Origin: Alphaproteobacteria bacterium
GTDB taxonomy: Bacteria > Pseudomonadota > Alphaproteobacteria > Rickettsiales > SXRF01
Length of the DNA stretch: 64,000 bases
Assembly (NCBI GenBank): GCA_020049775.1
Contig: JAGVLO010000003.1
Span: 124,001-188,000, forward strand
Direction: 5' to 3'
Within the stretch, counting starts at the first letter, position 1; each line of letters starts with the position of its first letter. Below, one piece after another: positions 1 to 64,000 of this stretch. Both the position numbers and the translations under genes were made by a program. The notes under the pieces are model-generated. The model was not told the DNA's origin. It saw only the letters and a list, made by a program, of their open reading frames with translations, and did no database searches.

Positions 1-416
1 TCGGTGGTGATGGTAATGGGTGTTTTGTTGTCCGTTTGTTTAGGGGCGGCGCTCAGGTCTATGCCCGCCATCATCTGCACGATGTTAGGCAACAATGCCA
101 TGGGTACAAGATAGCCGGTTTCCTGTTTGGCGTCTTCGCCTACGGTGAGCATGGTGATGTCGCCGGAGGCTTCCAGCCGCTTGAGTACATCTGAGAGCTT
201 TTTGGCATCGAGCGAAAGCTTGGCAAGTGGCTTGCCGCTGTCATCGAGCAGGTCCAGCGCGTAGTCGGACGCCGCGGCCATCAGGCCGGCGGGTTTTCCG
301 CCAGCTGACGCTTGAATGAATATATTGCCGGTTTTGCGCCAGTATTTGTCTGAACGCACGACAGGCCTGTTTTCTTCCGGTTCATCAGCTTCGATTTTTT
401 GTTGGCTTAACGCCAT
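1..416 (-). CDS. Hypothetical protein, 3' end outside the window
   Basis: An open frame of 138 codons runs off the left edge of the window. It starts at the ATG whose complement is at 414-416 (protein begins MALSQQKIEADEPEE). The visible part has an acidic N-terminus, a central RSDKYWRKTGNIF stretch and an alternating hydrophobic/charged pattern, with no signal peptide or membrane segment. I recognise no family. It lies upstream of the phenylalanine hydroxylase gene on the same strand, but 63 bp separate them and the sequence says nothing about a shared role. Confidence 0.55.
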   Translation of the reverse strand, partial: MALSQQKIEADEPEENRPVVRSDKYWRKTGNIFIQASAGGKPAGLMAAASDYALDLLDDSGKPLAKLSLDAKKLSDVLKRLEASGDITMLTVGEDAKQETGYLVPMALLPNIVQMMAGIDLSAAPKQTDNKTPITITT

Positions 417-479
417 ATTCCCCCCGCTCGCTGTACATCTGGCATAAAGGGAAAATGAGCTCAGGGCAATGAAAACCGC

Positions 480-1310
480 TTAAGTGCCGCGCGTAATCAC
501 CTTGTCGGTGGTTAATATCTCGCCGACGGGGATTTCCGGCATAGCCCTGATTTTGCTATAATAGTCAGTGAAATCCGGCCTTGTTTCCTCGAATAATTGC
601 TCGAAGCTGTCGATAACGAAATAGGTCTTCTGCACGTCGTCGATGTAATATTGCGAGCGCATCATGCGCAGCAGGTCAAAGCCGATACGGTTAGGCACGG
701 GGCTTTCCAGCGAATAGACTGTTTCTTTGGCCGAGGACACAATGCCCGAGCCGTAAATGCGCAGGCCTTCCTTGGTGTTGATAAGGCCGAATTCTACCGT
801 GAACCAGTAGAGGCGCGTAATGAAATGCGATGCGCCGAGATGGTTAGCCTTCACCGCGCCTTGCCCGAACTGCTGCATGTAATCGGCAAATACGGGGTTG
901 TTGAGCAGTGGCACATGCCCGAACAGATCGTGGAAAATATCCGGCTCCTGCAAATAATCCATTTCTTCGCGCTTGCGTATCCACCATGTAACGGGAAACT
1001 GGCGTTTGGATAAATGCTCAAGGAAAATTTCGCCCGGAATCAGCCCCGGCACGGTGACAATGCGCCAGTTGGTGTTTTTCTCCAGCATGTCGCTGACGCG
1101 TTGTAAATCAGGGATGCCGCCGGAGGTGAGGATGCCGAGCTGGTCGATGGATTCCATATACTCGTTGCAGGCGCGGCCTTTGAGCAACGGCTTCATGCGG
1201 TTGCAGAGAATATTCCACACGGCGTGGTCGTCATCAACATATTGCCTGCTGTCGAAGTCGAACGTATAGTCGGGCCGCATGTCAGGCGGATGGGTATCTG
1301 CGCGAATCAC
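480..1310 (-). CDS. phhA: Phenylalanine 4-hydroxylase
   Basis: Monomeric bacterial-type aromatic amino acid hydroxylase that converts phenylalanine to tyrosine using tetrahydropterin and O2 in the cytoplasm. The iron site is intact: two histidines in DIFHDLFGHVPLL (H127 and H132 from the chosen start) and the glutamate in WFTVEFGL (E173). The length (276 aa) fits the bacterial enzyme, which lacks the animal regulatory domain. I chose the GTG at 1308-1310 because GGGAGG sits 6 nt before it. The TTG at 1331 would add seven residues without a ribosome site. HPPD, the enzyme that handles the tyrosine-derived keto acid, is encoded nearby on the other strand, suggesting phenylalanine/tyrosine catabolism. 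A dedicated pterin recycling gene is not visible here. Confidence 0.93.
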   Translation of the reverse strand: MIRADTHPPDMRPDYTFDFDSRQYVDDDHAVWNILCNRMKPLLKGRACNEYMESIDQLGILTSGGIPDLQRVSDMLEKNTNWRIVTVPGLIPGEIFLEHLSKRQFPVTWWIRKREEMDYLQEPDIFHDLFGHVPLLNNPVFADYMQQFGQGAVKANHLGASHFITRLYWFTVEFGLINTKEGLRIYGSGIVSSAKETVYSLESPVPNRIGFDLLRMMRSQYYIDDVQKTYFVIDSFEQLFEETRPDFTDYYSKIRAMPEIPVGEILTTDKVITRGT

Positions 1311-1382
1311 CGTAAACCTCCCAAGTGACAAATCGAAAAATCACTGTTTTGTATATTATAAACCCTACATAAAAGCAAATCC

Positions 1383-1853
1383 ATGGTGCAAAAAAAATCA
1401 TCCTCCAAATCTTCAAAAAACCAATCTTCCAAGGTGGTTATACGCGAATTCAAGAGCAAGCAGGACTGGCAGTCCATGTATCCGCTTATCAAGCAGCTCA
1501 ATAAAACCATCACACGCAAGGCGTTTGATACATTGCTGCCGGATATGCTTTCGCGCGGCTATCGCTGCATCGGCGCTTATCAGGGCGAAAAGCTGATTGG
1601 CGTCATGGGTTTTTGGGTGAGTGTGCGCTTTTGGTGCAAAAAATACATTGATGTCGATAATGTCGTGGTTGATAAAACCTTACGCAGCAAGGGGATAGGA
1701 AGCATAATGATGGCATGGGTGGAAGCCGAAGGCCGACGTCAGAAATGTGAAATGTCCATGCTCGACTGCTATGTTACGCATCATGCATCACACCGCTTTT
1801 ATTTCCGCGAAGGCTATTGTATTCTCGGCTACCACTTCACCAAAAACTTATAA
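1383..1853 (+). CDS. GNAT-family N-acetyltransferase
   Basis: 156-residue protein with a lysine/serine-rich N-terminal tail (residues 1-18) followed by a GNAT fold. The acetyl-CoA pyrophosphate loop is seen as VDKTLRSKGIGSIMM, preceded by a beta-strand DVDNVVV. The substrate cannot be read from the sequence. It sits between divergent phhA and hpd, so it may share a promoter region with phhA. Thirty-three bases separate it from hpd on the same strand, so the two could be cotranscribed. No clear Shine-Dalgarno sequence precedes the ATG. Confidence 0.8.
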   Translation: MVQKKSSSKSSKNQSSKVVIREFKSKQDWQSMYPLIKQLNKTITRKAFDTLLPDMLSRGYRCIGAYQGEKLIGVMGFWVSVRFWCKKYIDVDNVVVDKTLRSKGIGSIMMAWVEAEGRRQKCEMSMLDCYVTHHASHRFYFREGYCILGYHFTKNL

Positions 1854-1886
1854 AAAAACGCCAAAACTTATAAAACGTAGGACAAT

Positions 1887-2978
1887 ATGAGTGCAGAAAA
1901 ACTGAATCCCCAAATGAATCCCATGGGGACGGATGGTTTCGAATTCGTGGAATATGCCAGCCTCAATCCGCAGCCGCTGGAACAATTATTCACCCAGCTC
2001 GGCTTTACCAAAATCGCCAAGCACCGCTCCAAGAATGTGTATTTGTGGCGTCAGGGCGAAATCAATTTCATCCTCAATGCCGAAAAAGAAAGCCACGCTG
2101 ACGGCTTTTACAATGCGCATGGCCCGTCGGCGAACGCCATGGCCTTCCGGGTGAAAGATGCGGCGGCGGCGATTGCGCGCGCAAAGTCGCTCGGTGCGGA
2201 AGTGGTGGAATCAAAAGTGGGGCCGATGGAACTGAATATTCCTGCCATTAAAGGCATCGGCGGCAGCTTGTTGTATCTCGTGGACCGTTATGGCGAGCGA
2301 TCGATTTACGACATCGACTTCGTGCCGTTGGCAGGCGTAGATCAGCATCCCGTGGGTGTGGGGCTGACGCAGATCGACCACCTGACGCACAATGTTTACC
2401 GCGGGCAGATGGACAAATGGGCAGGCTTTTACAATACGTTGTTTAACTTCCGCGAGATTCGCTATTTCGATATTGAAGGAAAACTCACCGGCCTGAAAAG
2501 TCGTGCCATGACTAGCCCGTGCAGTAAAATCCGCATTCCGATTAATGAATCGGCGGACGACAAATCGCAAATCGAAGAATATTTGCGCGAATATAAGGGC
2601 GAGGGCATACAGCATATCGCGCTGTCCACGCCGGATATTTACGGCAGCGTCGAGGCGTTGAAAGCAAAAAATGTACGCTTCATGGACGCGCCGCCGGAAA
2701 CCTATTACAAAAATCTCGACACGCGCCTTGCCGGACATGGGCAGGACGTGGCGCGCCTGCGCAAGAATGGCATCCTCATGGATGGTGCGCCGGAGTCACG
2801 CCCGGATGCGGCTGACGGCGGCATATTGCTGCAGATATTCACCGCCACGGTGATTGGGCCGATTTTCTATGAAATCATCCAGCGCAAGGGCGACGAGGGT
2901 TTTGGCGAAGGCAACTTCCGCGCGCTGTTTGAATCCATCGAAGAAGACCAGATTAAGCGCGGCACGCTGACGGCCTAA
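1887..2978 (+). CDS. hpd: 4-Hydroxyphenylpyruvate dioxygenase
   Basis: Non-haem iron dioxygenase that converts 4-hydroxyphenylpyruvate to homogentisate in tyrosine breakdown. The 363-residue length is normal. The three iron ligands are present: H165 in [10 protein letters not shown]243 in GIQHIALST and E329 in [12 protein letters not shown]. The C-terminal gate helix [16 protein letters not shown] is also conserved. The N-terminal half (residues 15-145) is the degenerate non-metal vicinal-oxygen-chelate domain. Homogentisate dioxygenase and later pathway genes are not in this window, so the product could feed either catabolism or pyomelanin. The start follows TAGGA. Confidence 0.95.
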
Positions 2979-3157
2979 CGCTATTGGGCCGGCCGGCTCG
3001 CTTGCAGTATTGTTATCGCGTACGCCCCTGAAAATTAATATTTATATTTATCATGCAGTTAATATGCATCGTCATATAAGTTTAACTTTATTAAGATATT
3101 GTCGTAGTATAGTTTAGTCTGGGTAAAACAGACGCTTTTGACGAGGCATGCATAACA

Positions 3158-4042
3158 GTGACGAATAATAATCCCGAAACAGTGACTGGCGAGACGGAGG
3201 ACTTTTACGACAAAGTCCACCGCAAAACATGGGTGCGCCGTGTTGCCGGTTTTATGGGCGGCGCAACATTATTCGCGGCGATTGGCGCGGTGGGCGGTGT
3301 TGCGGCGGCATTTATGCCGTATGCATTCGGTGCGCTGGGCATCGCGGGTGCTGCTGCCGTCGGGCTACCTGCTCTGGGTGCTGTCCTTTCTACCATGGCC
3401 CTGTTTGCAGCCGCAATGGGATTACTTGGCATGGTAATAGGCGCCGATGTCGGCTCTAACGCAGGTTCGGTCGCGGCCGGCTTAGCCGAAAAAGAAAAGC
3501 GTGAAATAGCGAACGGGCGTGAAATAGCGAACGGTGCTTCACCTTCACAGGCCAAGGAAAAAGATTCAAAACCAACTCCTGCCTTCAACTGGAAAGTAGG
3601 CACGGTCTCCGCAGGTTTGTTTGCGGCGTTTGGCGCGTTGATGGCTTTTAATCCCATTACAGCGGCAGCAGTAGTTGGTGCGGTCGGGTTTCCGGCGGCA
3701 AGCGCTGCCGCCGTCACGGCTTCGGCAACGCTAATGGGCATGTTCGGTGCAACCATCGGAATGCCTTTTGGCAAATATTCCAACCAGCTTAGCAATTATT
3801 ACAGCGACCTCATCACCGGCAAAATGTTTGAAGAAGAAGCTACAGTCGCACAAAGCAGTGCAGCTACACCGCAGCTGTCAAAAGCGCAAACGCCGGATCA
3901 AACGGCCGATGTGCAGTATGCCAACAACACAGGGCGCGAACCAAAACAATTCGCCGCAAACACGCAAAAATTTTCCGTGCAAAATCTTGTCGAGAAAAAT
4001 ACAGAGAGCAGCCCTGATAAAAATGTGCTGCTCCAGCGTTAA
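3158..4042 (+). CDS. Glycine/alanine-rich membrane protein of unknown function
   Basis: 294 residues with a GTG start preceded by GAGG. The protein has two pairs of long hydrophobic Gly/Ala-rich segments, near residues 30-60, 65-105, 145-175 and 175-205. These contain small-xxx-small spacings like glycine-zipper or pore-lining helices. The linker (about 110-145) is charged and holds the hexapeptide REIANG twice, encoded by an exact 18-bp tandem duplication. The last 90 residues are polar, Gln/Asn/Thr-rich and look disordered. No family was recognised. It is convergent with the YdcH-like gene, with two bases between the stops. An integral membrane or effector-like role is inference only. Confidence 0.7.
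   Translation: MTNNNPETVTGETEDFYDKVHRKTWVRRVAGFMGGATLFAAIGAVGGVAAAFMPYAFGALGIAGAAAVGLPALGAVLSTMALFAAAMGLLGMVIGADVGSNAGSVAAGLAEKEKREIANGREIANGASPSQAKEKDSKPTPAFNWKVGTVSAGLFAAFGALMAFNPITAAAVVGAVGFPAASAAAVTASATLMGMFGATIGMPFGKYSNQLSNYYSDLITGKMFEEEATVAQSSAATPQLSKAQTPDQTADVQYANNTGREPKQFAANTQKFSVQNLVEKNTESSPDKNVLLQR
3499..3534 (+). repeat. 18-bp exact tandem duplication
   Basis: The unit at 3499-3516 is repeated exactly at 3517-3534 and duplicates the six residues REIANG in frame, inside the linker of the membrane protein gene. It looks like a recent slippage product that preserves the frame. Confidence 0.9.
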
Positions 4043-4044
4043 TT

Positions 4045-4287
4045 TCAGGCCGCTTTCTTAATCATCGCAAACAGCTCGTCTTTCAGCGCTAAGCGCTTTT
4101 TCTTCATCTGTTCGGTCACGCCGTCAGACGGTGTTTCGATTTCCTGCGCAATACGCGACAATTCGCGGGTGATGTGGTGGTATTCGTCAAACAATTTGGC
4201 GAAATGCGCATTGCTGGCTTTCAGGCCATGTATTGCATTTTTATATTGCGGGTATTCCTGCGCAAGTTCGGGATGGTCATTAAACAT
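4045..4287 (-). CDS. YdcH/DUF465 family protein
   Basis: 80-residue helical cytoplasmic protein. The pattern HPEL...I..LK..N..F..LF.EYH.I..E..RI, then a C-terminal MKKKRLALKDELFAMIKK helix, matches the DUF465/YdcH family common in alphaproteobacteria. The family's molecular function is not established. The start at 4287 is favoured over the ATG seven codons upstream because AAAGGA lies 7 nt before it. It is a monocistronic gene facing the glycine-rich membrane protein gene. Confidence 0.85.
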   Translation of the reverse strand: MFNDHPELAQEYPQYKNAIHGLKASNAHFAKLFDEYHHITRELSRIAQEIETPSDGVTEQMKKKRLALKDELFAMIKKAA

Positions 4288-4356
4288 AGTTTTTCCTTTG
4301 TGTAGCATGTTGAACGGTCAATCTAGCAGGCAATCCGGCAGCGGCTTTGATATCGG

Positions 4357-5379
4357 TCAAACCAGCCTGACGGCGATCTTTCGGTAGTCGCCGCCCGCAA
4401 CTCCCTGATAAGCCTTGCCATTGTCGGTGGCTTCAACGATGGCCGCGTCCATACCGATGCTGCCGAGGAACGGCACACCCATTTCTTCGGCCAATGCTTT
4501 GCCACCGCCGCTGCCGAACATACCGCCACTCATATTTTCAATCACGCCTAGTACAGGGGTGTTTACCTTCTGGAACATCTTCAGGCATTTGCGGGCGTCG
4601 ATAACGGCTACGGCTTGCGGTGTGGTGACAATAATTGCGCCCGCCAACGGTACTTGCTGCACCATGCTTAAATGGATATCTCCGGTGCCGGGCGGCATAT
4701 CTACGAGTAGCGTATCCAGAGGTTTTTTTTCCGTACCCCAGCGCGTCATGCGCAGCATCTGCTGAAGGGCTTTGCTTATCATTGGCCCGCGCAATATCGC
4801 CGCTTCATCACCGGTGATAAAACCCATCGACATACAGCGCAGCCCGTGGGCAGCGAGTGGCTGCATTTTGCCGTCCACGATGTCGGGTTGTCCCGTAAGG
4901 CCAAGCATACGCGGTACGGAAGGGCCGTAAATATCGGCGTCGAGTACGCCCACATTTTGCCCGAGCGCACTCAGTGCCAGCGCAAGGTTGATGGCAGTGG
5001 TGGATTTGCCGACGCCGCCCTTGCCAGAGGCAATGGCAATCACGCGCTTTACGCCGTCGAGCGGTGTAAGGTTCCAATTCGCGCGCTCACGCGGTTGGTC
5101 GTAGCCGCTTTGCGGTTTTGGCGCAATCGGTGTGTCATTATGGGCGGTAAGTACAGCAGTAACGGAAGCAACGCCCGGCAAATTTTTAACTGCCGATTCG
5201 CAGGCGCGGCGCAGCGGCTCTTTCTGTTGGCTTGCTTGCGGTGCAACCGTAATCATGAACCCGATTTTATCGCCGCGCACAACAATTCCGGAAATAAGTC
5301 CGGCGCTGACAACGTCTTGTCCGCTATCGTTGTCTATAACGGTGGCGAGAGCATTCTTAACAATTTCTTGTGTAATCAT
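4357..5379 (-). CDS. mrp: Mrp/ApbC-family P-loop ATPase (iron-sulfur cluster carrier)
   Basis: 340-residue protein with an N-terminal MIP18/DUF59-like domain (residues 1-80) and a deviant Walker A ATPase domain (SGKGGVGKST, 118-127). The Walker B-like region is LDTLLVDMPPGTGD. The family binds and delivers Fe-S clusters in the cytoplasm. The segment that usually holds or replaces the CxxC cluster ligands is shortened here to IENMSGGMFGSGGGKALAEE and has no cysteine, so cluster binding by that motif is doubtful. The start at 5379 was chosen because the reading frame upstream is basic and non-conserved. It is divergent from hflK across an 86-bp gap. Confidence 0.9.
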   Translation of the reverse strand: MITQEIVKNALATVIDNDSGQDVVSAGLISGIVVRGDKIGFMITVAPQASQQKEPLRRACESAVKNLPGVASVTAVLTAHNDTPIAPKPQSGYDQPRERANWNLTPLDGVKRVIAIASGKGGVGKSTTAINLALALSALGQNVGVLDADIYGPSVPRMLGLTGQPDIVDGKMQPLAAHGLRCMSMGFITGDEAAILRGPMISKALQQMLRMTRWGTEKKPLDTLLVDMPPGTGDIHLSMVQQVPLAGAIIVTTPQAVAVIDARKCLKMFQKVNTPVLGVIENMSGGMFGSGGGKALAEEMGVPFLGSIGMDAAIVEATDNGKAYQGVAGGDYRKIAVRLV

Positions 5380-5465
5380 TTTTCCACATTCACTTGAAAT
5401 TGGGAGGCATTTGCTCCTATATAGGTTGGGTACGTAAAAACAACAAACTAAATATAAGGTTTTGA

Positions 5466-6602
5466 ATGCCAAAAGGCGATAAAGGCCCTTGGGGCGGCGG
5501 CGATAACCAGGGTCCGTGGGGGCGCCCGTCCGGTGGCGGCGGTAATAATGGCGGTGGCGATATGCCACCCAGCGGTCCCGACATTGACGAAGTACTCCGC
5601 AAAAGCGCGGAGACATTCAGGCGTTACATGTCCGGCAACAACAAAAAAGGCGATGGCGGCAAGGGCTTGCTGCTGGTATCTATCATCGTTTTCTTGCTCT
5701 GGCTTTCGTCCGGCGTCTATTTCGTGAAGGCCGACGAGCAGGGTGTTGTGCTTCGCTTCGGCGAATACCACCGCACCACGGCTTCAGGCGTGAACTATCA
5801 TCTCCCGTATCCAGTTGAATCGGTGGAAACGCCGCGTGTTACCGCCATTAACCGCATTGAAATAGGCTACCGCAGCAGCGGTTCAATGCGTAACAGTAAG
5901 TCCGGTGACAATTCTATTCCGGAAGAAAGCCTGATGCTCACGGGTGACGAAAATATCATCGATGCCGATTTTGAAGTGCAGTGGAAAATCAGCAAGGCTC
6001 CCGATTTCCTGTTCAATGTACGCAACCCTGAAGAGACGGTAAAGGCAGTTGCTGAAAGTGCTATGCGCGAAGTGGTAGGCCAGAAGCGCATTGCCAGCGT
6101 ACTCGCCGAAGGCAAGCTGCAGGTAGAGCAGGAATCTAAAAAATTGATTCAGGATACGCTCGACAACTATAAGGCAGGTATTGAAGTTGTGAGCGTTAAT
6201 CTGCTTAAGGCTGATCCGCCGACGCAGGTTATCGAATCTTTCCGCGACGTGCAGACAGCACGCGCTGATTTGGAGACATCGCGCAATGAAGCTGAAGCGT
6301 ACCGTAATGACATTCTGCCCAAAGCCCGCGGTCAGGCGCAGCAGATGTTGCAGGAAGCGCAAGGTTACAAGCAGGAAGTCATTGCCCGCGCGCAAGGTGA
6401 GGCAGCAAGGTTCATTTCGGTGTATGACCAGTTTCGGCAGGCGCGTGATGTAACCAAGAAGCGCATGTATCTCGAGGCCATGGAGGAAATACTGCAAGGC
6501 ATGAACAAGGTGATTGTAGATGGCAAGAACTCTTCCGGCGTGGTGCCGTACCTGCCACTGAAGGAACTCAAGCCTAAAACAGCAGGGGAGGCGGCACAAT
6601 GA
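5466..6602 (+). CDS. hflK: HflK, SPFH-domain regulator of FtsH protease
   Basis: 378 residues. A glycine-rich N-terminal tail (1-35) precedes a single membrane anchor (about 66-86, GLLLVSIIVFLLWLSSGVYF). A band-7/SPFH domain starting at VKADEQGVVLRFGE and a long coiled-coil region rich in Glu/Ala/Gln (about 255-320) follow. With HflC it forms the large periplasmic-side cage around the FtsH AAA protease. Its stop overlaps the HflC start by ATGA, so translation is coupled. The HtrA-type protease downstream makes this a membrane and periplasm quality-control cluster. Confidence 0.95.
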   Translation: MPKGDKGPWGGGDNQGPWGRPSGGGGNNGGGDMPPSGPDIDEVLRKSAETFRRYMSGNNKKGDGGKGLLLVSIIVFLLWLSSGVYFVKADEQGVVLRFGEYHRTTASGVNYHLPYPVESVETPRVTAINRIEIGYRSSGSMRNSKSGDNSIPEESLMLTGDENIIDADFEVQWKISKAPDFLFNVRNPEETVKAVAESAMREVVGQKRIASVLAEGKLQVEQESKKLIQDTLDNYKAGIEVVSVNLLKADPPTQVIESFRDVQTARADLETSRNEAEAYRNDILPKARGQAQQMLQEAQGYKQEVIARAQGEAARFISVYDQFRQARDVTKKRMYLEAMEEILQGMNKVIVDGKNSSGVVPYLPLKELKPKTAGEAAQ

Positions 6603-7513
6603 GGTGGGTTGGCGGCGGCATCGCACTGTTGTTTGTAGCTTTTTTTGTGGCGGCTAATGCATTGTTCGTGGTCAGCCAGACCGAGCAGGCGCTAGTGCTG
6701 CAATTTGGAAAGCCTGTGCGTGCAGTACAGACACCTGGTCTTAAGGTAAAGTTGCCATTCATACAGAATGTAGAGTATTTCGACAGCCGTTTGCTGGATT
6801 TTGACGCGTCGCCCAAGGAAGTTATTGCCTCTGACCAGAAGCGTCTGATTGTGGATGCGTTCGTGCGTTACCGTATCACTGACCCGCTACGCTTCAAGCA
6901 GGCGGTTGGCGATGAGTTTACCATGCGCAGCCGCCTGAATTCGATACTGGAATCCAGCCTGCGTCAGGCATTAGGTAACGTGTCGTTGTCGGCTGTTATC
7001 TCTGAAAAGCGTGCGCCGCTCATGCAGCAGATACGTACACTGGTCAATGAACAGGCGCAGGGCGCCAAGGTGTCTGACGGTCAGGGCAGCACACGTGGCT
7101 TTGGCATAGAAGTGGTGGATGTGCGCATCAAGCGCGCTGACCTGCCGCCCGCCAACAGCGAAGGTATTTATAAGCGTATGCAGACCGAACGTAAGAAGGA
7201 AGCCAACCAGTTTCGCGCACAAGGCTCTGAAGATGCTCAAAAAATCCGCTCTGAAGCAGATAAGGAGCGCACTATTATTATTGCAGAAGCACGCAAGGAC
7301 TCTGAAATATTGCGCGGTCAGGGCGATGGCGAGGCTACCCGTATTTTTGCCGAATCTTTTGGCAAGGATCAGGATTTCTTCCAGTTTTACAGGACATTGC
7401 AGGCTTATAAGAAAACATTGACGGCCAATGACACTACCCTTGTCATCTCGCCGGACAATGAATTCCTGCAATATCTGGAAAAAGGCGCCCCCGGCTTAAG
7501 CCCTGCCCGCTGA
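6599..7513 (+). CDS. hflC: HflC, partner of HflK in the FtsH complex
   Basis: 304 residues. A membrane anchor at 5-24 leads into the SPFH domain (VVSQTEQALVLQFGKPVRAVQTPGLKVKLPF region). The coiled-coil segment is KKEANQFRAQGSEDAQKIRSEADKERT. The typical C-terminal SPDNEFLQYL motif is present. GGGGAGG precedes the ATG inside the end of hflK, and the two genes overlap by 4 bp. It functions with HflK at the inner membrane to restrain or direct FtsH proteolysis. No unusual residues were noticed. Confidence 0.95.
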   Translation: MRWVGGGIALLFVAFFVAANALFVVSQTEQALVLQFGKPVRAVQTPGLKVKLPFIQNVEYFDSRLLDFDASPKEVIASDQKRLIVDAFVRYRITDPLRFKQAVGDEFTMRSRLNSILESSLRQALGNVSLSAVISEKRAPLMQQIRTLVNEQAQGAKVSDGQGSTRGFGIEVVDVRIKRADLPPANSEGIYKRMQTERKKEANQFRAQGSEDAQKIRSEADKERTIIIAEARKDSEILRGQGDGEATRIFAESFGKDQDFFQFYRTLQAYKKTLTANDTTLVISPDNEFLQYLEKGAPGLSPAR

Positions 7514-7577
7514 TAAAAGTTAATATTCTTTTAGCATTGGATGCGCTACTCTTGGAGCCAATAAAGGGTAGAAGCCA

Positions 7578-8324
7578 ATGCCAAGACAACAGCATGTACT
7601 TGCCGAACATGGCCGCTGGTCGCACCGCAGGAAAGATGGTGACGTAGTGGAATATATCGGCGTTTTTCCCAGCACCCACCGCGAAGAGGCGTTTGGTACG
7701 GCACGGTTTTTGAACCGGAGCCATATCACCCACAGCGACCGCGACCCCGAGCGCTATAGTGACGGCTATGTTGTGCGGCTTAAGGCGGACTGGGGCGATA
7801 AGCTGGCTAAATTCGAGGAATGGGCAATGAGCCATGGTCTGCTGCCCAAGCTGAAGGCGGAAATCGATGCGCGTGAATACGCGGCATTGATGTTCGAACA
7901 CGAGATACAGCGCAGCCGTGAACTAGCCTATAAGCCGGTACCCAAGCGCTTTGGCAAAGATATGATAGGCAAGCTGAACTGGGAAATGGCGGAAGCGGGT
8001 TATGGCACGCCGGATGAGCCAATGGCGCATACCAGCCTGGTGATGGCCACGGAAAACCCGAATATCGCCTTTCAGGCAGCCTTCTACCTGATGAAGGAAG
8101 GCTTTATCGAACCGGAGCATTTTTGGAGGTTGAATGCCGAAATCAATGCGGATAAGCGAACGGGAGAAGGACAAGAATACCGCATAGCTGTGGACGGCAA
8201 ACATTTTGCGCAGTTCGAGGAAGCGTTCCCCAAGGCAGGCGAGCGCAAAGCAGCGCTGAGTGATGTATGGCTGAAGCGCCTCGCCTCTCTCTCTGAGCCC
8301 AGCACCACGCATTCCCGCCGCTGA
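7578..8324 (+). CDS. Conserved-looking hypothetical protein
   Basis: 248-residue soluble protein without signal peptide or membrane helix. I do not recognise the family. It is rich in charged and aromatic residues (for example FEEWAMSHGLLPKLKAEIDAR and MIGKLNWEMAEAGYG) and ends in a Ser/Thr/Arg tail. An AAGGGTAGAAG ribosome site precedes the ATG. It stands 64 bp after hflC and 106 bp before the HtrA gene on the same strand, so it may belong to the same transcription unit. There is no direct functional evidence. Confidence 0.65.
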   Translation: MPRQQHVLAEHGRWSHRRKDGDVVEYIGVFPSTHREEAFGTARFLNRSHITHSDRDPERYSDGYVVRLKADWGDKLAKFEEWAMSHGLLPKLKAEIDAREYAALMFEHEIQRSRELAYKPVPKRFGKDMIGKLNWEMAEAGYGTPDEPMAHTSLVMATENPNIAFQAAFYLMKEGFIEPEHFWRLNAEINADKRTGEGQEYRIAVDGKHFAQFEEAFPKAGERKAALSDVWLKRLASLSEPSTTHSRR

Positions 8325-8430
8325 AGTCCGTTTTTTTAACCTATTTTTGTGGTCGCCCCTTGAGATAGGCACAAGCCTTGCTATATACATAACCCGGTAA
8401 ATAAATCACATTTTTTCAAGGAAACGGGTT

Positions 8431-9978
8431 ATGGCACAAGCGCGCGTAAGCATGAGGTTTTTATTTGCGGCCGTTATGCTGGCTATAACGTCGCCCGCAC
8501 CGCTTCAGGCAACGGATGCGCCGGCTACTTTTGCTGATCTGGTAGAAAAACTTTCACCAGCCGTGGTCAATATTTCTACCAGCCAGAAGGTAAAAAACGC
8601 ACAGATATTCGGCATGCCGTTTCAGGATTTGCCGAATACGCCGGAAATGGAGCCTTTCCGCGAGTTTTTTGAGCATTTCAACCAGAAGCGCGGTAATGAG
8701 CAGGAACTGGAACGCGAGGTTTATTCGCTGGGTTCGGGTTTTGTGATTGACGCGTCCGGCTACATCATCACCAACAACCATGTGATTGATGATGCCGATG
8801 AAATCACCGTTACCTTAAGCGATAACAGCAAACTGAAAGCCAAAATCGTTGGCCGTGACAAAAAGACAGACCTTGCCCTGCTGAAGGTAGAAGCTAAAAA
8901 ACCGCTGCCTGCTGTTATCATGGGTGATTCGGAAACCATGCGTGTGGGCGACTGGGTTATGGCTATCGGCAATCCGTTCGGGCTTGGCGGTTCGGTGACC
9001 AAGGGCATTATCTCCGCGCGCCAGCGCAGCATCAATGCCGGTCCGTTTGATGATTTCCTGCAGATAGACGCGCCTATCAACCGTGGTAATTCCGGTGGCC
9101 CGCTATTCAACATGAAGGGTGAAGTGATTGGTATCAACACGGCGATTTTCTCGCCGTCCGGCGGCTCTGTCGGTATTGGCTTTGCCATTCCCACTTCGCT
9201 TGCCAAGCCGGTAGTTGAGCAGCTCAAGACCTATGGCCGTACGCATCGCGGGTGGCTGGGCGTCAAGATTCAGGAAGTGTCGGAAGAAATTGCCGATAGC
9301 GTTGGCATGGCAAAGCCCATGGGCGCGCTGGTGCTGGAAGTGACCAAGGGCAGCCCTGCTGATAAGGCAGGCGTACAGCAAGGGGACGTCATTACCAGCT
9401 TTGATGGCAGGGAAATAAGCGAAATGCGCTTTCTGCCGCGCATGGTGGCTGAGACCAAGAGCGGCAAACAGGTGCCGGTGGCCGTATGGCGCAAAGGTGC
9501 GGCCAAGGCGTTGACATTGACGGTGGCCGAGATGGAAGAATCAGAAGATCAGGATGGCAAGGCAGGCAAAGACAAAAAATCCGGCCAGAAAAAATCACCG
9601 TCTTCTGAAACATTCCTCGGCATGTCTATTACTCCCGCCACTCCGGCGGTACGGCAGGAACTGGGGCTTTCTGACCAGCAGCAAGGGCTTATCGTCGTTG
9701 ACGTAAAATCCGGCTCGGCAGCGGCTAAATATGCCATCCGCACAGGTGACGTGCTGGTGGATGTGAATAACGAGCCTGTGGCCACTGTCGAAGATTTGAA
9801 GAAGGCCTTTGAGAAAGCGCGTAGCGCCGGGCGTAAATTTGCGCTGGTGAAAGTGCTTCGCGGCAAGGAAGCAGCCTTTATCACCCTGCCGACGCTTGAG
9901 GAAAAAAAGGCGGATAAAGAAGAAGCAGACGAAACACCGGAAGCGACCGAAGTGCCAGAATCAGTAGAAAAACAGTAA
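8431..9978 (+). CDS. degP: HtrA/DegP-family periplasmic serine protease
   Basis: 515-residue Do-type protease. A signal peptide (about 1-27, ending LQATDA) directs it to the periplasm. The catalytic triad is complete: H117 in TNNHVID, D147 in KTDLALL and S221 in RGNSGGPLF. Two PDZ domains follow, at about 245-340 (LGVKIQEV start) and 390-480 (FLGMSI start), separated by a Lys/Ser linker. An acidic tail (EEADETPEATEVPES) closes the protein. AAGGA lies 8 nt before the ATG. It degrades or refolds misfolded envelope proteins. It could equally be called DegQ or MucD. Its stop is three bases from the convergent serB stop. Confidence 0.93.
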   Translation: MAQARVSMRFLFAAVMLAITSPAPLQATDAPATFADLVEKLSPAVVNISTSQKVKNAQIFGMPFQDLPNTPEMEPFREFFEHFNQKRGNEQELEREVYSLGSGFVIDASGYIITNNHVIDDADEITVTLSDNSKLKAKIVGRDKKTDLALLKVEAKKPLPAVIMGDSETMRVGDWVMAIGNPFGLGGSVTKGIISARQRSINAGPFDDFLQIDAPINRGNSGGPLFNMKGEVIGINTAIFSPSGGSVGIGFAIPTSLAKPVVEQLKTYGRTHRGWLGVKIQEVSEEIADSVGMAKPMGALVLEVTKGSPADKAGVQQGDVITSFDGREISEMRFLPRMVAETKSGKQVPVAVWRKGAAKALTLTVAEMEESEDQDGKAGKDKKSGQKKSPSSETFLGMSITPATPAVRQELGLSDQQQGLIVVDVKSGSAAAKYAIRTGDVLVDVNNEPVATVEDLKKAFEKARSAGRKFALVKVLRGKEAAFITLPTLEEKKADKEEADETPEATEVPESVEKQ

Positions 9979-9981
9979 GCG

Positions 9982-10881
9982 TCAGCCGGTAATGTCCTGA
10001 TCGCGGTAGCCCTGAATATAGAGCAGCGTACGCAAATCATTATGGTTAATTTGTGCCTTGCATTGCGCACGCACAGCAGGTTTTGCATGGTAGGCTACGC
10101 CCAACCCCGCTGCCTGCAGCATAGGCAAGTCGTTAGCGCCGTCGCCCACAGCCAGAGCTAGTGGCCGCGGAATACGCTTGATAGCACAAATATGCTTAAG
10201 AGACTGCAGTTTTGCTTCCTTGCCAAGGATAGGCGGGATAACACGGCCTGTAAGCTTGCCGTCTGCTATTTCAAGGCGATTGGAATGGTCTTCGTCAAAC
10301 CCGACTTCTTCACGCACGCGCGAGGTGAAAAAGGTAAAGCCGCCGGATACAAGCACACCGTAGCCGCCATTGGCTTTCATGGTGGCGACCAGCGCTTTTG
10401 CTCCGGGCATTAGTTTTACGCGCTCGCTGTAAGCCTGTTGCAGTGTCGATTCCGGCAAACCAGCGAGCAATGCAACGCGCTCGGTCAGCGCGGCTTCAAA
10501 ATCCAGTTCGCCGTTCATGGCACGTTCGGTAATCTGCGCCACTTCCGTTTTCTTGCCGACAAAATCGGCCAGCTCGTCGATGCACTCCACCGTGATGATG
10601 GTGGAATCCATATCACTGATAAGCAGGTTCTTGCGTCGTCCGTCAATTGGCTGCACTATGGCGTCAACAGGGAAATCTCTAATAAAATCATGTGCTTTTT
10701 TGTTTATATCGGCTTCCGACACATGGCCTAGGAGCAGGTCACAGGCATGGTTTGGTGACAGCCACTGCGTTTTTGTAACGGGCGTGTCTTGCGCGGCCAG
10801 CGCAGTCGCCATACTATCGGCAAACGAGGATGTAAGAATATTTTTTGCAGGGTCTGCGATTAGTGTGACAACAAGTTCCAT
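9982..10881 (-). CDS. serB: Phosphoserine phosphatase
   Basis: 299-residue HAD-superfamily enzyme catalysing the last step of serine synthesis. The nucleophile motif is DMDST (D90 nucleophile, D92 acid/base). Motif II is GVLVSGG and motif IV is AVGDGANDLPML. Residues 1-75 resemble the ACT-like N-terminal domain of long SerB proteins, with the opening MELVVTLIADP as expected. The chosen ATG (10879-10881) is separated from the divergent miaA ATG by one base. The leader of each gene therefore lies inside the other gene. A longer N-terminal reading exists but encodes unrelated sequence that overlaps miaA. Confidence 0.93.
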   Translation of the reverse strand: MELVVTLIADPAKNILTSSFADSMATALAAQDTPVTKTQWLSPNHACDLLLGHVSEADINKKAHDFIRDFPVDAIVQPIDGRRKNLLISDMDSTIITVECIDELADFVGKKTEVAQITERAMNGELDFEAALTERVALLAGLPESTLQQAYSERVKLMPGAKALVATMKANGGYGVLVSGGFTFFTSRVREEVGFDEDHSNRLEIADGKLTGRVIPPILGKEAKLQSLKHICAIKRIPRPLALAVGDGANDLPMLQAAGLGVAYHAKPAVRAQCKAQINHNDLRTLLYIQGYRDQDITG

Positions 10882-10882
10882 A

Positions 10883-11818
10883 ATGCCTAAAATAATAATC
10901 ATTACCGGCCCGACTGCCAGCGGCAAATCAGGTGTTGCGCTTTCCATAGCCCAAACGCTCGCGAAAAAAAACAGAAATAGTGCCACCCCCTGTGTCATTA
11001 TTAATGCCGACAGCCAGCAAATGTACCGCGAGCTGCGCGTTGTTACCGCACGCCCGTCAGCGGAAGAGGAGGCGCAGGCAGCTCATAAACTCTATGGCAT
11101 GCTGCCCGCCAGCGAGCAGTGTTCTGCAGGGAAATGGCTGAACCTTGCACGTATGGAAATAGACTGGGCCTTGTCGCAAGGTAGTCTGCCGATAGTGGTG
11201 GGCGGCACCGGCCTGTATATCCGCGCACTGATGCAGGGTATTGCCGACATACCGGACGTTCCACCAGAAGTGCGCGCGCAGGTGCGGCAGGATTTCGATA
11301 GCATGGGTAACGCTGCCTTTCATGAGCGGCTTGCGCATGTAGATCCGGTGCTGGCGGAAAAGCTTAAAATATCGGATAGCCAGCGTCTTCTTCGCGCCTA
11401 TGAAGTGTGGCTGGGAACGGGCAAGCCCTTGTCCTGGTGGCAGTCACAAGGCCTGAAACCCATATATCCAATTGATAAATTTATAGTTTTTAATATGGAT
11501 GTGTCGAGGCCGGAACTCTATGAGCGTTGCAATACAAGGTTTATTACGATGCTGGAACAAGGCGCAGTAAATGAAGTAAAATCTCTTCTGGAACTGGGAC
11601 TGCCCCCTGACCTTCCCTCCATGAAATCAGTTGGAGTGCCGGAGCTGGCAGCCTATCTCAAGGGGGGCATGTCATTGGAAATGGCAACCGAGCAGGCGCA
11701 GCAGGCTACGCGCAACTATGCCAAGCGGCAACTGACATGGTTCAGGCACCAGCTGCCAGCGCACCACATGGTGTCAAGTGCGCAGGATGTAAAAATCGCT
11801 GAATTATTAACGTATTAG
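10883..11818 (+). CDS. miaA: tRNA dimethylallyltransferase
   Basis: 311-residue enzyme that adds dimethylallyl to A37 of tRNAs reading codons that begin with U. The P-loop is GPTASGKS (residues 9-16). The conserved segments INADSQQMYRELRVVTARP and VVGGTGLYIRAL follow. The C-terminal helix QATRNYAKRQLTWFR is typical. The start directly before the P-loop strand (MPKIIIITGPT) fits the family. Its ATG lies one base from the divergent serB start, and no Shine-Dalgarno is visible, so it may be leaderless or weakly initiated. The frame is open for 122 codons upstream, but that stretch is the serB shadow. Confidence 0.95.
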   Translation: MPKIIIITGPTASGKSGVALSIAQTLAKKNRNSATPCVIINADSQQMYRELRVVTARPSAEEEAQAAHKLYGMLPASEQCSAGKWLNLARMEIDWALSQGSLPIVVGGTGLYIRALMQGIADIPDVPPEVRAQVRQDFDSMGNAAFHERLAHVDPVLAEKLKISDSQRLLRAYEVWLGTGKPLSWWQSQGLKPIYPIDKFIVFNMDVSRPELYERCNTRFITMLEQGAVNEVKSLLELGLPPDLPSMKSVGVPELAAYLKGGMSLEMATEQAQQATRNYAKRQLTWFRHQLPAHHMVSSAQDVKIAELLTY

Positions 11819-11949
11819 TAAATGATTAATTAACAATCCTGCGGTTATGATTAAAATAACACCCTAATCGCTAACAATTCCGTTTCACTTTGGGGCGATA
11901 TACGTGTAGGCTCCTAGCGAATACCCCCACAATAACTACAAAAATAATC

Positions 11950-11964
11950 GTATAATAATTATAC
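11950..11964. promoter_or_regulatory. Palindrome GTATAAT-A-ATTATAC before the LOG-fusion gene
   Basis: Two perfect 7-bp arms around a single central base end six bases before the first possible ATG of the 780-residue gene. The left arm contains TATAAT, a good -10 box. It could be a promoter with an overlapping operator or only an AT-rich chance palindrome. Confidence 0.3.
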
Positions 11965-11970
11965 AAGAGC

Positions 11971-14313
11971 ATGGGTTGGGAAATTATGTCGGCATCGTCG
12001 CAAAACGGCGGAAGCGATAAACGATACACCGATATGGTGCGGCCCGAAACGGCTGCCAGTAGTGAGCCGCCTATTGTTGTTTTCGTGGCGTCTACTACCC
12101 CTGAGAAATTAAGGGATCTACAGGCGATTGCTGAGAGCCGCCGCGTGCCGATACATTTTGAGGATATACGCAAGCTCATTAAAATGTTCCATAGCATCGA
12201 CGAGGTGGCGGGCAGGTTCAGCGGCAATGCCGAAGCAAAGCTGCAGGGTATCGACCGCTACATGTACCGTTTCCAGCATAATGCCGATGTTATTGAGCAA
12301 TATTGTCAGGAACACGGCATCGCTTTCAAAAAAGACCATATTTATTTTGCTACCGAGGATACAGGCTTCAGCGTGGCGAAGCGCGTCTGGGAGGCGGTGG
12401 ACAAGAACGGAATTCCCAAGGAAAAGCTGCGCAGTATTGAAAAGCAAGGTGACGGACTCAGCGGCCCGGGCGTGGAAACAGGTCCGGTTATCAGCGCTGC
12501 GTTTGGCTCTAAAAATCTTATAGACCGTTTGCTTAAGGCGGTGGACAAGGTGTGTCATTCTGAAGAGGATGTAAAAATATACGAGCATTCCACCGTTATC
12601 ATGAAGTGCCTGACCGATCCGGAAACAGCGCCGCCGATGCATTTTTATAAACAGGTGACCAATCACCTGCTGCGCCCAGAACCTGGGCGGATTGATATAT
12701 TCGATGAAAAAATTGCCACGCATCATTACATGCGCTGCAACGGCTCGCGTGATAAAAGCTGTGCGGATATGGGCGAAGAATATGTCACGCGCTACAGCCC
12801 GCGTGCCCGCATTGTCGATTCAATTATCGGCCGTCTGCGCGAAGACAAAAAAATCAGCTTACGCTCGCAGCCCAAATCTGAAGGTCCGTGGAAACCGGCA
12901 CGCAGGCCGCACAGTGATTTCGCCGTTGGTTTCCTTCCGGTGCAGCCCGAGGGCGCCAACCTTACCGAATGGACTGACCAGCTTATCCGCCAGCGCCAGT
13001 TTGTGCTTCCATTTACAGATGTGGCGTATCATCGTGATGATTCTGCCGCCGCCGAGCTTGTCCCCGCTAGCAGCCGAGATTCGCTCAGTGGTGTAGAAAA
13101 CGTGGTCAGAAATAGCGACGGCATCTTGCTAGTGCCGGGTATTACGGGTGGTGAGGAAAAATCGTCCGAACAACGAGATTTGGATGAATTCACCAAGCTC
13201 TACACGCTATTCTCTTTGGTCGTAGCCAAGCAGCTGATTGTGCGCGATGCCGAAAAACCTGTAGTTATTATGAATCATCAGGGCGCATGGGATGATGCTA
13301 TTCGCGTGCATAACGAGCTGGCCAATTTCGGCCTGACCAAGGAACATAACATCAATTGGTCGCTGGATCTTAAGCCTCGCGAGGGCATACGTGTGCGCTC
13401 CAACAGTTATTTTGACATCGTTGACGGCGACGATTACGACGCCGTGCGTGATACGGCGATTGATATCATGGATAGAAAGCGTGAGTCCTACCATCGCGTT
13501 ACGGATACAGTGGGCTTGGCAGACAAGCCGGTGGAAGAGGGCGGTATTAAGCCTCAAGAGTTTAAGGGGTTCAAGGTGGCCATTTTTTGCTCGGCGGGCT
13601 GCGAAAATAAATTCCTTAATAAGAATGTAAAATCAATTTCCTATGAGCTTTCCAAACGCAAGTTCGGCGTCGTTTATGGCGGTGGCGACCGCTACACGAT
13701 GGGTGCGGTGCTTGATGGGGTGTTGCAGCATCGCAAGGAGCTGGAGGCTGCGGGCATGCCGGAAGAAGATGCACGCAAGCAAGCCTATGTAGCCGGTATC
13801 AGTACCGAGCCGATTATTGTGGTGGAAAGCCAGTTCGGGAAATTTAATTCCGGCCTTAGCTATTACAAACAAGCCGAAGATATTTATCACCGCATGGCGG
13901 ATATATTGGAAGCTTCGGATGCGGTGGTGGTGGCGCCGGGCGGTGCCGGAACCGTGCAGGAATGGGCAGCGCTACTGATGCTTAAGAAGCTCAAGCCTGA
14001 GGCATTTAAAGACAAGCATATGATTGTTTATAACCCGCCGCTCAACAATGAGCAGCAGAGGATATGGAACCATACACTTACCGTGGTGGTGGGCGAAGAG
14101 TTCAGGGAATGTATCGAGCATCCGGGAAAAGGGGCGCCGAGCCTGCGCGAACGCTTCCGTAAACGTCTAGAAGAGCTTGATATTTCAATAGAAATGTCAA
14201 AAGAAGCCGTAGAGCATAAGCTGGAAAGCTTACGCTCCGACAAGGAAACAGGCCATGTGGCCAGCCTTACGGGCCGTACGTCCAGCCCTTCCGCAGCTAT
14301 CGGCCCGCACTGA
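11971..14313 (+). CDS. Multidomain protein: RdgB/HAM1-like N-terminus and C-terminal LOG-family domain
   Basis: 780 residues. The N-terminal part (about 34-210) resembles non-canonical purine NTP pyrophosphatases: a VVFVASTTPEKLRDLQAI opening, FATEDTGFSV, then GPGVETGPVISAAFG. The usual TxNxxK asparagine is replaced. The middle (about 315-510) has NSDGILLVPGITGG and looks like a degenerate LOG-type Rossmann domain. The C-terminal part (about 530-715) has VVYGGGDRYTMGAV and APGGAGTVQEW (near 653), the signature of LOG/TIGR00730 nucleoside-monophosphate phosphoribohydrolases. The combined role is not known to me. Nucleotide clean-up or base release is inference. A second in-frame ATG at 11986 is an alternative start. 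It follows miaA after 152 bp. Confidence 0.75.
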   Translation: MGWEIMSASSQNGGSDKRYTDMVRPETAASSEPPIVVFVASTTPEKLRDLQAIAESRRVPIHFEDIRKLIKMFHSIDEVAGRFSGNAEAKLQGIDRYMYRFQHNADVIEQYCQEHGIAFKKDHIYFATEDTGFSVAKRVWEAVDKNGIPKEKLRSIEKQGDGLSGPGVETGPVISAAFGSKNLIDRLLKAVDKVCHSEEDVKIYEHSTVIMKCLTDPETAPPMHFYKQVTNHLLRPEPGRIDIFDEKIATHHYMRCNGSRDKSCADMGEEYVTRYSPRARIVDSIIGRLREDKKISLRSQPKSEGPWKPARRPHSDFAVGFLPVQPEGANLTEWTDQLIRQRQFVLPFTDVAYHRDDSAAAELVPASSRDSLSGVENVVRNSDGILLVPGITGGEEKSSEQRDLDEFTKLYTLFSLVVAKQLIVRDAEKPVVIMNHQGAWDDAIRVHNELANFGLTKEHNINWSLDLKPREGIRVRSNSYFDIVDGDDYDAVRDTAIDIMDRKRESYHRVTDTVGLADKPVEEGGIKPQEFKGFKVAIFCSAGCENKFLNKNVKSISYELSKRKFGVVYGGGDRYTMGAVLDGVLQHRKELEAAGMPEEDARKQAYVAGISTEPIIVVESQFGKFNSGLSYYKQAEDIYHRMADILEASDAVVVAPGGAGTVQEWAALLMLKKLKPEAFKDKHMIVYNPPLNNEQQRIWNHTLTVVVGEEFRECIEHPGKGAPSLRERFRKRLEELDISIEMSKEAVEHKLESLRSDKETGHVASLTGRTSSPSAAIGPH

Positions 14314-14417
14314 TTTTCTGCCTATTTTCTGCGTATTTTCTAGGCTCAGCCGTCATTTCAGAGGTTGACCGAGCAGGCGCCAAAACTTAATATCTTCGTT
14401 TATCTTACGCAAACGAT

Positions 14418-16232
14418 ATGAAGACCATGCTCAAAGCCCACAAACCCAAAGAAACACTCAAACAAACCACCAGTGCGCCGGTGCCTTCTGACAAACTGTA
14501 TGGTTCGGAGATTATCGTCAAGGCGCTGGTGAACGAAGACGTAGAAATTGTCTTCGGTTATCCGGGCGGCGCGGTACTGCCGATTTACGATGCGCTGTTT
14601 AAGCAGAACCAGCTTCGCCACATACTGGTGCGCCACGAGCAGGCGGCGACACACGCCGCTGAAGGTTATGCGCGTTCTACCGGCCGGGTGGGGGTGGTGC
14701 TGGTTACTTCCGGCCCGGGCGCAACCAATGCCGTAACCGGCCTGACCGATGCCTTGCTTGATTCCATTCCGCTGGTTTGCATTACGGGGCAGGTGCCTAC
14801 GCATTTGATTGGCTCAGACGCTTTTCAGGAAGCCGACACCACCGGCATTACCCGCTCCTGCACCAAATATAACTACCTTGTCAAAGACGCCGAAGATTTA
14901 GGCCGCATTATCCATGAGGCCTTCCACATCGCCCGCACCGGCAGGCCGGGGCCGGTGGTTATCGACATTCCTAAAAACCTGATGAACCAGCTGGCTGCGT
15001 ATAGCGGACCGGTGCCGTTCGACAGGCCTTCCTACAATCCGCCGTCTGACCCTGATACGCAGCAGGTGGAAAAAGCCATTGCGCTGATGGCTGCTGCCAA
15101 GCGCCCGATATTTTATGTGGGCGGCGGTGTCATCAATTCTGGCGCACAAGCGTGCGAGGCGTTAAAAGAATTGGTTCACCTCACCGGTTATCCCTGCACC
15201 AACACGCTGATGGGGCTGGGCGCATTTCCCGGCACTGACCCGCAATTCGTAGGCATGCTTGGCATGCACGGTTCGCTGGAAGCAAATATGTGCATGGCTG
15301 AATGCGACGTGATGATCAATATCGGCGCGCGTTTTGACGACCGCGTGACCGGAAGGCTGGACGCGTTTTCCAAAAATTCCAAAAAAATCCATGTCGATAT
15401 CGACCCGTCTTCCATCAACAAGGTGGTGCATGCGCATGTACCCGTGGTGGGTGATGCCGCGCTGGTGATAGAGCAAATGATTGCTGTCTGGAAAAAGCGC
15501 AAAGCGCAGCCGGACAAGACAGCGCTGGCTGAATGGTGGAAGAAAATTGAAGCATGGCGCGCACGCAAAAGTTTTAGCTACAAGCAGGATGGCAAGACCA
15601 TCAAGCCGCAATATGCGCTGGAGCGCCTGTATGAGCTTACCAAAAAACAGATCCCGTATGTAACGACCGATGTCGGCCAGCACCAGATGTGGGCAGCGCA
15701 GTTTATCAAATACGACCAGCCTAAGCACTGGATGACGTCCGGCGGCCTTGGCACCATGGGCTATGGTATGCCTTCGGCCATGGGTGTACAGATTGCACAC
15801 CCTGATGCGCTTACCGTGTGCGTGACCGGCGAGGCGAGCCTGATGATGAACATTCAGGAACTGTCCACCATCATGCAGTACCGCCTGCCGCTGAAGGTGT
15901 TCATACTCAATAACCGCTATATGGGCATGGTGCGCCAGTGGCAGGAAATGTTCCATGGCTGTCGCTATTCGGAATCCTATATGGATTCGCTGCCGGATTT
16001 CGTGAAGCTGGCGGAAGCGTATGGCATGAAAGGCCTACGGTGCGAAAAAGTGGAAGATGTGGACAAAACCATTATGGAAATGTTGGCCATTAAGGGTCCG
16101 GTGATTGTGGACATGGTGGTGGACCAGAACGAAAACGTCTATCCGATGATTCCGGCGGGTGCAGCGCATTACGAGCTGGTGCTTGGGCCGGAGGAAAAGT
16201 CACCGGAAATCAAAACAAAAGATTTATTGTAG
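14418..16232 (+). CDS. ilvB: Acetolactate synthase, large catalytic subunit
   Basis: 604-residue thiamine-diphosphate enzyme for the first common step of valine, leucine and isoleucine synthesis. Visible are the N-terminal domain with GYPGGAVLPIYDAL and the catalytic glutamate in VRHEQAATHAAEGYAR. A central FAD-binding-type domain and the C-terminal TPP motif VTGEASLMMNIQEL...NNRYMGMVRQWQ (about 469-500) follow. The GEA in place of the usual GDG is a form I associate with alphaproteobacterial enzymes. It opens the gene run leading to ilvH and ilvC. No leader peptide or attenuator was found in the 104 bp upstream. Confidence 0.95.
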   Translation: MKTMLKAHKPKETLKQTTSAPVPSDKLYGSEIIVKALVNEDVEIVFGYPGGAVLPIYDALFKQNQLRHILVRHEQAATHAAEGYARSTGRVGVVLVTSGPGATNAVTGLTDALLDSIPLVCITGQVPTHLIGSDAFQEADTTGITRSCTKYNYLVKDAEDLGRIIHEAFHIARTGRPGPVVIDIPKNLMNQLAAYSGPVPFDRPSYNPPSDPDTQQVEKAIALMAAAKRPIFYVGGGVINSGAQACEALKELVHLTGYPCTNTLMGLGAFPGTDPQFVGMLGMHGSLEANMCMAECDVMINIGARFDDRVTGRLDAFSKNSKKIHVDIDPSSINKVVHAHVPVVGDAALVIEQMIAVWKKRKAQPDKTALAEWWKKIEAWRARKSFSYKQDGKTIKPQYALERLYELTKKQIPYVTTDVGQHQMWAAQFIKYDQPKHWMTSGGLGTMGYGMPSAMGVQIAHPDALTVCVTGEASLMMNIQELSTIMQYRLPLKVFILNNRYMGMVRQWQEMFHGCRYSESYMDSLPDFVKLAEAYGMKGLRCEKVEDVDKTIMEMLAIKGPVIVDMVVDQNENVYPMIPAGAAHYELVLGPEEKSPEIKTKDLL

Positions 16233-16242
16233 GGAGGTTTTT

Positions 16243-16665
16243 ATGCCGGACAAGGCCCCACTATATTCTGCCAGCCTAGAGGCAATCATCGAGCGAGGAA
16301 ATGATTATCCGCTTGCCTATCTTGCGGCGTTGCAGCTCAAGCCGCTGATGGATGATCTGGCGAACGGATTCAAGCAGGCGTCGGGTTCACATTCCAGTGC
16401 GGTGGATCAGCGCAGCAAGGGCGGGATTACGCCAGATATCATGCATACGGTGAAAACAGCGACCATGCAGTTGCAGGAGCATTTGTTTGATTTGCAGAAA
16501 CTGGCTATCGAACATCCGGACCAGAAAGAATATATCGAAAAGCAAATTGACGAGACACGTCTTGTCTCGGGTGCGTTAGTCGAGGCGGTGTCGATGATTA
16601 CACGCTTTAATGACATGTCGCATCCGGCGGTAAAAGCAGCAGGCGGCGGGAAGGCACGCGAATAA
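16243..16665 (+). CDS. Small hypothetical protein between ilvB and ilvH
   Basis: 140-residue predicted helical, soluble protein starting at an ATG with GGGAGG 5 nt before it, ten bases after ilvB. The C-terminal half is amphipathic helix (MHTVKTATMQLQEHLFDLQKLAIEH). I recognise no domain. Its stop is directly followed by the ilvH ATG, so it is translated in the same operon. Because it lies between the two subunits of one enzyme, a role tied to that complex is possible but purely positional inference. Confidence 0.75.
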   Translation: MPDKAPLYSASLEAIIERGNDYPLAYLAALQLKPLMDDLANGFKQASGSHSSAVDQRSKGGITPDIMHTVKTATMQLQEHLFDLQKLAIEHPDQKEYIEKQIDETRLVSGALVEAVSMITRFNDMSHPAVKAAGGGKARE

Positions 16666-17214
16666 ATGGAATCACTGATGAAAGATATTGTTTACGATAT
16701 ACCCAACACGCAGGCGTCCGTGCGCAGGCATACGCTTGCCGTCATTGTGGATAACGAATTCGGCGTGCTGGCGCGTGTTATCGGTCTTTTCTCGGGCCGC
16801 GGCTACAACATCGAAAGCCTGACGGTGGCCGAAATCGAGCATGATAAAAAGCGCTCGCGTATCACTATCGTTACTTCCGGCACAGAGATGGTGGTTGAAC
16901 AGATTAAAAAGCTGCTGGATCGCATGGTGCCTGTGTACAAGGTGCATGATTTGACGGTAGAGGGCGCACATGTCGAGCGCGAACTTGGCCTGTTCAAGCT
17001 GGTGGGCGTTGGTCATAACCGCATCGAAGCGCTGCGCGTGGCGGATATTTTCCGCGCCCGCGTGGTGGATTCGACACCGGAATCTTTTGTGTTTGAAATT
17101 ACCGGCGAATCGGCAAAGCTTGATGTGTTTGCCGGATTGATGGAGCCGTTCGGCCTGATTGAAGTCTGCCGCACGGGTGTCGCCGCTATGAGCAGGGGCA
17201 AAGAGGGAGTCTAG
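16666..17214 (+). CDS. ilvH: Acetolactate synthase, small regulatory subunit
   Basis: 182 residues. An N-terminal ACT domain (about 20-95) contains HTLAVIVDNEFGVLARVIGLFSGRGYNIESLTV, the valine-binding regulatory fold. The C-terminal regulatory domain contains RELGLFKLVGVG and AKLDVFAGLMEPFGLIEVCRTGVAAMSRG. It activates the large subunit and confers feedback inhibition by branched-chain amino acids. The ATG immediately follows the stop of the preceding small gene. An ATG twelve bases later is an alternative with slightly better GGA spacing. Length and motifs are normal. Confidence 0.95.
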   Translation: MESLMKDIVYDIPNTQASVRRHTLAVIVDNEFGVLARVIGLFSGRGYNIESLTVAEIEHDKKRSRITIVTSGTEMVVEQIKKLLDRMVPVYKVHDLTVEGAHVERELGLFKLVGVGHNRIEALRVADIFRARVVDSTPESFVFEITGESAKLDVFAGLMEPFGLIEVCRTGVAAMSRGKEGV

Positions 17215-17216
17215 TT

Positions 17217-18506
17217 ATGAAAGCGCTGCGGTGTGAAGTGGTGAACAAACAAACACATCCCGATGACTATCTGGAGCTTATTGGCCGTGCGGAAATGGAT
17301 ATGCTGCTGGACATGCTACGCCAGCTGGCACTGACTAAAAAAGACATCAACAAATTGGAATCTGCTTATCTTGACGCACTGCCCCAACACACACGTCTTG
17401 TGATCGAGGCTTTACAGGAGGCGGTTTTACATCCGTCTGAGCGCGAAACTATTTTGAAAGGCCTGTCCAGGCAGGTTCCCATGCCCGAGGCCGCCCGCAA
17501 GGAATGGACGCGTGTAGCAAAAGACATTGCCAAGCACGGAAAGGCCGATCACGAAGCGCTGGAAGGCGCACTTAAGGCTTATGGTGATGACGGATCACTG
17601 GCCAATTACCGCAAAAAAAGTGGCGCACTGGATACACGTATGCAGGACAAGGGTTATACATTCTTTCTGTTGAAGGATGATGACGGCAAGGTGGTGGCGC
17701 TGGCATCCGGCAACGCCAGCCAGCTGGCTAAAGGTGAGATGAGTGAGAAGGCGCGCAAGCAATTCCGCCTGCTCAATGTAGCGGTTTCGGAAATAAACCA
17801 TGGCCACGGTTATGGCACGCAATTGCTGGAACATGTGCGCACATACGCGCACGACAATGGCTATGAAGAGATTGCCGTGCCGATGAGTTTACATGCGCTG
17901 GTAAAAGAAAATCCTGTTAAATATGCGACCATGGCCGAACGCCTTGATCTCGAGCCGCCGCTAATGCGCACGCACCCGTCTGATCCGTTGTCGATTGAAA
18001 TGGGCGTGTCCACGCACCGCGAACATGAACATGCGCAACCGCTGGATAAAAAATACCGCCGTTATGCGAAGGACGTGCTGACCAGCCTTATAAATAACCC
18101 GACGGCTAAGGGCAGCGCCCCAGGCATAAAATTGCCGTACCTGCGTTTTGAGATGAACTTTCCTGAAGATGATGACGCCCCCAAGGTCAACGGTAAATTT
18201 ACCGATCTGGTATCGGGCAAAGTAAAAGCCGAGGATTTTTTTAAAGGAAACGAAATTCACGATATGGCCTACGCCATTCGCGATGCGGTGGCGCTTGCGA
18301 TTAACGATGGCATTCAGCAATTCACGGTGGAAGCGGTTGTGCATCCTACGCATGAAGGCATAGGTACCAGTGTGGATTATTTTATTTATTCCGAATCGCA
18401 TCCGACGCCGCAAACGCTACAAAGCTATTTGGACCAAAACCAGCAAAGCATCATGGCACGTTTTTCTGAAGTGGCGGGTAGCCGTGGAGATTTATCACCA
18501 ACCTGA
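17217..18506 (+). CDS. GNAT-like domain protein, function unknown
   Basis: 429 residues. The first 130 are helical and charged. A GNAT-type acetyltransferase core lies at about 140-235: a FFLLKDDDGKVVALASG strand pair, then LNVAVSEINHGHGYGTQLLEHVRTYA, an acetyl-CoA loop with GHGYG in place of the usual basic RxxGxG. The last 190 residues match nothing I know and contain an acidic NFPEDDDAPKVNG segment. GAGGGAG precedes the ATG. It sits two bases after ilvH, inside the ilv gene run. Substrate and pathway are unknown. Confidence 0.7.
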   Translation: MKALRCEVVNKQTHPDDYLELIGRAEMDMLLDMLRQLALTKKDINKLESAYLDALPQHTRLVIEALQEAVLHPSERETILKGLSRQVPMPEAARKEWTRVAKDIAKHGKADHEALEGALKAYGDDGSLANYRKKSGALDTRMQDKGYTFFLLKDDDGKVVALASGNASQLAKGEMSEKARKQFRLLNVAVSEINHGHGYGTQLLEHVRTYAHDNGYEEIAVPMSLHALVKENPVKYATMAERLDLEPPLMRTHPSDPLSIEMGVSTHREHEHAQPLDKKYRRYAKDVLTSLINNPTAKGSAPGIKLPYLRFEMNFPEDDDAPKVNGKFTDLVSGKVKAEDFFKGNEIHDMAYAIRDAVALAINDGIQQFTVEAVVHPTHEGIGTSVDYFIYSESHPTPQTLQSYLDQNQQSIMARFSEVAGSRGDLSPT

Positions 18507-18530
18507 GCGCAATAGAACGTTGGAGTGAAA

Positions 18531-19049
18531 ATGGACTTCGTAGCACTTAAGGAAAAAATACGTTCGATTATCACACGCCGTATGAAGCGCGACCATCTCG
18601 ATATGGCGCATAAAAAACCGGAAGAGCCGGAAATTGTCGTCGGCCATTTCCAGCGTACGGCCGAAGCCATTCTTTTTACGCAAATTGAAATGTATATGGA
18701 CGCAAAGAACGAGAGTGAACGAGAGGAATTAAAGCAACAGATGTATGAGCGGTATTTGCGCACCGAGAAGCGGACACATGTGCATGGGCTTGACACGGAA
18801 CTTAAATACAAGGGCAGGCTGGATAAAGCGGTGGAGGTAGTACACAAGTATCTTATGGCGATTAATGGCGCTGATATTCCCAAGGATGTTTCGTACACTA
18901 CGGTTCACCGCAAGCAGGTGCCGGGGGCAGAGCTGCTGGATTATTTCATGGCCGATATCACAGTGGAAGCTTACAAGCAGGCCTTTGCCCAGCTTGGCAT
19001 TGATCCACCGCCACCACCCAAAACCCCTGCAAGGCGCAAAGCGGGATAA
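18531..19049 (+). CDS. Hypothetical protein in the ilv gene run
   Basis: 172-residue basic, helical protein. The ATG at 18531 was chosen over GTG at 18525 because GGAG has correct spacing. The middle is strongly charged (MDAKNESEREELKQQMYERYLRTEKRTH), and the end is a proline run followed by KTPARRKAG. I recognise no family. It lies 24 bp after the GNAT-like gene and almost touches the next GNAT gene, so it is probably part of the same operon. Confidence 0.65.
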   Translation: MDFVALKEKIRSIITRRMKRDHLDMAHKKPEEPEIVVGHFQRTAEAILFTQIEMYMDAKNESEREELKQQMYERYLRTEKRTHVHGLDTELKYKGRLDKAVEVVHKYLMAINGADIPKDVSYTTVHRKQVPGAELLDYFMADITVEAYKQAFAQLGIDPPPPPKTPARRKAG

Positions 19050-19053
19050 GGTG

Positions 19054-19539
19054 ATGGCAACAACATTGACCAGCGCCATTTTCCCGCAGGATATGGCACT
19101 GATGCAGCAGTTGCTGCGCGAATATCAGGACTGGCTGGGGGTGGATTTATGCTTCCAGTCCTTTGAAGATGAGCTGGAAGCGCTGCCAGTGAAATATGCC
19201 CAGCCTACGGGCGACATGTTGATAGCGCGGGTGAATGGCAAGGTGGCGGGCTGTATCAGCTGGTATCCCGTTGAGCAGCAAATAGCTGAAATAAAACGAC
19301 TTTATGTGCGTCCTGCCTTTCGCGGACAGGGCATCGGGCGCAAACTTTTTGTCCATGCAATTGATAAAATAAGGGATTACGGGTACCGCGCTGTACGACT
19401 GGATTCACTGGAACGGCTGTCCGAAGCAAAAAAACTCTACGAATCCTTTGATTTCCGCCCTATTTCGCCGTATAACGATAACCCCTTGCCGGATGTATAT
19501 TACATGGAACTATCGTTGGTTCCCGCGGCGAACAATTGA
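19054..19539 (+). CDS. GNAT-family N-acetyltransferase
   Basis: 161 residues, one compact GNAT domain. The acetyl-CoA loop is clear in IKRLYVRPAFRGQGIGRKLFVHAI (about 72-95), and the C-terminal strand-helix is AVRLDSLERLSEAKKLYESFDFRPI. It starts four bases after the preceding stop; a GTG one codon earlier is possible. AAGG in the preceding stop region can serve as ribosome site. It stands directly upstream of ilvC. The substrate cannot be predicted. The many small cytoplasmic GNATs in this window (three clear or probable) need not be related in function. Confidence 0.85.
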   Translation: MATTLTSAIFPQDMALMQQLLREYQDWLGVDLCFQSFEDELEALPVKYAQPTGDMLIARVNGKVAGCISWYPVEQQIAEIKRLYVRPAFRGQGIGRKLFVHAIDKIRDYGYRAVRLDSLERLSEAKKLYESFDFRPISPYNDNPLPDVYYMELSLVPAANN

Positions 19540-20577
<1,038 letters not shown>

Positions 20578-20594
20578 CCAGCACTTAACTCGTT

Positions 20595-20630
20595 GTGGCG
20601 ATATGCTTGCCACCTGTGCTAAGACAGGTG
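20595..20630 (+). promoter_or_regulatory. Two mutually exclusive hairpins over the deaminase ribosome site
   Basis: GTGGC (20595-20599) can pair with GCCAC (20609-20613), while CACCTGT (20611-20617) can pair with ACAGGTG (20624-20630). They share bases 20611-20613, so only one can form. The second buries the only AGG before the ATG at 20632. There is no U-tract, so it is not a simple terminator. Confidence 0.35.
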
Positions 20631-20631
20631 C

Positions 20632-21543
20632 ATGGAAGCGCTTGATAAAAATGCTTTAGAGTCCCTGCTACAGCGTGCTTGCGCCATGGCGCTTGCGAAT
20701 GTCAAAAGCCGTGCAGGTGGGCCGTTTGCCGCTCTATTGCTGGAGAATGGCGACGTAGTCGGGATGGGTGTCAATCATGTGGTGACCAGTAATGACCCGT
20801 CTGCCCATGCCGAGGTGCTGGCCATACGCGATGCCTGCAAGCGGCTGGGCCGCAGTGATTTGTCGGGGCTGGTGTTGCTGTCGTCGTGCGAATGTTGCCC
20901 GATGTGCCTTGCCGCTGCGAAAGCCAGCAATATTGCCAGCGTTTATTTTGCCGCTACACGCAAGGATGCTGCCCGCGCAGGATTTTCCGACGATGCGCAA
21001 TATGAATTGATGTTGGCAGGCGGCATCGAAAAACACGCTACACGCATGACCATTCACGCCGCAGAACAGCTTCTGGCAGGCCATGGCGCCATGGTGGAAT
21101 TCGAGCATGGGGGCAAAGCTAAATACGCTTACGGCGATTACCGCGATGCCGGCAAAAACGACCCGACCGATTTTCCGTGCGTGCAGGCGATACGCAGTGC
21201 TTGCGCTGAATTCGGTCATTTCCACCTGCCGGAAAATACAAGGCTTATCAGCCGTGATATGCCGCACCCGCTGTCGTTAATGGTGGCGGACTGGGCGCGT
21301 ATTGGCCGTGTAAGGGGCGGTGATACGCAAGACCCCGCGCAGGATAAAGTTGCCAAGGATACAAGCCGCATACACTATGCCAATACACAGTTTGAATCAT
21401 TGCCGCAGCAGGCTAGGGCTGAAGATGTATGGCAGGAGATATGCAATCCCTCGGCAGTGCATATTGCGTTGGGCGGTGGATGTACGGCGGCGTTTGATGC
21501 ATGGTGCGAGTGTACGGCCAGTGGCAAACTGCCGCGCTACTGA
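20632..21543 (+). CDS. Cytidine/deoxycytidylate deaminase-superfamily protein
   Basis: 303 residues. The N-terminal domain (about 8-155) is a zinc deaminase of the guanine deaminase/tRNA adenosine deaminase type. Its zinc motifs are SAHAEVLAIRDA (H and catalytic E) and SSCECCPMCLAAA (PCxxC-like, here C-PMC). The second half (about 180-300) starts VQAIRSACAEFG, like another deaminase helix, but lacks an HAE motif and may be a degenerate duplicate. The likely substrate is a purine or pyrimidine base, by family only. The ribosome site lies within a hairpin. It follows ilvC by 54 bp. Confidence 0.82.
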   Translation: MEALDKNALESLLQRACAMALANVKSRAGGPFAALLLENGDVVGMGVNHVVTSNDPSAHAEVLAIRDACKRLGRSDLSGLVLLSSCECCPMCLAAAKASNIASVYFAATRKDAARAGFSDDAQYELMLAGGIEKHATRMTIHAAEQLLAGHGAMVEFEHGGKAKYAYGDYRDAGKNDPTDFPCVQAIRSACAEFGHFHLPENTRLISRDMPHPLSLMVADWARIGRVRGGDTQDPAQDKVAKDTSRIHYANTQFESLPQQARAEDVWQEICNPSAVHIALGGGCTAAFDAWCECTASGKLPRY

Positions 21544-21544
21544 C

Positions 21545-22180
21545 CTATTTTCCACGTCCTTTTGGCGCTTCCGGCTGTGTGCTGTCCAGCCAGTGTTGTA
21601 CAAGCTTTAGCTGTTGCATATTGGCTCCGTCATTGCCGATATGGCCGCCATATTCGGGCGTCATGTCGCGCATGTTGGCGCTACTTGGATAAAAGCTGCG
21701 TTTGCGGCTTATGTTGTCACCTTCAAGTGATTGTTCATAGTGTCGGATGGCGGCGGCGCAGGTAAGCGGCAGCGAAGTTCCAAGAGCGCGGATAAATACA
21801 TTTTTCTGGCCGCGGTAGCGTTCGGGCGCTTCGGCGCCTGAATCGAAAATCACCGGCATGGTTCGGGCATTGGGCAGTAGCGGGTCATACTGGCCGCTGC
21901 GCAAAGCCTCAAAAAACTCGCCCCCTGTTTTTGCCGTACTGTTTGGCACGTCATCGCTCAGGTCATAGTCGGTGACTATCAGGTCAGGGGTGATGCCCAG
22001 CATCTTGAGATCCTGCAGGAGAATATTTGCTTTCTCGACATTATGCGCATAGATGCGTTTGCAGTTCATACGCGCGTTGACAAACACCTCCTCCACCATA
22101 TCGCGCTTGATAGGGTTGTCGTAGATGAACAGCAGGGTTTTGCCCTTCAGCTGTTTTTGGCCCTCTTTTAGATTAAGCAT
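21545..22180 (-). CDS. Receiver-like domain protein, function unknown
   Basis: 211 residues. The first 130 show the beta/alpha rhythm of a response-regulator receiver: LLFIYDNP, then a helix, then PDLIVTDYDLSDD, where the second aspartate pair could be the acceptor site. No output domain is recognisable. The last 70 residues are polar and end in a basic tail (EAPKGRGK). It may be a stand-alone or degenerate receiver. It is convergent with the deaminase gene, with one base between stops. The partner kinase is not in the window. Confidence 0.65.
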   Translation of the reverse strand: MLNLKEGQKQLKGKTLLFIYDNPIKRDMVEEVFVNARMNCKRIYAHNVEKANILLQDLKMLGITPDLIVTDYDLSDDVPNSTAKTGGEFFEALRSGQYDPLLPNARTMPVIFDSGAEAPERYRGQKNVFIRALGTSLPLTCAAAIRHYEQSLEGDNISRKRSFYPSSANMRDMTPEYGGHIGNDGANMQQLKLVQHWLDSTQPEAPKGRGK

Positions 22181-22353
22181 ATTCTTTCAGGACAACACGG
22201 ATTCATCGAAATGTTAAGTGAATGGTAATTTAGTTGCGGCTTGGATGTCAATTAATATATTAAAATACAGCTGGTTATTTTCATTTGTTAATATCAGTCG
22301 ATGTTATTTACCATTTGTGGTTTTGGCGGATATCCATTAAAATTAAGGTGTTG

Positions 22354-22374
22354 AGAGAAAGACGTTCTTTCTCT
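22354..22374. promoter_or_regulatory. Perfect 9-bp inverted repeat upstream of the membrane protein gene
   Basis: AGAGAAAGA (22354-22362) and TCTTTCTCT (22366-22374) flank a CGT loop, 37 bp before the ATG at 22412. It could be an operator or an RNA hairpin in the leader. No U-tract directly follows. The surrounding 22181-22411 gap is AT-rich and holds no gene. Confidence 0.35.
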
Positions 22375-22411
22375 ACAGTTTTCACTGTGTCTCGTACACA
22401 AGGGGAACGTA

Positions 22412-23125
22412 ATGGACACTTCACGTGTCAAGCTGGCTGTAAAGCTGGCTATCCCGGCAGTGATGCTGGGTCTTGTGGTCTGGTATGTCTGGCCGATTCT
22501 GCAGCAATCCACCGCGCACCTGCCGCCCTGCACCCGTATGGTGACAGGGTACATCACCACCTGGGGCATCTATGGTTCTCTGGGCCTGATGACGCTGGGT
22601 GTGGTGCCACCGTACAACCGGTGGCGCATCGCGGTTGACTTGTTCTGCACAGGGGCGTTCCTCGTGAACCTCCTCTACGCCAAGAACAGCGGGAATGTCG
22701 CGCTCGAGACGGCATTGTTCGCAGTTACGGCGTGGTCGGTGTGGGCCAACTGGCATGAGCATAAACCTATCACGGCAACGTGGCGGGAATGGTTCAAGGC
22801 ACAGTTGATCCTCGCGGCATGCTACGGCTTCGGACTGCTTGTGGCGTGGCTTTGGCCCGTCAATGAGCAGACGCAGTACGCGGGCTGGTACTGGCCGTAT
22901 ATCGGCTTGACCGGTGCCGTCATCCTCACCTGCGCTATCATTGCGCTGGAAACGAGGGTGATTGCCGGTGACAAGTGGCAGTACCGCGTGATCTACGGCG
23001 CAGGCTGTGGGTTGCTCGTACTGTCGTACCTTGGTGAGTATAATCCCGCCGGACTGGTGCTAAACACCAGCCTGACGGCACTCACCTACGGTCCGTTGCT
23101 GTGCAAACAGTTCGTCCGGAAATGA
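22412..23125 (+). CDS. Integral membrane protein of unknown function
   Basis: 237 residues with about seven hydrophobic segments. The clearest are near 9-30, 43-65, 73-93, 130-150, 160-182 and 192-212. It is rich in tryptophan and tyrosine, with several WP motifs (WYVWPIL, AWLWPV, WYWPYIG). I recognise no transporter or enzyme family. It is a single-gene unit with a long AT-rich leader carrying a 9-bp hairpin, and a strong intrinsic terminator directly after it. The coding sequence appears somewhat richer in GC than its flanks. Confidence 0.75.
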   Translation: MDTSRVKLAVKLAIPAVMLGLVVWYVWPILQQSTAHLPPCTRMVTGYITTWGIYGSLGLMTLGVVPPYNRWRIAVDLFCTGAFLVNLLYAKNSGNVALETALFAVTAWSVWANWHEHKPITATWREWFKAQLILAACYGFGLLVAWLWPVNEQTQYAGWYWPYIGLTGAVILTCAIIALETRVIAGDKWQYRVIYGAGCGLLVLSYLGEYNPAGLVLNTSLTALTYGPLLCKQFVRK

Positions 23126-23158
23126 CCAGACCTTGGCAGGTAACCCCTGCCGCAAACT

Positions 23159-23190
23159 AAGCTACGACCCTTCGGGGCGTAGCTTTTTTT
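23159..23190 (+). terminator. Intrinsic terminator after the membrane protein gene
   Basis: AAGCTACG and CCC pair with GGG and CGTAGCTT around a TTCG tetraloop, with one unpaired A. The stem runs directly into a T-tract at 23184-23190. It lies 34 bp after the stop and separates this gene from leuA. Confidence 0.88.
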
Positions 23191-23283
23191 GTTTTAAGGG
23201 CTTGATTTTTTTCTAATTCCAATAGATTGTTACGCATTCACCCACTATACCTGTGCTTAAAGCCACTAGTCTGGATTAACAAT

Positions 23284-24834
23284 ATGGAACGCATCATTAT
23301 TTTTGACACGACCCTGCGTGACGGCGAGCAGTCGCCCGGCATGTCCATGAACCTTGAGGAAAAGCTGCTGGTGGCTGAAGCGCTTGATGCCATGGGCGTC
23401 GATGTCATCGAGGCGGGCTTTGCTATGGCGTCTAACGGTGATTTTGAATCGGTGCATGCGATTGCCAAGCTGATTAAAAATTCCGTGGTGTGTTCGCTTG
23501 CCCGCGCCAAGACGGCAGATATTGAACGTGCGGCAGAAGCATTGAAGCCTGCCAAGCAATCACGCATACACACGTTCATTTCCACCAGCGACATCCACCT
23601 GAAATACCAGTTCCGCTTAACGCATGACGAAGTCTTGACCATCATCAAGGACACGGTCGGGCTTGCGCGCAACTATACCGACAATGTCGAGTGGTCGGCG
23701 ATGGATGCTACCCGCTCGGACAGGGATTATTTATGCAAGGCTGTGGAAACAGCGATCAAGGCGGGCGCTACCACGGTCAATATTCCTGACACGGTAGGCT
23801 ACGCCACGCCGGATGATTACGGCCTGCTGATAAAATACCTGAAGGACAAAGTGCCAAATATCGACAAAGCGGTTATCTCGACCCATTGCCAGAACGACCT
23901 TGGTCTTGCCACGGCCAATTCGCTGGCGGCTATCCGCAACGGCGCGCGCCAGATTGAATGCACCATCAACGGCATCGGCGAGCGCGCGGGCAACACGGCT
24001 CTGGAAGAAGTGGTGATGGCTATCAAGACGCGCCATGACATCTATCCGTTCGAGTGCAATATCGATACCACGCATTTGACGCGCATCTCGCGCCTTGTGC
24101 AGAGCATCACCGGCGCGTCGGTGCAGGTGAACAAGGCGATTGTCGGCGCCAACGCGTTTGCGCATGAGTCTGGCATCCATCAGGACGGCATGCTGAAATT
24201 TGCAGGCACTTATGAAATCATGACGCCGGAATCAGTCGGCCTGAGCAAGTCCAACCTTGTGCTGGGTAAGCATTCCGGCCGCCACGCCTTCCGCGAACGC
24301 GTACAGGCACTGGGCTTTGACATCGGCGATAATGCGTTCGAGGAAGCGTTCCATAAATTCAAGACGCTCGCCGACAAGAAAAAAGATATTTACGACGAAG
24401 ACATCATCGCACTGCTTGACGGCGATACACGCGCTGAAGCGCCGGTACAGCTGGAATCATTGCACATCACCTGCGGCACTGTAGGCCCGCAGACGGCGAT
24501 GATTACGCTGCGCATCAATGGTGAAGTGCGCCGCGCAACCGTAGAAGGCAACGGACCGATTGACGCCACGTTTAATGCAATCATGGCGCTGGTGCCGCAC
24601 GAGGCAATACTAAAACTTTATCAGGTGAGCGCCATCACACAGGGTACGGACGCACAGGCAGAAGTGAATGTTCGCCTCGAGACTCCGGATGGGCGCTTTG
24701 TTAATGGTACGGGCGCGAGCATCGACACAGTGGTTGCATCTGCGCTTGCCTATATCAACGCGCTGTGTAAATTGCAGACATTACAATCACGTGAAAACCC
24801 GCTTCCTGCAGCGCAGGCCGGTGGACGTAAATAA
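23284..24834 (+). CDS. leuA: 2-Isopropylmalate synthase
   Basis: 516 residues. It condenses acetyl-CoA with 2-ketoisovalerate, the first committed step of leucine synthesis. The catalytic domain opens with IIIFDTTLRDGEQSPGM, and GIGERAGNTALEEVVMA and HESGIHQDGML follow. The C-terminal LeuA regulatory domain (about 375-500) is present for leucine feedback. The metal-site motif reads STHCQNDLG, with Gln in place of the second His, a form also known in plant enzymes. The ATG at 23284 is preferred to the upstream start, which adds 19 unconserved residues. It is followed 36 bp later by mreB. Confidence 0.95.
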   Translation: MERIIIFDTTLRDGEQSPGMSMNLEEKLLVAEALDAMGVDVIEAGFAMASNGDFESVHAIAKLIKNSVVCSLARAKTADIERAAEALKPAKQSRIHTFISTSDIHLKYQFRLTHDEVLTIIKDTVGLARNYTDNVEWSAMDATRSDRDYLCKAVETAIKAGATTVNIPDTVGYATPDDYGLLIKYLKDKVPNIDKAVISTHCQNDLGLATANSLAAIRNGARQIECTINGIGERAGNTALEEVVMAIKTRHDIYPFECNIDTTHLTRISRLVQSITGASVQVNKAIVGANAFAHESGIHQDGMLKFAGTYEIMTPESVGLSKSNLVLGKHSGRHAFRERVQALGFDIGDNAFEEAFHKFKTLADKKKDIYDEDIIALLDGDTRAEAPVQLESLHITCGTVGPQTAMITLRINGEVRRATVEGNGPIDATFNAIMALVPHEAILKLYQVSAITQGTDAQAEVNVRLETPDGRFVNGTGASIDTVVASALAYINALCKLQTLQSRENPLPAAQAGGRK

Positions 24835-24843
24835 TACGGTTAA

Positions 24844-25917
<1,074 letters not shown>

Positions 25918-26092
25918 GGCGGAAAGCTTTAACTGGTTAATTTACACGCATTTAGTTAAATTTTACTTAAAATACTGTCTTTGAAAAATAAATTTTACTA
26001 AAGCACAATTTTTTATTGCGATTAGGGCAAGAAAACGTAAAAATAAGAGATTGACGCTGAATTCCAAGAATAAATGCCGAAGGCCCTAATTT

Positions 26093-26923
26093 ATGGCAAT
26101 AAAGAAAACACGTAGCACCTATATCCTGCTTCCCGGGAAGCAGTGGTATTTCCGCGCCAGCGTGTCGATGATGGTGGGCTTTGGCATCGCTCTCATGATC
26201 ATGAGCAAAACCAATAATCCGACTATCTCTAATATACGTATGCAGATTGCCGATGTGGCTACGCCGGTGATTGCCGTTATCGCCCGCCCGATGGATGCCG
26301 TTTACGGCGCAGGCGTGTGGGTTTCGGAAATGGCCGCCCTGCGCAAAGAGAACGTTGTCCTGAAGAACCAGAATATCGAGCTGCTGCGCTGGCAGGCAGC
26401 CGCCAAGGAAATGGAAGCTGAAAACGCTTCACTGCGTGGATTGCTTAACGTGGTTTCCGTCCACAAGACCGGATATATCACCGCCAAGGTTGTGTCTGAT
26501 GTTGGCGGGCCTTATGTACACTCCGCTCTGATTAGCAGCGGCAGTGAAGATGGAATCAAGAAAGACCAGCCGGTGATCGGCGCAAGCGGCTTGCTTGGCC
26601 GTGTGGTCGATGTAGGCGAAAGCAGCGCCCGAGTACTGCTGCTTAACGATATTAACTCGCGTGTGCCGGTTGTTGCCGAGCGCAGCCGTGTGAAAAGCAT
26701 ACTGATGGGCAGCAATAACGGCCTTCCCAGCTTGTCCTACCTGCCGGTGGATAATAAAATCGAGGTGGGTGACCGTATTGTTACCTCTGGCGATGGCGGG
26801 GTATTCCCCAAGGGTGTGCCTGTAGGGGTGGTGACCAAGGTGGAAGACGGCCTTGTCAGTGTGCAGCCTTTCGTGGACCCTGCGAAGGTTGAGTATATCA
26901 GCGTTGTAGATTATTCCTTCTAA
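26093..26923 (+). CDS. mreC: Rod shape-determining protein MreC
   Basis: 276 residues. A short cytoplasmic tail and one membrane helix (about 22-38) lead into a periplasmic coiled coil (about 78-115, LRKENVVLKNQNIELLRWQAA). A two-lobed beta domain follows, with the family motifs VGASGLLGRVVDVGESSARVLLL-like and ITSGDGGVFPKGVPVG-like. It links MreB to PBP2 in the elongasome. The stop overlaps the mreD ATG by one base (TAATG). Confidence 0.95.
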   Translation: MAIKKTRSTYILLPGKQWYFRASVSMMVGFGIALMIMSKTNNPTISNIRMQIADVATPVIAVIARPMDAVYGAGVWVSEMAALRKENVVLKNQNIELLRWQAAAKEMEAENASLRGLLNVVSVHKTGYITAKVVSDVGGPYVHSALISSGSEDGIKKDQPVIGASGLLGRVVDVGESSARVLLLNDINSRVPVVAERSRVKSILMGSNNGLPSLSYLPVDNKIEVGDRIVTSGDGGVFPKGVPVGVVTKVEDGLVSVQPFVDPAKVEYISVVDYSF

Positions 26924-27468
26924 TGGCTATGGTGCCACCTGCGCAGCGGGTTGAACTCTATTTCTGGAGTTTCTTTCCCGGTATTGTGACCTTGTTATTT
27001 GCCTTCTTTTTCCTCGCTTCCAAGCATGTCAGTGGCCTGAACCATGTTATGCCGCTATTACCATCTATTCCTGTGTTTTACTGGGGCATGCTGCATGCAC
27101 GCGAGATGCCGTACTGGTTTGTATTTGCGCTAGGACTGATGATGGATGCGGTGATGGGCCTGCCACTGGGCCTGACGTCGCTGATGTATATTGCTTTCCT
27201 ACTGTTGTTGCATGCGCAGCGCAAATACATCCATCGCGAGGGTTTTGTAGTGAAATGGGGATATTTTGCCATATTGCTCGCCGCTATCGGATCGCTTAAC
27301 TGGTTTACGCTGACTTTGTTTTACGGCCCGCCAAGCGGTCTGGGTATGGCATTTGTACAGTGGCTGCTCACCGTGTGCTGTTATCCGGTACTCCACCGCG
27401 CATTTGATATCGTGTATGATTTTATCAACATGCGCCGCTGGAACATATTGCACGGCGTTTCGCGCTAG
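26923..27468 (+). CDS. mreD: Rod shape-determining protein MreD
   Basis: 181 residues with about five membrane helices. The conserved segment FVFALGLMMDAVMGLPLGLTSLMYIAFLLLL matches the MreD core (GLLxDxLxGxPLG). It is an inner membrane partner of MreC in the elongasome. The start overlaps the mreC stop by one base, so translation is coupled. The next gene, PBP2, begins 69 bp downstream. Confidence 0.93.
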   Translation: MAMVPPAQRVELYFWSFFPGIVTLLFAFFFLASKHVSGLNHVMPLLPSIPVFYWGMLHAREMPYWFVFALGLMMDAVMGLPLGLTSLMYIAFLLLLHAQRKYIHREGFVVKWGYFAILLAAIGSLNWFTLTLFYGPPSGLGMAFVQWLLTVCCYPVLHRAFDIVYDFINMRRWNILHGVSR

Positions 27469-27537
27469 CAAATTCATTACCGCTAAAGAATGCTTTCCAA
27501 GCAACGGGCTTTCGCCTAGATTACTGCGCATCCCGCT

Positions 27538-29433
27538 ATGCCAAAAGAGAACGAAAAACAACATATTTTTACGCGCCGTGCCGTCATATTCGGCGGGCTT
27601 CAGGCTGCCGCCTTCACGGCGCTGGCGGGCCGTCTATACTACCTGCAATTCATCAAATCCGACGAATATGCGACATTGTCGGAAAACAACCGCATCAAAC
27701 TGTTGCTGGTAGCGCCCGAGCGCGGGCATATCATGGACCGGTTCGGCATTCCTTTGGCTACTAATGATAAAAACTACCGTCTGTTCATTGATTACAGCAC
27801 ACTCAGCCAAAACAAGTTCCAGCAAACCGTATCGCAGATTAAAAACCTCATTGTGCTGCCTGAAAAGAAGATAAAGGCGCTGGAGGTTACACGTGTTTCT
27901 TCTGCCTCCATGCCGGAGCTGATTAAGGAACATCTGACATGGGAAGAGGTGTCGCTGATAGAGCTGCACCGGTTGGAAATGGCGGGTGTCAATATTGAAG
28001 TCGGGCAGATACGGCATTATCCGTTTGGTGAGAAGGCGGCACATCTCATAGGCTATGTCGGTGCGGTTTCGGAACAGGAATTATCAGAAGATGATCAGCC
28101 ACTGATGCGCCTGCCTGAATTCAAGATAGGCAAGAACGGTGTAGAAAAAATGCTGGAAGAACGTCTGCGAGGCGCTGCCGGTTTGCGCCAGCTGGAAGTG
28201 AACGTACATGGCGTGCCGGTGCGCGAGGTGGGTAACCGCGAAAGCATACCCGGTGAAAATGTCCGCCTTACCATTGACAGCCGTCTGCAGGATTACACGT
28301 CTGACATGGTGAAAGGGGAAAGTGCGGGTGTGGTGGTGATGGATGTGGACACTGGCAATATACTGGCGTTGGTGTCTATGCCCGGTTTTAACCCCGATAG
28401 TTTCAGCAAGGGAATTGCCAACGATTACTGGACAGAGCTAAGCAGCAACCTGAAGGCTCCACTGCTTAACAAGGCAATTACAGGTCAATACCCGCCAGGT
28501 TCGACGTTCAAGATGTTGGTGGGGCTGGCAGGGCTGGAGGCAGGGATAGTCAACCCGCACAGCACCGTGCATTGTCCCGGGCATTATTTTCTGGGCGATC
28601 ACCAGTTCAATTGCTGGAAGGAAGGTGGTCACGGCACGGTCAATTTCCGCACGGCGGTGCAGCAATCCTGTGATACCTATTTTTACACAGTGGCAGAGCG
28701 GGTTGGTATCAATCCCTACGCCAATATGGCGCGTAAATTTGGCTTGGGCCACGTGCATGATCTTGGGTTGATTAGCGAGAAACCGGGGATTATTCCTGAT
28801 CCGGACTGGAAAATGAAACGCTATAAGCAACGCTGGACGGGTGGCGATACCATCAATTGCTCCATCGGGCAGGGCTACGTACTGTCCACCCCCCTTCAGT
28901 TGGCGGTGATGACGGCGCGCATGGCCACTAGCCTTGAGGTAAAGCCGAGGCTTTATGTGCCTGCGGGTGAAGAAAGGCCGGAGTTTACACCTATGTCTGT
29001 TAAACCGGAATTACTGCAGCTTAACCGCGAAGCCATGTCGGCAGTGTGTAATGAACCCTCAGGCACGGCCTATGGTAAACGGATTGAAGAACCACGCTTT
29101 ATGATGGCAGGAAAGACCGGCACATCGCAGGTCAGAAAAATCACCCAGCGCGGCGTTAAGCAGGAAACCTTACCGTGGGAGGCGCGCCACCATGCGCTGT
29201 TTGTAGGGTTTGCGCCAGTGGACAAGCCAAAATTTGCTGCGGCCTGTATTGTTGAACATGGCGGTGGCGGATCGGCGGTGGCAGCGCCAATTGTGCGTGA
29301 TGTGTTATTGAAAATTCAGCAGTTGGACGAACAGGACCGCGCCAACGGACAAATACCCGCAGCTAACGAAACCAAGCCTGGCGAAACCAAGCCTGGCGAA
29401 ACCAAGCCGGTAACGGAAAAAACTGGGACTTAA
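27538..29433 (+). CDS. mrdA: Penicillin-binding protein 2, elongasome transpeptidase
   Basis: 631 residues. A membrane anchor (about 15-37) is followed by the PBP dimerisation domain (about 55-250) and the transpeptidase domain. The active-site motifs are complete: S322-T-F-K325 in PPGSTFKML, S377-C-D in QQSCDTYFY and K526-T-G in MAGKTGTSQV. It crosslinks lateral peptidoglycan under control of MreC/RodA. RodA is not encoded in the window. The C-terminus has a low-complexity tail with ETKPG repeated. The stop is nine bases from the convergent dksA stop. Confidence 0.96.
   Translation: MPKENEKQHIFTRRAVIFGGLQAAAFTALAGRLYYLQFIKSDEYATLSENNRIKLLLVAPERGHIMDRFGIPLATNDKNYRLFIDYSTLSQNKFQQTVSQIKNLIVLPEKKIKALEVTRVSSASMPELIKEHLTWEEVSLIELHRLEMAGVNIEVGQIRHYPFGEKAAHLIGYVGAVSEQELSEDDQPLMRLPEFKIGKNGVEKMLEERLRGAAGLRQLEVNVHGVPVREVGNRESIPGENVRLTIDSRLQDYTSDMVKGESAGVVVMDVDTGNILALVSMPGFNPDSFSKGIANDYWTELSSNLKAPLLNKAITGQYPPGSTFKMLVGLAGLEAGIVNPHSTVHCPGHYFLGDHQFNCWKEGGHGTVNFRTAVQQSCDTYFYTVAERVGINPYANMARKFGLGHVHDLGLISEKPGIIPDPDWKMKRYKQRWTGGDTINCSIGQGYVLSTPLQLAVMTARMATSLEVKPRLYVPAGEERPEFTPMSVKPELLQLNREAMSAVCNEPSGTAYGKRIEEPRFMMAGKTGTSQVRKITQRGVKQETLPWEARHHALFVGFAPVDKPKFAAACIVEHGGGGSAVAAPIVRDVLLKIQQLDEQDRANGQIPAANETKPGETKPGETKPVTEKTGT
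29368..29409 (+). repeat. 15-bp tandem repeat in the PBP2 tail
   Basis: The unit at 29368-29382 is repeated exactly at 29383-29397 and partly (12 bases, one change) at 29398-29409. It encodes repeated ETKPG at the disordered end of PBP2. Confidence 0.85.
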
Positions 29434-29442
29434 GCGCCTTGC

Positions 29443-29862
29443 TTATTCTTCGTCGATATACTGTTTTTCCATGCGCTCGTGGCGTTCCTGCGCCTCTATG
29501 GTCATGGTAGCAATCGGGCGGGCTTCCAGACGCTTGATGCCGATGGGTTCACCGGTTTCTTCACAATAACCGTAGGTGCCGTCTTCAATGCGCTTGAGGG
29601 CTGAATCGATTTTGCCGATGAGCTTCAGGTAGCGGTTGCGGGTGCGCAATTCCACACCTGCTTCGGTTTCCAGCGAAGCGCGGTCAGACAGGTCTGGCTC
29701 GCGCCAGTTTTCTTCCTTCAGGTTGTTGATGGTTTCCTGAGACTCAACCAGCAACTCTTCGCGCCATTTTTGAAGCTTTTGCTTGAAGTACTCCAGCTGG
29801 CGCGCGCTCATGTATTTTTCGCTCTCGGACGGCTGGTAATTTTTGGACAACTTGGCGGTCAT
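29443..29862 (-). CDS. dksA: DksA/TraR-family RNA polymerase-binding regulator
   Basis: 139 residues from the ATG at 29862, which has GAGG 5 nt upstream; an ATG five codons earlier is weaker. A coiled coil (about 20-100) carries the DxxDxA-type tip as EPDLSDRASLE. The zinc-finger region reads YGYCEETGEPIGIKRLEARPIA then TIEAQERHE. Only the first of the four classical cysteines remains, which I associate with alphaproteobacterial DksA proteins that do not need zinc. It modulates transcription initiation with ppGpp. It is convergent with the PBP2 gene and 152 bp from the convergent end of fliX. Confidence 0.92.
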   Translation of the reverse strand: MTAKLSKNYQPSESEKYMSARQLEYFKQKLQKWREELLVESQETINNLKEENWREPDLSDRASLETEAGVELRTRNRYLKLIGKIDSALKRIEDGTYGYCEETGEPIGIKRLEARPIATMTIEAQERHERMEKQYIDEE

Positions 29863-30014
29863 TTTTACCTCGAACAATCATCAACAGTTAAGGATAGCTG
29901 GTAGTATAGAGTAAAAGTCTGGGCTGTATAGTAAAAGTGTTTAAGAAAAGCAAGAATTACTTAGGTGGGCTGGGTTGTTGCAGACAATAAAGCCCTTAAA
30001 GAAAAAGCATATTT

Positions 30015-30467
30015 TCAGACTATATCTGATTGGGCCTTGTTTTGTATGGCCACTTCCAGCTTGGCAATCTCAACGGCCAGCCGCAGCTCGATTTCCTCTA
30101 TGAGGTCATTGAGTGCCGGGTCAGCAACAAATTGTTTTTCAACTGAAAGTTGGCGGCTTAAGTCCTGCATCAGATGTGCGGGCATATTTCCTGCCAGCAG
30201 CTGGTTGCGCAGGCGCTCAAGCACCTCGATCATGTTACTGCCCTGCTGCATCAGCTTTTTGCGGCGGATGTCTTCTTCCGAAATTTCCTGCAGGGCCAGA
30301 AGGTTGGTGAGTGCTGTATTGGTAATGTCCGTTACCGACACCGTGCTGCTGGGTTCGCTCGCTTCAGAACTGGCAAGCAAACTGGCAAAACTGGAGGTTG
30401 AAGCGGACTCACCCTTTTTTTTCGGGCCGCTTGCCGGGGTAATAGTGCCGTAACCGGTGATTTTCAT
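30015..30467 (-). CDS. fliX: Flagellar assembly regulator FliX
   Basis: 150 residues. The N-terminus MKITGYGTITP, a disordered Ser-rich stretch, then LLALQEIS..DIRRKKLMQQGSNMIEVLERLRNQLL and a final EIELRLAVEIAKLEVA helix match the FliX family of alphaproteobacteria. In Caulobacter FliX couples assembly of early flagellar structures to FlbD-dependent sigma-54 transcription. Here it is divergent from flgI, with 282 bp between the two starts, and a sigma-54-like promoter faces flgI. flbD is not in the window. Confidence 0.85.
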   Translation of the reverse strand: MKITGYGTITPASGPKKKGESASTSSFASLLASSEASEPSSTVSVTDITNTALTNLLALQEISEEDIRRKKLMQQGSNMIEVLERLRNQLLAGNMPAHLMQDLSRQLSVEKQFVADPALNDLIEEIELRLAVEIAKLEVAIQNKAQSDIV

Positions 30468-30698
30468 AAGCCGCTCATTTCTATCTTCTTACTATACCAG
30501 TGTTTTTCTACAGGTAAACAGTGCATGTTCGGCTCTATATTCTGACCCCTGTTCCGGCGCGGACAAGGCAAAAAATGCCCAGCTCATTTTAGTGCCTTAC
30601 ATGGGCGTGTAATCCAGCCACCATAATCGTCGGAAAATATCCATTTATATATAATAAAATCATATAGTTGATATAAAAAATTAACCACTTTTCTGGGT

Positions 30699-30714
30699 TG
30701 GCATGAGAATCGCT
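30699..30714 (+). promoter_or_regulatory. Sigma-54-type promoter before flgI
   Basis: TGGCATGAGAATCGCT has the invariant GG and GC with exactly ten bases between. It differs from the TGGCACG-N4-TTGCW consensus at two positions. The predicted start of transcription is about 20 bases before the ATG at 30750. The rest of the 282-bp fliX-flgI gap is AT-rich with no gene. Confidence 0.65.
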
Positions 30715-30749
30715 ACTAGGTTTCCCAAGTAACTTACAGAGACCTATTT

Positions 30750-32009
30750 ATGCGACAGACCCAGACAAATAGACACATGGCAAACAGACAGGTGGTTTTA
30801 TGGGCCAGCACCCGTACAGCCGTGATGGATGGCACGGATATGGGCCCCGACAATCAGTGGGTGGCGTTGATAGGGGTACGCTTTCTGTACATGATGCAGA
30901 TATTTATCCTTATCATGTGGGCCTATCTGTCGGCCTTTACCAGCGATGCCCGTGCCGAAGCCCGCATCAAGGACATCGTCAATTTTGAAGGTGTGCGCCA
31001 GAATATGCTGATGGGGTATGGGCTGGTTGTGGGTTTAAACGGCACCGGCGATAAGCTGAACAATAACGCATTTACCGAACAAAGTCTGATTGCGTTTCTG
31101 GAGCGTCAGGGCGTGAACACACGCGGCGCATCGCTGAAAAGCAAAAACGTGGCAGCGGTTACCGTGACGGCCATGTTGCCGCCTTTCTCACGCAATGGCA
31201 GCCCGATTGACGTGACTGTCAGCGCTATGGGTGATGCCAAGGATTTAACCGGCGGCATGCTGCTGGCCACATCATTATATGGTGCGGATGGCGAGGTATA
31301 TGCCGTGGCGCAGGGCGCTGTATCTATCGGTGGTTTCAAGGCTGCCAGTGAGAAAGCGGCGGCCACCTTAACCAAGGGCGTGCCTACCTCCGGCTATGTT
31401 GCCAATGGCGCCATTGTTGAAAAAGAAATCGATTTCAAGCTCAATAGTATGGCAGAGCTGAAAATGTCGCTACGCAATCCGGATATAACAACCGCAGAAG
31501 CGATTGCCACTGCCATCAATTCCAATGTCGGTCCCGGCCTTGCCGCGGTATCTGACCCGGGTACGGTTGTGCTGCAGGTTCCCGCTATTTATAATAACAG
31601 GGTAACGCAGCTGCTGGCGGAAGTAGAAAAACTTAAGGTGGAAACCGATCAGGTGGCGCGTATCGTAATAGACGAAGCCTCAGGCACGATTGTGATGGGC
31701 GAGAACGTGCATATCGACACCGTCGCTGTGGCACAGGGCAATCTTGTTGTGAAAGTTACCGAGACCAAGGAAGTATCGCAGCCGGGCGCGTTTGCGCCGG
31801 AAGGTGCGCAAACGGTGACGACTACCACTTCTGAAATTACGGTGGACGATGGCGGCGAAAAGCAAATGGCGGTGCTTAAGCAGGGTGCGACGCTCAAAGA
31901 CCTTGTTGCCGGACTTAATGCGCTTGGCGTAGGCCCGCGTGACCTGATTACCATATTGCAGACTATCAAGGCCGCAGGCGCACTGCAGGCAGAAATCCAG
32001 ACGAGGTAA
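30750..32009 (+). CDS. flgI: Flagellar P-ring protein FlgI
   Basis: 419 residues. It forms the periplasmic P-ring around the rod. The signal peptide core is FLYMMQIFILIMWAYLSAF, with cleavage expected after SDARA near residue 70. The mature protein begins ARIKDIVNFEGVRQNMLMGYGLVVGLNGTGD, classic FlgI, and ends with GVGPRDLITILQTIKAAGALQAEI. The first 45 residues before the signal core are extra relative to the family. The true start could be further in, but the sigma-54 promoter position favours the first ATG. It leads the flgI-flgJ-flgN-flgK-flgL run. Confidence 0.94.
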   Translation: MRQTQTNRHMANRQVVLWASTRTAVMDGTDMGPDNQWVALIGVRFLYMMQIFILIMWAYLSAFTSDARAEARIKDIVNFEGVRQNMLMGYGLVVGLNGTGDKLNNNAFTEQSLIAFLERQGVNTRGASLKSKNVAAVTVTAMLPPFSRNGSPIDVTVSAMGDAKDLTGGMLLATSLYGADGEVYAVAQGAVSIGGFKAASEKAAATLTKGVPTSGYVANGAIVEKEIDFKLNSMAELKMSLRNPDITTAEAIATAINSNVGPGLAAVSDPGTVVLQVPAIYNNRVTQLLAEVEKLKVETDQVARIVIDEASGTIVMGENVHIDTVAVAQGNLVVKVTETKEVSQPGAFAPEGAQTVTTTTSEITVDDGGEKQMAVLKQGATLKDLVAGLNALGVGPRDLITILQTIKAAGALQAEIQTR

Positions 32010-32014
32010 CGGCC

Positions 32015-32356
32015 ATGATCAGCGCATCCAACACGGCAGTATTGATGGCACAGGGAACAAGTGGCTTTGCTGCTGATCCGCTGAGTGCGCTGACGTCAAA
32101 GGATAAGGCGTCCAAGCTGAGTGCAAGCCAGATTGACGGTGTGGCCAAGGATTTTGAATCCATGTTTATCGGCATCATGCTCGAGCAGATGTTCGGTGAT
32201 TCGCTGGGCAGCGAGATGTTCGGCGATAAGCAGACGGCCGATGTGTACAAGGGCCTGATGATGGAATCTTACGGCAAGGAAATCACCAACGCCGGAGGTA
32301 TCGGCGTAGCGCCTTATGTGAAGGCGGAATTACTGAAATTACAGGAACAGGAGTAA
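32015..32356 (+). CDS. flgJ: Rod-binding protein, FlgJ N-terminal type
   Basis: 113 residues, only the rod-binding domain of FlgJ: AKDFESMFIGIMLEQMFGDS and FGDKQTADVYKGLMMESYGKEITNAGGIGVAPYV. The muramidase half of enterobacterial FlgJ is absent, as is usual in alphaproteobacteria, so wall clearance must come from another enzyme. GAGG precedes the ATG, and it follows flgI by five bases. It caps or scaffolds rod assembly in the periplasm. Confidence 0.88.
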   Translation: MISASNTAVLMAQGTSGFAADPLSALTSKDKASKLSASQIDGVAKDFESMFIGIMLEQMFGDSLGSEMFGDKQTADVYKGLMMESYGKEITNAGGIGVAPYVKAELLKLQEQE

Positions 32357-32360
32357 CAAT

Positions 32361-32813
32361 ATGAGTAGCGAACCCAAAAAACCGGCAACAGCAGAGCTGA
32401 ACGTACAGGATGTGGTGACGCTGACGGCACGGCTGGCGCAGCTGCTGGCAGAGGAAGTGGATTTGCTCGGTGAAATGAAAGTTGCCAAGATTGAGGCGCT
32501 GCAAAAGGAAAAACTGTTTCTGATAAATGCGCTGGAAGCACAGCGCAAGCTGGTTGACCGCAACCCGCACTTGCTGGAAACCATTCCATCGCAAGACAAG
32601 AAAGACCTGCAGGACGTGGTCGAGCTGTTCAATGACATTCTGGAAGAAAATCACCGCAAGCTTCTGGTGGCGAAGGAAATCAACCATAAAGTCGTACAGG
32701 CCATTACCGATGTGGTGAAACAGAGTACCCGCCGCCCTGTCTATGATGGCAAGGGAACGACCAACCAGGCGCCGTATGAAACCTTGTCCGTGACGTTGGA
32801 CAAGACAATTTAG
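32361..32813 (+). CDS. FlgN-like chaperone for hook-associated proteins
   Basis: 150 residues, nearly all helix (LTARLAQLLAEEVDLLGEMKVAKIEALQKEKLFLINALEAQ). Helical content, size and position directly before flgK fit FlgN, the cytoplasmic export chaperone for FlgK and FlgL. Family assignment is by pattern and context; sequence identity in this family is low. AGGAG precedes the ATG. It is nine bases from flgK. Confidence 0.7.
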   Translation: MSSEPKKPATAELNVQDVVTLTARLAQLLAEEVDLLGEMKVAKIEALQKEKLFLINALEAQRKLVDRNPHLLETIPSQDKKDLQDVVELFNDILEENHRKLLVAKEINHKVVQAITDVVKQSTRRPVYDGKGTTNQAPYETLSVTLDKTI

Positions 32814-32822
32814 CGAGGAAAC

Positions 32823-35543
32823 ATGAGTCTTACCCTTGCACTTAACACAGCACTGACCGGACTGAATGTCAGCCAGCAATCACTGGCGGTTCTGTCGCAG
32901 AATATTGCCAATGCCAACACACCCGGCTACAGCCGTCAGGTTGCTACGCAGCAGGCATTGTCGCTGGGTGGCAGGGGCGCGGGTGTACAGATTGAAGAAG
33001 TTGTTCGCCGCGTGGATGAATATCTCAACAACGCTATGCGCAACCAGAGCGCAAGCCTTGGCCAGACTTCGCTGACCAATGACTACTCAACGCGTATCCA
33101 GCTGCTATTAGGGCAGCCCGGCAGCAATAACAGCATCGACAGTTATGTGAATACATTCTTCAACAACATGCGCTCGCTGGCGCAAACACCGGATGATACC
33201 ACCCTGCAACGCACGGCGGTTAATAGCGGTGTTTCGCTAGCAAACCAGATACAGAACCTTGCGACTGCACTGCGTGACCTGCAATTCCAAGCCGATCAGG
33301 ATATCGCTAGTTCAGTGACAGATATCAACCAGAAACTTACCGAGATACACCAGCTCAATGTCAACATTGTCAATGCACGTTCACTGGGAAGAGGCACAGC
33401 AGATCTTGAGGATCAGCGCGATGTGCTTATTCGCGGTGTGTCGGAATATGTAAGCATCAGCACGTTTGAGCGTGATACGGGTGCTATCAATATTGTAACC
33501 ACTACCGGCATCAGCCTGCTGGACGACAATCAATATCAATTGACCTACACACCGGCGGTGTCTCCTGAAACATTCTCGAATGGCTCGAGCATTTCTGCTC
33601 TGGCGGTGAATCGCTTGAATGAAAACGGTGACTTTGACGGCAACTCGATTGACCTTGTTACCGGCGGTAGTGCAAGCAACGTCACCAGCTTTGTAAGCCT
33701 TGGCAAGCTAGAGGCACTCGTACGCATGCGTGATCAAGACGTACCGGATATTATTGAAGGCCTTGATATGATGGCCTCTACGCTGCGCGATCAGGTGAAC
33801 ACCATACATAATATGGGTAGCGGTTTTCCTGGTGCTAACGGTTTTACCGGCAGCCGTCTTGTCGGTGCTAGTGATTTCAGCCTGTGGTCCGGCGAAGTGC
33901 GTATTGCCGTGCTGGGTCAGGACGGCCAGCCTTTAACGTCGCCCTATCCGGATGAAACCGGTTTCATGCCGCTGACGATTGACATGGAAAAACTGGTGGG
34001 CGCTGGCGGTGTCGGATATCCGTCCACGCAGGATATCATCAATGAGATAAACCAGTATTACGGTGTGCAGCAGCGTAAAGTAGAAGTAGGCAACCTCAAT
34101 AATATACGCCTTGTATCGGATGTGGCGTCGCTGCCGGGCAATCCGCCGCAATTTACTTTTGACTTCGACCTCAATAATATCTCCGGATCTTCGGCCAAAT
34201 TTTATGTCACCGATGTAGATATGCTCGATGACACCAGCACCAGTCTTGGAACAGAAACTTCTACGATACCGAGCGTTGCACTCGATGCCGCCAGCACATT
34301 TACAACAACCAACGGCAGCCAGACCGTTACCATCACCACCACGGGCGGTGCAAACGGTCTAAGCGACGGGCAGGTGGTTTATCTGCGGGACCCCGGCATG
34401 GTCATTAACGGCATTCCTGCTGTTGATCTTACCGGCTATTTCACGATTACGAACGTAACGGCGACTTCGTTTGACATTGTGGTTACCAATGCTGCGACCG
34501 CTACCGGTGCAGTGGGTGTGGCAGGCCTTGAAGCATTGCCGCCATACACAACAGCACCAGTCGGTAGTAACACGCGTGCTTATGAGAACGGGCTATTAAG
34601 TTTCGACCTGTCGGCGAATCCCAGCTCTGCCTATTATACGATCAATGTATCGGTAGGTGTCGATGATGGTACGGGCGTGGTGAAAACATCCGTTATCAGC
34701 TACCGCATCAATAACTCGGAAAGCAACCTGCGTAATATGCGCCTGTCGGCGATTGCCGCTTCAGGGCAGGCAACACTCGTGCAGCCTACTTCCTCGCAGC
34801 CGCTGATGCGGGCGATTATGGTGGATGCAGATGGTAACGAACTACCCAAGATTGGCACGGCTTACACTACGCTTGAAAACGGCTACCTTAAACTGGTGGC
34901 AGGCAACAGCACGAGCGTAGTGGCAGTTGACAGCCTCGACAGCCAGCAGGAAGGCAGGCCGAACGACGTGCCGCCGCTGGCGGGAAGCAACCGTGGTTTT
35001 TCTTATTATTTCGAACTGAATAACTTTTTTAAATCGAATGAATCCACTGCCACCGGCGATACGATTGCCAACAGCGCCATTCGATTTGCGGTGGAAGACC
35101 ACATCCGCACCAACCCCGGCCTGCTGTCGCTGGGAAGTCTTGTGCGTGTTCCGCAATCATCAGATCCGGATGCTACGCCGCTTTATACCTACCAGCGTAA
35201 CGCAGGTGACAACACGGTCTTGCGCCAGATATCCGACCTTGGCACCAGCTCCGTATTTTTTGCGCAGGCAGGCAGCCTGAGCCAGACCACGCGCTCATTC
35301 AGCGCTTATGCGGCACAGATTGTCGGTTCGGCTTCGACTAACGCCGCTACTGCGAAAAACGACGCGCTCAATGCAGAGTCACTCATGAACGGATATACAC
35401 AGCGAGCGTCAGCCGTTAGCGGCGTCAATCTGGATACAGAACTTGCAAACACGGTGATTTACCAAAATTCCTACGCGGCTTCAGCGCGCGTGATTTCGGT
35501 GGCGAACGAATTATTTGATACCTTGCTGCAAACATTTAGGTAG
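32823..35543 (+). CDS. flgK: Hook-associated protein FlgK (HAP1), enlarged
   Basis: 906 residues, far longer than the roughly 550 of enterobacterial FlgK. The conserved ends are intact: LALNTALTGLNVSQQSLAVLSQNIANANTPGYSRQ at the start and GVNLDTELANTVIYQNSYAASARVISVANELFDTLLQTFR at the end. The middle is expanded. Residues about 485-575 form a module (TNGSQTVTI...GYFTITNV...SFDIVVTNAATATGA) that also occurs twice in FlgE. It joins the hook to the filament. A GAGGAAA site precedes the ATG. Confidence 0.95.
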   Translation: MSLTLALNTALTGLNVSQQSLAVLSQNIANANTPGYSRQVATQQALSLGGRGAGVQIEEVVRRVDEYLNNAMRNQSASLGQTSLTNDYSTRIQLLLGQPGSNNSIDSYVNTFFNNMRSLAQTPDDTTLQRTAVNSGVSLANQIQNLATALRDLQFQADQDIASSVTDINQKLTEIHQLNVNIVNARSLGRGTADLEDQRDVLIRGVSEYVSISTFERDTGAINIVTTTGISLLDDNQYQLTYTPAVSPETFSNGSSISALAVNRLNENGDFDGNSIDLVTGGSASNVTSFVSLGKLEALVRMRDQDVPDIIEGLDMMASTLRDQVNTIHNMGSGFPGANGFTGSRLVGASDFSLWSGEVRIAVLGQDGQPLTSPYPDETGFMPLTIDMEKLVGAGGVGYPSTQDIINEINQYYGVQQRKVEVGNLNNIRLVSDVASLPGNPPQFTFDFDLNNISGSSAKFYVTDVDMLDDTSTSLGTETSTIPSVALDAASTFTTTNGSQTVTITTTGGANGLSDGQVVYLRDPGMVINGIPAVDLTGYFTITNVTATSFDIVVTNAATATGAVGVAGLEALPPYTTAPVGSNTRAYENGLLSFDLSANPSSAYYTINVSVGVDDGTGVVKTSVISYRINNSESNLRNMRLSAIAASGQATLVQPTSSQPLMRAIMVDADGNELPKIGTAYTTLENGYLKLVAGNSTSVVAVDSLDSQQEGRPNDVPPLAGSNRGFSYYFELNNFFKSNESTATGDTIANSAIRFAVEDHIRTNPGLLSLGSLVRVPQSSDPDATPLYTYQRNAGDNTVLRQISDLGTSSVFFAQAGSLSQTTRSFSAYAAQIVGSASTNAATAKNDALNAESLMNGYTQRASAVSGVNLDTELANTVIYQNSYAASARVISVANELFDTLLQTFR

Positions 35544-35568
35544 CAGGAATAGGCATTAGGAGAAAATT

Positions 35569-36477
35569 ATGGCAGTCAACGGCGTAAGCACATTTCAGGT
35601 CTTTCAGCAAACGCTGACGGATGTGATCAAGGTACAGACTGAACTCACGCAGCAACAGGGCCAGCTTTCGAGCGGCAATAAATCGCGTGATTTTGCAGGC
35701 ATTGCAAACCAGCTGCAGCAATACCTTTCGCTGAATGAATCAGTTTCAAAAAGCGACCAGTACCTCAATGACAACCAGATTATTATCGAACGGCTGGATA
35801 CTACCAGCAGCATACTTAACCAGCTGATTACCACTGCGACCGAACTTAACAGCCTTATTTCACAGCGCCGCACTGGTGTTCAGAGCAATGGGGCATTCAA
35901 TCTTCAGCTGGATGGCAAATGGCAGATTATTGCTTCGCAGCTTAATACCAGTTCTTCTGGGCGCTACCTGTTCAGTGGTACCAAAGTGGATTCACCTGCG
36001 GTGGATACCACGGCTTTCCCGACACTGTCTGTGCCTGGTGTGCCGGACGACAGCTATTATCTTGGCAGCGAACAGGACATTACGGCACAGGCGGACGATA
36101 ACGTATCGCTGATATACAACGTGCGTGCGGACGATCCTGGCTTCCAGAAAATTTTTGCTGGTATGGCTCTGGCAAAACAGGCCAATGATGAAAACAGTGA
36201 TGTGCTGTTCCAGCAGGCCTTCACTTTCATACAGGAAGGCGTGCAGGACATTATCTCGGTGCGTGCCAAGGTGGATGCTAATAAGGTCAGCGTTACCGAC
36301 GTGAATAAAACGCACGAGAGCTTCAAACTGTACTGGAAGGGTCTTCAGGAAAGCATCGGTAATACGGACATTTTGTCTGTTTCTACTGAAGTGGCTGTAA
36401 ATCAAGGTATTTTGCAAGCGGCTTTTCAGGCCTTTGCGAAAATTAATTCCTTGAGGCTTTCGGATTTTTTGAGGTAA
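35569..36477 (+). CDS. flgL: Hook-associated protein FlgL (HAP3)
   Basis: 302 residues of normal size. The flagellin-like N-terminus is STFQVFQQTLTDVIKVQTELTQQQGQLSSGNKSRDFAGIANQLQQYLSLNE, and the C-terminus shows SVSTEVAVNQGILQAAFQAFAKINSLRLSDFL. The central GRYLFSGTKVDSPAVD segment is typical. It forms the distal hook-filament junction. TAGGAG lies seven bases before the ATG, and it follows flgK by 25 bp. Confidence 0.93.
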   Translation: MAVNGVSTFQVFQQTLTDVIKVQTELTQQQGQLSSGNKSRDFAGIANQLQQYLSLNESVSKSDQYLNDNQIIIERLDTTSSILNQLITTATELNSLISQRRTGVQSNGAFNLQLDGKWQIIASQLNTSSSGRYLFSGTKVDSPAVDTTAFPTLSVPGVPDDSYYLGSEQDITAQADDNVSLIYNVRADDPGFQKIFAGMALAKQANDENSDVLFQQAFTFIQEGVQDIISVRAKVDANKVSVTDVNKTHESFKLYWKGLQESIGNTDILSVSTEVAVNQGILQAAFQAFAKINSLRLSDFLR

Positions 36478-36483
36478 ATTAAT

Positions 36484-36519
36484 ATGACTATACCCCTGCT
36501 GGGAGGCAGGTTATAGTCG
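36484..36519 (+). promoter_or_regulatory. Imperfect hairpin between flgL and fliW
   Basis: GACTATA and TATAGTC flank imperfectly paired CCCCTGC/GGCAGG around a short loop. There is no following T-tract, so it is more likely a processing or pausing structure than a terminator. Confidence 0.35.
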
Positions 36520-36542
36520 CAGACGATAAAAAGGCGGTATTT

Positions 36543-37022
36543 ATGCTACATCAATCGGCACTTATCACACCGGGCAACCCTGCTGGCAACGGTATTGTGG
36601 AAAATATCAAGACGCGCTTCGGCGATGTTACGATATCCACCGACAAAGCGCTCAGCTTTCCGCGCGGGCTGCTAGGTATGCCGGACAAATCACGTTTTGT
36701 CATTGCTAATTTCCCCAATGCCAAAATGCAGCAATTCATGCTGCTGCAATCGCTTGATGACCACGGCCTGTCGTTTATCACGCTGCCACTGAATACCGAT
36801 AATAATATCGTTGCCGCAGAAGATATACGCAACGCCTGCCGGGATTTGCAGATTCCTGACACCAACCTTGCTACGCTCCTGATTGTGTCCGTACATCGCG
36901 GGTTTGATCAGGTCAGGCTGTCTGTCAATGCACGCGCTCCGCTGATTATTGATGTTGAGCGCAGGACCGGTGTGCAGTATGTATTTCCGCAGGACAATTA
37001 CAAAGTCCAACACATGTTGTAA
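36543..37022 (+). CDS. fliW: Flagellar assembly factor FliW
   Basis: 159 residues matching FliW: TRFGDVTISTDKALSFPRGLLGMPDKSRFVI, LLQSLDDHGLSFITLP and a C-terminal RTGVQYVFPQDNYKVQHML. In Bacillus and Campylobacter, FliW binds flagellin and antagonises CsrA, so flagellin translation follows filament export. No csrA lies next to it here. FliW in an alphaproteobacterium is unexpected because this group usually relies on FlbT/FlaF. AAGG precedes the ATG, and an extra 20 residues precede the family core. Confidence 0.88.
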   Translation: MLHQSALITPGNPAGNGIVENIKTRFGDVTISTDKALSFPRGLLGMPDKSRFVIANFPNAKMQQFMLLQSLDDHGLSFITLPLNTDNNIVAAEDIRNACRDLQIPDTNLATLLIVSVHRGFDQVRLSVNARAPLIIDVERRTGVQYVFPQDNYKVQHML

Positions 37023-37066
37023 TCGGCCTTGTTTCCCAAGGCGTTTTGCTGCGAAAGGCGACAACC

Positions 37067-38674
37067 ATGATTCCGGCCAGCAATCTTTTTTCCGTTTATC
37101 AGGAAGCCAAGGCATTGGTTGAGGGTGGCGATTTAAAGCAGGCTGCGGATATTTGCCGTCAGATACTCGATAACCACCCCAATTTTCCGTACGGCTATCA
37201 TCTTATGTCGTCGCTGTTTTGCGCCACCGGCACTTACAGTAATGCTCTGACCTTTGCGCTGCTGGCTATCAGCAAAGACCCAAGCGTTCCCCTGTTTCAC
37301 ATACAGCAGGGCCAGATTTTATTTTCCATAGGTGAAAACGAGGCCGCGGCGGCGGCCTTCCAGAATGCTCACAAGCTTGAACCGGAAAGTCCGTATCCGT
37401 TGTTGCTTTGGGCTGATACACAGGCGCAGCAGGCGAAATTTGAAGAAGCAAAAAGATTATTCGCGCTAGCGCGCAGCGCCAGCGATTTGCCGGAAATCGA
37501 CCTGCATGAAGGCCTGTGCCTGATGATGCAAGGGCAGCTTGAGTATGCAGAAAAGCTTTTTGACCGCATGATTACGCGCGCCCCCGAAAATGAATGGGGT
37601 TATATCCAGAAAGGCAAGCTCTACACGGAGCGGAGAAAACTGGTGGAGGCCGAGGCGTGCTTTGCCAAGGCGCTGAAAATAAATCCTAAAGTGTATGAAG
37701 CGCTGCACGGTATGGCGCTGGTGTGCGAGGCACAGGCGCAGAACGAACTGGCCATAAGCTATGCAATGCAGGCTATACAGGCCAACCCCAAGGCGTGGGA
37801 AAGCCATATGCATCTGGGTTCAATGCTGATGGCGCACCAGCAATATAATGCCGCTGAACAGATATTGATGCAGGCTTACGGCATCAAGCCGGACAATCTC
37901 TATATCCTGCAACCCCTGATAGTCGCGCTGCGGCAACAGAAGAAAGACAAGGAAGCGCAGGAAGTGCTTGACCATGCACTCAAAGTTGCGCCAGAAAATC
38001 CCGTGCTGCATTTCTTCAAGGCTATGTTTGCCGGTGAAAATGTGGCAACCATGCCTAAGGATTATGTCTCCAGCCTGTTTGATAATTATGCCGACCGTTT
38101 CGATCATCACCTGCAGCAGGTGCTGGCCTATAAAGTGCCGGAAATGGTAGCGCAGGCCGTGAAAGCGAACACAAAAACAACGAATCTCAAGCTGCTTGAT
38201 CTTGGCTGCGGCACAGGATTGGTAGCTGAAGCGCTGAGGGACATCACCAGCCATCGTGTAGGTGTTGACCTGTCGCCCAAAATGATTGCAAAAGCGCGCA
38301 CACGTGAACTTTATGATGCACTCCATGTGGGTGACATTGTGGACTGTATGCTCGGTTGCGGCGAAGTGTTTGACCTTGTGGTGGCGGCTGACGTGTTTGT
38401 GTATGTCGGTGATTTACAGCCTTCGCTGAATGCAGCGCGCGCTGTGCTTTCGAATGACGGGCTGCTTATATTCTCTATTGAGAAGGAAGACGTGTCTTCC
38501 GGCTATGTACTGAAAACGACCGGCCGCTACACGCACTCGCCGCACTATATCCAGAAGCTGGCCGCAGAAGAAGGCTATGCCGTAGTGCGTCAGCAAGAGG
38601 GTGTTTTGCGTACTGAACACCAGACACCGGTGGCGGGCATTTTCTATACTTTAAAAAAAACTAAAGCACACTGA
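37067..38674 (+). CDS. TPR-repeat protein with C-terminal SAM methyltransferase
   Basis: 535 residues. Tetratricopeptide-type helical repeats fill about 1-320 (for example VYEALHGMALVCEAQAQNELAISYAMQAIQANP). A class I methyltransferase domain follows (about 340-535), with motif I LLDLGCGTGLVAEAL near 378 and an acidic GVDLSPKMI motif. TPR-methyltransferase proteins in flagellar loci may modify flagellin or its glycans. The target here is inferred only from the neighbours fliW and fliB and the flagellin genes. The ATG at 37067 has AAAGG upstream; the TTG at 37046 does not. Confidence 0.82.
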   Translation: MIPASNLFSVYQEAKALVEGGDLKQAADICRQILDNHPNFPYGYHLMSSLFCATGTYSNALTFALLAISKDPSVPLFHIQQGQILFSIGENEAAAAAFQNAHKLEPESPYPLLLWADTQAQQAKFEEAKRLFALARSASDLPEIDLHEGLCLMMQGQLEYAEKLFDRMITRAPENEWGYIQKGKLYTERRKLVEAEACFAKALKINPKVYEALHGMALVCEAQAQNELAISYAMQAIQANPKAWESHMHLGSMLMAHQQYNAAEQILMQAYGIKPDNLYILQPLIVALRQQKKDKEAQEVLDHALKVAPENPVLHFFKAMFAGENVATMPKDYVSSLFDNYADRFDHHLQQVLAYKVPEMVAQAVKANTKTTNLKLLDLGCGTGLVAEALRDITSHRVGVDLSPKMIAKARTRELYDALHVGDIVDCMLGCGEVFDLVVAADVFVYVGDLQPSLNAARAVLSNDGLLIFSIEKEDVSSGYVLKTTGRYTHSPHYIQKLAAEEGYAVVRQQEGVLRTEHQTPVAGIFYTLKKTKAH

Positions 38675-38683
38675 TTGACCGGC

Positions 38684-39859
38684 ATGACCAGTGTTTTAAG
38701 AAGCAAGGTTTTGTCGCAATTCGCCTGCATCGGCGATAAATGCGAAGATACGTGCTGCCAGATATGGTCCATGCAGGTCAATGATGCCACGATTGAACGC
38801 TACCGCACCAAAGCGCCGGAGTTGCTGGCGGCGGTGGAGTCATCAAAAGAATCGCCGTGGATTATGCGCAAAGATTCTGCCAGCGGTTTTTGCGTTAAAC
38901 TGGAAGGCGGGTTGTGCGGCATCCATAAAAAATATGGCGCGGAAATGCTCGGCGATGCCTGTGCGCTCTATCCGCGCATTACGCGCAGGCTGGGCGACAC
39001 GGTGATTGTCGATGCGGCGCTGTCATGTCCCGAGGTGGTGCGCCAGATGCTCGCTCATGAAAACCCGTGCGACCTTGAGCCTGCGACAGTGGACCGCCTG
39101 CCGGAGGCCACCAAGAACTATGTGTATGAGGGCATGACGCCGGAGACGGCGCTTGCCGTGCATAAACTTTTCATACAAGTAGCGGGCGATGCGTCGTTTA
39201 GCGTAGAAGAAACATTTGCACGCATTGCCAGCGTTAGCCGCTCGATTGAGCGCGTGGATACCAAAACATGGGCTGAAGCCGCCGCGTTTTACTTTAAGAA
39301 TGTTGGCATGTGGTTGCCTGCGTCAGTAAAAAACCCTGTTGATCCGTTTAACCTGCTGCATGCGATGGCCGGATTGATTGTGGCTACGCACAAGCCGCCG
39401 TCAGGCAGGCTGAAACAAACACTCGACGATATGGAGAAAGCACTGGCGGTAACGCTGGACTGGAAAAATGTGCTGATTAACCTAAGCGACAAAAGCGAAA
39501 GTGCGATGGAACAAATGCGCCGCCTGTGGAAAGAAGAAGGCGCTGCACTCTATGACCCCGTACTGCGCCGCTATCTGCAGATGCAGATGGCCGACTCACT
39601 CTATCCTTTTGCAGGCTTAGGCAAGACGTTAGGTGACCGTATCACTATTATAGGGGTGAGGCTTGCGACAATAAAACTTGCATTGATGTGCAGTTGTGCT
39701 ATTTATGGCACTAAGCTGCCGGAAGAAGCAGTCGTACGCGTTATACAGACCATCTCTCGTATTCTTGACCATCTCGGCGCTGCTGATTTTTCGTTGAAGA
39801 TCTATACGGAAACCGGCTGGGCAGAAGAAAACAGGATGCGTGGGCTGCTCGAAATGTAA
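38684..39859 (+). CDS. fliB: Flagellin lysine-N-methylase FliB
   Basis: 391 residues. The family hallmark is the cysteine-rich start FACIGDKCEDTCCQIW (C15, C20, C24, C25), plus GFCVKLEGGLCGIHKKYG and DACALYPR further in. These resemble FliB, which methylates surface lysines of flagellin in Salmonella and probably holds an Fe-S cluster. It lies directly upstream of a flagellin gene and directly after a methyltransferase gene. The C-terminal half is poorly conserved helix. A TTG at 38675 overlapping the previous stop is an alternative start. Confidence 0.85.
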   Translation: MTSVLRSKVLSQFACIGDKCEDTCCQIWSMQVNDATIERYRTKAPELLAAVESSKESPWIMRKDSASGFCVKLEGGLCGIHKKYGAEMLGDACALYPRITRRLGDTVIVDAALSCPEVVRQMLAHENPCDLEPATVDRLPEATKNYVYEGMTPETALAVHKLFIQVAGDASFSVEETFARIASVSRSIERVDTKTWAEAAAFYFKNVGMWLPASVKNPVDPFNLLHAMAGLIVATHKPPSGRLKQTLDDMEKALAVTLDWKNVLINLSDKSESAMEQMRRLWKEEGAALYDPVLRRYLQMQMADSLYPFAGLGKTLGDRITIIGVRLATIKLALMCSCAIYGTKLPEEAVVRVIQTISRILDHLGAADFSLKIYTETGWAEENRMRGLLEM

Positions 39860-39978
39860 GCGCCCTCAGGTGAAAAATTATTTTTAATCAAATTCAATGC
39901 ATTACTATAGGAGGTGGCATCACGCAGGTAACATGCAAGGCGTTATTAACCATGTGTTAACACTTTTAGGTTAATAAT

Positions 39979-40006
39979 TAAAGGTAATGTGGCGTAATGC
40001 CGCATG
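39979..40006 (+). promoter_or_regulatory. Possible sigma-28-like promoter before flagellin 1
   Basis: TAAA and GCCGCATG are separated by 16 bases, against 15 in the enteric sigma-28 consensus, and the last part matches poorly. It is upstream of the first flagellin gene. A short GAAAGC/GCTTTC hairpin (40013-40029) follows in the leader. The call is weak. Confidence 0.25.
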
Positions 40007-40061
40007 GTAAGTGAAAGCATGTAGCTTTCGATAACAACAACATCCATGTAGGAGAATGACC

Positions 40062-42776
40062 ATGGCTATTAGTTCAATTAACACCAATATCGCTGCGTTT
40101 TATGCGCAAGCGAATATCTCAGCAGCTTCCTCACTAGCACAATCATCCGTAAGCCGTCTTTCCAGCGGTAACCGTATCGTACAGGCGTCCGACGACGTGG
40201 CCGCTCTCTCGATCGGTACTTCGCTGCAGACGCAGGTGAGCGCGCTGAAGCAAGCTTTAACCAACGCGTCTCAGGGTACCAGCCTCTTGCAGGTGGCCGA
40301 TGGCGCTCTTGCCCAGATTCAGGCGATTCTGCAACAGCAGAAATCAATTGCTCTGCAGGCAGGTTCCGGTTCGTTGACCGATACTGACCGCGGGTTCTTG
40401 AACCAGCAGTTCCAGGCTCTGTCCAACCAGATCAACACCCTGACCTCAAGCACCACCTTCAACGGTGTAGGCCTGATTGACGGTTCGCTGACGCAGACGG
40501 TAGGTCTCGATACTACCAGCACGCTGGCAACCAAAGGTTCAACCACCCTCAACTTTACCGCTGTTGCGGATGGCAACACAATTATCCTTAACGGTGTAAC
40601 CTTGACCGCTGATGATACACCGGCTGGCGCTGGTCAGTTCCAACGCGGTTCGGATCTTGCAACCACCGTGGCAAACCTTGCCAGTTACCTGAACAATGCG
40701 CAGAATGATAATTCTGCCAATGCTCTGACTGCAGCTAATAAATTGCTCGTTAGCGGTGCAAGCTATTCTGCTGTTGGTAACATCCTGACCATTACTGCCC
40801 GCACAGGCGGCAGCAATTTCAGTTTTGTTGCTCAAGATGATGCCGACGCTTCACCCGCTGGTGGTACAGCTACCTATACTGTCGTGGGTAACGGCACCAA
40901 CTCGGTTAGCCAGGTACAGGGTATTGCTGCGACCAGTCTGGACACGGATATCACAGGTACTGCAACCATTACCGCAGACTTTGCTGCTGGCGTATTGACG
41001 CTTGATGGCGTGACTGTGGCAACGCTTGTTGCTGGTGATACGCTGCGTAACATCGTAAATAAAATTAACGATGCTACCGCCACCACGGGTGCTACTGCTT
41101 TTATCACCGGCACAACGGGTGCATATCAGCTCAACATCCGTACTGTTACTGATGCACAGACGGGTACTATCGCTGGCGCGGCCCTCAACGGCTTGACCCA
41201 GACCCAGACAATTGACGAAGGTTCGGAAGTGGTTTCTGGTGGCCAGAATAACGGCCTTGGTTTTGGTTCTGTTACCGCTTCCGGTTCAACCGGTGGTGCT
41301 ACCAGCATCCTGACCGACCAGTCACAAACTGCTGCTGCAGGTGGTTATAACTTCAACGACATTGCTGACGGTAACTTGGTGAGCACACTGAGCGGTCTCA
41401 ATTTTGTAGTTGCTGGTATTACTTTTACCTTTACCACCAACACTCAGGCAGCTGCTGCGCAGAACGAAGTGGCGATTGGCAGCACTCTGGAGGAAACTCT
41501 GGATAACGCTGTTGCCAAAATCAATGCTTTCGCATCTGATTCTGACACCAACTTCCAGTTCAACCAGTTCACAGCTAACCGCGACGGCACTCGCCTCTCG
41601 CTGACAGCTAACGTTCCGGGTGGTGTGGAAACGGTTGCAGCTGTTACCACGACCTTCACCATTGGCTCGCTTGGCTCTAATGCCAGCGTGTTCGGCTCTT
41701 TCGCTGCACCGACCAATACCGGTGTGGACCTGAAGGGTGTTTCCAACGCCAGTTTTGCTGGATCGATCGGTGGCCTGACCGCTACTTATGTATCGGCCAA
41801 CACGATTGACCTGAGCATTACGGTAGGTGGTTCTACCTACACTGCCCAGAACGTTGACACCAATCCGACGGCCAACACCAAGGTTCGCCTGATTTCGACG
41901 AACGGTGGTTACTTTGACGTCCAGCTGCGCGGCAGCTACGGCGAAGTAGTCAGCAACCAGGCTGGTGCAGACACTTTCGCAGCCCGCATTAATGCGGCCC
42001 TCGAAGGCCTGACCCTGTCGCAGGATCGCATCATCTCCAGCTACGAAGATGGTGTTGGTACTCTTGCTGGTTCATCGGTATCGTTCAACAGCACCGATTT
42101 CAGCAATGTCAAAGTTACCGACATTTCTGTCATCGCTCCGTCTGGCTCTAACAGCAACGGTTCGGTAATCTTTACCGTTGGTGGCGAAGCTTACACGGCT
42201 AACGTTGAGCTCGGTGGACAGATTGGCGCCAACTCGGTGATCAAGTTTGTCAGCGCAGGTGATCCAAACAAGTTCCTGACCTTCAGGAATGGTGCAACAG
42301 ACCTCGACATCTCTACTGCTGGCGCTGCCAGCGCATTGCAGACTGCACTGCGCGACGCGTTTGGCGTAGGTGAAGGTGCAGAGGCCTTGAGCTTCCAGGT
42401 TGGTACGAGCACTACCTCCAGCATTACGGTCAGCCTCGATGCTGCGACCACCACCAACATCTATGGTGGCCAGTCGCTCAGCGTGGCAACTGCCATCGCT
42501 GCTGCTAATGCATCCAGCGTGTTGGACAGTGCTATCGCTAGCGTGGCGTCTATCCGCGCTAACGTGGGTGCGTTGCAGACTCAGTTCAACTTCGCTTCTG
42601 CCGCTCTGCAAAGCAGCGTGCAGAATCAGGACGCTGCTCGTGGCCAGTTGCTGGATACAGACATTGCTGCTGAATCCACCAGCTACGCTACTTCGCAGGT
42701 TAAGCTCCAGGCCGGTATCTCGGTACTTGCCCAGGCTAACCAGCAGCTCCAGGCTCTTCTGAAGCTGATCGGTTAA
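40062..42776 (+). CDS. fliC: Flagellin 1, large
   Basis: 904 residues, several times the usual alphaproteobacterial flagellin. The polymerisation ends are intact. At the N-terminus is SLAQSSVSRLSSGNRIVQASDDVAALSIGTSL with the DRGFLNQQFQAL helix. At the C-terminus is IRANVGALQTQFNFASAAL through VLAQANQQLQALLKLIG. The middle (about 150-780) is a Thr/Gly/Ala-rich beta region with repeated motifs (GVTVATLVAGDTLRNIVNKIND) that would form surface domains. The ATG at 40062 has AGGAG seven bases upstream; the ATG at 40056 is too close. FliB and the TPR-methyltransferase precede it. A second paralogue lies at 47673. Confidence 0.95.
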   Translation: MAISSINTNIAAFYAQANISAASSLAQSSVSRLSSGNRIVQASDDVAALSIGTSLQTQVSALKQALTNASQGTSLLQVADGALAQIQAILQQQKSIALQAGSGSLTDTDRGFLNQQFQALSNQINTLTSSTTFNGVGLIDGSLTQTVGLDTTSTLATKGSTTLNFTAVADGNTIILNGVTLTADDTPAGAGQFQRGSDLATTVANLASYLNNAQNDNSANALTAANKLLVSGASYSAVGNILTITARTGGSNFSFVAQDDADASPAGGTATYTVVGNGTNSVSQVQGIAATSLDTDITGTATITADFAAGVLTLDGVTVATLVAGDTLRNIVNKINDATATTGATAFITGTTGAYQLNIRTVTDAQTGTIAGAALNGLTQTQTIDEGSEVVSGGQNNGLGFGSVTASGSTGGATSILTDQSQTAAAGGYNFNDIADGNLVSTLSGLNFVVAGITFTFTTNTQAAAAQNEVAIGSTLEETLDNAVAKINAFASDSDTNFQFNQFTANRDGTRLSLTANVPGGVETVAAVTTTFTIGSLGSNASVFGSFAAPTNTGVDLKGVSNASFAGSIGGLTATYVSANTIDLSITVGGSTYTAQNVDTNPTANTKVRLISTNGGYFDVQLRGSYGEVVSNQAGADTFAARINAALEGLTLSQDRIISSYEDGVGTLAGSSVSFNSTDFSNVKVTDISVIAPSGSNSNGSVIFTVGGEAYTANVELGGQIGANSVIKFVSAGDPNKFLTFRNGATDLDISTAGAASALQTALRDAFGVGEGAEALSFQVGTSTTSSITVSLDAATTTNIYGGQSLSVATAIAAANASSVLDSAIASVASIRANVGALQTQFNFASAALQSSVQNQDAARGQLLDTDIAAESTSYATSQVKLQAGISVLAQANQQLQALLKLIG

Positions 42777-42796
42777 TAAGGACCTGATACAGGTAA

Positions 42797-42824
42797 GCCC
42801 GGTGCGGGGTAACTTGCACCGGGC
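42797..42824 (+). promoter_or_regulatory. Strong hairpin after flagellin 1
   Basis: GCCCGGTGC (42797-42805) pairs perfectly with GCACCGGGC (42816-42824) around a ten-base loop. There is no T-tract, so it may stabilise the flagellin mRNA end or attenuate readthrough into the flaG-like gene. Confidence 0.6.
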
Positions 42825-42845
42825 AGCCCTGTAGGGGAGGATGCT

Positions 42846-43223
42846 ATGAATCCAGTAGGATTACCGCAGCCCATCATACAAGCCAAGGTGCCGTCGGCAC
42901 CTGTAGGATTACCGACAGTGAGGTCGGCGGATTTACCCGCTTCACTTCCTGATCCTGTGGTAAGCGATGTGCAGATTAATGTGCAGGCTCAGGCCGCCGA
43001 GCAAAGGCGTTTTGAGACAGTACAGAGGCTCGCTCAAGATATTGCCAATGTGTTTATTGTAGGGGACAAAAGGTTCACTATATTCAAAGACATGAGCGGG
43101 CAGTATGTTACACGCTTTACCAGTCTTCGTGATGGACAAGTTACGTATATACCTGAACCTGAATTATTCAGGATGCAGAGCAGTGCGCAAAATAGCGCCC
43201 CTGCGCTTGATATAAAAATTTAG
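42846..43223 (+). CDS. FlaG-like flagellar protein
   Basis: 125 residues. A proline/valine-rich disordered N-terminus (1-55) is followed by RFTIFKDMSGQYVTRFTSLRDGQVTYIPEPELF. This resembles the FlaG core, in which a beta hairpin ends with a RQIP-type motif. FlaG genes normally sit between flagellin and fliD, exactly as here, and influence filament length. The family match is moderate. GGGGAGG precedes the ATG. Confidence 0.6.
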   Translation: MNPVGLPQPIIQAKVPSAPVGLPTVRSADLPASLPDPVVSDVQINVQAQAAEQRRFETVQRLAQDIANVFIVGDKRFTIFKDMSGQYVTRFTSLRDGQVTYIPEPELFRMQSSAQNSAPALDIKI

Positions 43224-43246
43224 AAAACAATAGCCTGAGTAATAAC

Positions 43247-43262
43247 AGGCATGATTTTTGCT
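43247..43262 (+). promoter_or_regulatory. Sigma-54-type promoter before fliD
   Basis: AGGCATGATTTTTGCT has GG and GC separated by ten bases and the full TTGCT at -12. It differs from the consensus at the first base and at one -24 base. It lies 94 bases before the fliD ATG. Confidence 0.6.
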
Positions 43263-43355
43263 ATATATTAATTAGTTATACAGTATGCTGATAGTCAGCA
43301 CAGGCAAAAATCGAGAGCCCCGAATTGGGAAATGGGGTGGCTACATGAGGGTAAT

Positions 43356-45137
43356 ATGGTATCGCAGATTACGTTAGGGAATTTTTATACCACCACCGAT
43401 GGCAAACGTGTGCTTGGTGGAGTGGGTGGCTCTGGTCTTGATACGGAAACGCTGATTAACGAGCTGACCGAAGCCAGACGTTTTCCGGCTACGCTGGACC
43501 AGGAAAAAATTACGGCAAACGGCGCTGTAGCCGATGCATTCACAGAATTTTACGCGCTGCTCAGCAATTTCCAGAGTGCTGCCGATGCGCTGCGCAACCC
43601 TCCGGGCGTAGGAAACGAAGAAGAAAACGCGTTCCTATTTACCAGTGGCACGGTGACGTCCAATACATCCATAGCCGGCAGCACCTATCTTTCGATAAAT
43701 ACCTCTCCCGGTGCGGTGCTTCAGAATTACACAATTAACGAAGTCACCAGCATTGCGACCACTGCTAACCAGTCAACGACGGTATTCAGCGTGGCCTCTG
43801 CCACTACTTCCGTCGTAACCGCAGTACCCGGTGCGCAGGAATTCAAGGCTGGTACGATTACTGTTAATGGGCAGGATATCATCCTTGAAGAGGGTGATGG
43901 CCTTGCGCTGATAGCCGCAAAATTCAACGCCGTGTCGGATACTACAGGCATCAACGCCACCGTCATCCAGATTTCCAGCGGACAATACCAGTTATCATTC
44001 TCGGCAACCGATACCGGATCTGCCAGTGATTTTGACCTGACTGACCCGGGTACGGTAACGGATCCCACTGGCGTGCTTACCAATATCGGCTTTAATGCCG
44101 CCGTTGCCGCGGATGATGCCGTGTTTGAAATTAATGGTATTCAGGTGACGCGTTCAGGCAACAGCATTGACGACGTGATTGAAGGCGTAACCTTCAACCT
44201 GATTCAGACGACGCCAGCACTCACAACGCTTACCGTTGCCATTAAGCCGGATACCACGACGGTGCAGAACATCATTGTCAATTTTGTAGCCGCCTATAAT
44301 GAAATCAAGGTGTTTGAAGCAAAGCAGAATGAAAGAGCGGGTGACGGCACCTATGCCGAAACCGCCATATTGGCGAATGACATCACCTTCCGTACGGCCA
44401 TGACGGATATCAATACCAAAATTACATCGAGCGTTGCCGGGCTTGCGACTTTCAACAGCCTTACGTCCATCGGCCTCAGCTTTACCACCCAGCCGGCCAC
44501 CAGCGATACGCCGGAAGTGGGCAATATCCTGAACGTGGATGACGGCGCACTCACCGCCGCTCTAGCGACTGATTATACGAATGTACGTAAGCTTTTCGGC
44601 TTTACGCTTACCTCCGACAATCCGAACCTGACGGTTTTTGACCACACTAACTCGCTGGGCGTTAGCGAATTTACGCTTAACCTCAATCCGGGTACGGATA
44701 CGTTTGAGGCAACCTATGACATTGGCGGTGGGCCGGTGACCGTGAACCTTACCGCTACCGAAATCAGCGGCTCGGACGGCTATACGCTGACAGGACCTGC
44801 AGGCGGACCGCTGGAAGGACTTGTGCTGATTTATGCCAGTGAAAACACCGCTTCTATTGATGTTACGGTAACACAAGGTATCGCCGATCTTCTCTTTAAC
44901 AGCGCTGATTCTGCTACTGCCGCTAATACGGGTACGATTGCCGTGGCGGTTAAATCGCTGGAAGATACAAACACAAGGCTTGAAGAAAACATTGCCAGAA
45001 TCAATGAACAAGTGGCACAATACCAGCAGATATTGATTGCAAAATTCACCGCGTTGGAGCAGGCCATTTCACGCATCAACACGTTGCTGCAGTCTCTGGA
45101 TGCGCAGCAGCAGGCGGCGGCTAACGCGAATAACTAA
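43356..45137 (+). CDS. fliD: Filament cap protein FliD (HAP2)
   Basis: 593 residues. The N-terminal VGGSGLDTETLINELTEARRFPATLDQEKITANGAVADAFTEFYALLSNFQSAADAL and the C-terminal coiled coil LEENIARINEQVAQYQQILIAKFTALEQAISRINTLLQSL match FliD. The middle carries Thr-rich beta domains including two IxG/FxVNGxxI-like stretches. It caps the filament tip and folds incoming flagellin. GAGGG lies five bases before the ATG at 43356; the ATG at 43332 lacks a site. It is followed by fliS. Confidence 0.92.
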   Translation: MVSQITLGNFYTTTDGKRVLGGVGGSGLDTETLINELTEARRFPATLDQEKITANGAVADAFTEFYALLSNFQSAADALRNPPGVGNEEENAFLFTSGTVTSNTSIAGSTYLSINTSPGAVLQNYTINEVTSIATTANQSTTVFSVASATTSVVTAVPGAQEFKAGTITVNGQDIILEEGDGLALIAAKFNAVSDTTGINATVIQISSGQYQLSFSATDTGSASDFDLTDPGTVTDPTGVLTNIGFNAAVAADDAVFEINGIQVTRSGNSIDDVIEGVTFNLIQTTPALTTLTVAIKPDTTTVQNIIVNFVAAYNEIKVFEAKQNERAGDGTYAETAILANDITFRTAMTDINTKITSSVAGLATFNSLTSIGLSFTTQPATSDTPEVGNILNVDDGALTAALATDYTNVRKLFGFTLTSDNPNLTVFDHTNSLGVSEFTLNLNPGTDTFEATYDIGGGPVTVNLTATEISGSDGYTLTGPAGGPLEGLVLIYASENTASIDVTVTQGIADLLFNSADSATAANTGTIAVAVKSLEDTNTRLEENIARINEQVAQYQQILIAKFTALEQAISRINTLLQSLDAQQQAAANANN

Positions 45138-45158
45138 TTAACAACCTATACGGTTTCT

Positions 45159-45620
45159 ATGGAGAAACAAAAGTATCAGGCCTATGCAGTAGCAACGCAA
45201 ACCGTCGCAAAAACGCGGCAGATTGTGATGCTGTACGATGGCGCGATACGTTTCACGCAGCAGGCCAAAGAGGCCATCAGCGACAACCGTATTCAGGACC
45301 GTTACAATACGCTGGTTAAAGTCAATGATATCGTAATGGGTATGCAGGGCTGCCTTGATTTTGAAAAGGGCGGCGAAATTGCCAAAATACTCTACGGCTA
45401 TTATGCCTCGATTATCGACCGTGTTTTTACCATCCACCGCACCAACAGTTTAGAGACCTGCGATGAGATCATTGCAGATTTAAAGCGCATGCGTGATGTA
45501 TGGAATGAAATCGACCAGTCAGGCGTATCCGCCGAAGGCACTACTCCGCCACCGCCTGCTGTCGCACCGCAGGGTGGAGACAAACCTGAAACACCACAAA
45601 ATTTTACTCTTTCGGCTTAG
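45159..45620 (+). CDS. fliS: Flagellin export chaperone FliS
   Basis: 153 residues. The family core is YQAYAVATQTVAKTRQIVMLYDGAIRFTQQAKEAI followed by helices to LKRMRDVWNEI. The last 30 residues are a Pro/Gly tail (TTPPPPAVAPQGGD) not needed for the fold. FliS binds the flagellin C-terminus in the cytoplasm until export and, in systems with FliW, contributes to homeostasis. It is 21 bases after fliD. Confidence 0.93.
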   Translation: MEKQKYQAYAVATQTVAKTRQIVMLYDGAIRFTQQAKEAISDNRIQDRYNTLVKVNDIVMGMQGCLDFEKGGEIAKILYGYYASIIDRVFTIHRTNSLETCDEIIADLKRMRDVWNEIDQSGVSAEGTTPPPPAVAPQGGDKPETPQNFTLSA

Positions 45621-45794
45621 GCGTCGCGCCGGCGTTTCTTAGCGCCAATTAATGATTATCTTAATTCTCACCCCCGGCATTTTTTTCCAACCTAGGTAGT
45701 TTACTCGTATTAATGGGGTAACCCCCTGTTTCCGCTTCCGGATAAAAATGATTTATTTAATATAAATCAAATAATTAACTAGATTTCCCTCAGT

Positions 45795-45810
45795 TGGCAC
45801 ACAGCTTGCT
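45795..45810 (+). promoter_or_regulatory. Sigma-54-type promoter before fliK
   Basis: TGGCACACAGCTTGCT matches TGGCAC and TTGCT exactly with ten bases between GG and GC, the best such site in the window. It lies 38 bases before the fliK ATG. The rest of the fliS-fliK gap (45621-45794) is AT-rich with no gene. Confidence 0.8.
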
Positions 45811-45848
45811 TCTAGCTTTTACAGAAATTCATTTTTGTGAAGGTTAGT

Positions 45849-47654
45849 ATGTCTGTAGTTAACCCGACCGCCATAGCCCAGATAAGTGACCTTGCCCTTG
45901 TACCGGGTCAGGCGGGTGACACCCGTGGTCAGGCATCTGTCGATTCCAGCTTTAAGGACCTGCTGGCTATTGGCATCGACCGCACCGACGAAGCAGATGA
46001 AAATTTCTCAAGCAGGGAAGAATCAAACCGCGAAGATAAAGATCGCCACAACCACCGCGAGGACATATCGGTTGTCGCAGTGGCAGTTGAGCTTCCGGTA
46101 CAGCTGTCATCATCACAGGAAAAATATGATGCGCGTGATGCTGGCGGTGTACAGGAAACAGATGCGCAGGCTCCCGCACTTGCTGCGCCTGAATCATCCA
46201 GAGATGACAACAACGCGCCTTCAGGCACAAAACCAGAGTCTGTACAGCCCGCGACGCAGGATACGCCGCCGGCAAATGATAATGCCGCCGCTGCACAGGA
46301 AAATGCTGCCGCACAGGATGAAACTTCAACTGATGCCACAACGCCAAGCACAGAAGAAAAGTTGCGTGCGGCACTGGCAGTGCAGTTTGGTGAAATCAGC
46401 GAAATACTTGGCGCGATTATCGATCGCTTGTCAGGCATCGATGCCAATGAAATCAAACCCGGTCTTCCGGAAAATATTGCCGGGCTGCTGCCAGCTGTGG
46501 CATTGCAGAATAACACGGCCAATCCGGCGGCTATTGCCAACATAGCTTTGCTCAAAGGCCTGCAATCCATAATCCAACAGCTGCAACAGGCATTGACCGA
46601 GCCGCAGACGGTTGAAACGGCTCAGACCGTGACACAGGATGCAGGCAATGACAAAATGATGTCATTGCTCGATGCACTCAGCCGCGAACTTACAAAATTG
46701 TCGGCATTGCTGACACCGGTACAAGATGAAAACACTGAGGGTGAAAGCCAGCCACTTCCGCTTGATCTGCAACCAAGCCTTGGTGCTGTGCGCGCACAAT
46801 TACAGGACAGTGTTACCAGCGCACGCCTCCAGCTCAAACAATTGGCAGCAGAAAATGAATCCATATACAGTCGTGCGCTGAGCCGTTTTCAGGCCCAGCT
46901 GGGACAGGCAAACATAACCCAGCAGGCAAATGATGCGCTGGCCACGCCTGTGGAAATGACTCCTGCACTGACCTCGCTTGCCGCTGCGGATGCGCCTGAT
47001 GTTGAGGCTGGTCAAAAATTGCAGCCTTCTATAACGCTTATCGATAAGCCTGTTACTGCCGTTACACCGCAGGCGATAGCTGCGGCGCCGGTATCACAGG
47101 AGAGTGCCAATAACAACAGCGGCAATAACGGACAGAACAGTTCACCGCTTCCGACCGGAGTTGCGGCTACTGCCTCCGGTCAGACAAGCGCCAGCAGTGA
47201 ATCAACATTCGCACGTGTCATGTCGCAATTGGCACGTCCGCTACCCGAACAGGTGACGCTGCATATCAAGACAGCAATTGCCGACGGAAGCAGCAAAATC
47301 CATATCAAGCTTGATCCGGAAGAACTCGGAAAACTTGACATCCGCCTTGATGTAAAAAGCGATGGCCGCACAGGCGTAGTGATTACTGCAGACAATAACA
47401 ATACGCTCAACATGTTGCAGAAGGATGTGCAGAATTTGCTGCGTGCGCTCAATGACGCAGGCCTGCAAACCGATAGCGGCAGCCTTAGTTTTAACCTGCG
47501 TGGCGACCAGCAACAGCAACAGGAGCAGGGAAATTCCCATATGGCTTCGAATTACCAGAAGGCGCAGCCGGAGGAAGAAGAAATTCAAATCATTCAAACC
47601 ATTTCACGAAACTATGTGCTCAACGTCAAAGATGGGCTCGATATCACTATATAA
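45849..47654 (+). CDS. fliK: Flagellar hook-length control protein FliK
   Basis: 601 residues. The long N-terminal region is Gln/Ala/Asp/Pro-rich and disordered, as in other FliK rulers. The conserved C-terminal switch domain (about 455-545) reads LPEQVTLHIKTAIADGSSKIHIKLDPEELGKLDIRLDVK and LNMLQKDVQNLLRALNDAGL. It measures the hook and switches export specificity from hook to filament. GAAGG precedes the ATG at 45849; the GTG at 45837 is less likely. The unusually long ruler part is in keeping with a large hook protein. It is 18 bp from flagellin 2. Confidence 0.9.
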   Translation: MSVVNPTAIAQISDLALVPGQAGDTRGQASVDSSFKDLLAIGIDRTDEADENFSSREESNREDKDRHNHREDISVVAVAVELPVQLSSSQEKYDARDAGGVQETDAQAPALAAPESSRDDNNAPSGTKPESVQPATQDTPPANDNAAAAQENAAAQDETSTDATTPSTEEKLRAALAVQFGEISEILGAIIDRLSGIDANEIKPGLPENIAGLLPAVALQNNTANPAAIANIALLKGLQSIIQQLQQALTEPQTVETAQTVTQDAGNDKMMSLLDALSRELTKLSALLTPVQDENTEGESQPLPLDLQPSLGAVRAQLQDSVTSARLQLKQLAAENESIYSRALSRFQAQLGQANITQQANDALATPVEMTPALTSLAAADAPDVEAGQKLQPSITLIDKPVTAVTPQAIAAAPVSQESANNNSGNNGQNSSPLPTGVAATASGQTSASSESTFARVMSQLARPLPEQVTLHIKTAIADGSSKIHIKLDPEELGKLDIRLDVKSDGRTGVVITADNNNTLNMLQKDVQNLLRALNDAGLQTDSGSLSFNLRGDQQQQQEQGNSHMASNYQKAQPEEEEIQIIQTISRNYVLNVKDGLDITI

Positions 47655-47672
47655 CTATGTAAGGAGACGACC

Positions 47673-50420
47673 ATGGCTAGTTCAATTAATACAAACGTTG
47701 CTGCATTTTATGCGCAGTCGAATATTGCAGCAGCAACCGCTGCTTCGTCTTCTGACGTAGCAAGGCTTTCAAGCGGTAACCGCATTGTGCAGGCGTCTGA
47801 CGACGTAGCGGCACTTGCAACCGGTACATCGCTTGCCACACAGGTAAGCGCGTTGCGTACCGCACAGACCAACGCGGCACAGGGCAACAGCCTTCTGCAG
47901 GTGGCGGATGGTGCGCTTGCACAGATCAACAGTATTCTGCAACAGCAGAAATCCATTGCCTTGCAGGCGGGTTCCGGTGCGCTCACCGATACCGACCGCG
48001 GCTTCCTGAACCAGCAATTCCAGGCGCTGGCGGACCAGATTGATAACCTTACCGCCAGCACAACGTTTAACGGCGTGGGCCTCATTGACGGTTCGCTGAC
48101 ACAGCGCGTAAGCGTAGAATCCAATACGGATAATTCTGCCCGTGCCAGCATGTCGGTTACCTTTACCGGTGCGGGTACTGCAGGTGATACCTTTATTATC
48201 GGTACCGGCGCAGGTGCAGTTACGCTGACCTCTGCTGCATCACCGGCCAGCCAGGAACAATTCCAGGCGGGTACGGATACGCAATCATCACTGGACAACC
48301 TGGTGAACTTTCTAAACGGTTTAAGCAATAGCACTTCACCGCAGGGGGCACTGACCGACGATGAAAAATCCATTCTTACCAGCAACACCTATACGCGTCA
48401 GGGCAACAACCTGATTGTGACGGCTCGTCCGGGTGGTGATCTCAGCCGCTTTGTCATCAACGACACGGCTTCTGGTACATTCACCAACACTGCCAACGGT
48501 ATTGGTGCAGAAGTCATCAGTGCCGTGACTACCATTGGTGTAGGCAGCATTGATGCTGATGCAACTACGCTGGCCGGTGCAAAATTCGGTGCGGCGGCGA
48601 TAAACTTCGACGCTATCACCGTGGCAACGGTGGCCGCGGGCGATTCGCTTCGCACGATTGCAAATAAAGTCAACGCCAACACTGCCACCACGGGTATTTC
48701 AGCCTTTATCACCGGCTTTTCCGGTGCCTATGTGCTGAACCTGCGTTCGTCTGACCGCACGGCAACCGGCGCGGTTACCAATGCTGGTTCTGCAGGTATT
48801 ACCCTTCCGGCTGGTGTCACTGATACTAACAACGTGCAGTTTCTTGGCGGTGGCGGCACCACAGGCCTTGGTATTGGTGCGGTGATTGGTTATGGGTCAA
48901 CAGGCGGTGCTACCAGTATGCTGACCGACCAGACGCAAAATAGTGCATCTTCAGTAATTTCATTTCCTGCCATTGCTGATGGCGACTTGCTGAACACCAC
49001 CAACTTTGGTACGTCACGCACCATTACCCTCGGTAGCGCGGGCTTTACCACACAATTTAACTTTACGTCCACGTCCGCTACTTCCACGGCAGCTACGGAA
49101 ATTGCAGTAGCTGATACACTGGAACACACGCTGGATAATGCAGTGGCGGCCATCAATAATTACTATGGCACCTCTGACCAGAATTTCCAGTTCAACCAGA
49201 TAGTCGCACGCCGTGAAGGTAACACCATTGTTATCGAAAGCCGGATTGCGGGCGATGCGCTTGATGAAGTGGGAACAGGTGTGGGCGTGGCGGCATCACT
49301 GATGACCGGCGGCTCTGTTTCAAACGCATCTCTGGCAAGCACTTCAAACGGCGGTATTGATACCAGGGGTGTGACCAATCCAGGATTTATAGGTACTATC
49401 AGTGGATTTACCGCAACCTATGTATCTTCCAACACAGTCAGCGTAAATGTTGTCATCGGTGGCGTGCAGTATAGCGCCAGTAATGTAGCCACAGCACCGA
49501 CCTCATCGGACAGTATCCGTATGATTTCGGCTAACGGTGACTATTTCGACCTTAACCTGCGTGCAAACCAGGGATCTACCGTATCGAGCCAGGCTGATGC
49601 CAACAACTATGCCGCACGCCTGAATACAGCGGTGAGTGGTGTCACTTTCTACCAGAACCGTGACGTCACCAGCTTTGTTTCCGGAGGCCAGCTATTGGGG
49701 ACTTCCGTTAAATTCCAAAGCGACAGCTTTGATAACCTGACGGTTTCCAATATCACTGTCATACCTCCGACAGGCTCTAACCCCAATGGTTCTATCAGCT
49801 TCAATATATTGTATGCCGATGGCACTACGGATGTGTATAGCTCACTGATTCCGCTTGGGGATCAGCTTGGCGCATACTCATTCACCAGGTTTGTGAGTGC
49901 GTCTGATGCCAACAAGTTTATCACTTTCAACGTAGGGCCTACGGCGCTGCTCTTCGACAACTCTACCACGGCGGCGACGTTGCAGGACAACTTGCGTACG
50001 GCCTTTGGCGTAGGAGAAGGCGATGCAGCACTGCAGTTCCAGCTCGGTACAACCGCTGAATCAACAGTGAGTGTGTCTATCGATAGCGCCCGTTCCACCG
50101 ACCTTTACGGCGGCAGGACACTGGACGTCTCTACCGCTGACACAGCAACAGAAGCTGCAGCTATATTGGATGATTCCATCCGTAGGCTTTCAGCTATCCG
50201 TGCGAATGTCGGTGCGTTGCAAACACAGTTCAATTTTGCATCTGCTGCGCTGCAGACCAGCATCCAGAACCAGGACGCTGCACGCGGCCAGCTGCTCGAT
50301 GCGGATATTGCGGCAACCTCCACTACCTATGCTACCAATCAGGTGAAAATCCAGGCGGGTATCTCGGTGCTGGCACAGGCCAACCAGCAGCTGCAGCAGT
50401 TGCTGAAGCTGATTGGCTAA
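47673..50420 (+). CDS. fliC2: Flagellin 2, large
   Basis: 915 residues, paralogue of flagellin 1. The first 150 and last 90 residues are nearly the same as in flagellin 1 (ARLSSGNRIVQASDDVAALATGTSL; VLAQANQQLQQLLKLIG). The central 650 residues have the same overall layout but have diverged strongly. The centre is rich in Thr, Gly, Ser and Asn with beta-strand spacing. AAGGAG precedes the ATG. It lies between fliK and flgD rather than beside flagellin 1, so the two copies may be expressed at different times. The symbol is only a label. Confidence 0.94.
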   Translation: MASSINTNVAAFYAQSNIAAATAASSSDVARLSSGNRIVQASDDVAALATGTSLATQVSALRTAQTNAAQGNSLLQVADGALAQINSILQQQKSIALQAGSGALTDTDRGFLNQQFQALADQIDNLTASTTFNGVGLIDGSLTQRVSVESNTDNSARASMSVTFTGAGTAGDTFIIGTGAGAVTLTSAASPASQEQFQAGTDTQSSLDNLVNFLNGLSNSTSPQGALTDDEKSILTSNTYTRQGNNLIVTARPGGDLSRFVINDTASGTFTNTANGIGAEVISAVTTIGVGSIDADATTLAGAKFGAAAINFDAITVATVAAGDSLRTIANKVNANTATTGISAFITGFSGAYVLNLRSSDRTATGAVTNAGSAGITLPAGVTDTNNVQFLGGGGTTGLGIGAVIGYGSTGGATSMLTDQTQNSASSVISFPAIADGDLLNTTNFGTSRTITLGSAGFTTQFNFTSTSATSTAATEIAVADTLEHTLDNAVAAINNYYGTSDQNFQFNQIVARREGNTIVIESRIAGDALDEVGTGVGVAASLMTGGSVSNASLASTSNGGIDTRGVTNPGFIGTISGFTATYVSSNTVSVNVVIGGVQYSASNVATAPTSSDSIRMISANGDYFDLNLRANQGSTVSSQADANNYAARLNTAVSGVTFYQNRDVTSFVSGGQLLGTSVKFQSDSFDNLTVSNITVIPPTGSNPNGSISFNILYADGTTDVYSSLIPLGDQLGAYSFTRFVSASDANKFITFNVGPTALLFDNSTTAATLQDNLRTAFGVGEGDAALQFQLGTTAESTVSVSIDSARSTDLYGGRTLDVSTADTATEAAAILDDSIRRLSAIRANVGALQTQFNFASAALQTSIQNQDAARGQLLDADIAATSTTYATNQVKIQAGISVLAQANQQLQQLLKLIG

Positions 50421-50471
50421 CGCAGGAATATGAGTGCTTTTAAAAAGTTCATGTAGGAAACGAGGAAGTTT

Positions 50472-51134
50472 ATGTCAACATCAGCAGTAACAAGCACCTC
50501 CACAAATGGCAGCACCGCATCCGGTGCGCGTCAGGCGCTGGGGTCTGACCTGCAGAACTTTCTGAAGCTGCTCACCACCCAGTTGCAGAATCAGGACCCG
50601 ACGGCACCAATCGACACCAACCAGATGACACAGCAGATTGCTATGCTCAGTCAGGTTGAACAGCAGATTAATACTAACGAGAACCTTGAACAGCTTCTTG
50701 CGATGTACACGTCTGCACAGATTGGCACTGCGGTATCCTATATCGGCAAGCAAGTGGATGCAGAAGGTGACAAGGGCTTACTCAAAAACCAGCAGGCCAA
50801 CTTTGTCTATGATCTGGAAAGCAAGGCTACCACAGTGACGGTATCCGTACTCGATTCCACAGGATCGGTCATCTACTCGGCAAACACCGTCCAGATGGAA
50901 CAGGGCCGCAATGAAATCGGCTGGGATGGCCGCACCACTTCCGGCGCTACGGCACCGGATGGCGTCTATAGTTTCAAGGTGACGGCAAAAGATGGTGCCG
51001 GCAAGGAAATCAAGGCAACCACCTATACGACAGGCATTGTGTCATCCGTTGATACGCAGGATGGCACCACCACCTTGTCGCTGGGCGCAGGCCTTTCTGT
51101 GGCACTGGAAAAAGTGAAGTCAATTCGTGGTTAA
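50472..51134 (+). CDS. flgD: Hook cap/assembly protein FlgD
   Basis: 220 residues. The N-terminal LGSDLQNFLKLLTTQLQNQDPTAPIDTNQMTQQIAMLSQVEQQINTNENL is the signature FlgD scaffold region. The C-terminal part has the FlgD immunoglobulin-like GWDGRTTSGATAPDGVYSFKVTAKD. It caps the growing hook so that FlgE can polymerise, and flgE is next, 48 bp on. GAGGAAG precedes the ATG. The size is normal. Confidence 0.95.
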   Translation: MSTSAVTSTSTNGSTASGARQALGSDLQNFLKLLTTQLQNQDPTAPIDTNQMTQQIAMLSQVEQQINTNENLEQLLAMYTSAQIGTAVSYIGKQVDAEGDKGLLKNQQANFVYDLESKATTVTVSVLDSTGSVIYSANTVQMEQGRNEIGWDGRTTSGATAPDGVYSFKVTAKDGAGKEIKATTYTTGIVSSVDTQDGTTTLSLGAGLSVALEKVKSIRG

Positions 51135-51182
51135 AAAAAGTATGTGTAAGCATAAACAAAATTTACAAGATGGAGTAAGCAT

Positions 51183-53969
51183 ATGAGTTTATATGGCGCA
51201 TTATTCTCAGGCGTGTCGGGCCTGAATTCACAGAGTAATAAGCTCGGTGTGATCTCCGACAATATTTCAAACGTGAACACCGTGGGCTTCAAGGGCGCGG
51301 CAGCGAACTTCGGCACATTGGTGACATCGTCAACCAACACCACGGCGTATTCGCCGGGCGGTGTGCAGGGTGGCAATGCGCGACTGATCGACCAGCAAGG
51401 TCTGCTGCAGGCAACCAATTCTCCGACCGATATTGCGATTTCCGGCAGCGGCTTCTTTGTAGTAAACCAAGCCAACGACAGCAGCGGCCAAATTCTTTAT
51501 ACCCGTGCAGGTTCGTTTACGCAGGATTCCACCGGCTTCTTCAAAAACTCCGCGGGCTTCTTCCTGCAGGCATGGCCGCTTGACCGCGATGGTCGCCTGC
51601 CTGGTGAACCGGGCAACCTTAACACTACGTCGAGCGCGAACTTAAGCAGCTTGCAGACAGTGAACGTGCAGAACTTGAGCGGCGTGGCGGCATCGACCAG
51701 CAACGTGGCACTTGGCGCGAACCTTGACGCGTCGGAAACCGTATTTCCGGGTGCAGGCGTCACCGCGACTATGGATAATCTCAGCACCACCAACTTTGGC
51801 ATTACTGCCAGCACGCTGATTCTTCCATCATCAGTCAACAGCATTGCACGCGGCGACGTGTTCAATATCAACACCGCAACCGGCCTGAACTACGACTTTA
51901 AATATGGTGGTTTTACGCAAGGCCGTAATATTGCCGATGGTACATCAGCGGGTAACGGTGATAACGGGCTGGATCTGATTTCTTCGCCGACCACACTGGC
52001 GCTTGACCCAATTACGACAGTGGGTGGCGGCAGCGGTGACGTTGTAGTCACGCATGCGGCACATGGCCTTGCTATCGGCGACATTGTATCGCTCAGCGGT
52101 GCGACAGCAGTGGGTGGTATTACTGCACCACAGCTGACCGGCACCTTCCTGATTACGGCGGTGACCACCAACACCTATACATTTACCACTGCCGGCTCTG
52201 ACCCGGGCGCGGCGGACATAGGCGGCGGCGCGGCGGTTGTTTCTATCACACGCCCATTCGTTGGTAACATCCTGGATGCTACCAACGCTACACAGGCGTT
52301 TCTTGGCAGTACAGGTACTACCAATTACACCACGGCGGCATTGACTTTCACCGCTACCACAGCTGCTTCGGGTACTACTACCTTTACTTATACCTCTGCT
52401 TCACCCAACACGCAGCTTGGCCAGTTCAACAACCTCAACACATTGGCTTCTGCCATCAGTGCTGTGGCCGGTCTGACTGCGCGTGTAAATAACGGCCGCA
52501 TCTATGTAGGTGCGACAGATGGTAACGCGGCAGTGACCTTTGCCAACGGCCAGACCACCGGTGTTGCCGGCCCGCCAGTACAAGGCGGCCTTGACTGGAT
52601 TCGTGAACTTGGCCTTGACGATGTATCGACCGGTACCAACCGCTTCTCAACATTGCAGGGACTTGCAGACCTTGTAAATAATTCGGCAGGTGTTACGGCA
52701 ACCATTACCAACCCGCTGGGTGCTTCGACAGTAGATATCAGTGTGGATGATCCGCTTGATACGATTACTTTCAGCGACCGTGCGATTCCGGCCGACATTA
52801 CCCTGTCTGCCAACGCCTATAACTCGACCAACGGCTCTAACTCCGTCACTATCAACGCCACTATTCCCGGCCTTGAAATCGGTGACGTGATTACGCTTGC
52901 TGGTCTGGCAGGTGGTCCGTTCAACGGCATACCTATCGGTGACCTGAACGCCAGCCATATTGTAACAGGCGTGAATGCCGGTTCATTTACTATCTCAGTC
53001 GCTACCACGGCAACCGGCACCGGCGCTTTCGGTGCGGGTACGGAAACCCTGACGCCACCGACTAACAGCGGTAGCATACTGGGTGAACTTGGTATTGTGG
53101 CTTCGCTGAACAGCTCTCCATTCCCAACAACCAATCCGACACCGACCACCGGCAGCCTTGGACCGTCGTATGATCCGACGGACAACACCAAGAACATGGC
53201 GGGCGGATTGATTGCCGCACAGTTCAGCCGTCCGGCAACCGTGTTTGACGCACTGGGTGCAGGCCACAACCTGAACCTTGGCTTCATCAAGACGGCAGTG
53301 AATACCTGGGCAGTTGAAGTATATGCTTCACCAGCCGCTGATATCGCTTCGTCGTCCAACGGTCAGGTGGCATATGGTACGCTTACCTTCAACGGTGACG
53401 GCAGCTTGCGCAGCGTAAGCGGCGGGCTTTCCACACCGGTGTCTATCAACTGGTCGAACGGCGCGGCCACCAGCACGATTGAGTTCAACTGGGGTACTGC
53501 CGGTCAGCCATTCGGCACGGTAGGTGCAACGACTTTCGGTAAAACCGATGGTGTGACGCAGTTCAATACCAACTACAACGTGAACTTCGTAAACCAGAAC
53601 GGCGCACCGGTAGGTCAGCTCGTTGGTGTGTCGATTGACGAAAACGGTTTCATTATCGCCAACTACAGCAACGGTGAAAACCAAAGACTCTACAAGATTC
53701 CGTTGGCACAGTTTGCTGCTCCGAACGAAATGCAATCTGTCAACGGCAACGCTTACTCGCAGACAGCATCTTCAGGCGTAGTAAACCTGAAGCAGCCTGG
53801 CACCAGCGGCGTTGGCAATATTTCGGCGGCAACGCTTGAAGCATCTAACGTGGAACTGGCCAACCAGCTCACGGACATGATTGTAGCACAGCGCTCTTAC
53901 TCGGCGAATACCAAGGTGATCCAGACGGCCAACGAACTGCTGGAAGACCTCGATAATATTCTGAGATAA
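51183..53969 (+). CDS. flgE: Flagellar hook protein FlgE, enlarged
   Basis: 928 residues, about twice the enterobacterial protein. The start SLYGALFSGVSGLNSQSNKLGVISDNISNVNTVGFK and the end ATLEASNVELANQLTDMIVAQRSYSANTKVIQTANELLEDLDNILR are conserved. Between them are inserted beta modules at about 273-356 and 538-624. The second strongly resembles a module in FlgK, and the first resembles FCCH-type repeats seen in phage tail proteins. The C-terminal GATTFGKTDGVTQFNTNYNVNF is typical FlgE. It forms the universal joint and ends the flagellar cluster at a strong terminator. Confidence 0.95.
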   Translation: MSLYGALFSGVSGLNSQSNKLGVISDNISNVNTVGFKGAAANFGTLVTSSTNTTAYSPGGVQGGNARLIDQQGLLQATNSPTDIAISGSGFFVVNQANDSSGQILYTRAGSFTQDSTGFFKNSAGFFLQAWPLDRDGRLPGEPGNLNTTSSANLSSLQTVNVQNLSGVAASTSNVALGANLDASETVFPGAGVTATMDNLSTTNFGITASTLILPSSVNSIARGDVFNINTATGLNYDFKYGGFTQGRNIADGTSAGNGDNGLDLISSPTTLALDPITTVGGGSGDVVVTHAAHGLAIGDIVSLSGATAVGGITAPQLTGTFLITAVTTNTYTFTTAGSDPGAADIGGGAAVVSITRPFVGNILDATNATQAFLGSTGTTNYTTAALTFTATTAASGTTTFTYTSASPNTQLGQFNNLNTLASAISAVAGLTARVNNGRIYVGATDGNAAVTFANGQTTGVAGPPVQGGLDWIRELGLDDVSTGTNRFSTLQGLADLVNNSAGVTATITNPLGASTVDISVDDPLDTITFSDRAIPADITLSANAYNSTNGSNSVTINATIPGLEIGDVITLAGLAGGPFNGIPIGDLNASHIVTGVNAGSFTISVATTATGTGAFGAGTETLTPPTNSGSILGELGIVASLNSSPFPTTNPTPTTGSLGPSYDPTDNTKNMAGGLIAAQFSRPATVFDALGAGHNLNLGFIKTAVNTWAVEVYASPAADIASSSNGQVAYGTLTFNGDGSLRSVSGGLSTPVSINWSNGAATSTIEFNWGTAGQPFGTVGATTFGKTDGVTQFNTNYNVNFVNQNGAPVGQLVGVSIDENGFIIANYSNGENQRLYKIPLAQFAAPNEMQSVNGNAYSQTASSGVVNLKQPGTSGVGNISAATLEASNVELANQLTDMIVAQRSYSANTKVIQTANELLEDLDNILR

Positions 53970-53998
53970 GACTGAGACTATACTCTAGTCTGATTGAA

Positions 53999-54048
53999 CC
54001 CCTCCCGCTTATGCCCCTGTTGCAAGGGCGCGGGAGGGGTCTTTTTTT
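53999..54048 (+). terminator. Intrinsic terminator after flgE
   Basis: CCCCTCCCGC pairs perfectly with GCGGGAGGGG around a 21-base loop and is followed by TC and a run of seven T. It ends the flagellar cluster. The remaining 54049-54299 is AT-rich with no gene seen; a promoter for the next gene is expected there. Confidence 0.93.
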
Positions 54049-54299
54049 GCAGGCTCCCGTTTTGCTGCGTGGGCGTTCTCCTTGCCATACAACGCTCTGG
54101 GAGTGGTTGTTAACGATTTGTAGGGCAAAGGTAAATTCTTTGTTGATAGAAGTTGACAAGCAATATTATATTGACTACTACAATATGTATGCCGAAGCAG
54201 TGGGGTAAATACATCTAGTTGTTTGATATTCCTGCTTGTTTTTTTGCAATTGGTTAACGTCAATAATTAAAATAATGCGCATTTGCTAAGGGACACGAA

Positions 54300-54644
54300 A
54301 TGAAAAAAATTGACCTCAATACCAAAAGGATTATGACTTCCGCTGCAAAAAAGTCGGCCGAGGGGGAAGCTGAAATCACAAATATGATGCTCGACCCGCG
54401 CTATCTGCGCCAGTCCTCTTCCCTGATTCAGGACGCGCTGCAAAAAGGTTTTGACGTGCTTCAGCTGGCTAATGGCGACATTGTCACCACCGGCACCAAG
54501 ACTGTCGTTTACCAGTACACTTGGGACGAAGAAAAAGGAAAACTCATCAAAGCAAAGCCGGAAGCGGGCCGTAAGGCGCGCCGCGTACCGAGCGTGAGCG
54601 AAGATGAGGAAGATGTGCTTGAGAGCGAAGAAAACGAAGCTTAA
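54300..54644 (+). CDS. Small hypothetical protein with acidic tail
   Basis: 114 residues. A basic helical start (MKKIDLNTKRIMTSAAKKS) is followed by a short globular part with DVLQLANGDIVTTGTKTVVYQYTWDEEKGKL. The tail is low-complexity and acidic (SEDEEDVLESEENEA). AAGGGA precedes the ATG. I do not recognise the family. Charge distribution and size suggest a soluble, possibly nucleic-acid- or protein-binding factor, but nothing more can be said. It stands alone between the flagellar terminator and the convergent usg gene. Confidence 0.72.
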   Translation: MKKIDLNTKRIMTSAAKKSAEGEAEITNMMLDPRYLRQSSSLIQDALQKGFDVLQLANGDIVTTGTKTVVYQYTWDEEKGKLIKAKPEAGRKARRVPSVSEDEEDVLESEENEA

Positions 54645-54682
54645 GCCGCTTCTTTCGCCGCCTCTGTACAAATTTTCTAATA

Positions 54683-54946
54683 TCAGTGAATATTTAGTTC
54701 GCCGCTGCAGAATACAAATTGCGAGGGAGCAATTAATTTTGCGCTGGTGATTTTCACCGAGTGCAGCTTGCCGTCTATTTCTTTCTCCCAGAAGCCAAGG
54801 AATTTATTGAGTACGGGGAATTTAGGGGCAAGGTCAAGATTCTGCCAGACAAAACTCTGCAAAAGGGAGGGATGGTCAGGTAAATGATAAAGAATTTCTG
54901 CCGTGGTCAGCCGATAATCATTGAGCAAAAGACGTAAATCCGACAT
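54683..54946 (-). CDS. usg: Usg family protein
   Basis: 87 residues. The whole sequence fits the Usg family of alphaproteobacteria: YRLTTAEILYHLPDHPSLLQSFVWQNLDLAPKFPVLNKFLGFWEKEIDGKLHSVKI. In several relatives the gene lies near the tryptophan operon, and its function is not established. AAGGAG lies five bases before the ATG. It is the last clear core gene before the tRNA fragment and the mobile island. Confidence 0.88.
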   Translation of the reverse strand: MSDLRLLLNDYRLTTAEILYHLPDHPSLLQSFVWQNLDLAPKFPVLNKFLGFWEKEIDGKLHSVKITSAKLIAPSQFVFCSGELNIH

Positions 54947-55217
54947 CTGAACTCCTTATAAGCGCGTTGTACCCTACATGTGTACCGCGAGCGGCCAAAG
55001 CCGCCCCGCACACTCATTATAGCGTAAAAAACAGTGAAAATCAGCATGATTTAGCAGGGTTTTGTGTGTAAGGGGCTGATAAATTTAACTATATGGACAT
55101 CAAAAATCTGGCGTTGAGGAATAAACGATGCTAAAATAACCGTCCTTTCCCTCGTAAAGATATTTACAACTCCCCCGCAATCGAATATCACCACTGCTTG
55201 CTGTCATTGATAGCTGT
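54947..55217. other. Gene-free stretch between usg and the tRNA fragment
   Basis: No credible open frame. The sequence should hold the usg promoter on one strand and the promoter of the original tRNA-Lys gene on the other, but no confident -35/-10 pair was identified. Confidence 0.5.
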
Positions 55218-55255
55218 GGGCCGTTAGCTCAGTTGGTAGAGCGGTTGACTCTTAA
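55218..55255 (+). pseudogene. 5' fragment of tRNA-Lys(CTT), probable attachment-site remnant
   Basis: The 38 bases read as the 5' half of tRNA-Lys: acceptor strand GGGCCGT, D-arm GCTC-loop-GAGC, anticodon stem GTTGA and loop CTCTTAA with anticodon CTT. Similarity stops exactly after position 38. The expected TCAAC stem strand, T-arm and acceptor 3' strand are missing, and AT-rich foreign sequence follows. This is the pattern left when a tyrosine recombinase crosses over in an anticodon loop. The restored tRNA should lie at the far end of the island, outside the window. Confidence 0.82.
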
Positions 55256-55423
55256 ACATTCCATTCGCCTTTTTCCCCTCAAATAGTACATTGTTTTTCC
55301 AATACGTTAGTCATAACTAACGGGTGCTGCTTTTGTGCTAAGTAGCGTCTAAGTAGTAATGGCATAATATAAATATGCATAACGCGGTTAATTTGCTGCC
55401 GCATATTTTTGTGAGAAATATAC

Positions 55424-56308
55424 ATGCAAAGAATAAACAATATCCTTCATTACAGCCTTATCGAAATTCAATTGAGGCTATATTTCCTTCAAACAAAGCA
55501 ATGGTTTGGAGATCCGAATTCTTACGAATGGAGAAACATCATAAGGGATGTTCCTGATAAAAATTCTCGAATAATCTTGTTTCTAGTCGAAGCAATAAGC
55601 GATTTGCTGAGTAATGCAGATAGTAATAGTTTCTCTCTCTACCAGATTGAGGAACCGAGATTTCCATCCTCACTAGCAGAATTTATTGAGGGGTTGAAAG
55701 AAGATGAGCAAGCAAATGTAGAAATTGACCATTTCGGTACAAAACAAGCAGTACTAAACTCTCTGAAATCTCCCAAAGATGTGGAAAGAATATTGTTTGA
55801 TGAGCTATTTAAAACGATTGTGTTTATTCAAAAGATAATTTGGAAGATTTTGATAAAGAAAATTTGCCAAGGAGAAGTTTTAGCATATGGCGTACGCTTT
55901 CCTTCGCGCGATAAACTGGGAGCGGCTTTAATCTCCTCTCTTGAGTGGGTTAACTTGACTTTTCAAGGCTCGGAGGCCGTAGCAAAAAATGAAGATAGCA
56001 TCTCATACAAATATTGTAATTTGGTCTTCATAATTCCAGTTTCTAAAAATCCCTCGTCCCCAATTATTGAACAGCAAAAACCTGGTCGTCCTTCGATTAT
56101 GAAATTAATCGAAACTCAGATGCAAAAAAGATTTGATGAAGGAATGCTATGCAATACTCTTGCTATGGAAGCACGAGCATTAGAGTTATGGGGAATAAAA
56201 GCATATCCCAAGTTTAAAACGCCTAAGGCTGAATCTATAGCTAAACAAACAAGTGTGAGATCGCTTTACTACCAACTCAATCCCTCGCCGTTGCAAAAAA
56301 ATAGCTAA
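55424..56308 (+). CDS. Hypothetical protein of the mobile element
   Basis: 294 residues, soluble. The first 200 residues are helix-rich without a known motif. The C-terminal part opens GRPSIMKLIETQMQKRFDEGMLCNTLAMEARALELWG and ends KTPKAESIAKQTSVRSLYYQLNP. This arrangement, with GRPS and a terminal TxxxYxxL, looks like a helix-turn-helix or regulatory tail seen in integrated elements, but the family is not one I can name. Codon use is AT-rich like the rest of the island. A shorter overlapping frame at 55375 is not favoured. Confidence 0.62.
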   Translation: MQRINNILHYSLIEIQLRLYFLQTKQWFGDPNSYEWRNIIRDVPDKNSRIILFLVEAISDLLSNADSNSFSLYQIEEPRFPSSLAEFIEGLKEDEQANVEIDHFGTKQAVLNSLKSPKDVERILFDELFKTIVFIQKIIWKILIKKICQGEVLAYGVRFPSRDKLGAALISSLEWVNLTFQGSEAVAKNEDSISYKYCNLVFIIPVSKNPSSPIIEQQKPGRPSIMKLIETQMQKRFDEGMLCNTLAMEARALELWGIKAYPKFKTPKAESIAKQTSVRSLYYQLNPSPLQKNS

Positions 56309-56425
56309 TAAATTCAAGGTATCATAAATCATATTTTGATTTCTGATATTTGTGACAATTATCATATTTTACTTCGATATTACAGATTGTTATTTTCTTT
56401 CTTGTGGCAAACAAAGGAGAGAAAA

Positions 56426-56677
56426 ATGTCGTTGTCGATTCCTCAGTCTCAAATTCAATTAATTACGGAAAAAGAATTACACCGTCTTATTGGAAGGAGT
56501 TTGAGTTCTATCCGAAAGGACAGAATGAAAGGAATAGGCGTACCCTTCATTAAGTGGCCGAGCGGCCAAGTATTCTACGATCTTCGTGACATCAGCGCTT
56601 ATGTAGACGCGCATCGCCAACACTCGACGTCCGAAACTTGGGGCAGTCAGGCAAAAATTCCTAATTATAGCCTGTAA
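56426..56677 (+). CDS. AlpA-like excisionase/HTH DNA-binding protein
   Basis: 83 residues. ITEKELHRLIGRSLSSIRKDRMKGIGVPFIKWPSGQVFYDLRDISAYVDAHR fits the winged-helix MerR/AlpA fold that is used by excisionases and satellite-phage activators: helix-turn-helix, then a beta wing with FIKWPSGQVFY and a terminal helix. GGAGAG precedes the ATG at 56426; the longer frame upstream is unlikely. It precedes the replication ATPase gene, the same order as in P4-like satellites. Confidence 0.75.
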   Translation: MSLSIPQSQIQLITEKELHRLIGRSLSSIRKDRMKGIGVPFIKWPSGQVFYDLRDISAYVDAHRQHSTSETWGSQAKIPNYSL

Positions 56678-56825
56678 GGAGTTGTGTGAAATGAACACGC
56701 GGCATCTATGCACTTCGCCTGACAATACGGGCTAATTACTAAAACTAAGCATCCGGAAATTGTCGGGCCCTCGCTTGATTGCGAGCAGTCAATGGACATC
56801 TATTATCAGATTTAGGAATGATTTT

Positions 56826-58373
56826 ATGAGCAATAACCATCAAGATATTAAAAGCAAAAAGAATGAAACAAATGGGCTTAAGCCCAACGCAGCTGGGTTT
56901 ATTGAGAAACTATTGAAAACAAGCTCCTTGTGGAAAGACCAATACAGGCGAGTTGGAATAACCATAAAAGCTGGCAATCTCACCAAGCATTATCTCTTGG
57001 ATGACCATGATGGCCATTTGCACATCCATCGGGAATTTCAAAATTATTATAAGGATGAAGCGGACTATAGCCTCTTTCAGGAAGCTATTATATTACTCAA
57101 AAATAAAGCCGTATATGAAGGTGAGCCAAAACAGTCTTGGCATCGTGTGGGATGGGTTAATGGCAAGGTTTGCTATGATCTGACTAATGACAATTGGGAA
57201 ATGGTAGAATGCACGGACAAAGATTGGACTGTAAAAAGCCAATCAGACATTATCTTTCTGCGATCCCCGGATATGCTTCCTCAATGTACGCCTGTAAAAG
57301 GAGGCACATTAGAGAATCTGGAAGCTTTGTTGAATACAGATGAGGAGGATAAAAAGCTCATTATCGGCTTCTTGGTTTATGGGTTGATGAATGTGAGCGC
57401 TCCTAATCCGATATTGCTTATGCGTGGAGAGCAGGGAACTGGCAAAACCTTTGCTGCCGGACTTCTTGTATCTTTGCTTTCGCCCACGTCTGCTTCATTA
57501 CGCATGCTTCCCTCTAACCACGAGGCCTTGGCAGCATTGGCGTTGAAAAACAGGGTATGTGCCTTTGATAACGTATCTGCGATTAGCGATAAGCTATCGG
57601 ATTCTCTTTGCACTATTTCTACGGGCATTACCGCATCTGTAAAAACGAGTATCCCAGGCATTGTAACTACAGGAAAAGCATCATGTCCTATTATCATCAA
57701 CAGTATTCACGATGTGGTGCGACGTCCCGATCTTTTAGATCGCTCTTTAAATGTTCTTTTTAAGCAACTTGAAGAAAGAATTGATTCCGAGAAACTGACT
57801 CAATTCGCAGAAAACACTAAACCTCACACTTTAGGAGTGCTTTTTGATGGCGTAGTGGCGGCGCTTGCCAACAAAGATAAGGTGGCCGTCGAGAACATGC
57901 CGCGTATGGCAGACTTTGCTAGGGTGGTAACAGCGGCAGAAAGCGGCTTAGGTTGGCCGTCCAATACCTTCATGCAAGCATATGCTGGCAATATTGAAGC
58001 ATCCGCCAAAGAAGAATTAGACAACAATATGCTGGCGCGAGCCGTATTGCTGTACATGAAGGGCAAGAAGGCTTCTCAAAGGCATACCGCAACCGAATGG
58101 GTAAGAGAGTTGCAGCATGAATGCCAGTATGAGCCTTGGAAAATGCACCTACCTGTGAGTCCGATTTCCCTTTCTAACGAATTGGCGCGTATAGCACCGC
58201 TTTTGCGTACTGGCGGTCTTGAGGTGGAGCGTATTAAAAGCGATGGTTCCCGTGCAATACGAATTACGCGAATTGAAGGGGCATGGACGCCTGATGTGCA
58301 GGAAGAGAGCTTTGGTCGTTATCTACCTAAGGTCAAGCCTATGTTTGCAAAACCCCCAAAATCTAAAAGCTAG
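56826..58373 (+). CDS. Phage/plasmid-type replication ATPase (helicase-like)
   Basis: 515 residues. Walker A is RGEQGTGKTF (about 200-209). Other family features are CAFDNVSAISDKLSDSLCTISTG, CPIIINSIHDVVRRPDLLDRSLNV (arginine-finger region) and PRMADFARVVTAAESGLGW. The set matches ATP-binding proteins of prophages and integrative elements that act as replicative helicases. No primase motif was seen in the N-terminal 190 residues, so primer synthesis may come from elsewhere or be replaced by the HUH protein encoded next. The ATG at 56826 has AGGA upstream. AT-rich coding. Confidence 0.8.
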   Translation: MSNNHQDIKSKKNETNGLKPNAAGFIEKLLKTSSLWKDQYRRVGITIKAGNLTKHYLLDDHDGHLHIHREFQNYYKDEADYSLFQEAIILLKNKAVYEGEPKQSWHRVGWVNGKVCYDLTNDNWEMVECTDKDWTVKSQSDIIFLRSPDMLPQCTPVKGGTLENLEALLNTDEEDKKLIIGFLVYGLMNVSAPNPILLMRGEQGTGKTFAAGLLVSLLSPTSASLRMLPSNHEALAALALKNRVCAFDNVSAISDKLSDSLCTISTGITASVKTSIPGIVTTGKASCPIIINSIHDVVRRPDLLDRSLNVLFKQLEERIDSEKLTQFAENTKPHTLGVLFDGVVAALANKDKVAVENMPRMADFARVVTAAESGLGWPSNTFMQAYAGNIEASAKEELDNNMLARAVLLYMKGKKASQRHTATEWVRELQHECQYEPWKMHLPVSPISLSNELARIAPLLRTGGLEVERIKSDGSRAIRITRIEGAWTPDVQEESFGRYLPKVKPMFAKPPKSKS

Positions 58374-58385
58374 CAAAAGAAACAA

Positions 58386-58403
58386 TCGTCCCTGTCGTCC
58401 CTG
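58386..58403 (+). repeat. 9-bp tandem repeat before the HUH gene
   Basis: TCGTCCCTG occurs twice back-to-back, at 58386-58394 and 58395-58403, in the 123-bp gap between the ATPase and HUH genes. It could be an iteron-like binding site; two copies are weak evidence. Confidence 0.5.
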
Positions 58404-58496
58404 AAAATCCAACCAAGAAGACAGGAAAACCATTTTGGCATTCTAAATTCGCAGCTTCTTCCATTCTTATAAATACTTATGAAAGGCAGCAAAACA

Positions 58497-58988
58497 ATGA
58501 TCGACGAGTTCTGGTACTCCACCAATAAACTTGAGCTAATGCATGGTTATAAGCAACTATTCCATGAACATGGCGCAACACATCTGGTTACTTTCGTTTT
58601 CAATATTAAGGGGCTTAGCATTACAGAGGCTGAGAAATTCCTCAATAAGTGGCATCGCAAGCTAGATAAAAAGCTTTTTGGGCATTTCTATTACAAACGC
58701 CAAAGGCATGAGCGTACTAGCTTCATTGCTATACCTGAAAACAAGCTAACCAATCTCCACTACCATGCTTTTTTACGCACTTCTCAGCCAAGGGAATTTG
58801 AAGTTCATGCGCAAGCTATATGGAAGGAATTGGTAAAGGGAGGAAATTTACATCTCGGCAATCCAAGCATTGATGAACTGCAAATAGCAAAATGGAGCAA
58901 CTACGTGGATTGCGAACTGATGTGTGAAAACAACATGGATTTAATGTTCATTTCTAAAGCAAACCCCAAAAGAAAGGAGGCGTTGTAA
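58497..58988 (+). CDS. HUH-type replication initiator/relaxase-like protein
   Basis: 163 residues. The core HUH motif is NLHYHAFLRT (H88, H90) after a strand FIAIPENKL. A likely catalytic tyrosine follows in AKWSNYVDCE (Y136), in the order expected for rolling-circle Rep proteins. The opening HLVTFVFNIKGLSITEAEKFLNKWHRKLDKKLF gives the first strand and helix. It probably nicks DNA to start replication or transfer of the element. ATG 58497 has AAAGG ten bases upstream; ATG 58479 adds six residues without a site. Stops, hairpins and repeats follow in the next 150 bp. Confidence 0.72.
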   Translation: MIDEFWYSTNKLELMHGYKQLFHEHGATHLVTFVFNIKGLSITEAEKFLNKWHRKLDKKLFGHFYYKRQRHERTSFIAIPENKLTNLHYHAFLRTSQPREFEVHAQAIWKELVKGGNLHLGNPSIDELQIAKWSNYVDCELMCENNMDLMFISKANPKRKEAL

Positions 58989-59052
58989 CTCACGAGGTAA
59001 GTTATGCTTCGATAAGGCCGCCTTATGTTGCCACTGGCTTACTGACCGAAAT

Positions 59053-59129
59053 TTTACTGCGATGCTTATGCTCCGCAGTAAATGAAGTTTGCCTAAATGA
59101 AGTTATATGAAACACTGCTGTTACAGCAG
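59053..59129. other. Candidate origin or regulatory region with two hairpins and a direct repeat
   Basis: TTTACTGCG (59053-59061) and CGCAGTAAA (59074-59082) form a perfect 9-bp stem. TAAATGAAGTT is repeated at 59079-59089 and 59094-59104. CTGCTG-TTA-CAGCAG forms a second hairpin (59115-59129). The region lies just after the HUH gene. The first hairpin could simply be a terminator, but it lacks a T-tract. The rest of 58989-59271 shows no gene. Confidence 0.4.
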
Positions 59130-59271
59130 CAAAGAAAACAATAAGAAATGAAAATAATATTATTCAAATACAAAAGTTTATTTTAAGAGAAAATAAAAAA
59201 CAGCAAGATATGTATCTCTAACTGTTATTGCTAAAAAAACACCAGATAAACATTAGAAAAGCTTTTTACCC

Positions 59272-59508
59272 TTAATAGTGCTGCCTCATCTCAACCATAA
59301 ATTCTTCCAAAGTCATATCCATCGCGGAAACAATTTTAAACATAGTAACCATAGTTGGATTTGTTTTTCCGCCTTCTATTTTGCCCAATGTTTGGCGAGA
59401 TATTTTAGCTTTAGCGGCAATAGCTTCATGGCTATATCCGCGGCCTTTGCGTGTCGCGTATAAAGTCTTAATAAGCGCTTGTTTAAACTTGTCGTTTACA
59501 TTTGCCAT
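59272..59508 (-). CDS. XRE-family transcriptional regulator
   Basis: 78 residues, a single Cro/CI-type helix-turn-helix: YSHEAIAAKAKISRQTLGKIEGGKTNPTMVTMFKIVSAMDMTLEEF. The recognition helix is SRQTLGKIE. Such small regulators control early genes of mobile elements. It is divergent from the small exported protein gene. The 83-bp gap between them has a 9-bp direct repeat that could be its operator. Confidence 0.9.
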   Translation of the reverse strand: MANVNDKFKQALIKTLYATRKGRGYSHEAIAAKAKISRQTLGKIEGGKTNPTMVTMFKIVSAMDMTLEEFMVEMRQHY

Positions 59509-59550
59509 GCCCTCAAAATACGAACATTGACAACTATATTCACCGCACTT

Positions 59551-59574
59551 ATATTAGCGGCCAATATATTAGCG
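59551..59574. promoter_or_regulatory. Direct repeat, possible XRE operator
   Basis: ATATTAGCG occurs at 59551-59559 and 59566-59574, a 15-bp period, midway between the divergent XRE and exported-protein genes. The spacing puts both copies on nearby faces of the helix. No binding evidence. Confidence 0.35.
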
Positions 59575-59591
59575 TTAGTGAGATGGAATTT

Positions 59592-59843
59592 ATGAAAAAA
59601 TACATGATTATTGCTCTGTTACTTACGGGAACATTTGCGAAGGACTGTTTTGCTGAGTATTTCGTGTCGAAGATCGAATTCAAATGCACCGGCTCTGGAA
59701 GCCAAGACGAGCCAAATGTGATTGACTACGCACAATATGGTCAAAATCGAATAATGGAAAACACAGCAAGAGATGCAGCAGAGCATATTTGCGGAAGATT
59801 GCATAATGGCAGTCCATATGATGTTCGCTTAACTTACCATTGA
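59592..59843 (+). CDS. Small exported protein of unknown function
   Basis: 83 residues with a clear signal peptide (MKKYMIIALLLTGTFAKDCFA, cleavage expected after FA near 21). The mature part is about 62 residues with two cysteines that could form a disulfide bridge in the periplasm. No homology was recognised. GGA is six bases before the ATG at 59592; an ATG at 59583 is also possible. It is the only exported product in the visible island, divergent from the XRE regulator. Confidence 0.65.
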   Translation: MKKYMIIALLLTGTFAKDCFAEYFVSKIEFKCTGSGSQDEPNVIDYAQYGQNRIMENTARDAAEHICGRLHNGSPYDVRLTYH

Positions 59844-59872
59844 TCCGGAATACGTAATAAATTCGTAGGTAT

Positions 59873-60445
59873 TTAAAGAACCTCTACGGCAGCTTTGAGC
59901 ATTTCATCATTTACCTCAATATAGCGCTGGGTTGTAGACAAATGCTTATGTCCTGCAAGGGTCATGATAACTTTTGCTGAAATACCGCTATGTGCTAGGC
60001 GTGTAATAAACCATCGTCTCCCGCTGTGACTTGTACCTCCGAGGATACCGGCGTCGATATACAGTTTGTTGAATAATTGGCAAAGAGTGTTGGGGGAAAA
60101 GGCCGTATTTTTTTGTGTTAACAATAATGGTTTCTCAGGCTTCGGCATGTTGGCGAACGACATGAAATATCGCTCCGATTCCTTCGTTAATTTACTTCCC
60201 ATTATGATAGAGCGCACTTCCTTGGTTTTGGTATTTTGTGCCCTGAGTATAATACGATCTCTAACCTCACCAGTTTTATGATCGAATACGTCGCCAATCT
60301 TCAGCGAGGCAATTTCGCCAATTCGTAATCCTGCTAGATAAGAAAGCATTACTGCGTATCTGTTCCTATCCGCGTAACGCCCTACCGAAATTAATCTTAA
60401 CAACCGCGATAATTCGGTTTCTGATAATACCTTCGCTTGCTTCAT
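59873..60445 (-). CDS. int: Tyrosine recombinase, catalytic domain only
   Basis: 190 residues. All catalytic residues can be placed: R41 in GLRIGEI, K73 in NTKTKEVR, H140 and R143 in SHSGRRW, H166 in AGHKHLSTTQRYI and nucleophile Y175. The arm-binding and core-binding N-terminal domains of typical integrases are missing; the frame starts MKQAKVLSETELSRLL, already at the catalytic domain. Short integrases of this type exist, so it need not be broken. It is the obvious candidate for integration at the tRNA-Lys anticodon loop. It faces away from the R-M genes. Confidence 0.87.
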   Translation of the reverse strand: MKQAKVLSETELSRLLRLISVGRYADRNRYAVMLSYLAGLRIGEIASLKIGDVFDHKTGEVRDRIILRAQNTKTKEVRSIIMGSKLTKESERYFMSFANMPKPEKPLLLTQKNTAFSPNTLCQLFNKLYIDAGILGGTSHSGRRWFITRLAHSGISAKVIMTLAGHKHLSTTQRYIEVNDEMLKAAVEVL

Positions 60446-60723
60446 AAAACCTCACAATTTGTTGCATATAATTATTCAAAATTATATTTATTTTCAGCAA
60501 CATGTTCTACCGAAGAAATCATTTCAAGTAGAGCGAGAGTTTCAACTGAAACCTAAGAAAATGTAGATTGTATTAGGTTTATGAGAGGGGGGGGGATTGA
60601 CTGAATTTAAAGACTGGAATACGAGCTGATCCGCTGCAAGTGTAGCCCATTAAAATTATCTGGAATTCTTTGCTTACAGGTGTATGACTTAATCATCGGG
60701 TAAAGCGTGGGGAATTCTAAAGA

Positions 60724-61899
60724 ATGTGGCGTTGGGATCAAGGTAGAATCGCTTATTATCAATTTGATGCCTTAAAGGCTATTTCCAAGTTTGTATGCCA
60801 ACACGATTTTAAATTAGCCCAAAGAGAAGTTTTGCTAGCTGAAACTGGACTTCCTTTTAAGCCAAACACCTATAATCCGTGGCGCAATTACTCCAGAACT
60901 TTAAAACAATCATTATTAGTCAGCGAAGAAAAAGGTGTTGCCGTACCAACGCCAGTAGCAAAATTATTAGCTAAAGCTGGTATTGTAACATCTGATGAAT
61001 ATGTACATTTTTTGCTGCAAGCATTTACTGATCCATCGCCAGCATTTAAAGATTGGAAGCTCGTAGATTCTCCACGTTACCCGCTCCTATTTTCCTTGAA
61101 ATATCTTCTGGCTAAAGTTGCCAGCAAAACATCATCATCTGCAACGTTAGATGAGATTATTGCGGCTTATATAAAATCCAATTTTATTGGTGATGAGTCC
61201 GAGCAGGAATTCATAATCTTGACGGGCAAAGATATAGATGCATCATTCGTTAAGAAGATTCCGAGCATACGACAAGCACGAGAAAGCTTGAAAGTCATGT
61301 GCCAAATATCATATTTACATTGTGAAAAGTCCACAATCTCAGTTTCGTTAGAGGCAGAAGATGCGAAGGAAATTTTTCAAGACTTAGCTCCTATTGGTGG
61401 CGAAAGAGAAGTTAACAGCAATGCCGAAATAAGGAGATTAGCCAACTTCTTTAAAGAAGGAAGCACCCAGGATTTCTTTGATTTTACTCATACAACAATA
61501 AGCGAGGTGGTTGATAGCGGGTTTAAAGAAGGAAGCAAAATTAAGAAGACCCACATTGTAATTGAAAGAAACTCGAAACTTAGAGAGATGTTTTTTAAAA
61601 AGCATCCCGTTACGCATTGCGATCTTTGTTTAGTAGATACAGCTAAAAAATATCCTTGGACGGAAAAGGTTTTAGATGTTCATCACCTTTTACCTCTTTC
61701 TTCTGGAACAAAAACAGAAGACAAAGGAACAGCTTTAAGTGACCTAATAGCAGTTTGCCCAACATGCCATAGAGCAATCCACCGATATTACGACCAATGG
61801 CTAAAAACCAAAAAACAGCTTGATTTCAATAGTGAAAAAGAAGCGCTTTTAGTATATAAAAAATTGAAAAAAGATTTTTGTGAGGGAAAAATAGGATGA
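60724..61899 (+). CDS. HNH endonuclease, probable type II restriction enzyme
   Basis: 391 residues. The C-terminal HNH domain is complete: zinc cysteines C299/C302 (CDLC) and C345/C348 (CPTC), and the catalytic pair H320-H321 in DVHHLLPLSSG. The last knuckle is CHRAIHRYY. The N-terminal 290 residues have no family I recognise and probably hold sequence recognition. The stop overlaps the cytosine methyltransferase start by ATGA, the classic arrangement of a restriction-modification pair. Coding is AT-rich. An eight-G tract (60588-60595) lies upstream in the 278-bp gap, which otherwise shows no gene. Confidence 0.82.
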   Translation: MWRWDQGRIAYYQFDALKAISKFVCQHDFKLAQREVLLAETGLPFKPNTYNPWRNYSRTLKQSLLVSEEKGVAVPTPVAKLLAKAGIVTSDEYVHFLLQAFTDPSPAFKDWKLVDSPRYPLLFSLKYLLAKVASKTSSSATLDEIIAAYIKSNFIGDESEQEFIILTGKDIDASFVKKIPSIRQARESLKVMCQISYLHCEKSTISVSLEAEDAKEIFQDLAPIGGEREVNSNAEIRRLANFFKEGSTQDFFDFTHTTISEVVDSGFKEGSKIKKTHIVIERNSKLREMFFKKHPVTHCDLCLVDTAKKYPWTEKVLDVHHLLPLSSGTKTEDKGTALSDLIAVCPTCHRAIHRYYDQWLKTKKQLDFNSEKEALLVYKKLKKDFCEGKIG

Positions 61900-63107
61900 C
61901 TGATCTCGCTATTAAGCAAAAACAGCAAAAGTCTGATATTAATTATCAGCGGAGGCTCTTGGATTCTTCAGAAAAAACGGGAGTTCCGCTTGCTGAAATT
62001 TTAAGCGATGCCGGGTTAGCCTACGATGATCTCGTATATGAAGATTCCAAAGCGGAGTGGAAAAGCCCTGCTCCTTATACATTGAAAGATTTGAAAGCTA
62101 AAACCTCTGTCGGGGTTGGAATGGTTAGTTTTTTCACTGGTTGTGGGGGAATGGATTTAGGCTTTGAATCTCAAGGATTTGAACATGATGCGGCATTTGA
62201 AATCAATGAGCTGTTTTGCAAGACATTGAGGAAAAATCGTCCGAATTGGAAGATTTATGGTCCTCCTATTAGCTCAGGAGATGTTTCCAACTTTGAAGAA
62301 ATCAATGATGCACTATCTAAAATAATTACAAAGCCATACGATGGTATTTTTATTGGCGGACCGCCATGCCAACCATTTTCAATAGCCTCGAATCAAAGAT
62401 TTTCTAAATCCGGGGAAAATTTTAAACGGGTGGGATTCGCTCATGATAAAAACGGCAATCTTCTTTTTGACTACGTAAACCTGATTATTGAATTTCAGCC
62501 AAAAGCATTTGTTATAGAGAATGTCCCCGGGTTAAGGGATCTTGATGATGGGAAGCAATTAACGCAAGCTATCAGCTTGTTGAGCGAGGCAGGCTATAAT
62601 GTATTAGAGCCTATGGTTCTTGATGCCGCTGATTATCGTGTTCCACAATTCAGGCAACGGTTATTTGTAATTGGTTCCAGAACCAAAAAACCCTTTACTC
62701 CTCCTAAGCCTTCGCTTGAAAAAATCGGGTGCGGCTCTGTTTTAATCAATACAAAAGCTTCTAAGCATAACGTTGAAACGAGAGAGCATAAAGCTGAGTC
62801 TATCAAAAGGTATATGAAGCTGAAATATGGTCAGCGAGATCAATTGGGACGGGTTGATAGATTGAACCCGGCGCTTCCCTCTAAAACAGTCATTGCAGGA
62901 GGGACTAACGGTGGTGGAAGGTCTCATTTGCATCCTGAGATACCGAGGACGCTTAGTGTGCGTGAATGCGCTCGATTGCAAACTTTTCCTGACGATTATG
63001 TATTTTTAGGCCCATCTGCGCGGCAATTTACGCAGGTTGGAAATGCTGTGCCTCCGGTTCTGGCGGCTCAAATTGCAGCAGCAATTAGATCATCATTTTT
63101 TGATTGA
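61896..63107 (+). CDS. DNA (cytosine-5-)-methyltransferase
   Basis: 403 residues. C5-methyltransferase motifs in order: I VSFFTGCGGMDLGFESQGF (about 78-96), IV GGPPCQPFS with catalytic C158, VI ENVPGL, VIII QFRQRLFVIG, IX RECARLQTFPDDY, and X QVGNAVPP. The recognition region lies between VIII and IX. About 70 extra residues precede motif I. It would protect host DNA from the overlapping HNH endonuclease. The recognition sequence cannot be read from the protein. No controller gene is seen. Confidence 0.95.
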   Translation: MTDLAIKQKQQKSDINYQRRLLDSSEKTGVPLAEILSDAGLAYDDLVYEDSKAEWKSPAPYTLKDLKAKTSVGVGMVSFFTGCGGMDLGFESQGFEHDAAFEINELFCKTLRKNRPNWKIYGPPISSGDVSNFEEINDALSKIITKPYDGIFIGGPPCQPFSIASNQRFSKSGENFKRVGFAHDKNGNLLFDYVNLIIEFQPKAFVIENVPGLRDLDDGKQLTQAISLLSEAGYNVLEPMVLDAADYRVPQFRQRLFVIGSRTKKPFTPPKPSLEKIGCGSVLINTKASKHNVETREHKAESIKRYMKLKYGQRDQLGRVDRLNPALPSKTVIAGGTNGGGRSHLHPEIPRTLSVRECARLQTFPDDYVFLGPSARQFTQVGNAVPPVLAAQIAAAIRSSFFD

Positions 63108-63284
63108 TCCTATATTTAAACTAATGCTTCCAAAAATCGCATCGTCTTATGTTGTGACGGTGGTACCAATTTAGAATTTTACTATGGAAAGTAGTCACAA
63201 TTCGGGAATGCAGCCTTAAAAGCACCTCTCAAGTTCAGAAAAAACTTCAAAAGCGCTTAAAATAGCATCTTTTTGCCTGATTAT

Positions 63285-63995
63285 TTACATTCTAGAAGAC
63301 TTATAAACATGCAGGTTATGCCACGCTAGAAACTTTTTCTGATTGGGATGAAAATTTCCTACATTCTTTGGACTAATGCCCCAGCACTGTAACGCCTCTT
63401 TTGCTTGATCGGATAAGAGCATATCGCCATTGCCAGCGAAACTTAGATGTCCACGATCAAAGAGCCTGTCAATGTGTGGGGATAGTAAGAGACCATTGTA
63501 GCCATCCAAGCGCTCTTTATCATTACATTTATTCCACGGCTTTATGTGGCTGGCAATCAGCAAATTTGTATTTTTTAGTCCAGTTATGCGACATTGCTTC
63601 TCAATGCAAATAACGGCTTCCCTGAATTGGCCTTGTCCCATTCGTGCATTTATAAGCCGTTCTTTTTCTGTGGGAGGAAGACTTGAGTTTTCAATCTCAC
63701 GAATGTCTTTTTGCAATTCATGCTCGGGGAAAGTGCCTTGGCGAAGGCGTTGTGCAAATTCTTCATGGATTGCCCGCTGTTCTTCCAAACTGCCTTTACC
63801 CTTTGTGTTATAATAGCGGATGTGTTGATCTAAAGCAGAAAGAGCTTTTGCTAATGCTGTTGCTCCATCCTTCCCTTCGCTAATTCTCTCTAAAAAATAG
63901 CGCGTCGCTGGGGCATTCATTGTGCGTTGGTATTGGATACCCAAGCGCATGTTCCGATAGTTGCTCAAATATGCTTTGAGCGTATTGGAAGGCAT
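63285..63995 (-). CDS. HNH endonuclease (HNH_2 type), possibly extending beyond the window
   Basis: 236 residues visible. The C-terminal HNH_2 motif is CRITGLKNTNLLIASHIKPW followed by NGLLLSPHIDRLFDRGHLSF. The histidines in SHI and PHID are the catalytic/metal residues. The N-terminal part is helical and charged. No stop interrupts the frame between 63995 and the window edge, so the true start may be further out. It is convergent with the methyltransferase gene across a 177-bp AT-rich gap. A separate restriction or homing-type nuclease is possible; whether it works with the R-M pair is unknown. Confidence 0.78.
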   Translation of the reverse strand: MPSNTLKAYLSNYRNMRLGIQYQRTMNAPATRYFLERISEGKDGATALAKALSALDQHIRYYNTKGKGSLEEQRAIHEEFAQRLRQGTFPEHELQKDIREIENSSLPPTEKERLINARMGQGQFREAVICIEKQCRITGLKNTNLLIASHIKPWNKCNDKERLDGYNGLLLSPHIDRLFDRGHLSFAGNGDMLLSDQAKEALQCWGISPKNVGNFHPNQKKFLAWHNLHVYKSSRM

Positions 63996-64000
63996 TATGC

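Follow-up and report, generated by a model that had tools for sequence, protein, structure and literature searches.

In classical tRNA-gene islands (Islander, PMC4383910) a tyrosine integrase recombines within a tRNA gene, the gene is restored at a junction, and a displaced fragment marks one end of the element. A different arrangement has been shown experimentally in tRNA-dependent lysogeny (Guerrero-Bustamante and Hatfull, mBio 2024, PMC10865867), where the att core is short, the host tRNA is not rebuilt, and a phage tRNA is required to replace the broken one. The phage tRNAs of that study are described without introns, and the word intron occurs there only in a reference title. Separately, group I introns are found in bacterial tRNA genes such as tRNA-Leu(UAA) (PMC3984707), and in archaea it has been proposed that an integrating element in Caldiarchaeum delivered an intron-bearing tRNA-Thr(GGU), and that this could protect the integrated element from further integration (PMC3293823). 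In that case the archaeal intron lies at 24/25 and was delivered through the att site itself into the reconstituted gene. Here we describe a genomic island that has split a tRNA-Lys(CTT) gene and that carries, as a separate complete gene, a tRNA-Lys(CTT) with a group I intron at the island's own crossover point. A literature search, based largely on titles and the opening lines of abstracts, listed no description of an intron-bearing replacement tRNA on a bacterial integrative element.

A tRNA-Lys(CTT) gene split by a 12.3-kb island

The analysed stretch of DNA (the window, 64,000 nucleotides) is from an alphaproteobacterium of the order Rickettsiales (assembly GCA_020049775.1) and corresponds to positions 124001-188000 of contig C12, such that window position p is C12 p+124000. 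The genome is 2.54 Mb in 15 contigs and is listed as 100% complete with 0.05% contamination. An initial annotation of the window alone had reported a tRNA-Lys(CTT) cut after the anticodon loop, and this observation was confirmed. Positions 55218-55255 read as tRNA-Lys(CTT) positions 1-38 and are followed at once by unrelated DNA; ARAGORN found no tRNA gene in the window, and GC content falls from 47-56% over most of the window to 37-44% beyond this point. A second copy of the 5′ half was found in the genome (42 bp at 98% identity, E 6.5e-14), excluding a chance resemblance.

To locate the other end of the element, the contig was read on to the right, as the initial annotation had suggested. 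The host 3′ half lies at C12:191555-191600, and the 8-bp core ACTCTTAA (tRNA positions 31-38) is present at both junctions. The island is 12,307 bp, and the joined flanks give a perfect 76-nt tRNA-Lys(CTT) that is recognised by ARAGORN. GC content rises to 47-56% over about the first 2 kb past the right junction and varies between 43 and 56% after that. The features identified were as follows (window coordinates unless C12 is given; L003 is a second numbering used for the DNA to the right of the window):

55218-55255, plus strand: host tRNA-Lys(CTT) 5′ half, positions 1-38 (left junction, attL)
55248-55255, plus strand: 8-bp att core ACTCTTAA at the left junction
55256-64000, unstranded: part of the island inside the window; the island continues to C12:191562
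55349-55361, plus strand: arm-type-like repeat CTAAGTAGTAATG, left side of the core
55424-56308, plus strand: ORF, 294 aa, no family found in Pfam, PHROGs, PADLOC or NCBIfam
56426-56677, plus strand: ORF, 83 aa, weak match to PHROG 66, excisionase and transcriptional regulator (E 1.8e-5)
56826-58373, plus strand: ORF, 515 aa from this start, no family or PDB sequence match found
58479-58988, plus strand: ORF, 169 aa, weak match to a rolling-circle replication initiation PHROG (E 0.0052)
59272-59508, minus strand: helix-turn-helix regulator, 78 aa
59873-60445, minus strand: second, short tyrosine recombinase, 190 aa, catalytic domain only
60724-61899, plus strand: HNH endonuclease-domain protein, 391 aa, beside the methyltransferase
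61896-63107, plus strand: C5 cytosine DNA methyltransferase, 403 aa
63285-63995, minus strand: HNH nuclease-like protein, 236 aa
C12:188817-189124 (L003:1318-1625), minus strand: complete tRNA-Lys(CTT) with a 232-nt group I intron between U35 and U36
C12:190199-191392, minus strand: tyrosine integrase, 398 aa
C12:191415-191427 (L003:3916-3928): second copy of the 13-bp arm-type-like repeat, right side of the core
C12:191555-191600: right junction, att core plus host tRNA 3′ half

The integrase contains arm-binding, SAM-like and catalytic (Pfam Phage_integrase) domains, and the 13-bp repeat lies at -140 and +101 from the core, as arm-type sites would. The methyltransferase, its neighbouring HNH protein and the second HNH nuclease-like gene (60724-63995) are likely to form a restriction-modification set. 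No structural phage family was detected among the 10 island proteins scanned against PHROGs; thus, although the arrangement works like tRNA-dependent lysogeny, the element is described here as an island and not as a phage.

The interpretation given in the initial annotation was partly supported. It correctly identified a tRNA-Lys(CTT) cut in the anticodon loop, the left end of an integrase-bearing island, and a loop sequence repeated at the far end. However, its key prediction, that the other end would carry a replacement 5′ half, was wrong: the right junction holds only the host 3′ half, and neither junction rebuilds the gene. A simple inversion of a classical island was also rejected, because the two copies of the 5′ half have different upstream sequences.

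The intron-bearing tRNA-Lys(CTT) inside the island

The second copy of the 5′ half belongs to a complete, inverted tRNA-Lys(CTT) gene of 308 bp, 2.4 kb inside the right end of the island, which is interrupted between U35 and U36 by 232 nt. The insertion is a group I intron: it matched Rfam RF00028 with E 1.2e-10, although at 49.3 bits this is just under the gathering score of 50, and it scored 113 bits with a model built without it. By inspection of the sequence, exon CTCT can pair with GGAG in the intron, with a U35.G pair at the 5′ splice site, and the intron ends in G. After splicing in silico the product is a perfect tRNA-Lys(CTT) with CCA that differs from the host gene only at the 51-63 pair of the T-stem (A-T to T-A), a compensated change. 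The genome's own tRNA-Leu(TAA) (contig C4, 122280-122473) has a group I intron at the same 35|36 position, about 79% identical to the island's intron in its core (91 nt). The 14-mer ATGCAAAGAATAAA occurs near both the island's left end (window 55424) and the intron-bearing tRNA (L003:1866).

To determine whether the host retains another gene for this isoacceptor, the 40 RF00005 matches in the genome were analysed with ARAGORN. One other Lys tRNA, TTT, was found and no CTT, with one gene's anticodon not resolved. The anticodon arm of the host gene has no exact copy, and with up to two mismatches only attL and attR match. A consensus scan found no sigma-70-like promoter or terminator near the island tRNA.

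Related loci in other genomes and phages

Proteins of the left flank (flgE-like, 114 aa, 87 aa) are conserved beside tRNA-Lys(CTT) in relatives, with the 87-aa protein matching in 9 of 12 loci from 7 genomes. None of 5 right-flank proteins matched in these 12 loci, which hold limited sequence on that side, and the empty site rests on the joined flanks. One genome of the same genus (G001) has an intact gene, while three relatives (G004, G009, G012) have ordinary islands at this site: an intact tRNA-Lys(CTT) plus an orphan 3′ half 8.0-8.7 kb away. The closest integrase relatives in the order are 45-51% identical, and several have orphan tRNA 3′ halves starting at about positions 27-38, i.e. anticodon-loop crossovers in other tRNAs. 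At one locus (L092, G111:C193) a complete tRNA-Arg(CCT) and an orphan 3′ half flank a lone integrase about 1.4 kb apart, perhaps a minimal integrase-only island or a contig-end effect.

We next searched for intron-bearing tRNA-Lys genes. A sequence pattern hit 10 contigs in a collection of 84,980 species genomes and 4 IMG/VR contigs, and a broader pattern added a fifth viral tRNA-Lys case; exact patterns with limited gap lengths miss others, and records near the window's own genome may be left out. Looking for the integrase in IMG/VR, none of the 4 pattern stretches was a relative by tblastn. Two of the 10 contigs (L124 and L129, Alphaproteobacteria MAGs) show a host tRNA-Lys 5′ half broken at the anticodon loop and, 121 and 128 bp on, a complete intron-bearing tRNA-Lys(CTT). 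The design recurs here only in part, as no native 3′ half was found in these genomes with up to 2 mismatches, leaving their right ends unproven, and no close relative of the integrase was detected (best E 6.1e-11 and 6.3e-4). Intron-bearing tRNA-Lys(TTT) genes were also found inside large viral tRNA arrays (L132, L133, L134), with no match to the island integrase in those records.

Two IMG/VR phage contigs (L148 and L149) have an integrase related to that of the island (37% identical; that of L149 is 96% identical to that of L148), an attP core ACTCTTAA without the tRNA 3′ half, and 110 bp away an intron-bearing tRNA-Lys(CTT). In contrast, a sister phage, L150 (integrase 97% identical to that of L148; shared DNA blocks over 100 bp 81-90% identical), has the classical 46-bp 3′ half beside its integrase and no intron-bearing tRNA in the 21 kb examined. 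The two solutions thus stand in for each other.

The design was also found in the cultured Gordonia phage Daredevil (NC_048021.1), which has CGGACTTTTAATCCGC beside its integrase and, 153 bp on, an unannotated tRNA-Lys(TTT) with a 238-nt intron (41820-42131; L152:2996-3307). Rfam returned nothing for this intron at E <= 0.001 and a partial 15.4 bits in a narrow search; support comes from ARAGORN and from model R1, built without it (107.7 bits, E 1e-30). By comparison, the intron of L131, another of the loci examined, reached 38.2 bits in Rfam, under the cut-off. The spliced Daredevil exons are 63 of 73 identical to the intronless tRNA-Lys of phage Cheetobro, and its integrase is more distant from that of the island (E 4.5e-23 to the integrase model). 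PMC10865867 states that Daredevil encodes no such tRNA; the present data say that it does encode one, interrupted by an intron, indicating that tRNA finding without introns can miss such genes and that here the missed gene bears on a published conclusion. However, Daredevil is reported to form clear plaques (PMC10865867), and therefore its tRNA may not work.

Group I introns were observed in further tRNAs of mobile or plasmid DNA: in tRNA-Thr(TGT) at the end of an IMG/VR prophage contig beside an integrase-like frame (L146:1350-1640), and in a tRNA on a 1.26-Mb plasmid of Tritonibacter mobilis (L154:3897-4224), for which the Ile assignment by ARAGORN is doubtful. One 161-kb contig of a genome in the same order (G226:C110; L075, L083, L088-L090) contained five group I intron matches. 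In an intron tree, the Lys introns of proteobacterial loci and phages group apart from Leu introns, but the placement of the island's intron has low support (0.128), leaving its origin unresolved.

Proposed role of the intron

A complete replacement tRNA is itself a candidate attB, and a host-identical replacement would be a perfect attachment site, a problem not raised in the parts of PMC10865867 that were consulted. To investigate how other elements might deal with it, anticodon arms of replacement tRNAs were compared with the known or inferred host arm. The four intronless replacements scored differ from it at 6 (Cheetobro), 6 (Cain), 8 (ST4) and 4 (PhelpsODU) of 10 stem positions. The island's arm differs at 0 of 10, and the L148 and L149 3′ exons match the L150 3′ half over 41 of 41 bases. 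So the intron-bearing genes keep a host-like arm and break it at the DNA level. Four intronless examples are few, and the host arms are partly inferred: the M. smegmatis arm comes from the Boilgate attP half plus base-pairing, and Aeromonas caviae stands in for A. hydrophila. The fetched stretches of DyoEdafos, Silverleaf, Finemlucis, Lolly9 and Keshu held no tRNA and were dropped, and Bantam, SpeedDemon, Mollymur, DatBoi, OneUp and BrutonGaster were not scored because the host arm is unknown. Moreover, several intronless replacement tRNAs keep 9-11 bp in common with their own attP, indicating that avoiding the core is not obligatory. The tRNA-Lys(TTT) of Aeromonas phage ST4 (OR261032.1; L153:2101-2175), complete and intronless beside an integrase 61% identical to that of L131 and with an anticodon stem that differs at 8 of 10 positions from A. 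caviae tRNA-Lys, may represent a third solution to the same problem.

We favour, with moderate confidence, a model in which the island recombined its attP with the 8-bp core in the anticodon loop of the host gene, most likely through its own tyrosine integrase, did not rebuild the gene, and supplies the same isoacceptor from its own complete gene. As DNA this gene lacks the att core and the paired anticodon arm; as RNA the intron would be expected to splice out, leaving a tRNA identical to the host's apart from the T-stem pair. In this view the intron lets the element carry a host-identical replacement that its own integrase, or a second copy of the element, probably cannot use as an attachment site. 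The split gene, the island ends, the complete intron-bearing copy and the recurrence of the design are established by the sequences, whereas the part played by the integrase, self-splicing, expression, and protection from the element's own integrase are inferred, in the absence of splicing, expression or recombination data. Of 53 loci searched, mostly around related integrases, only this island's own carries the intron, so most such elements manage without it. If the model is correct, it would give a bacterial, testable case of the idea that tRNA introns guard against integration (Randau and Soll, as cited in PMC3293823 and PMC4390854), for which PMC3293823 noted no direct evidence before offering an archaeal case. 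A broader and more speculative possibility, which we consider somewhat less likely than not, is that group I introns in tRNA anticodon loops act as camouflage: elements that destroy a tRNA on entry would carry an intron-bearing replacement invisible to their own and competing integrases, the device having arisen or spread in islands and phages of unrelated bacteria, with some chromosomal intron-bearing tRNA-Lys genes being scars of such elements.

The main alternative, which appears unlikely but remains the strongest competitor, is hitchhiking: the element needed a tRNA-Lys(CTT) and captured one from a bacterium whose gene already had this intron, the intron having no protective role. Consistent with this, intron-bearing tRNA-Lys genes of this family exist in Acidobacteriota, Alpha- and Gammaproteobacteria MAGs, most without a related integrase or broken half in the fetched stretch, and some elements use intronless replacement tRNAs. 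However, such genes are rare (the 10 contigs above), yet 2 of these 10 lie beside a broken tRNA-Lys and 2 of the 5 viral tRNA-Lys cases lie beside attP and an integrase. Daredevil repeats the design with a different integrase branch and a different intron position, and the intronless replacements have altered arms where the intron-bearing ones keep the host arm.

It is improbable that the inverted gene is a dead relic and that the cell decodes AAG with tRNA-Lys(UUU) and tolerates the loss. A tRNA-Lys(TTT) gene is present, tRNA-Lys(UUU) can read AAG by wobble in other bacteria, and no promoter-like site was found; against this, the exons form a perfect tRNA with CCA and a compensated T-stem pair, the intron scores well on a model built without it, and by a rough count AAG makes up 312 of 680 Lys codons in long open frames of the host part of the window. 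Finally, a classical island whose restored gene was missed, as in G004, G009 and G012, is very unlikely unless the assembly is wrong, since neither junction holds a rebuilt gene and ARAGORN found none.
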